A stretch of DNA of 25,261 nt from a virus. Positions 1-25,261 of this stretch are shown one piece after another; within the stretch, counting starts at the first letter, position 1; each line of letters starts with the position of its first letter. The position numbers and the translations under genes are program-made. The notes below the pieces were generated by a model. The model had not been told where the DNA came from. It saw only the letters and a program-made list of their open reading frames with translations, and searched no databases. The DNA is taken from positions 1-25,261 of the IMG/VR virus record IMGVR_UViG_3300020183_000424; one strand, written 5' to 3'.

Positions 1-83
1 AGCCTGTCGCGATACTCCACCACCAACGGCCAATCTTTCTCAGTGGTGGCCGGTTGCTGTTGCTGTTGTCTGAAAAGTCCCAT
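1..83 (-). CDS. Partial CDS, N-terminus only, unknown function
   Basis: Read on the minus strand, an ATG at 83-81 opens a frame that stays open to the window edge, about 27 codons. It starts MGLFRQQQQQPATTEKDW and continues with a charged, hydrophobic mix (PLVVEYRDRL). The glutamine run comes from alternating CAA and CAG codons. A GAGGG lies about 10 bases upstream of the ATG and could serve as ribosome binding site. The gene diverges from the large plus-strand structural block and points the same way as the tRNA and the small ORF at 729-929. A MGLF start is seen in some phage portal proteins, but 27 residues cannot support that call. Function unknown. Confidence 0.5.
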   Translation of the reverse strand, partial: MGLFRQQQQQPATTEKDWPLVVEYRDR

Positions 84-323
84 TGGGTCAAGCCCTCGGC
101 GTGGTTGCTGCTCGGCCCGGTGGGCCTCGCTGTTGCAACATTAACCGGACAACAGGCCCCAACGCACAGGCCCCGTCACAATTCTTAACGAGCGCCTCGG
201 GGTTGTGCCTTTTAGGTGGTGCCGATCAGTGGGCCCCGATGGGAACGCTGTTCTGGTGGTGTGGTGGGGGCCAACCCCCTGGCGCTTACCACAAAAACCG
301 CACAAGTTTCACATTCATAACAT

Positions 324-339
324 ACCGAAACATTTCGGT
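324..339. repeat. Small inverted repeat
   Basis: ACCGAA and TTCGGT form a perfect 6-bp stem around the tetraloop ACAT. There is no T-run after it, so it is not a typical terminator. It could be a protein-binding site for the divergent genes. Confidence 0.5.
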
Positions 340-450
340 TTGTTACGATTAGTTGACAGATACCCTGCGCCATGCATCGGGGCCTGTGTGCCATCCTGGG
401 GCGCGTCACCGTGCCCCGGTAGGGCTGGAGCCCGGAGCCCGTTGGCTTGC

Positions 451-480
451 CTTCTGGGGGCTTCTGGGGGCCTCTGGTGG
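451..480. repeat. Short 10-bp tandem repeat
   Basis: CTTCTGGGGG occurs twice in perfect tandem (451-470), followed by a degenerate third copy CCTCTGGTGG (471-480). It lies inside the GC-rich spacer. Confidence 0.7.
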
Positions 481-645
481 CCGTTGCGCTCCCCACTCCC
501 CCCGCCCGATTCCGCCCCGTCGCCCTCTAGGCACCCCCCTCAGAAAATCCGCCAACAATTCCGATACAACCCCTGTGCCAATCCAAAAACCGACCACCAA
601 ATATCGGTAACAAAAAATGTTATAAATTTTTCGATACAGGTCTGA

Positions 646-719
646 TACCCCCAACCAGATTTGAACTGGTACTGAAACGATTTTAAGTCGTTTGCCTCTT
701 CCGATTGGGCTATGGGGGC
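646..719 (-). tRNA. tRNA-Leu(UAA), short variable arm
   Basis: The minus strand folds into a complete cloverleaf of 74 bases. The acceptor stem is GCCCCCA with TGGGGGT (first pair G-U), then discriminator A73. U8 and A9 are followed by a 3-bp D stem (GCC/GGC) with G18G19. The anticodon stem is AACGA/TCGTT with loop CTTAAAA, so the anticodon is UAA. The variable loop is only five bases (TCAGT), and the T arm is ACCAG-TTCAAAT-CTGGT. CCA is not encoded. Bacterial leucine tRNAs usually have a long variable arm, so this is atypical. UUA codons are frequent in the AT-richer genes here, which gives the tRNA a plausible job. It follows the small ORF at 729-929 and may share its transcript. Confidence 0.85.
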
Positions 720-728
720 ATGATTACA

Positions 729-929
729 TCATAGCGCCCGAAGCCAATCGCGTTCTAGGGGTGATAACAGTGGTAATATTTTAAGCATGAGTGCCTTAGA
801 ATATTGGTCATGGCGTTCGGTGGCGAGTGTCTTTAGCAGTTGACGGACAGCAATTTCAGATTTACAGCGTACTGCCAGGATAATTGAGATTGCTTCCAGT
901 AACATGGTTGGGTGTAATTCTTGGGACAT
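729..929 (-). CDS. Hypothetical 66-residue protein
   Basis: A minus-strand ORF starting MSQELHPTMLLEAIS and ending SPLERDWLRAL. It is mostly helical in character, rich in leucine, alanine and lysine/arginine, with no cysteine pair and no obvious membrane segment. The stop lies 10 bases before the 5' end of the tRNA, so the two may be co-transcribed from the 46-base gap shared with the divergent gene at 976. No clear Shine-Dalgarno precedes the ATG. No family recognised. The frame could be spurious, but its amino-acid composition looks like a real small protein. Confidence 0.5.
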   Translation of the reverse strand: MSQELHPTMLLEAISIILAVRCKSEIAVRQLLKTLATERHDQYSKALMLKILPLLSPLERDWLRAL

Positions 930-975
930 TTTAACAAGTACGGAAAAATAACGTAGGTTTAATATTATTTGTGGT

Positions 976-1380
976 ATGGCAACCCTAGATACGGAATGTG
1001 GATGGGTTGCGGGTGATCCAGCTCGTGTGTTATTGGCGGCGGGATTACCGTTGGGGGCATATTCAATTGATCAAGTAACGGTATGTATGAATGAGTTATG
1101 TATAATTGCGCCAACACAAGTTACCGAAGTACGTGATTTATTGGATGATTGGGATGAAGCGCAAGCGGCAATTAAGGAAACGAATGTTTCACAAGATGGG
1201 CGAGTATTAGTTAAGGCGGATGTATTGGAGTGGGAAGTTGTTGATGCGGGTATTAATAGTCCACAAGCGGAAGTAATGCGAATTCGTGATTTATTGTATT
1301 TGTATTTTGGATATTGTCCAATGTTTGTGAAAGTAAATGTTAGTAGTGGTAGTGGGGTATCGTCATTAATTCGTTCGTGA
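976..1380 (+). CDS. Hypothetical virion protein, possible head-tail adaptor
   Basis: First gene of the plus-strand structural block, 134 residues, acidic and largely helical (TEVRDLLDDWDEAQAAIKE, MRIRDLLYLYFGY). Leucine is mainly encoded by TTA and TTG, matching the tRNA-Leu(UAA) just upstream. It precedes a head-closure-like protein and a neck protein, the position and size expected for a head-tail connector adaptor of the HK97 gp6 or SPP1 gp15 type. No diagnostic motif was recognised, so the role is inferred from position. The ATG is chosen because nothing longer is open in frame. An AT-rich TATTAT seven bases upstream of the ATG would imply a nearly leaderless transcript. Confidence 0.7.
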   Translation: MATLDTECGWVAGDPARVLLAAGLPLGAYSIDQVTVCMNELCIIAPTQVTEVRDLLDDWDEAQAAIKETNVSQDGRVLVKADVLEWEVVDAGINSPQAEVMRIRDLLYLYFGYCPMFVKVNVSSGSGVSSLIRS

Positions 1381-1381
1381 C

Positions 1382-1391
1382 GGTATACTGA
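1382..1391 (+). promoter_or_regulatory. GGNAYACTAG-type motif (GGTATACTGA)
   Basis: Lies two bases after the preceding stop codon. TATACT within it resembles a -10 box. CGGT (1381-1384) and ACCG (1392-1395) flank it as a 4-bp stem. It is 50 bases from the next start, farther than most copies. Confidence 0.4.
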
Positions 1392-1441
1392 ACCGTGTTG
1401 TAAATAATATTGGTATGATGTAAACGTTATCAAGTGGGCAA

Positions 1442-1630
1442 ATGGATCACCCAGAAGCTCCGCCACAGATTTCGAAAATTATTGAATTTGTGGAAAGCCA
1501 ACCAGTTGTTGATGTATGGTGCAAGGGATGTAGGATGCATCGAAAAATGAATGGGGCTTATTCAAGGTATATTCCGAATAATGAAATTGAGTCATGTCGG
1601 TTTTGCCGTGATGGCGGGATGGAAAGCTAA
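1442..1630 (+). CDS. Small zinc-binding protein
   Basis: A 62-residue protein with two CxxC knuckles, C27-x2-C30 (WCKGCR) and C52-x2-C55 (SCRFCR), 21 residues apart. This spacing suits a treble-clef or zinc-ribbon fold binding one zinc ion. The N-terminal half (PPQISKIIEFVESQ) is probably a short helix. It sits between two connector-like virion genes. Small zinc-ribbon proteins are common in phage late regions, where their roles are mostly unknown. It could be a minor structural part or a nucleic-acid-binding accessory. No family name is assigned. Confidence 0.65.
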   Translation: MDHPEAPPQISKIIEFVESQPVVDVWCKGCRMHRKMNGAYSRYIPNNEIESCRFCRDGGMES

Positions 1631-1651
1631 AGACAGTAAGGATGATTGACG

Positions 1652-2155
1652 ATGGCGTCGCCATTGCTGGATTATGCAAATTCCAGGTTATTAGCGACAC
1701 AAGAGTCGGGTGTATCAATTGTTGATGGGCGGTTGGTGCCGACTGGATCAACGCAATATGTAGTGGTGTGTTTTATGAAAAGGACACAATATACGGGTGT
1801 GAGTTCTGGTGGTAAGCGGATTCCATTGGAAAGTCAATTAGGTGGGCAAATGATGCCGGGTGCATCGGGTGATGCGTTTTATTATCGTGGGTATGCGTTG
1901 CAGTATGCGGAAGTTACGACGCAAGATTGGCAAATGGATCCGTTGAATGAATTTTCTTGGACGATGATGACGACACAACCAACGTGGATGCAACCGGGAA
2001 GGGAAGTATCGTTTAAGTTTGGTGATGATGCATTAATGGTGGGTCAAATTGAACGCAGTAGTGGTGTATTTGGTGGTGAGGGAATTGATCAAATTATTTA
2101 CAATGAAGTCGGTGGGGTACAGTTGCAAGTAACGGGCGCTGAGTTATTGAATTAA
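1652..2155 (+). CDS. Probable head-closure / stopper-like protein
   Basis: Predicted 167 residues from ATG 1652. A TTG six bases earlier is possible, but AAGGA at 1638-1642 is well placed (9 bases) for the ATG. The product is beta-rich, with many Gln, Gly, Thr and aromatic residues and short strands (YALQYAEVTTQDW, MMTTQPTWMQPGREVSFKF). Located just before a recognisable neck/tail-completion protein, it occupies the slot of the head-closure (stopper) protein in HK97- and SPP1-like phages, which is a small beta-barrel. That identity rests on order and composition only. It ends one base before the next gene, so the two are probably translationally coupled. Confidence 0.7.
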   Translation: MASPLLDYANSRLLATQESGVSIVDGRLVPTGSTQYVVVCFMKRTQYTGVSSGGKRIPLESQLGGQMMPGASGDAFYYRGYALQYAEVTTQDWQMDPLNEFSWTMMTTQPTWMQPGREVSFKFGDDALMVGQIERSSGVFGGEGIDQIIYNEVGGVQLQVTGAELLN

Positions 2156-2156
2156 G

Positions 2157-2717
2157 ATGGCAAAAATTAAGAAAAACAAAAATATTGAAGATGAATTTAA
2201 TAAACGTATCAATAAGATGCGTACAAAGGTTGAATCAATCAAGCCAAAATTAACGTATCAATTTTCTTCCAAGGTAACGGCAACGTTTATTTCAAAGGAT
2301 TATGCCAGGCAAGTTGCGGGGGGATTACGTGCTGGGGATCAATTAATCCTGTCGGAACTAAAAATGAAACTTGATGAAAATATGGATAATGATTTGTGGG
2401 CATGGCCGGTTTCCAAGAAGGACGGAACAAGTACTACGGAACGTGTTAATGGTACATTAGTTCGTGATCCCAGGAACATTGTTGATACTGGGCGCCTTAA
2501 GGCTAGTCTTAGAATGCGTGCTGATGATGGAGTTGTTAATATTGCGTACCGTGAACCGTATGCTTTAATTACACATTATGGTGGATACATACTGCCATAT
2601 GGCAATCGACATGCTCGACCGGTTTTCCTGCCGGCCCGACCATGGGTAACGTACACCCTAGAGAATTATAATATTGGTCAAGTGTATCGGCAAGCGATTT
2701 TGGCTCAATTTAAATAA
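2157..2717 (+). CDS. Neck / tail-completion protein, HK97 gp10-like
   Basis: A 186-residue protein with a lysine-rich N-terminus and the pattern typical of HK97 gp10-family tail-completion (neck) proteins: an IVDTGRLKASL block (about 108-118), then YALITHYGGY (about 135-144) and a FLPARPW block (about 157-163). These proteins join the head connector to the tail in long-tailed phages. The asparagine- and lysine-rich start (MAKIKKNKNIEDEF) is basic and probably flexible. It follows the previous gene by one base and precedes the tail chaperone pair, in agreement with its assembly role. Family call from motif pattern, not from a search. Confidence 0.75.
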   Translation: MAKIKKNKNIEDEFNKRINKMRTKVESIKPKLTYQFSSKVTATFISKDYARQVAGGLRAGDQLILSELKMKLDENMDNDLWAWPVSKKDGTSTTERVNGTLVRDPRNIVDTGRLKASLRMRADDGVVNIAYREPYALITHYGGYILPYGNRHARPVFLPARPWVTYTLENYNIGQVYRQAILAQFK

Positions 2718-2721
2718 TTAC

Positions 2722-2731
2722 GGTACACTAC
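2722..2731 (+). promoter_or_regulatory. GGNAYACTAG-type motif (GGTACACTAC)
   Basis: Four bases after the previous stop and ending 19 bases before ATG 2751. The intervening bases contain no Shine-Dalgarno sequence. Confidence 0.45.
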
Positions 2732-2750
2732 GGCCGCTCGGTTTACTTGT

Positions 2751-3320
2751 ATGGCTAAAACGCTGCCGTTTGTTGTTCAACCTCGACGGACTGGTCGCAA
2801 GATCCAGGTCGGCACTGAAGAGTCGGGTATTATCGAAATTGAACAACGTGGTTATCTGACGGTTTCCGAAAAGTTTTACGTCAATCAAATCAGCAGTAAC
2901 GATAAAACATTATCTTTAATGGTTGGACTTGCTAATAAGGTTAGCAAAGAAAGCAAGCGAAACAATAAAGAAAGTTATGATGTAATTTCGAAATATTTGC
3001 AGGGGCAAGCGACTGCGAAAGATTCGGAAATGATGGAAACCAAATTTTCAGAGGAACTTCAAGAGATCACGGGGGAAATTACCCGTGTTGCTGCGACTCG
3101 TGAATTGGCACAAGTAACGGTATTGATGCGATCGCGTGTTGACGAAGATTGGACAACGGAGGATACGTTTGAATTGCACCCTGACTTATTGAGTGGGATT
3201 GCTGAACTGTATCAAAGGGAAGAAGCAAAAGAGTACCCAGAAATCGAAGAGCCAGTAACGCAAGATGCGTATGAGGAAGCGGTGGGAAAATCCGAGGCGG
3301 ACCAGACGACCACTCCCTGA
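2751..3320 (+). CDS. Tail assembly chaperone, short form (gpG-like)
   Basis: A 189-residue acidic, helical protein located between the neck gene and the tail tube/tape measure genes. It fits the first of the two tail assembly chaperones that coat the tape measure protein during tail building (lambda gpG role). Sequence support is general: a beta-rich start (GRKIQVGTEESGIIEIEQRGYLTV), a long helical middle, and an acidic C-terminus (EEPVTQDAYEEAVGKSEADQ). The strongest evidence is that a canonical -1 slippery heptamer sits at codons 178-180 and the -1 frame is open for 630 bases beyond it, as in lambda G/GT. Most ribosomes would make this short form. Confidence 0.8.
   Translation: MAKTLPFVVQPRRTGRKIQVGTEESGIIEIEQRGYLTVSEKFYVNQISSNDKTLSLMVGLANKVSKESKRNNKESYDVISKYLQGQATAKDSEMMETKFSEELQEITGEITRVAATRELAQVTVLMRSRVDEDWTTEDTFELHPDLLSGIAELYQREEAKEYPEIEEPVTQDAYEEAVGKSEADQTTTP
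3284..3290 (+). promoter_or_regulatory. Programmed -1 frameshift site, G GGA AAA
   Basis: The heptamer GGGAAAA is read G GGA AAA in the frame of the 2751 gene, fitting the X XXY YYZ rule and differing from lambda's GGGAAAG in the last base only. After slipping, translation continues ATC CGA GGC GGA CCA with no stop until 3919. No strong downstream stem or pseudoknot was found by eye. Confidence 0.85.
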
Positions 3321-3919
3321 AGTATGATGAATATTACTGGGAATTAAAGTCTTGGTTCGCTGGCGATCCCGAGTTTACGTACCAAAACTATGCCGATTTG
3401 CCTTCTAGATACGTCCTGGAGGCCCTTGGGCACGTCTCTAGGTTACGTCGTAGGGAATTGCATGAAAACGAGCGACCAACGGCCTTGCTGACGGCTGTAT
3501 ACGTTAATTCACAAAGGACATCAAAGAATTCAAAAGCGGTCGCAATGGATTCGTATTACCTGTATGGCGATACGAATGATTCCAATAAGCCAGATGCACG
3601 GTACGGTGCGGCGGCAATGGCATTAATTGACATGGAATTGTTTCCGGTTTGGGCGTTATTTGTTTACAAGGATCTATCGAGTAACGCACAGGCACCAAAG
3701 CCGGACCCCTTGGCGCTAATGCATGAGGACGCAATTATTTTAGCGCCGGTTATTAATGGGCCAATAATTAAGGGAATGTTAATTTGCAAGGAAACAGCGT
3801 CAAATAAGCGGCTCAAGATGCGAAATGAAGATGGTGTTGAATGGATTATTGATATGCCGAACGTCAGATCAAAGATTATTGCCGAAGAAAATGCGGAATT
3901 AACATATACACGTTTCTAG
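3290..3919 (+). CDS. Tail assembly chaperone extension (gpT-like, made as GT fusion)
   Basis: This -1 frame adds 209 residues to the first 180 of the 2751 gene, giving a fusion of about 389 residues. The frame has no good start of its own. The first candidate, a TTG at 3398, would discard a protein-like stretch (KYDEYYWELKSWFAGDPEF) that is continuous with the fusion. The rest is mixed alpha/beta with GMLICKETASN and EDGVEWIIDMPN near the end. In lambda-like phages the GT form bridges the tape measure and the tail tube subunits and is absent from the finished virion. The T part here is long for the family. It ends 17 bases before the convergent HNH gene. Confidence 0.8.
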   Translation: MRGGPDDHSLKYDEYYWELKSWFAGDPEFTYQNYADLPSRYVLEALGHVSRLRRRELHENERPTALLTAVYVNSQRTSKNSKAVAMDSYYLYGDTNDSNKPDARYGAAAMALIDMELFPVWALFVYKDLSSNAQAPKPDPLALMHEDAIILAPVINGPIIKGMLICKETASNKRLKMRNEDGVEWIIDMPNVRSKIIAEENAELTYTRF

Positions 3920-3936
3920 GCAACATCACTAACGGG

Positions 3937-4377
3937 CTAAGAGCCAAATAGCTTTGTTGCGTAATCGTCAACGATCTTGGCATCATCTTCATCCCATGGT
4001 CTCATGTCGGCGGTGCCAGACTTTAGCCATTGTCGGATGCGCCATTCACCATAAATAGAATAAAATGGCTGCATCCTGTACCATGCGGCCCAGTCACTTG
4101 AACCTTTTTCCGAATTGCATTGTTGACATGCTGGTATCACATTACTGGTACGATCTTCACCTCCTTTACATTTGGGTTTGACGTGATCAATCGTCAGGCT
4201 TGCGTCATCAATTGGCGGTTTACTGCAATAAGCGCATTGATTATTCCATGCTGTTTTGATTGAATCCCGCCATTGTTGCCGAGCCTGCTTGCGCGTGAGG
4301 GCCGACATGTTAAATAAATAATCAGAACAACGCTCGTACAAGGGCCAAGTGTCCCTAGAAGTAAAACTTCCGGCCAT
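3937..4377 (-). CDS. HNH endonuclease, probably a free-standing homing nuclease
   Basis: A 146-residue protein with a clear HNH/treble-clef core: C48-x2-C51 (CAYC), then LTIDHVKPKCKGG (D64-H65 in the first catalytic strand), N79, and C84-x2-C87-N88 (CQQCN) with K91. The cysteines hold a structural zinc. The catalytic set for a metal-dependent nick or cut is present. It is the only gene on the minus strand within the structural block, set between the tail chaperones and the tail terminator. It is probably a selfish homing gene that cuts related phage genomes lacking it. A packaging-associated HNH protein is the alternative, but no terminase is nearby and the orientation argues against it. Confidence 0.85.
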   Translation of the reverse strand: MAGSFTSRDTWPLYERCSDYLFNMSALTRKQARQQWRDSIKTAWNNQCAYCSKPPIDDASLTIDHVKPKCKGGEDRTSNVIPACQQCNSEKGSSDWAAWYRMQPFYSIYGEWRIRQWLKSGTADMRPWDEDDAKIVDDYATKLFGS

Positions 4378-4472
4378 ATTTTAAGCTAAATTCTGGACAA
4401 TCTCACAGGGTTTGCGGCATGTGGGCCAAGTCATGGCAGCTTCTGCGATTGTCTTCCTAGGATGCCTAGTTT

Positions 4473-4487
4473 GGCAGTATAATTTAG
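4473..4487 (+). promoter_or_regulatory. TATAAT-containing motif GGCAGTATAATTTAG
   Basis: Contains a perfect TATAAT (4478-4483), but no good -35 box lies 16-18 bases upstream. It ends 16 bases before the GTG start at 4504. A near-identical copy (GGAAGCATAATTTAG) lies before the tape measure gene, also a GTG-start gene. Confidence 0.55.
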
Positions 4488-4503
4488 ACATTTTTGAGGT
4501 GTT

Positions 4504-6150
4504 GTGGCACAAAATTTTGCGACTACACCGGAAGAAGTTTACGATGTGTTGACTGGCGACAGTGAATTCATGTCATATGTTGGCGAATATACTTTTACTA
4601 TTGGAAATGCAAAATTTCCATCAGTTACCGTAAGTACTCCAGGTGCCGATCTGCCCAGTTTAAAGTCGCAAAGCGGTCTTGAGGTAATCATTCATGATGC
4701 TGCTGACATCTCAAGAACCGATTATTTAACAAGCGATTCGGATCTAAATGTTACGTGGAAGGTATTTTTCATTGTCTGGGAACCTGCTACCGGATTGACG
4801 ATGACAAATGCTGTGAAGCGTGCGATGGCAATATTTGGCGGATCACGCTCGATTGAGACTGTTGCGGTTGCCGATGGTTTACAGGCCAAGGTTCAAACAT
4901 TACTGCAAATTCCGAGCACGGCTCCAATTTTGACAGTATCAAATAATTATATCGACATAACCGAGCAACCAGAAAATCAGTCAGTCGAAGTGGGCGACAG
5001 CGTTACCTTTGAAGTCGTGGCAGTTACTTATGATGGCGGGACATTGAGTTACCAGTGGCAGCGGAGTACCGGAAGCGGATTTAGTAATATTTCGGGAGCG
5101 ACAAATGCAACTCGCACTTTTACCGTAAATAATCTGTCGGAGGATGATGATCAATACCGTTGTGTGGTCAGTAGTAGTGGTACAGCGCCAAGCGTTACAT
5201 CTAATGCAGCCACATTGACTGTCGAAGATGGCGGTGGAGGAGGTGGTGACGACGGATTGATTACAATTACTCTACAACCACAAAACACCGAAGTAGTCGT
5301 AGGAGACGAAGCAACGTTTGAGGTGGCCGCCGAAACAAGTGATGGTGGGAACCTGGGGTATCAATGGCAGCGTAGTACTGGTGGTGGTTTCAGTAACATT
5401 TCCGGTGCCAACAGTGATACATACGTATTTACAGTAGATAACATTTCAGAAGACGACGATCAGTATCGATGTGTTGTTTCCAGTGATGCGACAGCTCCCG
5501 ACGTAAATTCCAATGCGGCAGTTCTTACCGTCACAGAAGATGGTGGTGGTGACGACGGATTGATTACAATCACCTTGCAACCTGAAAATGCCGAAGTAAT
5601 CGTAGGAGATGCAGCAACGTTTATAATTGCTGCTGAAACAAGTGACGGTGGTAATTTAAGTTATCAATGGCAGATTGATACTGGAAGTGGATTCGGAAAT
5701 ATTTCCGGTGCCACCAGTGATACTTACACCTTTACCGTAATAAATGTTTCAGAAAATGACAATAAATACCGTTGTATTGTTTCCAGTGATGCTACCGCTC
5801 CAAGTGTAAATTCCAATGCGGCAGTTCTTACCGTCACAGAAGATGGTGGTGGCGGCGGTGAGGGATTAATTACAATTACTTTACAACCTGAAAGTATTGA
5901 GGCAATTGTCGATGATGAAATTGTTTTTGAAGTTGCCGCTGAGACAAGCGATGGTGGTAATTTAAGTTATCAATGGCAGCGTAGTACTGGTGGTGATTTT
6001 AACAATATTTCCGGTGCCACCAGTGATACTTACACCTTTACCGTAACAAGCATTTCGGAAGATGGCGATGAATACCGTTGCGTTGTTTCCAGCGACGCGA
6101 CAGCTCCAAGTGTAAATTCCGATGTGGCAGTACTAACCGTAACCGAGTAA
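4504..6150 (+). CDS. Tail-terminator-like protein with four Ig-like domains
   Basis: A 548-residue protein starting at GTG 4504. Residues 1-140 look like a tail terminator subunit (PEEVYDVLTGDSEFMSYVG, PSVTVSTPGADLP, VTWKVFFIVWEP, then a helix NAVKRAMAIFGG). This ring protein caps the tail tube and contacts the neck. Residues 150-548 are four Ig-like (I-set-like) domains separated by Gly/Asp linkers such as EDGGGGGGDDG. Each has the YQWQ tryptophan strand and a YRCVVSS strand with one cysteine; the partner cysteine is replaced (TFEVVA), so no intradomain disulphide is expected. Surface Ig-like domains on virions are thought to aid weak binding to cell surfaces. The terminator assignment is by pattern and order and is less certain than the Ig assignment. 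Confidence 0.8.
   Translation: MAQNFATTPEEVYDVLTGDSEFMSYVGEYTFTIGNAKFPSVTVSTPGADLPSLKSQSGLEVIIHDAADISRTDYLTSDSDLNVTWKVFFIVWEPATGLTMTNAVKRAMAIFGGSRSIETVAVADGLQAKVQTLLQIPSTAPILTVSNNYIDITEQPENQSVEVGDSVTFEVVAVTYDGGTLSYQWQRSTGSGFSNISGATNATRTFTVNNLSEDDDQYRCVVSSSGTAPSVTSNAATLTVEDGGGGGGDDGLITITLQPQNTEVVVGDEATFEVAAETSDGGNLGYQWQRSTGGGFSNISGANSDTYVFTVDNISEDDDQYRCVVSSDATAPDVNSNAAVLTVTEDGGGDDGLITITLQPENAEVIVGDAATFIIAAETSDGGNLSYQWQIDTGSGFGNISGATSDTYTFTVINVSENDNKYRCIVSSDATAPSVNSNAAVLTVTEDGGGGGEGLITITLQPESIEAIVDDEIVFEVAAETSDGGNLSYQWQRSTGGDFNNISGATSDTYTFTVTSISEDGDEYRCVVSSDATAPSVNSDVAVLTVTE
4951..6147 (+). repeat. Four tandem Ig-like domain repeats, about 300 bp each
   Basis: Units lie at about 4951-5223, 5257-5538, 5560-5841 and 5866-6147, with 20-34-base glycine-linker segments between them. 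Units 2 to 4 share long near-identical stretches, including the linker region and the strand encoding VVSSDATAP, so they are recent duplications or subject to recombination. Unit 1 is the most diverged. This coding repeat can change copy number. Confidence 0.85.
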
Positions 6151-6167
6151 TTTCCAGAATTGGGATG

Positions 6168-6177
6168 GGTACACTAA
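6168..6177 (+). promoter_or_regulatory. GGNAYACTAG-type motif (GGTACACTAA)
   Basis: First element of the long leader of the tail tube gene, 87 bases before its ATG. The greater distance resembles that at the capsid gene. Confidence 0.4.
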
Positions 6178-6210
6178 CTCTAATTTGGCTTGGTTGGTAA
6201 TATAAAAGTA

Positions 6211-6253
6211 GCAGGGTAGCCTGCTTATGACCATTGCCCTAGGACTCTACCCT
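6211..6253 (+). promoter_or_regulatory. Tail-tube leader with two competing hairpins
   Basis: GCAGG-GTAG-CCTGC (6211-6224) forms one hairpin. AGGGTAG (6213-6219) also pairs perfectly with CTACCCT (6247-6253), and the two cannot coexist. Such alternatives are typical of regulated or stability-determining leaders. Confidence 0.45.
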
Positions 6254-6264
6254 AGCTAATTTCT

Positions 6265-6864
6265 ATGGCTAATTACTCGGCTGCTTTTGGCTATGACGTT
6301 TTCATTGTGCCGCTGGCGGCGGGCAGTGTTGATGTCGATTTTACTGGCGTGACCGCTGGCATCAGCAACAGTGGTGGTTTTATCAATATTACCACGCTCG
6401 TTACTCCTAGCGATAGTGTGGCGTATGCTGGTGCGGAGTTCACCGTTGATGGTGCCGCCTTCGATATGGACGGGACGGATAATCCCGCTCGTCTGTATGG
6501 TTTAACTAATGCATCCCTAGAGACCGATACCAACTCTGAGGATGTGGTGACTTACGACAACGAAACAAAAGGTTTCAATGTCTCGATTCCGACTTCCAAG
6601 TCTTGGAGCATCTCGCTGGCTGGCGTAGCTGACTTCAAAGATGCTGGCTATCAGATCCTACGTCTGACCGAGCAAAACACCGTTGCCGATGCCCTGCGCG
6701 TGAAGTTCGTGCGTCGCGGTCCCACGGGCACCGACGAGACCGTGTATGGCTACGGCACTCTGACTGGCTATACCGAATCCATTGAGGCCGGTTCGATCGT
6801 GTCCTGGGAAGCCACCGTGGTGGGCTATGGCCCATATCGTATTGACCTGGACGTGAACTCCTGA
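6265..6864 (+). CDS. Major tail tube protein
   Basis: A 199-residue beta-rich protein immediately before the tape measure gene, as expected for the hexameric tube subunit of a long non-contractile tail. It begins MANYSAAFGYDVFIVPLAAG and ends with a strand-rich block (GYGTLTGYTESIEAGSIVSWEATVVGYGPYRIDL) like that of tail tube proteins of the TP901-1/lambda gpV type. No Ig domain is attached; those are on the preceding gene. It has its own long leader and terminator. Its codons favour C/G endings (CTG, GGC, GAC, TCC), unlike the AT-leaning neighbours, consistent with very high expression. No sheath gene follows, so the virion is probably a siphovirus. Confidence 0.82.
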   Translation: MANYSAAFGYDVFIVPLAAGSVDVDFTGVTAGISNSGGFINITTLVTPSDSVAYAGAEFTVDGAAFDMDGTDNPARLYGLTNASLETDTNSEDVVTYDNETKGFNVSIPTSKSWSISLAGVADFKDAGYQILRLTEQNTVADALRVKFVRRGPTGTDETVYGYGTLTGYTESIEAGSIVSWEATVVGYGPYRIDLDVNS

Positions 6865-6882
6865 GTTATTGGCACAACCAGA

Positions 6883-6908
6883 AAAAAGCCCCCGAAAGGG
6901 GGCTTTTT
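6883..6908 (+). terminator. Rho-independent terminator after tail tube gene
   Basis: AAAAAGCCCCC, loop GAAA, GGGGGCTTTTT: an 11-bp perfect stem with a T-run. Confidence 0.92.
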
Positions 6909-6921
6909 ATTGTCTTTGATC

Positions 6922-6936
6922 GGAAGCATAATTTAG
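6922..6936 (+). promoter_or_regulatory. Motif GGAAGCATAATTTAG before tape measure
   Basis: Matches the 4473-4487 motif at 13 of 15 positions and ends 17 bases before the GTG start at 6954. Placed just after a terminator, it is a good candidate promoter for the tape measure gene (CATAAT as -10). Confidence 0.6.
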
Positions 6937-6953
6937 CGTATTGATGAACAAAG

Positions 6954-9900
6954 GTGGCTGAAGATCTTTCCTTTATTATAAAAGGTGATGCCAGCGACCT
7001 AATTGACGAGTTCCATAAACTTGGCGTTACGTCAAAGAATATATCCGAAAAAATTTCCCGTGAATTCGCCGAAGCACTTGGTGGTGAATTTACTACCAAG
7101 GTGGGGCTTGAGGTTGAGGCCGACACGGGCCAACTCAAGCTCGTACAACGTGAGACTAATTCGTTTATCGAGGCGCTGGTCAAGGGTCTGCAGCGTATTG
7201 AAAAAGAGCAAGCGAAGTTAGCTGCAGCCCAAGCAAAAGCAGCAAAACAAGAGCAGGATGCTGCAAATCGCGCATACGACAAATGGGAACAAAATCAAGC
7301 GAAAAAACGTCGCATTGAAGAAAAGGATGCTGCCGCCCGTGAAGCTCAGCGTCAAAAGGAAGAGGCTGCAGCAGCAAAGGCTGCACAAAAGGCTATTGCC
7401 GATGGCGAAAGACAATACAATGCGTATTTGCAAAATCTGTTGAAGCGCCAGGCGGCGGAACAGGCCGCTGAAGCAAAACGTTTGGCAGATATTCGTAAAA
7501 CAAATGAGGCTGCCGAGAAAGCCGCTGCCAAACAAGAGGCAATTGCAGCCAAGCTTCGCGCCGAACAAGAAAAGATCAATGCGGCAGCAGCAAAGGAGGC
7601 CCAAATTCGTGCCGGTAGCGTCAATGATCTGAGCCGCCGCTTGCAAAAAGAACAAGAAACTCTGAATAATTTAAAGCGTGGCACAGCAGAGTACGAGAAA
7701 CAAGCAAAAATTGTCCAAGAATTATCGCGTGCAAAAAAAATTGAGATCACCGGACTGAGTGGCAAAGACTTAGACGCAAAAGCGGCCCAAGCCAATCTTG
7801 GAGCTCTGTTGGACGGTTTCAACCGCGTATCTTTTGCGGCCAGTGCTTTTCTTGGCATTGTTGGTAGTATTTCAAATGCTTTTGGTGGATTCGTCCGCGC
7901 CCAGGCGGATCTACAAGCTTTTGAGCTATCTTTCAAGGCAATAGGAACTGGTACTGCTGGCGCCGCAATGGCGCTAAGTGAAAGTTCAAAAATTGCGCTG
8001 AGTTTAGGGGCTGACATCAACACCGTTAGGGACGGTTTTCAACGTTTAAGCCCGGTGATCTTGCAATCGGGCGGAACACTTGGCGACGTTAGTGCGATTG
8101 TTCAATCTCTGAGTTCGCGATTTGCCGTATTCGGTAAGTCGGCGGCTGAATCTCAGCGGATCATGAATGGTGTCATCCAAGCCTTTGGCAAAGGCAAGTT
8201 GATGGCTGAAGAATTAAACCAACAAATTTCAGAAGCAGATCCGGCATTCAGAGTTGATTTAGCAAATGCCATTGGTGTAAGTGTTGCAAAATTAAATGAA
8301 ATGGTCAAGGCTGGTGAACTTACCAGCGCTGAATTAATTAAATTCATTCCCCTGATGAGCAAAGCCAGTATTATTACTGGCAAGCTTGGCGTGACTGCCT
8401 CAAGCGCGGCGGATGCCCTAGGCAAAGGACAGGTGACAATTGCTCAATTTCAGGCGCAATTAGCGACATTAACGCAGCTCAACATTGAAGCACTTGGACC
8501 TAAGTTTGCCCCACTGGGTTTGGTTTTGGCAAAAGTTACTGCCGCATTAGTTGATTTTATTACAACACTGACGAAATCACAAGTATTCAACGCAATAGCA
8601 GCGATTGTTAATTCAACCGCGCAAGCTTTTGGAACGCTTGCGGTTGCGATTATCAAAACTTTAGAGACGGTTGTTAAGATTCTGGAACCGATCGGAACGC
8701 TGGTTGACTCATTATTAAAGATTCCAGGCATCGCAACATTGGTCGGCTATGCTTTGACAGCTTATATCATTACAACAATTGCAATGATCGCCAAGCAAAC
8801 CGGCGTCGCCGGGTTGGCGATGAAGCAGTTTGGCGATCTTCTAAAGGTTCTACAGGGCAGCGCTCAATTGCTTGGTAATGTTTTCCAGCAGATTGCAGAT
8901 CGCATAAGGAATTTTGGCAATGTTAGCGGCCAGGCTATTCAAAAGGTCCAAGTTCGAGACCTAGGGAATGTAGCAAATGGTCTTAAGCAAATTGGCCCTG
9001 CTGCCGACACTGCCTCAACAGCAATTGTAAAATATGATGCTGCTCAAGCGTCTGCGGCAAGTAAAACTGCCTCAGTGGCTTCTGGTGTTGCCACGCAGGC
9101 AAGAAGTTTCCTTGGTGCCATTGGTCCGTCCCTTGCCTTTGCTGCCGCGATTTATGGCGTAAGTGCTGCATATGACGCATACCAAAAATCCCTTGGTAAT
9201 TCAAGTCAAATCTCGGAATCAATCAGCAGAGAATTTCTTAAAATTGACCAGGCAACACAAGACCTCAGTAATAATTTAGGCAAAGGGGCAAAAAGTGTAA
9301 GTTTATTCGCGCAATCTTTGGATGAACTGTCTAAAAAGGGTGATCAAAGAAATCTTTTCCAGACAATTGGTCAATTTTTCTCGCAGGAAAATCAACAAAA
9401 CGCTAATGGTTTTGCAAATGAGATTCAAGCGATTTCTCAACAGTATCAACTATTAACGACTGCAGGGCTAAATGCTGCCAATACTTTGAAAAACTATGCT
9501 GGGGCGCAAAAAGCTTCGGCAGAGCAAACGATCTTAGCAGAAGCGGCAATTAGTTCTTATTTGGCAAAATTAAATGTCTTGCTAGCAGAAACTATTAAGG
9601 CGCGTGATGCAGCCAAACTTAAGGCTGAAGCCGATGGGATTTTGACAGAACAAGAGAAGCAAATGCTGCTGATCATGGACCAGACAGTTTTGTCATTACA
9701 GAATCAAATCAAAGCACTTCAGGAAGCAGCGAAAGCCAAGGGTCTGAATGTAAGCGCCAATAGGGAACTGGGCTCCTCTGAAGAACAATTGATAACCAAA
9801 CTCAAAGACTCTACAAGCTTAATTGAAAAATCTATTCAACGAAAAATTGAAGAAATCCGTAAGGTGAGCGAAGCGCGTATAGCAGACGCTGAAAAAGCAA

Positions 9901-11258
9901 AGCAGATTGCCTCTGAAACTGCCGCCAGTGAGATAGCGGCTATGGAAAAGACATTAGAAAAAATTAAAGAAGTCAACGCGGCAAGGATCGCTGGTCTGGA
10001 GGAACAGAAAGCAAAAAGTCTTGCTGCTTTTGATGTAGCAATCTCTAGGATTAACGCAGAGAAAGCAGCACTTAAACAATTAGAAGAAAGCATTCTCGCT
10101 GGTATCGAACGTCGACGCCAGGCAATGAATAGTTATTACGATGCTGAACTTTCCAGAATTGACCAGCAACGTGCGGCAATTGATGCAAATTATAATAAAG
10201 TAATCGGCCTGTTAAATGTTCCCGGGCCAGCCGAGCAAAAATTAAAAGAACTTGAAATTGCAAGACTGAGGAAGCAAGCTGCTGAGGGCGAGACTGCCGA
10301 AGAAAGACTTCGCGCACAGGCTCAACTAGAAAGAATACAAAGAGAAGAGCAAATTGCTATACTTAGGCAGCAGCAAGCACAGAAGCAGGCGGCTTTAGAT
10401 GCGAAAGAAAGGGAATTAAAGAAAAAACAGGCTGAAGAACAGAAAAAACTTGATGAAGAGGCAGCCACTGTCAAGAGACAAATTAAGGAAAAGGAGATGG
10501 AGCTTGATGCTCAGTTAAATGCGATGACAACTGCTCGTAAGAATTTTGAGAAAAAGATGGACGAAGAAATTTTTGCTGCCAAGAAAAAAGCCCAAGAACA
10601 AGAGGATGCAATGCAAAAGAAAATCAAGGCTGCGAAAGAAAAAGCTGCCGAAGAAGAGAAGGCAAGGGATGAAGAAATTACAAAAATGAAAGAGAAGCAA
10701 AATAAACAGATACTTGCATTAGAGGAACAACTGAAGGAAGCTAAAGATATATTACAGGATGCGACGGAAGAGGTTCTTCGTACTGAGCAAGCGATAACGG
10801 TAGAATTGAGAAACCAGCTACAACTTGCCAGGGAGATAGCAAAAGCAAAAAGTTCTGGCGGGAACAATAAATTCGCTGGTGGCGCAGTCAGTGGGGGCAC
10901 TAAATATACGGTTAATGAACTTGGGCAAGAGGCATTCCTGAGTCGTAGCGGCCAACTTAGCATGATCAATGCACCTAGTTGGGGCCAGTGGCGGGCTCCT
11001 GGGGCAGGCACGGTTATTCCGGCACATATTACTGCCGGATTAAATATTCCCAAGAATGGTGTTCCGGTAAATATTGGTGCCAACAAGAATGCTGGCAGGG
11101 TTGATGGCTCAGGTGTTAGCGCAGCCCTGCTCAGGGCCTTCTCTGGGGACTCCCAAGGTCGGGTTACGAATAATGTAACCATTCAGTCCCAAAACCCCGT
11201 TACAGACGCTTCTAGGATGATCGTAGAGATGTCCAAGCTGCGGACTCGGCGGCGCTGA
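6954..11258 (+). CDS. Tape measure protein
   Basis: 1434 residues from GTG 6954. Residues about 60-260 are a long Ala/Lys/Glu/Gln coiled coil. About 287-480 match the tape-measure N-terminal domain (FAASAFLGIVGSIS, GKGKLMAEELNQQISEADPA). Hydrophobic segments lie near 509-615 and 718-742, as in tape measures that reach the host membrane. A second coiled coil spans about 955-1299, and a conserved-looking Gly/Ser tail (FAGGAVSGGTKYTVNELG, then INAPSWGQWRAPGAGTVIP) ends the protein. It sets tail length: at about 0.15 nm per residue, roughly 215 nm. No peptidase or muramidase motif was seen. The final block resembles tape measures of cyanobacterial phages (recalled, not searched). Confidence 0.93.
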   Translation: MAEDLSFIIKGDASDLIDEFHKLGVTSKNISEKISREFAEALGGEFTTKVGLEVEADTGQLKLVQRETNSFIEALVKGLQRIEKEQAKLAAAQAKAAKQEQDAANRAYDKWEQNQAKKRRIEEKDAAAREAQRQKEEAAAAKAAQKAIADGERQYNAYLQNLLKRQAAEQAAEAKRLADIRKTNEAAEKAAAKQEAIAAKLRAEQEKINAAAAKEAQIRAGSVNDLSRRLQKEQETLNNLKRGTAEYEKQAKIVQELSRAKKIEITGLSGKDLDAKAAQANLGALLDGFNRVSFAASAFLGIVGSISNAFGGFVRAQADLQAFELSFKAIGTGTAGAAMALSESSKIALSLGADINTVRDGFQRLSPVILQSGGTLGDVSAIVQSLSSRFAVFGKSAAESQRIMNGVIQAFGKGKLMAEELNQQISEADPAFRVDLANAIGVSVAKLNEMVKAGELTSAELIKFIPLMSKASIITGKLGVTASSAADALGKGQVTIAQFQAQLATLTQLNIEALGPKFAPLGLVLAKVTAALVDFITTLTKSQVFNAIAAIVNSTAQAFGTLAVAIIKTLETVVKILEPIGTLVDSLLKIPGIATLVGYALTAYIITTIAMIAKQTGVAGLAMKQFGDLLKVLQGSAQLLGNVFQQIADRIRNFGNVSGQAIQKVQVRDLGNVANGLKQIGPAADTASTAIVKYDAAQASAASKTASVASGVATQARSFLGAIGPSLAFAAAIYGVSAAYDAYQKSLGNSSQISESISREFLKIDQATQDLSNNLGKGAKSVSLFAQSLDELSKKGDQRNLFQTIGQFFSQENQQNANGFANEIQAISQQYQLLTTAGLNAANTLKNYAGAQKASAEQTILAEAAISSYLAKLNVLLAETIKARDAAKLKAEADGILTEQEKQMLLIMDQTVLSLQNQIKALQEAAKAKGLNVSANRELGSSEEQLITKLKDSTSLIEKSIQRKIEEIRKVSEARIADAEKAKQIASETAASEIAAMEKTLEKIKEVNAARIAGLEEQKAKSLAAFDVAISRINAEKAALKQLEESILAGIERRRQAMNSYYDAELSRIDQQRAAIDANYNKVIGLLNVPGPAEQKLKELEIARLRKQAAEGETAEERLRAQAQLERIQREEQIAILRQQQAQKQAALDAKERELKKKQAEEQKKLDEEAATVKRQIKEKEMELDAQLNAMTTARKNFEKKMDEEIFAAKKKAQEQEDAMQKKIKAAKEKAAEEEKARDEEITKMKEKQNKQILALEEQLKEAKDILQDATEEVLRTEQAITVELRNQLQLAREIAKAKSSGGNNKFAGGAVSGGTKYTVNELGQEAFLSRSGQLSMINAPSWGQWRAPGAGTVIPAHITAGLNIPKNGVPVNIGANKNAGRVDGSGVSAALLRAFSGDSQGRVTNNVTIQSQNPVTDASRMIVEMSKLRTRRR

Positions 11259-11264
11259 TTCCTA

Positions 11265-11274
11265 GGAACACTAC
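11265..11274 (+). promoter_or_regulatory. GGNAYACTAG-type motif (GGAACACTAC)
   Basis: Six bases after the tape measure stop, ending 18 bases before ATG 11293. Confidence 0.45.
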
Positions 11275-11292
11275 CGAGAACGTTGAAATGCA

Positions 11293-11709
11293 ATGAGTAT
11301 TACGTTGAGTTATACGCAGCAAACTGGCGTCTCCACGGAGTACACTGTTGTATTTAACTTTTTTGGTGATCAAAACGTTCCTAGGAGTTACGTCGAAGAA
11401 GGAAACTTTTCATTTAGTCAAAGTGGAACAGCAATCAAAGGTGGTCCAGCTCGCAGTCCACGTCGAATTTGGGGATTCACCGGGCTACTGACACGATCGG
11501 AAGCAGAAGATCTTGATGGATTGTATAATGCATGGGCCACGGATTCGGGCCAGGGCATCTCCTCAGTCGTTGCCTTAGACGATAGTACATTTGGAACTAC
11601 TACATTACAGGTTTATGCTGTAATCACTACTGCACCATCTTTTTCAATTTTTGGACCAAATCATTATTTATGTTCAATTGGCCTGACTGAAGTTGGCCTG
11701 CAAACTTGA
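11293..11709 (+). CDS. Minor tail / distal-tail-like protein
   Basis: A 138-residue beta-rich protein directly after the tape measure and before the hub-like protein, the position of a distal tail or lambda gpM-like minor tail protein. It contains a motif-like stretch (PARSPRRIWGFTGLLTRSEAEDLDGLYNAW) in which a helix follows strands, and ends with strands around the tail-tip interface (FGPNHYLCSIGLTEVGLQT). No catalytic motif. Ring-forming tail-tip proteins are typically this small or somewhat larger. Function by position and fold impression. Confidence 0.7.
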   Translation: MSITLSYTQQTGVSTEYTVVFNFFGDQNVPRSYVEEGNFSFSQSGTAIKGGPARSPRRIWGFTGLLTRSEAEDLDGLYNAWATDSGQGISSVVALDDSTFGTTTLQVYAVITTAPSFSIFGPNHYLCSIGLTEVGLQT

Positions 11710-11719
11710 GGAACTGTAA

Positions 11720-13957
11720 ATGACTTGGCTCGTAAATAAAACACGCGGTGTCAGGCTGTACATCAATAATGTTGATTATAGTGATAATCTAATTCAAATC
11801 AATCTAAGTGATGAATCCGTAACAGGGGCTGGTATCCTGCCAACTTCTGGCTCTATTATACTTGGGCAAATTCCTGGCGGTACTGATATTGAAGATTATG
11901 ATAAGAACTTTTTCCTCAGGGGAAGGCTTGTTACTATTGATGTAAAAAGAACCAATGGAACGTATATTCGACATCCAAGAGGATATTTATATATCGTAGA
12001 TTGTTCATATTCACCCGAAGATCGTTTACTTACTCTAGATGTTGGATGCAAGCTTCACCTGGCATCTTTAAGCGATAATGTCACGGATTTGATCGATGAA
12101 ACAGATTTCGATATACCGGAAGATTTGCAAAATTACGCATCCCTAGACAGCGCAATCCAGGCCGAGGGGCGTATTTTATGGCAGGACAAGCAAGGAAATA
12201 TTCAAAAAGATAATTTTTACGATGGTGATGGATTGGGAACCAATCGCGCTGCAGGCGAATGGGTTTCGATTCTTGGTGAAACATCAATAACGACCGAGCC
12301 CCTAGGACAGGGCAATTTAATACCCGACCAGATTGAACTAACTTACGAACGACAATTAACAAGTGAAGAAATTGCCGATAAAACAGACCAGACAGAAACA
12401 TATTCAAATTATTTTCTGGTTTATCCATCGACTGTTTGGACTCGCAAAAGACCAGAGAATGGACTGAATGGTGTGAACGGAAGTTGTGGAACTTCCAATA
12501 GGCCAAATGGACGCAATAGTGATATTTGTGGTGATTCACCAATTGAACCGCCCGGCCCCGGGGGCAAAGAAACCTGCAGTTGCGGTTACACCTCTGAACC
12601 AACCAAGGCACTCTCCTCAGTCGAAAGCGTTGAAATTAGCACAAGTTATTACAATGGTCCAGGCGGTCAGTTGAGTGCTGCAGAAAATAGAAAGTACGGT
12701 CCTGCGGTTGAACTCAATTCACAATATTACGCTGACCTGTATGCATTCTGCGTTTGGGGATATGGTTCTACGTGTAATCCAAGCGGGGACTGCCCACTGA
12801 CGGGTCTTGGTCAAGTATTGCAAAATTATGGAACACGGGTGTATGAATATGGTCCAGCGGGAGAATTAGTTCGGACGACGCTTGATGAATATATGAATAA
12901 ATTAAATTGTGCGATTCCCAGTAACTGGAGGGCGGGCACAAAATCCGTAAACGGGATGTTGGAATTCAATCAATTTACCGTTATTCCAACTGATACTTTT
13001 TTCCTTGCCAGAAGGACAATTACGGAATTCCAATATTTTAATAATGCAACCATACAATACGAAAGAACTTGGACATCTCCATGTGGATCAAATGCTGCGC
13101 CGGGCATAAAAGGCGGCTGTATCGAGGCAACATGTGGCCTAATGACAAGCCAGCGCCGCATTTCCCGGAGTTCCAGCTCATCGCCCGAGGCACCCGACAG
13201 GATTGGCGACGGCACCTTCAAGGAAACCGTCACATACACAATATCAGACAATAGATACCCTAATGGTTACGTCACCCCACCAGATGAAACTACTCCGATT
13301 ATTTTAAAGATGCAGGTGCCCCATCCACTGACTGGCACCCCATCACAAGCCGCTGTTGCCGCAGATAATTTATTGTACTATATGCGTGAATTGAAGGAGG
13401 GTGACGCTAGGGGTTTAAGAATCACAGAAGCTCTCAGAAATGATATTATTACAAACTGGCGTCCCGGTATGCCGTTCAGGTATGTCGATTTGCTTAAGAA
13501 TAAGATTTTAGCACTGCGCATGAATGCCTGTTCGTGGGCAATGGATCAAGATGAATGCCTGATCTCAACCGATGGCATATATGTTGGCGAATCAAATGGT
13601 GAATTATCTGAAAGATCCAACATTAAAGGCGAAGCCGGCCTAACCATTACTAACCCAGAGATCGAAAATGAAACAAGTGTTCTTCCGCCGAGACCGTTAT
13701 TCCAGACAATCCGAGTTAACTTGCAGTTAAAAGTTGAATGTACACCGGGCGGCAGAAATGAAATGTTTGGGATCGTACAACCTGTTGGAACTGTATATTT
13801 TGATGTCTTTTCAACCTTCGTTTGTTATGTTAGTGGAGGTCTTTACGAGCCCGGCAGCCTTATCGCCGCAGGCGAAGGCGGAAGTGTACCATTGACCAAT
13901 GGAAACACACTACTAAGTTCTACGCCTGTTCCTGTTGACGCAAACCTTTTCGCCTAG
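11720..13957 (+). CDS. Tail-tip hub / baseplate protein
   Basis: 745 residues, preceded by GAGGA at a proper distance. The N-terminus (VRLYINNVDYSDNLIQINLSD, then TSGSIILG and RGYLYIVDCSYSPEDRLLTLDVGC) resembles the first barrel of phage tail hub proteins. The middle (about 235-330) is an inserted Gly/Asn/Cys-rich region with CGTSNRPNGRNSDICGD and KETCSCGYTSEP. A second cysteine set lies near 460-485. A C-terminal ordered block contains LRITEALRNDIITNWRPGMPFRY, as in hub domains that close the tail tip. This protein would cap the tube, hold the tape measure tip and anchor fibres. The cysteines may form disulphides in the mature particle. Confidence 0.72.
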   Translation: MTWLVNKTRGVRLYINNVDYSDNLIQINLSDESVTGAGILPTSGSIILGQIPGGTDIEDYDKNFFLRGRLVTIDVKRTNGTYIRHPRGYLYIVDCSYSPEDRLLTLDVGCKLHLASLSDNVTDLIDETDFDIPEDLQNYASLDSAIQAEGRILWQDKQGNIQKDNFYDGDGLGTNRAAGEWVSILGETSITTEPLGQGNLIPDQIELTYERQLTSEEIADKTDQTETYSNYFLVYPSTVWTRKRPENGLNGVNGSCGTSNRPNGRNSDICGDSPIEPPGPGGKETCSCGYTSEPTKALSSVESVEISTSYYNGPGGQLSAAENRKYGPAVELNSQYYADLYAFCVWGYGSTCNPSGDCPLTGLGQVLQNYGTRVYEYGPAGELVRTTLDEYMNKLNCAIPSNWRAGTKSVNGMLEFNQFTVIPTDTFFLARRTITEFQYFNNATIQYERTWTSPCGSNAAPGIKGGCIEATCGLMTSQRRISRSSSSSPEAPDRIGDGTFKETVTYTISDNRYPNGYVTPPDETTPIILKMQVPHPLTGTPSQAAVAADNLLYYMRELKEGDARGLRITEALRNDIITNWRPGMPFRYVDLLKNKILALRMNACSWAMDQDECLISTDGIYVGESNGELSERSNIKGEAGLTITNPEIENETSVLPPRPLFQTIRVNLQLKVECTPGGRNEMFGIVQPVGTVYFDVFSTFVCYVSGGLYEPGSLIAAGEGGSVPLTNGNTLLSSTPVPVDANLFA

Positions 13958-13959
13958 TA

Positions 13960-13969
13960 GGAACACTAT
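13960..13969 (+). promoter_or_regulatory. GGNAYACTAG-type motif (GGAACACTAT)
   Basis: Two bases after the stop of the hub gene, ending 18 bases before ATG 13988. A weak CTGGAG is present near the start codon. Confidence 0.45.
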
Positions 13970-13987
13970 TGCGATTCTGGAGCCGAG

Positions 13988-14617
13988 ATGAGCATTGCTG
14001 CAGCAGTAAGTAGCGTAGAGTTACGACAAATTGTCGCGGCGCGATATGCTGGTTCTTCTTTTCGTGTCGCTTTGGTAAATTCACCTGGGACTGTATATGA
14101 TCCATCATCGACCGTAACGCGGACTTTTATGGCCAACGAAATCCTCGCTGGCACCGCCGGATACGCTAGACAAACAATCTCTTACACAACAAATGATATT
14201 TATGCGTATACCGACGAGGGGATTCCACTAGCCCGTAAAGCGGCCACATTCTCACACAATGACAGTGCGACGACCTACTCATTTACCCATGTTGTGCTGT
14301 TGCGACCTGCAGTCATCACGGCGGCTATCAGCGGCACCACTATGACCGTTAGCGCCGTAAGTTCTGGCACGCTTGCAGTTGGCCAGGTGTTGACTGGTAC
14401 TGGCGTTGCTGTTGGGACCGGTATTACGGCCCTTGGTACTGGTACTGGTGGCACTGGAACTTACACTGTTAGCTCGTCTCAAACGGTTTCAAGCACGACA
14501 ATTACTGCTGCGGAAATTGTTTCGGTGGCGCCACTGGCAAACGCTGCAACAATGTCCGATGGTTACGACGCTGTATTCTATTTTGACTTAAAGCAATTTG
14601 GATACTATCAAACTTAA
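13988..14617 (+). CDS. Minor tail protein with inserted Ser/Thr/Gly-rich domain
   Basis: 209 residues. Residues 1-108 and 174-209 read as one compact domain ([20 protein letters not shown] at the start, [19 protein letters not shown] at the end). Between them, residues about 109-173 form a strand-repeat module ([19 protein letters not shown], then [19 protein letters not shown]). This module recurs in many phage and bacterial surface proteins, where it is thought to be a small accessory beta domain. It appears to be inserted in a loop. With the hub upstream and adhesin-like genes downstream, a tail-tip attachment role is likely. The insert may act in surface binding; this is inference. Confidence 0.65.
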
Positions 14618-14625
14618 GAATTAAA

Positions 14626-14895
14626 ATGGCAAGTAGTGATTTGGCCCAGGATTTGCGAGAGTCGGCTATTCGACGCAGAGCAATAGTACTCGAAGAAATA
14701 GCCGAAAAAGAATCAAGCAAGTTAAAGCCTGGTCAGTATGCAGCTTATTGGCAAGGTTATGCCAATAATGGTGATGGGCTCGTCATGTATAACGGTACTG
14801 TTTATCAGACTATTGTTTATGGTACAAGTTCAATACCCAGGGGGACGCAGGTTAACTTAACTGTTACATCAAACAAATTATTTAGTAACTGGTAA
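14626..14895 (+). CDS. Small tail-associated protein
   Basis: 89 residues: a charged helical N-terminus (SSDLAQDLRESAIRRRAIVLEEIAEKE) followed by a short beta segment (LVMYNGTVYQTIVYGTSSIPRG). This helix-then-strands layout is common in fibre adaptors and in small subunits that mount on a tail tip. It ends in a 1-base overlap with the next gene (stop TAA shares its last A with ATG), so the two are probably translated together. No family recognised. Confidence 0.65.
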   Translation: MASSDLAQDLRESAIRRRAIVLEEIAEKESSKLKPGQYAAYWQGYANNGDGLVMYNGTVYQTIVYGTSSIPRGTQVNLTVTSNKLFSNW

Positions 14896-15113
14896 TGGCA
14901 ATCAATAATCCCGAAATTACTGCAATTGATCATGGCGAAGATCTATCGACGGCTATTGATATTTTGACCTCAAGGCCGTCTATTTCTGTACTCGCGGTAG
15001 CAGTTAATCCAGGGCGATTAATTGGTTATTATAATGCTGGTAACGATGCGGTTGAACTGTATGTTGCCGATCAAAATGGCTTGCGTTGGATTCCGGTAAG
15101 CAATAATGTCTAG
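14895..15113 (+). CDS. Small hypothetical tail-region protein
   Basis: 72 residues, overlapping both neighbours (1 base upstream, 8 bases downstream), so translation is probably coupled through all three. Contains HGEDLSTAIDILTSRPSISVLAVA and ends in LYVADQNGLRWIPVSNN. The last block resembles the short beta motif seen near the N-terminus of the large fibre (ICYATDQNAIYVVEGG) and near the end of the neighbouring 15106 product (YNDGSGLEWKPVQSN), suggesting a shared small fold. Function unknown. Confidence 0.65.
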   Translation: MAINNPEITAIDHGEDLSTAIDILTSRPSISVLAVAVNPGRLIGYYNAGNDAVELYVADQNGLRWIPVSNNV

Positions 15114-15477
15114 CCAACTTGAGCACGATTTTATAGCCCCCACCTTAATTGAACATGGTTCACTATTTACTACAGCTATTAGATTAACTAAATTTGACCC
15201 TAGGCTTGGCGGATATTATAAAGATGAAAATGGCGACTTCCAATACCAGGCCGCATACGGCCCAACATTCAACGGTGAACTATGTGCATATTTAATATTC
15301 TCAGGTGGCATTAGAAAATTAAAAATGCTATGTGGATACAATGATGGATCGGGTTTAGAGTGGAAACCTGTCCAGAGCAATCGATCAATCAGAATTCCAT
15401 ACTTGGACATTAGGACTAATGATATCTACGATAATCGCTATTTGCAAAACTGCATGCCTCCCTGGGTCTGCGAATAA
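15106..15477 (+). CDS. Small hypothetical tail-region protein, distant relative of upstream gene
   Basis: 123 residues. Shares layout with the 14895 product: an early HGSLFTTAIRLTKFDPRLGGYY stretch against HGEDLSTAIDILTSRP, and a late GLEWKPV against GLRWIPV. This suggests an old duplication with an added middle. It ends CMPPWVCE, a cysteine pair that could form a disulphide. It precedes the cysteine-rich protein. Role unknown; a surface or fibre-associated subunit is plausible. Confidence 0.65.
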   Translation: MSSQLEHDFIAPTLIEHGSLFTTAIRLTKFDPRLGGYYKDENGDFQYQAAYGPTFNGELCAYLIFSGGIRKLKMLCGYNDGSGLEWKPVQSNRSIRIPYLDIRTNDIYDNRYLQNCMPPWVCE

Positions 15478-15480
15478 AAT

Positions 15481-15490
15481 GGCAAACTAG
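15481..15490 (+). promoter_or_regulatory. GGNAYACTAG-type motif in a hairpin (GGCAAACTAG)
   Basis: TGGC and GCCA pair around AAACTA (15480-15493), placing the ACTA in the loop. It ends 11 bases before ATG 15502, closer than other copies. Confidence 0.4.
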
Positions 15491-15501
15491 CCAATAAAAA
15501 C

Positions 15502-16668
15502 ATGTCAAGATATTTTCCAAAGCCCGGTGAAAATCCAGGCCCAACTCAAGAAAATAAAAAATCGCTAGAGCGAAAATACGGAGCCCAGACTGCAGTATAT
15601 GAATATAGATATAAGTCCGGCAGGATGTATCCTGTTCGATATGTTCTTAGATATGGTCATCTTTATATGGAATATGATCCACGTGACATAAGAAATCAGC
15701 CGCCAAATACTAAATATCCAAATCCTTTTACTGGCTCTGGAAGAGATAACAAACCAAAAGATAAAGGAGATACGATATGTGAAGATGGCGCAGTCTGTTG
15801 TGTTGAAACAAGTTGCTACGATACGGGTGGCTGCGGTGGCGGAATTGGTATTGGAGGAAAGAGGTTTTGTAATGAGTTCTGCCAAGGTCACTATGAAGAA
15901 TACGGCGTGAGTCCTGATGGTTGCCCGGAACCTTATGATTCAAAGTGTTTTTCATGTAGTGAACTGACAGACACTCTTGACGAGAGAGCCCCAACTCCAA
16001 ATTTGCATTGCACTTGTGGTCAAGCAATCCCACCAACAGATTGCGTAAGATGTAATTCTGGAACAGGAGTATGGGAAAGTTCTCCGTTGTGTAGAAAACC
16101 ACCCCCACCAGAAATTGAAGAATGCGAATGTTTTAGAACGGGATGCAAGACTGTACAACAAATTATTATTGATCCCTGGTATGGTAGCACCCCGTGTCCG
16201 TCTCAGGACGGTTTACGACTTGCTGCCTATATACAAGGCGACAATAAACTATATTGTTTATATTGCAAAAATGACGATTTTGGCGAAGAGAAATGTATCA
16301 ATAGTGTTACCGGTGAACCCTGTTGCCCTAAGGGTAGTGTTGATAAATGTACATGCAGAACAGAAGGTGATACCCAAAGATGTTATAAAGCTTGTTCTCC
16401 TGACAAGGAATGCGATCCAATTGATGATGAAACAGAATGCACATTACCAAATGGAGATGAATGTGAAGAATGTGAAATCTGTGATTCAACTGATCTTATT
16501 TGTGTGCCAGATCCGGGATGTGGCGAAGGGTGTGGAAGCATTGATTTGGAAGGTAAAAAATCTAAACCATGTACATGTAATGATGAATGTAACACATGTG
16601 AATTATGTAATGGAAATGGCCGCTGTTATCCAGATCCATCATGTATTGATTGCATCCCGCCAATTTGA
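15502..16668 (+). CDS. Cysteine-rich tail-region protein, about 44 cysteines
   Basis: 388 residues. The first 90 have no cysteine and are basic and tyrosine-rich (AVYEYRYKSGRMYPVRYVLRY). From about residue 92 to the end I count about 44 cysteines, many as CxC, CC or CxxC (GAVCCVETSC, LHCTCG, ECECFRTGC, LYCLYC, KPCTCNDECNTCELC). Acidic linkers and GNGRCYPDPSC-type turns resemble small disulphide-knot repeats of extracellular proteins. No signal peptide is visible, as expected for a virion part. It may be a rigid disulphide-braced spike folding after lysis or in an oxidising niche, or a metal binder. It lies in the adhesin cluster. No family recognised. Confidence 0.75.
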   Translation: MSRYFPKPGENPGPTQENKKSLERKYGAQTAVYEYRYKSGRMYPVRYVLRYGHLYMEYDPRDIRNQPPNTKYPNPFTGSGRDNKPKDKGDTICEDGAVCCVETSCYDTGGCGGGIGIGGKRFCNEFCQGHYEEYGVSPDGCPEPYDSKCFSCSELTDTLDERAPTPNLHCTCGQAIPPTDCVRCNSGTGVWESSPLCRKPPPPEIEECECFRTGCKTVQQIIIDPWYGSTPCPSQDGLRLAAYIQGDNKLYCLYCKNDDFGEEKCINSVTGEPCCPKGSVDKCTCRTEGDTQRCYKACSPDKECDPIDDETECTLPNGDECEECEICDSTDLICVPDPGCGEGCGSIDLEGKKSKPCTCNDECNTCELCNGNGRCYPDPSCIDCIPPI

Positions 16669-16670
16669 AG

Positions 16671-16680
16671 GGAATACTAT
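16671..16680 (+). promoter_or_regulatory. GGNAYACTAG-type motif (GGAATACTAT)
   Basis: Two bases after the stop of the Cys-rich gene, ending 17 bases before ATG 16698. GAATA-C-TATTC is nearly palindromic. Confidence 0.45.
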
Positions 16681-16697
16681 TCTGACGCTTTTTTAGA

Positions 16698-17546
16698 ATG
16701 ACAGCAACTCCAGACATCATCAGGTTAAAGTATAGTTCTGATGGTGATGCTGCGATTCGTGCTGCTATTGCAACCAGTGGCACTGATCCAATTACCACTG
16801 GGGAACTTGTTGTTGGCATTGAGGATTTCAGAGTTAGACTGTATTCAAAAGATGCTACGGGTAGAATTGTAGAGGCTGTTTCGGGAACAAGTCCGCCAAC
16901 GATTGACGGGGGTGATTTCAATACTGCATTTCCAGTGCTTAATATTGGCGATGTTTATGGCGGTGGTTATTATGGTGGATTGATTTCATTCAGTGAAAAT
17001 TATGTTGCAACGCATGCATTAATCGTCAGTCCAAAAGACGTTGGTGAATTTAATTTACAATATAAAACGACAAACACTGCAGAAGCAGGTGCTGCTAGCG
17101 ACAAGGATGGATACGCGAATACGCAAAATGTAAACGATATAAATCATCCGGCGGCTCAATATGCACGAACCTTAAATATCTCTGGTTATACAGATTGGTA
17201 TATCCCCTCTAGGTTTGAACTGGATATTTTATATTATTATTTAAAGCCTTCAACAGCAGCAAATAGCACTTCGAAAACATTTGTAAATACGATCGCAATG
17301 ACAGATCCGCCAAGAAATGAATACACTGCATCAAATCCCTTAAGAACAAGTGCAACAGTATTTCAGACTGGGGAATCCCAAGTTTTTATTCCGTTAGTAG
17401 GTGCCTTTGCTACGTATTATGGTAGTAGTACACAGGTTACTGGTTCTACGACTATCCGCAGTCAAACATTTCACAATAGTACATACGCGACTTCCGGTTT
17501 TACTGCAACCACAAGATTTCGCGCAATTAGGAAAATTGCCCTGTAG
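16698..17546 (+). CDS. Tail protein with Lcl/DUF1566-like domain, candidate receptor binder
   Basis: 282 residues. Residues 1-75 form an N-terminal attachment region (GELVVGIEDFRVRLYSKDATG). From about residue 83 there is an Lcl/DUF1566-like domain: DVYGGGYYGGLISFSENY, HALIVSPKDVGEF, then SGYTDWYIPSRFELDILYYY, and a C-terminal TTRFRAIRKI strand. This domain has a C-type-lectin-like fold in known examples and occurs in surface and adhesin proteins. It is a good candidate for host-surface recognition at the tail tip. Expected features such as a cysteine pair are absent. Domain call from the GYTDWY-P-S pattern and the GG-loop. Confidence 0.75.
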   Translation: MTATPDIIRLKYSSDGDAAIRAAIATSGTDPITTGELVVGIEDFRVRLYSKDATGRIVEAVSGTSPPTIDGGDFNTAFPVLNIGDVYGGGYYGGLISFSENYVATHALIVSPKDVGEFNLQYKTTNTAEAGAASDKDGYANTQNVNDINHPAAQYARTLNISGYTDWYIPSRFELDILYYYLKPSTAANSTSKTFVNTIAMTDPPRNEYTASNPLRTSATVFQTGESQVFIPLVGAFATYYGSSTQVTGSTTIRSQTFHNSTYATSGFTATTRFRAIRKIAL

Positions 17547-17555
17547 GCATACTAG
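17546..17555 (+). promoter_or_regulatory. GGNAYACTAG motif (GGCATACTAG)
   Basis: Exact consensus, sharing its first G with the stop codon TAG of the previous gene and ending 18 bases before ATG 17574. GGC and GCC can pair around the ACTA. Confidence 0.5.
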
Positions 17556-17573
17556 GCCACAATTTTATAAAAA

Positions 17574-17942
17574 ATGATTAACAGTATCCATGACTTAGCG
17601 TATTTAAATGACGACGGCAGCGAGGTGCTGCCGATGGGTCCATGCAGTGCTTGGCCAATAAGTCGCAACAGACCTGGGCCAGGAATCATGGGTAAGAAAG
17701 TTCAATATCAAGCCACTGAAGTGAAGGCGACTGTTGGCGAGATGGCACATAATTTATTCAAGACGGGAATTTCGGCCATTAAAGACGGCAAATTAAATCA
17801 CGAACAGCGAAACGATCGATACGCAAAGTGTTTGGAATGTCCTTTGTTTATTGCTGACTCAAAGCGCTGTTCCGAGTGCGGTTGTTTTATGGAGGCAAAG
17901 ACATGGATCAAGGGTGCTTCATGCCCTGTTGGGAAGTGGTAA
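17574..17942 (+). CDS. Small cysteine-cluster protein
   Basis: 122 residues. The C-terminal third has a compact cysteine pattern (YAKCLECPLF, then KRCSECGCFMEAKTW and a final ASCPVGKW), fitting a zinc-ribbon-like fold that recurs in phage and cyanobacterial small proteins. Residues 1-60 are proline/glycine-rich and may be a flexible tether (ISRNRPGPGIMGKK). It lies among tail-tip genes, ending one base before the next start (17944), so the two are coupled. Possible roles are zinc-bound structural subunit or assembly factor. No function is assigned. Confidence 0.65.
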   Translation: MINSIHDLAYLNDDGSEVLPMGPCSAWPISRNRPGPGIMGKKVQYQATEVKATVGEMAHNLFKTGISAIKDGKLNHEQRNDRYAKCLECPLFIADSKRCSECGCFMEAKTWIKGASCPVGKW

Positions 17943-17943
17943 A

Positions 17944-18453
17944 ATGAGTGACTACTTACCAGTATGTTTACCGGATATGTCGGACTGCAACGCAAAGTGC
18001 AAATATGGAACTTCTGATAACCCTACAAAACTAACCAGTTGCACAGATCCTTGCGAATGTCACGATGATGCGTCGCGTCCTCCAGCAATACTTGACGAAG
18101 AAGACGGCGTATGCATCTTACAAAGGCCCTACGGAGATTGTCCATGCGCCTTTGCTACAAATCAAACATGGGTATCTACGTCCTGCCAAGACCCAGACTG
18201 GATTCCCAGCGGTAATGAACAAAAATATTGGACTTTCAGTTGGAGCGTAAATCCTTATGATGGTGATCTAGGCTTTAGATACGTAAAGTTCAATTTTGGG
18301 AATGGTTTTGCCTTCGCCACCGTAACGAATGTCCAAAATGGTTCTGGGAGTGTTACAGTTGGCCCGTACAATACTAATGAAATTGATTATGGGTGGTACA
18401 ATGCAAATAGCAACTATACAGTTAGTATTGAGGTTAGCTGTCCATATTTTTGA
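17944..18453 (+). CDS. Small cysteine-containing tail-region protein
   Basis: 169 residues, starting at ATG 17944, one base after the upstream stop. A longer frame begins inside the previous gene, but the coupled ATG is the better start. The N-terminal 80 residues have about a dozen cysteines (VCLPDMSDCNAKCKYG, TDPCECHDD, GDCPCAFATN). The C-terminal part is beta-rich with aromatic residues (WTFSWSVNPYDGDLGFRYVKF, TVSIEVSCPYF), like a small binding domain. Together with the 15502 product it makes a cysteine-rich tail-tip set. Function unknown; surface attachment is inferred from context. Confidence 0.7.
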   Translation: MSDYLPVCLPDMSDCNAKCKYGTSDNPTKLTSCTDPCECHDDASRPPAILDEEDGVCILQRPYGDCPCAFATNQTWVSTSCQDPDWIPSGNEQKYWTFSWSVNPYDGDLGFRYVKFNFGNGFAFATVTNVQNGSGSVTVGPYNTNEIDYGWYNANSNYTVSIEVSCPYF

Positions 18454-18488
18454 TTGGCATACTAGCACGCACTATGGCGTGATGCCAA
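18454..18488 (+). promoter_or_regulatory. Structured leader element of scaffold gene
   Basis: TTGGCAT (18454-18460) pairs with ATGCCAA (18482-18488). Inside, CACGC (18466-18470) pairs with GCGTG (18477-18481), and the loop is ACTATG. The motif remnant ACTAG (18461-18465) is a 5-base bulge. The full stem is 12 bp and ends 3 bases before ATG 18492, so it would cover the ribosome landing site. It also contains an exact GGCATACTAG (18456-18465). Confidence 0.65.
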
Positions 18489-18491
18489 AAA

Positions 18492-19208
18492 ATGGAAGAT
18501 CAGGAACTGAAGGCACCTGAGATGGGAGCCGATCAGGTTGCCACTGGTAACAAAAACTATAGCGAAGACGAAGTTCAAAATTTACTCAAGGCGTTAAAGT
18601 CCGAACGAGAAGCACGTAAAACGCTTGAGCGTCAAACCAAAGACTATGAAAGTCAGTTAAGTAAATTTGCACAAATTAATCCTGACGAATATCAAAAACT
18701 TCAGGAAGAAGCCGCTGCCGCTGCTGCAGCAAAGGCTGCCGCCGATGAGCGGACCAATTTACTTGAAGAGAAGTATGGCTCACAGGCTGCTGAGGCTGCA
18801 AAAGTTGCGGAATCGGCTCGCAAAGAATTGCAAGAATTTCGCAAGCGATATTCGCTTGAAAAGGTATTCTTTTCTGCAGGTGGTCGTACCGATTCGGCCG
18901 ATAATGTGTCATTCTTTGACATGCTTGCAGCGCAGATCGGCAACCAGTTTCGCCTTGAGAATGACGGCAGTTTAACTGTTGTTGATTCTGCAGGTGATCC
19001 TGTACTCGATAAGGAATCAGGCAAACGCATTGATCCCGAATCTTATTTGACCACCTTCAAAAATCACCCAATTTATGGAACTTTCTTCAAGGGGGCCAAG
19101 GGCTCTGGTGCTGGTATTGGCTATGGTGGCACTGATGCCAATGGGATCCCGGGCGAGGACTTGAATTCTATGAGTCGTGAAGAACTGTTCCTAAAGGCAT
19201 TTGGTTAA
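18492..19208 (+). CDS. Capsid scaffolding protein
   Basis: 238 residues with a long charged coiled coil (about 25-125: SEDEVQNLLKALKSEREARKTLERQ, then an alanine-rich EEAAAAAAAKAAADE stretch) and a smaller C-terminal domain (FFDMLAAQIGNQFRLENDG, then GYGGTDANGIPGEDLNSMSREELF). This layout matches scaffold proteins (SPP1 gp11/GP20-like) that guide capsid assembly and are then lost. It lies directly upstream of the capsid gene, and the capsid protein has no N-terminal scaffold domain of its own, so a separate scaffold is expected. The hairpin ending 3 bases before its start may limit translation relative to capsid protein. Confidence 0.82.
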   Translation: MEDQELKAPEMGADQVATGNKNYSEDEVQNLLKALKSEREARKTLERQTKDYESQLSKFAQINPDEYQKLQEEAAAAAAAKAAADERTNLLEEKYGSQAAEAAKVAESARKELQEFRKRYSLEKVFFSAGGRTDSADNVSFFDMLAAQIGNQFRLENDGSLTVVDSAGDPVLDKESGKRIDPESYLTTFKNHPIYGTFFKGAKGSGAGIGYGGTDANGIPGEDLNSMSREELFLKAFG

Positions 19209-19258
19209 TTAAAGAAAATGCCTCAAGTTTCAATAAGCTAATTTCTTATTAAAGAAAG

Positions 19259-19283
19259 ACCGGCCCAAGTGGCCGGTTTTTTG
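19259..19283 (+). terminator. Rho-independent terminator after scaffold gene
   Basis: ACCGGCC, loop CAAGT, GGCCGGT, then six T. A 7-bp GC-rich stem. Confidence 0.9.
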
Positions 19284-19310
19284 TTATTTCTTTTGGTATA
19301 GATCAAACTC

Positions 19311-19393
19311 TTGGCATACTAGGTAGACAACACCCGAAGCTAGTGGACGTGATGTCACGGGCAGGGTGTTCCGACGTTCGGGCGTGATGCCAA
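19311..19393 (+). promoter_or_regulatory. Structured leader element of capsid gene
   Basis: Same outer elements as at 18454: TTGGCAT (19311-19317), the motif GGCATACTAG (19313-19322), and GGCGTGATGCCAA at the end (ATGCCAA 19387-19393). The interior is expanded: AACACCC (19329-19335) pairs with GGGTGTT (19364-19370), CGTG with CACG (19348-19359), and alternatively CCCGAA (19333-19338) with TTCGGG (19377-19382). The first and third compete. Confidence 0.6.
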
Positions 19394-19435
19394 CGTAGTT
19401 TCACCTAGCTATTCGCTCATCCTTCCACTAGAAAA

Positions 19436-20347
19436 ATGGCTCTTACTCTTGCGGAGGCTAAAAAGCACTCCACAAATCCTCAGGAACGCGCAATCGTTAC
19501 TGAACTTGCCGCTGGCTCCCTGCTCAGCGTCCTTCCCTTCCGTGAAATCCAAGGCAACGGTTTGTTCTGGAAGCGTGAAGAGTCTCTCGGCGATGTGGGT
19601 TTCCGTCAGTTTAACGCTGGCTATGAAGAGACCTATGCCGAGGTGAAGCAACAGTCCGAAAGCCTGAAGCTCTTTGGTGGCGACATCAAGGTTGATCGCG
19701 CCATTGTCGATCTGGAGGGCCCCGAGGCTCGCGCTTACCAGATCCAAGCCAAGACCCGCGCAATGCGCCTGGCCTGGGAAGCTCTGTTTATCAACGGTGA
19801 CTCCAACAGCACCGCTGCTGAATTCGATGGTCTGGCGACCCGCCTGCCCGCTGCCGCTTACGCCACCAACTCCCAGGTGATCCGTAACGCTTCCAGCGCC
19901 TCTGCCCTTGATCTGGGCGCTCTGGACGAGGCCATCGATGCTGTCGATGCCCAGGGTGGTAGCAAGTATCTGGTCATGTCAAAGTCGGCTCGCCGTCACC
20001 TGACCAAGCGTGCTCGCCTGTCGGCTCAGATCGACATCATGCGGAACGAGTTCGGCTACCAGCAAATGGTGTATGCCGGCCTGCCCGTGATCGAACTGGA
20101 TCGCGACCATCAGAACGTGGCCATCCTAGACGGCACTCCCGCTAACCAGTCGATCTACGTGGTGGCCTTCGGCAATGACTTGCTGACCGGCATCCAGAAT
20201 GGTGGTGTGCAGGTGCGTGACCTGGGTGAGGATACCGCTTCCCCGACCCTGGTGACCCGCGTGGAGTGGTATTGCGGCCTTGCTTTAGTGAATGGCCGTG
20301 CCGCTGCTCGCCTCACCAACGTTGACTCGACCGCCGCTGTTTCCTGA
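19436..20347 (+). CDS. Major capsid protein, HK97-like fold
   Basis: 303 residues. Features are an N-terminal helix (LTLAEAKKHSTNPQERAIVTEL), an E-loop-like stretch rich in charge (FWKREESLGDVGFRQFNAGYEETYAEV), a long helix with ALDLGALDEAIDAVDAQGG, then KYLVMSKSARRHLTKRAR and the A-domain-like FGYQQMVYAGLPVIELDRD, ending in strands (TLVTRVEWYCGLALVNGRAAARL). The KYLVMSKSA and YAGLPVI patterns are typical of compact HK97-fold capsid proteins. No N-terminal scaffold domain is present, consistent with the scaffold gene upstream. Codons are strongly C/G-ending (CTG, GCC, CGC, ATC), unlike neighbours, as for the tail tube gene. It has its own structured leader and terminator. Confidence 0.88.
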   Translation: MALTLAEAKKHSTNPQERAIVTELAAGSLLSVLPFREIQGNGLFWKREESLGDVGFRQFNAGYEETYAEVKQQSESLKLFGGDIKVDRAIVDLEGPEARAYQIQAKTRAMRLAWEALFINGDSNSTAAEFDGLATRLPAAAYATNSQVIRNASSASALDLGALDEAIDAVDAQGGSKYLVMSKSARRHLTKRARLSAQIDIMRNEFGYQQMVYAGLPVIELDRDHQNVAILDGTPANQSIYVVAFGNDLLTGIQNGGVQVRDLGEDTASPTLVTRVEWYCGLALVNGRAAARLTNVDSTAAVS

Positions 20348-20370
20348 TAGGATCTAGCCGGAATGTTCCC

Positions 20371-20392
20371 AAGCCCCTTCGGGGGCTTTTTT
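20371..20392 (+). terminator. Rho-independent terminator after capsid gene
   Basis: GCCCC, loop TTCG, GGGGC, flanked by AA and six T. A stable UUCG tetraloop hairpin. Confidence 0.92.
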
Positions 20393-20393
20393 A

Positions 20394-20420
20394 TTGGCAA
20401 CCTACTGTGAGTCGCGCCAA
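20394..20420 (+). promoter_or_regulatory. TTGGC...GCCAA leader element of decoration gene
   Basis: TTGGC (20394-20398) pairs with GCCAA (20416-20420), enclosing a weak motif GGCAACCTAC (20396-20405). It looks like a reduced version of the scaffold and capsid leader elements, 43 bases before the next ATG. Confidence 0.4.
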
Positions 20421-20463
20421 CTCTCTGCGGGGCGGGCTCTGTTAACCTAACTGGATTACTACC

Positions 20464-20871
20464 ATGGCTCGTCGTTCTAGTGGCGTTTTCCCTCGGGAAA
20501 AGTTTGATCTTGACGCCAACATGAAAGTCACCACCACCGCCGCTGACGTGGGTGTGGATCTTGGCACCATCAACACCGTGCGTGTGCTTGTGCTGGATGC
20601 TACCGTCGTGCAGAAGAGTGGTGATGGCACCAATGCTACCATCCAACTGAAGGATGCCGACAATAGTGATGCTGTGTTCTACACCATCACTTCTGCGGAT
20701 CTGGCTGACGTGGATGCAAACGGTGTGTACATTGCCCACGTGCGTGGCACCCTGTTTAGCGGTATCAGCAACATTAAGTACACCTACACCGCTGGCACCA
20801 AGTCCACTGGCGTGGCTGGCTCCATCACCGGCTTCTCCGTGTTCCTGGATGCTGTGGACAACGTTGGCTGA
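20464..20871 (+). CDS. Probable capsid decoration protein
   Basis: 135 residues from ATG 20464, directly after the capsid terminator, with its own leader and terminator. The product is mostly beta (TTAADVGVDLGTINTVRVLVL, then ATIQLKDADNSDAVFYTIT and a Gly/Ser/Thr-rich end TKSTGVAGSITGFSVFLDAVDNVG), suiting a trimeric cement or decoration protein on the capsid surface. Codons are C/G-ending, as in the capsid and tail tube genes, implying a copy number near that of the capsid protein. No enzyme motif. A minor capsid protein or fibre subunit is the alternative. Confidence 0.7.
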   Translation: MARRSSGVFPREKFDLDANMKVTTTAADVGVDLGTINTVRVLVLDATVVQKSGDGTNATIQLKDADNSDAVFYTITSADLADVDANGVYIAHVRGTLFSGISNIKYTYTAGTKSTGVAGSITGFSVFLDAVDNVG

Positions 20872-20897
20872 TCGTTGACTGATTAACGATTGGAACC

Positions 20898-20930
20898 ATA
20901 GGGAGTGGCAAAAGTCGCTCCCTATTTTTA
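20898..20930 (+). terminator. Rho-independent terminator after decoration gene
   Basis: ATAGGGAG pairs with CTCCCTAT, extended inward by TGGC/GTCG with two G-U pairs around an AAAA loop, then five T. The T-run runs into the start codon of the next gene (ATG 20930). Confidence 0.85.
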
Positions 20931-21232
20931 TGCATTTACGTAATCGCCCCTGGAAATATGAAAAAGACGGCGATGTCGTCTATGCAAACTATAGTGCGGA
21001 AGCACGTGACTATGTTGAACTGGGATATAAACGTGTGACCGAAACTGCCGAAGAAATTATTGAGACTTTTGAAGAGCGCGTTCTCGACGAGGAGAGCGAA
21101 GCAGATTTTGACTTTGAATTGCTAACTAGGGCGCAGTTAATGCAACTCCTGCAAGGTGAAAAGATCCCATTTAAGAATACTGCATCCAAGGCTGAACTTG
21201 TAAAACTTTGCCAGGAACTGGACGATGAATGA
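20930..21232 (+). CDS. Hypothetical protein with C-terminal HeH/SAP-like segment
   Basis: 100 residues. N-terminal part is basic and aromatic (LRNRPWKYEKDGDVVYANYSAEARDY), the middle is very acidic (EEIIETFEERVLDEESEADFDFE), and the C-terminal 35 residues (LTRAQLMQLLQGEKIPFKN then KAELVKLCQEL) have the helix-extension-helix pattern of small HeH/SAP/Rho-N modules used by phage structural or DNA-binding proteins. The ATG follows the T-run of a terminator, leaving no space for a ribosome site, so expression may depend on read-through. It overlaps the next ORF by 8 bases. Function unknown. Confidence 0.68.
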   Translation: MHLRNRPWKYEKDGDVVYANYSAEARDYVELGYKRVTETAEEIIETFEERVLDEESEADFDFELLTRAQLMQLLQGEKIPFKNTASKAELVKLCQELDDE

Positions 21233-21407
21233 AATCACTTATAGCAATGGACCACGCATTGAAGATGGGATCAACTTTGATGCCGACATTGTTGCCGGCC
21301 ATCCTCGGGTGCAGCATCGATCTATTACTAATCCAGTTAGTGATGGCTCGTTGGGTAAGTATGGATATGCCCCTGGCCAAAAGAATAAAGACAATTCTGA
21401 TCTCTAA
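21225..21407 (+). CDS. Small hypothetical protein
   Basis: 60 residues, beginning at ATG 21225 within the last codons of the previous gene (8-base overlap, ATGAATGA). The chosen frame reads MNEITYSNGPRIEDGINFD and ends with glycine, proline and charged residues (YAPGQKNKDNSDL). The competing frame starting at 21229 gives an unlikely Leu/Met-rich product and is rejected. No family recognised. Its position after the HeH-like protein suggests a minor virion or assembly part. Confidence 0.55.
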   Translation: MNEITYSNGPRIEDGINFDADIVAGHPRVQHRSITNPVSDGSLGKYGYAPGQKNKDNSDL

Positions 21408-21409
21408 TC

Positions 21410-21419
21410 GGAATTCTAG
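21410..21419 (+). promoter_or_regulatory. GGNAYACTAG-type motif, one mismatch (GGAATTCTAG)
   Basis: Two bases after the stop of the previous gene, ending 17 bases before ATG 21437. Differs from GGAATACTAG at one base. Confidence 0.4.
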
Positions 21420-21436
21420 GTAAATGCGTTCGTCTT

Positions 21437-21625
21437 ATGGCAAAAAAACGAATGACCAAGGCTGAGTTTGCGGCAAAGCAATTCAAGAAGTCAGCAAAGG
21501 CCAAAGGACTGACTGGTGAACGTGCGGGTGCATATGTTTATGGCACTTTGAACAAGATTGGCTTGAAAAAAGGATCCCAAAGCACGAAGCGTGGCGCTAG
21601 CGCACATAAGCGAGGTAAAAAATAA
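21437..21625 (+). CDS. Small basic protein
   Basis: 62 residues, strongly basic (MAKKRMTKAEFAAKQFKKSA, ending KRGASAHKRGKK) with a helical middle. It is the first of three consecutive lysine/arginine-rich small proteins that overlap at their ends (1 base, then 11 bases). Such proteins could bind DNA or RNA, or neutralise charge inside the capsid. No family assignment. Confidence 0.65.
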   Translation: MAKKRMTKAEFAAKQFKKSAKAKGLTGERAGAYVYGTLNKIGLKKGSQSTKRGASAHKRGKK

Positions 21626-21777
21626 TGGCAATGTCAAAAGCACTGGCTGTACCATTCAAGAAAAAAGCAACTCAAGCGAAACCGATTAGCGAGTACGCTT
21701 CCAAAGCAAGTCCGACCAGTAAGAAGCCAAAAAATGGCACAAGTGGACGTTTGAATCGTAAAAATAATGGCCGCTAA
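21625..21777 (+). CDS. Small basic protein, 50 residues
   Basis: ATG 21625 shares its A with the stop of the upstream gene. The frame runs to a TAA at 21775-21777 and gives MAMSKALAVPFKKKATQAK at the start and SGRLNRKNNGR at the end. Lysine, serine and asparagine dominate. It overlaps the next gene by 11 bases. Tight overlap on both sides and its basic composition, like its neighbours, support it as real despite its length. It is probably a nucleic-acid-binding or virion-internal protein; this is inferred from composition only. Confidence 0.55.
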   Translation: MAMSKALAVPFKKKATQAKPISEYASKASPTSKKPKNGTSGRLNRKNNGR

Positions 21778-22057
21778 AAGTCGCACGGCTAAATTTTATG
21801 CGTCTAACCCTGATGCGCGAAAAAAGAAGTATCAATACGATAAAAAGCGCAATGCCAGTACCGAGAAGCGTGACTACCGTGCGATGCTGGCTCGCGAGCG
21901 TCGCGCTCGTGCCATAATGGGCAAAGGTGGTGCCGATGTGAGCCATGCCCAAGGCGGCGGCTTTAAACTGGAAAAGCCTAGCGCCAATCGCGCTCGTAAT
22001 GGCCACGGAAAGCGCCCTAGGCTGGCCCCTGGGCGCGGCACACGCAAATCTAGGTAA
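21767..22057 (+). CDS. Basic protein of a family seen in marine phages
   Basis: 96 residues, highly basic: KSRTAKFYASNPDARKKKYQY, a helical RDYRAMLARERRARAIMG, then GGADVSHAQGGGFKLEKPSANR and an Arg/Gly-rich tail. The FYASNPDARKKK start, DVSH and PSANR blocks match a small protein I recall from many marine phages and large algal viruses, of unknown function. The DVSH segment has some likeness to the first strand of HNH nucleases, but no zinc cysteines or second catalytic histidine are present, so nuclease activity is unlikely. It overlaps the upstream gene by 11 bases. DNA binding is likely from its charge. Confidence 0.7.
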   Translation: MAAKSRTAKFYASNPDARKKKYQYDKKRNASTEKRDYRAMLARERRARAIMGKGGADVSHAQGGGFKLEKPSANRARNGHGKRPRLAPGRGTRKSR

Positions 22058-22059
22058 CT

Positions 22060-22069
22060 GGAAACCTAG
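22060..22069 (+). promoter_or_regulatory. GGNAYACTAG-type motif, diverged (GGAAACCTAG)
   Basis: Two bases after the preceding stop and ending 18 bases before GTG 22088. The spacing supports it more than the sequence does. Confidence 0.35.
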
Positions 22070-22087
22070 ACGGATAGAAAGCACGCT

Positions 22088-22855
22088 GTGATCCTTTCTG
22101 CTGCCGACATTCGCGATCTGATCGGCGGCGATCCAGTTTTAAAACTGCTTGTTCGTATCAAAATTGTCGATGGTAAACCGCCGGCAGAAGCTGGTACTGG
22201 TGTTGCAATCTATATTGATCGCTATCCAACAGTTTCTGAATTTGAAGCAAGTTGGAGGATTTGGCTGGTTGACTTCGATGGCGAACCTTTAGATATTATT
22301 ATTGAGCAACTTAGAAAAGTTTTACCTAAATTGAAGGTTGTTTCGCTTGGCATTATTACTGAACTTCAAACTACGGAACTTAAAAACGATAGCACTCAAG
22401 TTAAACCAGTCGCGGCCGTTAATACACCTAGGTTTATTGTTGATGCTTTTGAAAAAAGATTTCAAGATTTAGTTGAAAGTATTCAAGATAGGATGCTATT
22501 GGTTGGCCCTGGCCGGCCGGGTAAAGATGGCCGAGACGGTTCAGATGGTCAAGATGGTCGCGATGGCCAAGATATCAATGCGACTGACACTGAGCTTGGC
22601 GAGTTAAAAGATGTAGATACGACGGATGCCAAAGAAGGTCAATTCTTGATGTTTGATGGCGTCTCATGGGTCACCAGATTTATTCCTCAAATATTTAATT
22701 ATGCAAGTGGCAGCGGTGGCAGCGGTGGCGGCGGAGGTGGTATTCAAGAACCACCCAATGATGGTAATTATTATGTTCGCGTCAAGGGAAACTGGGTTGA
22801 ATTGCGCGAAGCAATTAATAATTTGAACTTGGATGGCGGTGATTTCAATCCCTGA
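22088..22855 (+). CDS. Fibre-associated protein with short collagen-like segment
   Basis: 255 residues from GTG 22088. Residues 1-90 are a compact alpha/beta head (ILSAADIRDLIGGDPVLKLLV, YIDRYPTVSEFEASWRIWLVD), probably the virion attachment domain. Residues 142-162 are seven Gly-X-Y triplets (GRPGKDGRDGSDGQD) that should form a short collagen-like trimeric helix. Next comes a fibre-type block (ELGELKDVDTTDAKEGQFL, FDGVSWVTRF), a Gly/Ser linker (209-219), and a final NYYVRVKGNWVEL strand motif common in tail fibre ends. It is directly upstream of the large fibre and probably assembles with it. The head domain's fold was not identified. Confidence 0.75.
   Translation: MILSAADIRDLIGGDPVLKLLVRIKIVDGKPPAEAGTGVAIYIDRYPTVSEFEASWRIWLVDFDGEPLDIIIEQLRKVLPKLKVVSLGIITELQTTELKNDSTQVKPVAAVNTPRFIVDAFEKRFQDLVESIQDRMLLVGPGRPGKDGRDGSDGQDGRDGQDINATDTELGELKDVDTTDAKEGQFLMFDGVSWVTRFIPQIFNYASGSGGSGGGGGGIQEPPNDGNYYVRVKGNWVELREAINNLNLDGGDFNP
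22511..22573 (+). repeat. Collagen-like Gly-X-Y repeat
   Basis: Seven in-frame triplets encoding GRP, GKD, GRD, GSD, GQD, GRD and GQD, with repeated GGTCxxGAT-type codons. Asp in the Y position is common in phage collagen-like segments. Confidence 0.85.
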
Positions 22856-22857
22856 GC

Positions 22858-22867
22858 GGAATACTAG
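22858..22867 (+). promoter_or_regulatory. GGNAYACTAG motif (GGAATACTAG)
   Basis: Exact consensus, two bases after the previous stop, ending 18 bases before ATG 22886. No Shine-Dalgarno in between. Confidence 0.5.
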
Positions 22868-22885
22868 ACAAGTTAATTACGTAAA

Positions 22886-25261
22886 ATGGCAACCCCCGCA
22901 AACAGGACTCCAGTGCGTATTGCCCGTGGCACTTACGCAAACCTGCTTGCCAGTATTCTGGATCTGGAAGAAGGGGAGATTTGTTATGCAACCGATCAAA
23001 ATGCTATTTATGTGGTCGAGGGTGGAGTCTTAACCCCACTTAGTATTTCCAGTACTGTTAATGCAAATTATATTCGCGAAATCACTGGTATCAACCAAAC
23101 TGGTGAACCACTTGGTCACAAAGATCGAACTGAAAGCACCATCTCCTTTGACACCAGCACTAGGACCTTTACGATTCAACCCGTAAGCGGTAGCTTTGAT
23201 GTTTGGTGTAAAGGTATTAAATATACCAAGACCGCAGCCGAAACAGTAACCATTCCAAATACGACTGGAATTTACTATATTTATTATAGCAATAGTGGTG
23301 TATTATCCTACAATACCACTTATTTTGACTGGGCAAATGATACGCCAACTGCCTATATTTACTGGAATGCAACGACCGGTGCAGCGCCTTATTTTGCGGA
23401 CGAGCGTCATGGCATCGTATTAGACTGGGCTACCCATGAATATTTACATCGGACCCGTGGAGCTGTATTTGCCAATGGCTTTTCAGTTTCTAATTACACT
23501 TTAGTTGGTGACGGCAGTTCCGACAATCATGCTCAAGTAGATCTTAGCGGTGGCACTTTCTTTGACGAAGATTTAGAAGTTGTCATTAGTCATAGTAATA
23601 GTCCAACTGCAAATACTTGGGAGCAAGACCTGCAGGGCCCAGCACGAATTCCTGTTCTTTATTTAAATGGTACTGCCTGGGTGCGAGATGCGGCTACCAA
23701 TTTCCCGCTAAAGGCTGGTAGCGCCTACCCTCGTTATAACTTACTATCTAGCGGTAGTTGGTCTGCGACTGAGGCTGCTGCTAATAAGTGGCTTGTTCAA
23801 TATCTTGTTGCGACTCACAATTTGGGTGCTCCCGTGATGGCAATCATGGGTCAAGATGTTTACGATAATATTGGCGAAGCCGAAGCTGAAACGTTTGACG
23901 AATTGGTATTGACTAATTTCCCTAGTGTGGAATTTCGTCCATTGTATAAACTGGTCTTCCAGACCGGTAACTATGGCAATGCTATTGGGGCTCGTCTACG
24001 TAATATTCTTGATCTTAGGAATCTAACCGCGACTGGAGCTGGTAGTGGAGTTTCGGATCACGGCATCTTGACCGGATTAGCCGATGACGACCATCTTCAA
24101 TATATCCATGTTTCTGAATTTCGCGCTGGTGTAAGTGCAAATATTGCCACCAGTGGTACACTTTTAACTACAAATTCTACTGCGTCTTCTAGTAGCTCCA
24201 CTGGCGCATTAGTCGTAACTGGTGGAGCCGGTATTGGTGGCGATGTTAATATTGGTGGTAATTTAACGGTCAATGGGACGACTACTAATATCGATACTCA
24301 AAATTTACTTGTCGAAGATAAAAATATTGTAATTGGCGATGTAACGACGCCAAGTGATATTACTGCGGATGGAGGTGGAATCACACTAAAGGGTACAAGT
24401 GACAAGACGATTAACTGGATTGATTCAACTGACGCTTGGACCTTTAGCGAGCACATTAGCATTGCTAGTGCCAAAGAATATCGGATTAATGGTACAAAAG
24501 TACTAGATAGCACTAGCCTAGGCAGTGGCGTCACAGAAAGCAGCCTAACTAGCGTTGGCACTATCGGAACTGGGGTTTGGCAGGGCACCGTAATTAATAA
24601 ATCCTATTTGGACAGTAGTTTGATCAGTACTGGTGATACGGGCACCGTCACCAGCACGATGATCCTGGATGGCACGATTGTTAACGCCGATATCAATGCC
24701 AGCGCCGCGATTGCAGATACCAAACTTGCCACCATCAGCACTGCAGGCAAGGTCAGCAACAGTGCCACAACAGCAACCAGTGCCAACACGGCAAGTGCGA
24801 TCGTTGCTCGTGATGGTTCTGGAAACTTTAGTGCTGGCACGATTACAGCCAATCTGAACGGTAACGCCTCAACGGTTACTACCAACGCCAACCTAACTGG
24901 TGATGTCACGTCTGTTGGTAATACCACTTCTATTGCTGCTGGCGTGATTGTTGACGCAGACGTAAATGCTTCTGCTGCGATTGCTGGCACCAAGATATCT
25001 CCCGATTTCGGCAGCCAGACTATTGCCACCACCGGGATTGTTAGCCACGCTCTGGGAAATGCTGGCGCACCCACCGTCACCTTCACCGGCGACACCAACA
25101 CCGGCATTTTTTCACCCGGCGCAGACCAAGTAGCCATCAGCACTGGTGGGTCTGGCAGGTTGTTTGTTGACTCCGCTGGCCTTGTAGGCATAGGAATTAG
25201 TTCGCCTGGTAGAAATTTAGAAATTGCAGGAACCGGTACCGATGTTGGGTTAAACATAACC
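22886..25261 (+). CDS. Large tail fibre, 3' end outside window
   Basis: Open from ATG 22886 to the window end, 792 codons. N-terminus (TPVRIARGTYANLLASILDLEEGEI, ATDQNAIYVVEGG) matches cyanophage fibre attachment regions I recall. Residues about 30-390 are mixed beta; then come fibre-shaft repeats: TGALVVTGGAGIGGDVNIGG, LLVEDKNIVIGDVTTPSDIT, ADGGGITLKG, two VNADINASAAIADTKL-type units, and DTNTGIFSPGADQVAISTGG near the end. The latter blocks recur in fibres of cyanophages and large marine phages and usually precede a C-terminal chaperone/peptidase (S74-like) domain, which would lie past the window. It should be a trimeric host-binding fibre. Confidence 0.85.
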   Translation, partial: MATPANRTPVRIARGTYANLLASILDLEEGEICYATDQNAIYVVEGGVLTPLSISSTVNANYIREITGINQTGEPLGHKDRTESTISFDTSTRTFTIQPVSGSFDVWCKGIKYTKTAAETVTIPNTTGIYYIYYSNSGVLSYNTTYFDWANDTPTAYIYWNATTGAAPYFADERHGIVLDWATHEYLHRTRGAVFANGFSVSNYTLVGDGSSDNHAQVDLSGGTFFDEDLEVVISHSNSPTANTWEQDLQGPARIPVLYLNGTAWVRDAATNFPLKAGSAYPRYNLLSSGSWSATEAAANKWLVQYLVATHNLGAPVMAIMGQDVYDNIGEAEAETFDELVLTNFPSVEFRPLYKLVFQTGNYGNAIGARLRNILDLRNLTATGAGSGVSDHGILTGLADDDHLQYIHVSEFRAGVSANIATSGTLLTTNSTASSSSSTGALVVTGGAGIGGDVNIGGNLTVNGTTTNIDTQNLLVEDKNIVIGDVTTPSDITADGGGITLKGTSDKTINWIDSTDAWTFSEHISIASAKEYRINGTKVLDSTSLGSGVTESSLTSVGTIGTGVWQGTVINKSYLDSSLISTGDTGTVTSTMILDGTIVNADINASAAIADTKLATISTAGKVSNSATTATSANTASAIVARDGSGNFSAGTITANLNGNASTVTTNANLTGDVTSVGNTTSIAAGVIVDADVNASAAIAGTKISPDFGSQTIATTGIVSHALGNAGAPTVTFTGDTNTGIFSPGADQVAISTGGSGRLFVDSAGLVGIGISSPGRNLEIAGTGTDVGLNIT

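Follow-up and report, generated by a model that had tools for sequence, protein, structure and literature searches.

The scaffold and major capsid protein genes of the phage genome analyzed here are preceded by leaders that begin and end alike, which raises the question of what element the two leaders have in common and what it might do for head genes. The window (the whole stretch of DNA that was analyzed, an IMG/VR record of 25,261 bases) represents a cyanobacterial siphophage of the Synechococcus phage S-CBS2 type, with a major capsid protein 70.7% identical to that of S-CBS2 and 50.5% identical to the capsid protein of cyanophage PSS2. The preliminary description had quoted TTGGCATACTAG and GGCGTGATGCCAA as the two ends of both leaders, and these ends do exist, the former at 18454 and 19311 and the latter at 18476 and 19381. 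We compared 80 capsid-gene loci from IMG/VR and those of five annotated cyanophages, adding more distant phages later. The genes and transcription signals of the region are as follows:

18454..18464, + strand: predicted -10 element of the scaffold-gene late promoter (TTGGCATACTA), an element that recurs before genes of relatives
18492..19208, + strand: head scaffolding protein gene, 238 aa (phrog_206, E=9e-26)
19254..19289, + strand: intrinsic terminator between the scaffold and capsid genes
19311..19321, + strand: predicted -10 element of the capsid-gene late promoter (TTGGCATACTA), with the RNA start predicted near 19326
19436..20347, + strand: major capsid protein gene, 303 aa (phrog_212, E=4e-74)
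20371..20392, + strand: intrinsic terminator 3' of the capsid gene

Shared leader ends and a predicted late promoter

We infer that the left end, TTGGCATACTAG, belongs to a late promoter as its -10 part and that RNA begins a few bases downstream of it, because TNGGNANNNTA recurs 24-35 nt before genes of relatives far above expectation. In the complete genomes of S-CBS2 and S-CRES1, it is found at this distance from 24 of 186 genes, against 0.9 expected, and many of the genes carrying it are structural. On the + strand of the window, TNGGNANNNTA sites lie at 17544, 18454, 19311, 20394, 13958, 11263 and other positions, about 30 nt before start codons. The element, GGNANNNT, precedes the capsid leader in all 79 cyanophage contig leaders examined, spelled TTGGCATACTAG in the window and GGTATTCTAAG or GGAATTATATG elsewhere, and is also kept upstream of the scaffold genes examined. 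Phages of the S-CBS2/S-CRES1 type encode two sigma factors, one of which adjoins the terminase and bears a SigF or type III annotation; a SigF-like sigma factor may be the reader of the late promoter element.

The left end had been read instead as one strand of an outer stem, TTGGCAT pairing with ATGCCAA in both leaders. As the element is also present at 17544 with no matching right end, TTGGCAT is better understood as promoter. Full 7-bp pairing occurs in 4 of the 58 unique capsid leaders, three of these from the window and the two relatives closest to it, and the paired positions change without compensation. An RNA stem or DNA operator formed by TTGGCAT...ATGCCAA could claim the perfect complementarity that the window shares with its two nearest relatives, but its left half is the predicted promoter element, found also at genes devoid of the right half, and 54 of 58 leaders lack the full pairing; we give this reading almost no credence. 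Conservation rules out not only the outer stem but also two further proposals, a reduced relative (TTGGC/GCCAA) before the decoration gene, whose TTGGC at 20394 is the promoter again, and a CCCGAA/TTCGGG alternative pairing in the capsid leader, which the two nearest relatives can no longer form; TTCGGG is replaced by TTTCGG in locus L004 and by TTATGG in locus L005.

Other features of the window were recorded alongside this analysis. Downstream of the capsid gene, the next gene has a second structured leader (20394-20463), with a conserved GAGUCGCGCC...CUGCGGGGCGGGCUC stem present also in L004, L005, L083 and S-CBS2. The gene at 6265, likely encoding the major tail protein, has a leader (6194-6264) with an AGCAGG-GUAG-CCUGCU hairpin; a CUACCCU further downstream is complementary to the loop and 5' arm of this hairpin, allowing an H-type pseudoknot or a switch, and positions 11420-11481 of S-CBS2 have the same layout in different letters (AGGGACUA/UAGUCCCU). 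Upstream of the scaffold region, 17574-17942 encodes a DUF6171 protein whose C-terminal end is rich in cysteines, and the S-CRES1 scaffold gene is preceded by a protein with a similar C-terminal end. By eye, 18492-20347 combines a GC-rich capsid gene with AT-rich neighbors, and the protein encoded at 4504-6150 contains tandem repeats of about 100 codons that look Ig-like, with a DNA identity of 67-80%.

A pentaloop hairpin upstream of scaffold and capsid genes

What the leaders share lies inside the right end, where a GGC-GUGAU-GCC hairpin sits at both loci (18475-18487 and 19381-19391). The conserved element is an RNA hairpin of 13-17 nt with a pentaloop of the form G-N-G-A-N, mostly GUGAU or GAGAC and usually with Y in last position. 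Its instances in the window are:

18475..18487, + strand: scaffold operator hairpin UGGC-GUGAU-GCCA, a candidate operator, 4 nt before the ATG at 18492
19346..19356, + strand: capsid leader hairpin H1, GAC-GUGAU-GUC
19381..19391, + strand: capsid leader hairpin H2, GGC-GUGAU-GCC

Leader sets from 58 cyanophage capsid, 62 cyanophage scaffold and 83 distant-clade capsid genes lend support to the proposal that a single RNA family stands before scaffold and capsid genes and governs how they are expressed, although the element had been misidentified and the GNGAN hairpin takes its place. In the scaffold leader only the inner hairpin is conserved; the CACGC/GCGTG stem drawn there falls away, its bases lying at or before the predicted RNA start.

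Cyanophage capsid leaders (58 unique) present two GNGAN hairpins with a middle strand, GGGU or GGGG, between them, located further upstream of the start codon than the single GNGAN hairpin found upstream of cyanophage scaffold genes. Examples of the latter include UAGGC-GUGAU-GCCUA, AGGGA-GUGAU-UCCCU, GAGCA-GUGAU-UGCUC, CAGGG-GUGAU-CCCUG and CGGGU-GAGAU-ACCCG. The cyanophage scaffold hairpin starts 11-18 nt downstream of the promoter hexamer and, in 38 of 54 cases, ends 6-7 nt from the ATG. Because it is so near both, the scaffold mRNA leader is expected to be barely longer than the hairpin itself. Its stem, of only 4-6 bp, occupies the ribosome-binding site, where a Shine-Dalgarno sequence would be. 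A pattern scan of 2.9 million viral contigs for the promoter followed by GGC-GNGAY-GCC and an ATG, limited to the cyanophage clade by its promoter requirement, returned 28 loci, and all 26 of the 26 translated precede proteins with scaffold-type starts.

Among 64 classes of pentaloop, GNGAN ranks first in all three leader sets. The cyanophage capsid leaders (n=58) contain 93 GNGAN hairpins (shuffled mean 3.1, maximum 10), the cyanophage scaffold leaders (n=62) contain 54 (shuffled mean 0.7, maximum 3) and the distant-clade capsid leaders (n=83) contain 93 (shuffled mean 4.7, maximum 13). Any single change at G1, G3 or A4 nearly wipes out the hairpin count: in cyanophage capsid leaders, the counts are A1, C0, G93 and T0 for the first loop base (XNGAN), A1, C3, G93 and T2 for the third (GNXAN) and A93, C9, G1 and T3 for the fourth (GNGXN), while the fifth base is mostly a pyrimidine. 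Stems were counted on loop-anchored segments, since whole-leader MAFFT alignment was poor in the variable stems. Covariation scores in the three sets, from which identical rows were removed but whose sequences are related, so that counts are not independent events, reached 0.68, 0.75 and 0.61 against shuffled means of 0.20, 0.31 and 0.33; in each set 0 of 500 shuffles attained the observed score, and slid controls remained at or below 0.28. Segments were chosen as the best local stem with G1, G3 and A4 required, a choice that favors pairing and fixes the loop but does not explain the diversity of pair types, of which there are up to six per position; the unbiased test of the loop is provided by the 64-class and base-substitution counts.

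The idea that GUGAU pairs with AUCAC in the 16S tail was dropped, since GAGAC is a common loop and the second loop base is free to vary. In some leaders the 3' strand sequesters the Shine-Dalgarno sequence, but not consistently.

The hairpin is largely confined to scaffold and capsid genes. S-CBS2, S-CRES1 and PSS2 all (3/3) carry it between the late promoter and the start codon at both the scaffold and the capsid gene; among late-promoter leaders, S-CRES1 adds instances at the portal and major tail genes. Portal genes of S-CRES1-like phages have two GNGAN hairpins (L091 21457-21586, L120-L131), and none is found at the S-CBS2 candidate portal gene or at the portal gene of PAC9. The scaffold and capsid genes of PAC9 have the hairpin, the three other matches among its 87 genes being weak 4-bp stems, and it is otherwise rare in leaders of Mesyanzhinovviridae-clade genomes.

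In the Mesyanzhinovviridae and their relatives, GNGAN hairpins precede the capsid and scaffold genes even where these lie far apart. Capsid proteins of these distant phages are only 26-29% identical to that of the window, and the hosts belong to different phyla. Two capsid-leader hairpins are present in Pseudomonas phages PaMx28, ZQG1 and PAC9, Bordetella phage FP1 and Stenotrophomonas phage AXL_1, and one clear hairpin in the capsid leader of Ab20. The scaffold gene of PaMx28 (phrog_206, E=2e-46) is separated from its capsid gene by 3.4 kb and six reverse-strand genes, and its ATG is preceded by CGGGC-GAGAU-GCCCG and GCGC-GUGAC-GCGC in tandem; another distant-clade scaffold tandem consists of UGGAGGAGA-GUGAU-UCUCCUCCG followed by CGCCGG-GUGAU-CCGGCG. 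At least one hairpin of at least 4 pairs occurs in 71 of the 83 unique distant-clade capsid leaders, and at least one hairpin in 31 of 53 scaffold regions; no clear hairpin was seen in about 15% of the former and in 22 of the 53 latter. The pattern is absent from the phiCbK group, RcXuper, Rhizobium phage RHph_Y2_11, Leszy, Paenibacillus phage Scottie, Streptomyces phage AbbeyMikolon and Escherichia phage CMS-2020a. Because phiCbK, CcrBL9, RcXuper, Kikimora, Leszy and RHph_Y2_11 have no tandem GNGAN hairpins despite a homologous capsid protein and a phrog_206 scaffold, head proteins of this kind do not always need the element. Scaffold leaders of the phiCbK group (L133, L137, L146) contain a conserved ACGGGUCGU hairpin with the loop GGGUC (GCGAC-GGGUC-GUCGC), which may be a variant of the GNGAN operator.

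Alternative folds of the capsid leader

The preliminary description had also given the interior of the capsid leader two mutually exclusive pairings. One of them, AACACCC/GGGTGTT, is conserved and is here termed P1; in place of the other, the middle strand has a different second partner, downstream of H2. The strands involved are:

19329..19335, + strand: P1 5' strand, AACACCC, pairing with 19364-19370; its ACCC core is present in nearly all relatives
19364..19370, + strand: middle strand, GGGTGTT, partner of either the P1 5' strand or the P4 3' strand
19374..19396, + strand: P3 (ACG/CGT), closing H2 in the predicted fold
19402..19406, + strand: P4 3' strand, CACCT, from the predicted minimum-energy fold of the RNA from its predicted start and from the permutation test

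The two pairings of the middle strand exclude each other, P1 enclosing H1 and P4 enclosing H2. In nearly all cyanophage leaders both are possible, and their core bases barely vary. Strand-swap permutation, uncorrected for relatedness, lowered the P1 helix score both in the distant clade (3.8 sd) and in cyanophages (2.3 sd); the corresponding values for P4, also uncorrected for relatedness, were 3.5 sd in cyanophages and only 1 sd in the distant clade. For the window, L047 and L059, the minimum-energy fold predicted for the full leader comprises P4, P3 and H2. A switch between two folds is thus plausible for the capsid leader. In the predicted fold of the window, H1 also pairs at long range with the start region (CUAGUGGA/UCCACUAG), a contact that is not general.

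A candidate operator and its relation to known systems

Properties expected of a translational operator were found in these leaders: a hairpin in the translation initiation region of the scaffold gene, a loop specified base by base and a conserved stem structure. The invariant loop, the covarying stem, the position in the initiation region, the near restriction to capsid and scaffold genes and the occurrence in phages of unrelated hosts together argue for a protein-binding translational operator, and the way the element tracks the head module rather than the host makes a head protein the likeliest binder. We judge it somewhat likelier than even that the GNGAN hairpins form a set of translational operators for head genes bound by a head protein. 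In cyanophages, each target gene would have a separate late promoter, the scaffold mRNA beginning a few bases before a single hairpin in the ribosome-binding site and the capsid mRNA carrying two. A protein recognizing the loop would bind the hairpins and repress translation, activation being less likely, and repression would keep scaffold and capsid synthesis in proportion; through the element, the virus would probably be able to adjust the supply of its head-building proteins to one another. The binder would most likely be the phage capsid or scaffold protein, acting as an autogenous regulator, and on the capsid leader binding could favor one of the two folds. If a guess is made between the two proteins, the capsid protein is slightly favored, because across the distant clade its leader carries the hairpins more constantly. 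A fuller version, in which the capsid (or scaffold) protein is a sequence-specific RNA-binding repressor reading GNGAY on its own and its partner's mRNA, the capsid leader is a strand-exchange switch and the whole provides a general feedback on procapsid stoichiometry in cyanobacterial and proteobacterial phages, is put forward tentatively, as possible rather than probable.

The base-by-base conservation of the loop would equally suit an operator read by some other RNA-binding protein, either a conserved protein of the host or a small regulator made by the phage. RNA-binding proteins are shared among the hosts, all of them bacteria, and the hairpins shared by the portal genes of some phages would be compatible with a general regulator of head genes, but a general host regulator does not simply explain the near restriction to scaffold and capsid genes, and we consider this reading rather unlikely. 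Loops containing GGA, as in targets of CsrA/RsmA, are confined to GGGAN, which numbers 0 to 4 per leader set. The structured 5' end of the cyanophage capsid leader, on a gene with its own promoter and terminator, and the RNase III annotated in S-CRES1 bring to mind hairpins that stabilize or process the 5' ends of very abundant late mRNAs, shielding them from RNase E or RNase III or exposing them to cleavage, with no regulator involved. Stability would favor any strong loop, yet cyanophage capsid leaders have 13 GNRA tetraloops and 14 UNCG loops against 93 GNGAN, and the scaffold hairpin is a stem of only 4-6 bp placed in the ribosome-binding site; this explanation appears improbable.

Short hairpins with G-first pentaloops, sometimes in two copies, in phage leaders also recall lambda boxB, whose loops, GNRNA and likewise GNRA-like in shape, serve antitermination of long operons. 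Here, however, A nearly always fills loop position 4 and a pyrimidine usually fills position 5, and cyanophage scaffold hairpins adjoin start codons instead of standing at the head of long operons. Because the window capsid gene is enclosed by two terminators, one on each side, we regard an antitermination signal as highly unlikely. A metabolite riboswitch in the capsid leader, suggested by leader conservation and two exclusive folds, is scarcely credible given that Rfam yields no match, that the hairpin occurs alone before scaffold genes and that the targets are structural proteins.

A search of the window against Rfam 15 at the gathering threshold returned only a tRNA, and a permissive search of eleven relatives produced no match in the leader and one unrelated weak match outside it. 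No published description of a GNGAN head-gene hairpin was found in the open-access literature searched. The element is, from these searches, uncatalogued, although as a translational operator hairpin it would be of a kind already known. Phage T4 gp32 and gp43 exert autogenous translational control, gp32 through a pseudoknot on its own leader RNA, and these T4 regulators are replication proteins, not head proteins; GNGAN hairpins were not found in the parts of this account consulted (PMC3014915).

It has long been asked how tailed phages keep scaffold and capsid protein in balance, and we know of no general RNA site that serves this balance. In phage P22, the scaffold gene is reportedly controlled by its own product, after transcription. 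This autoregulation (Wyckoff and Casjens 1985, as cited in PMC5744158) is a precedent for the control proposed here. P22 is thus a tailed phage with a self-controlled scaffold gene, whereas here two genes share a defined hairpin. The GNGAN element offers a small, defined and testable site in many phages, including Pseudomonas phages that are tractable in the laboratory.

In RNA phages such as MS2, the coat protein reads a short hairpin at a start codon, coupling assembly to translation. If the best explanation holds, the GNGAN hairpin would resemble such an operator, being a start-codon hairpin presumptively read by a coat protein; the differences are a distinct loop, DNA phages whose capsid proteins we take to be HK97-type, and two or more target genes. 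Should the capsid or scaffold protein prove to bind it, the assembly of tailed phages would be coupled to translation as it is in RNA phages.
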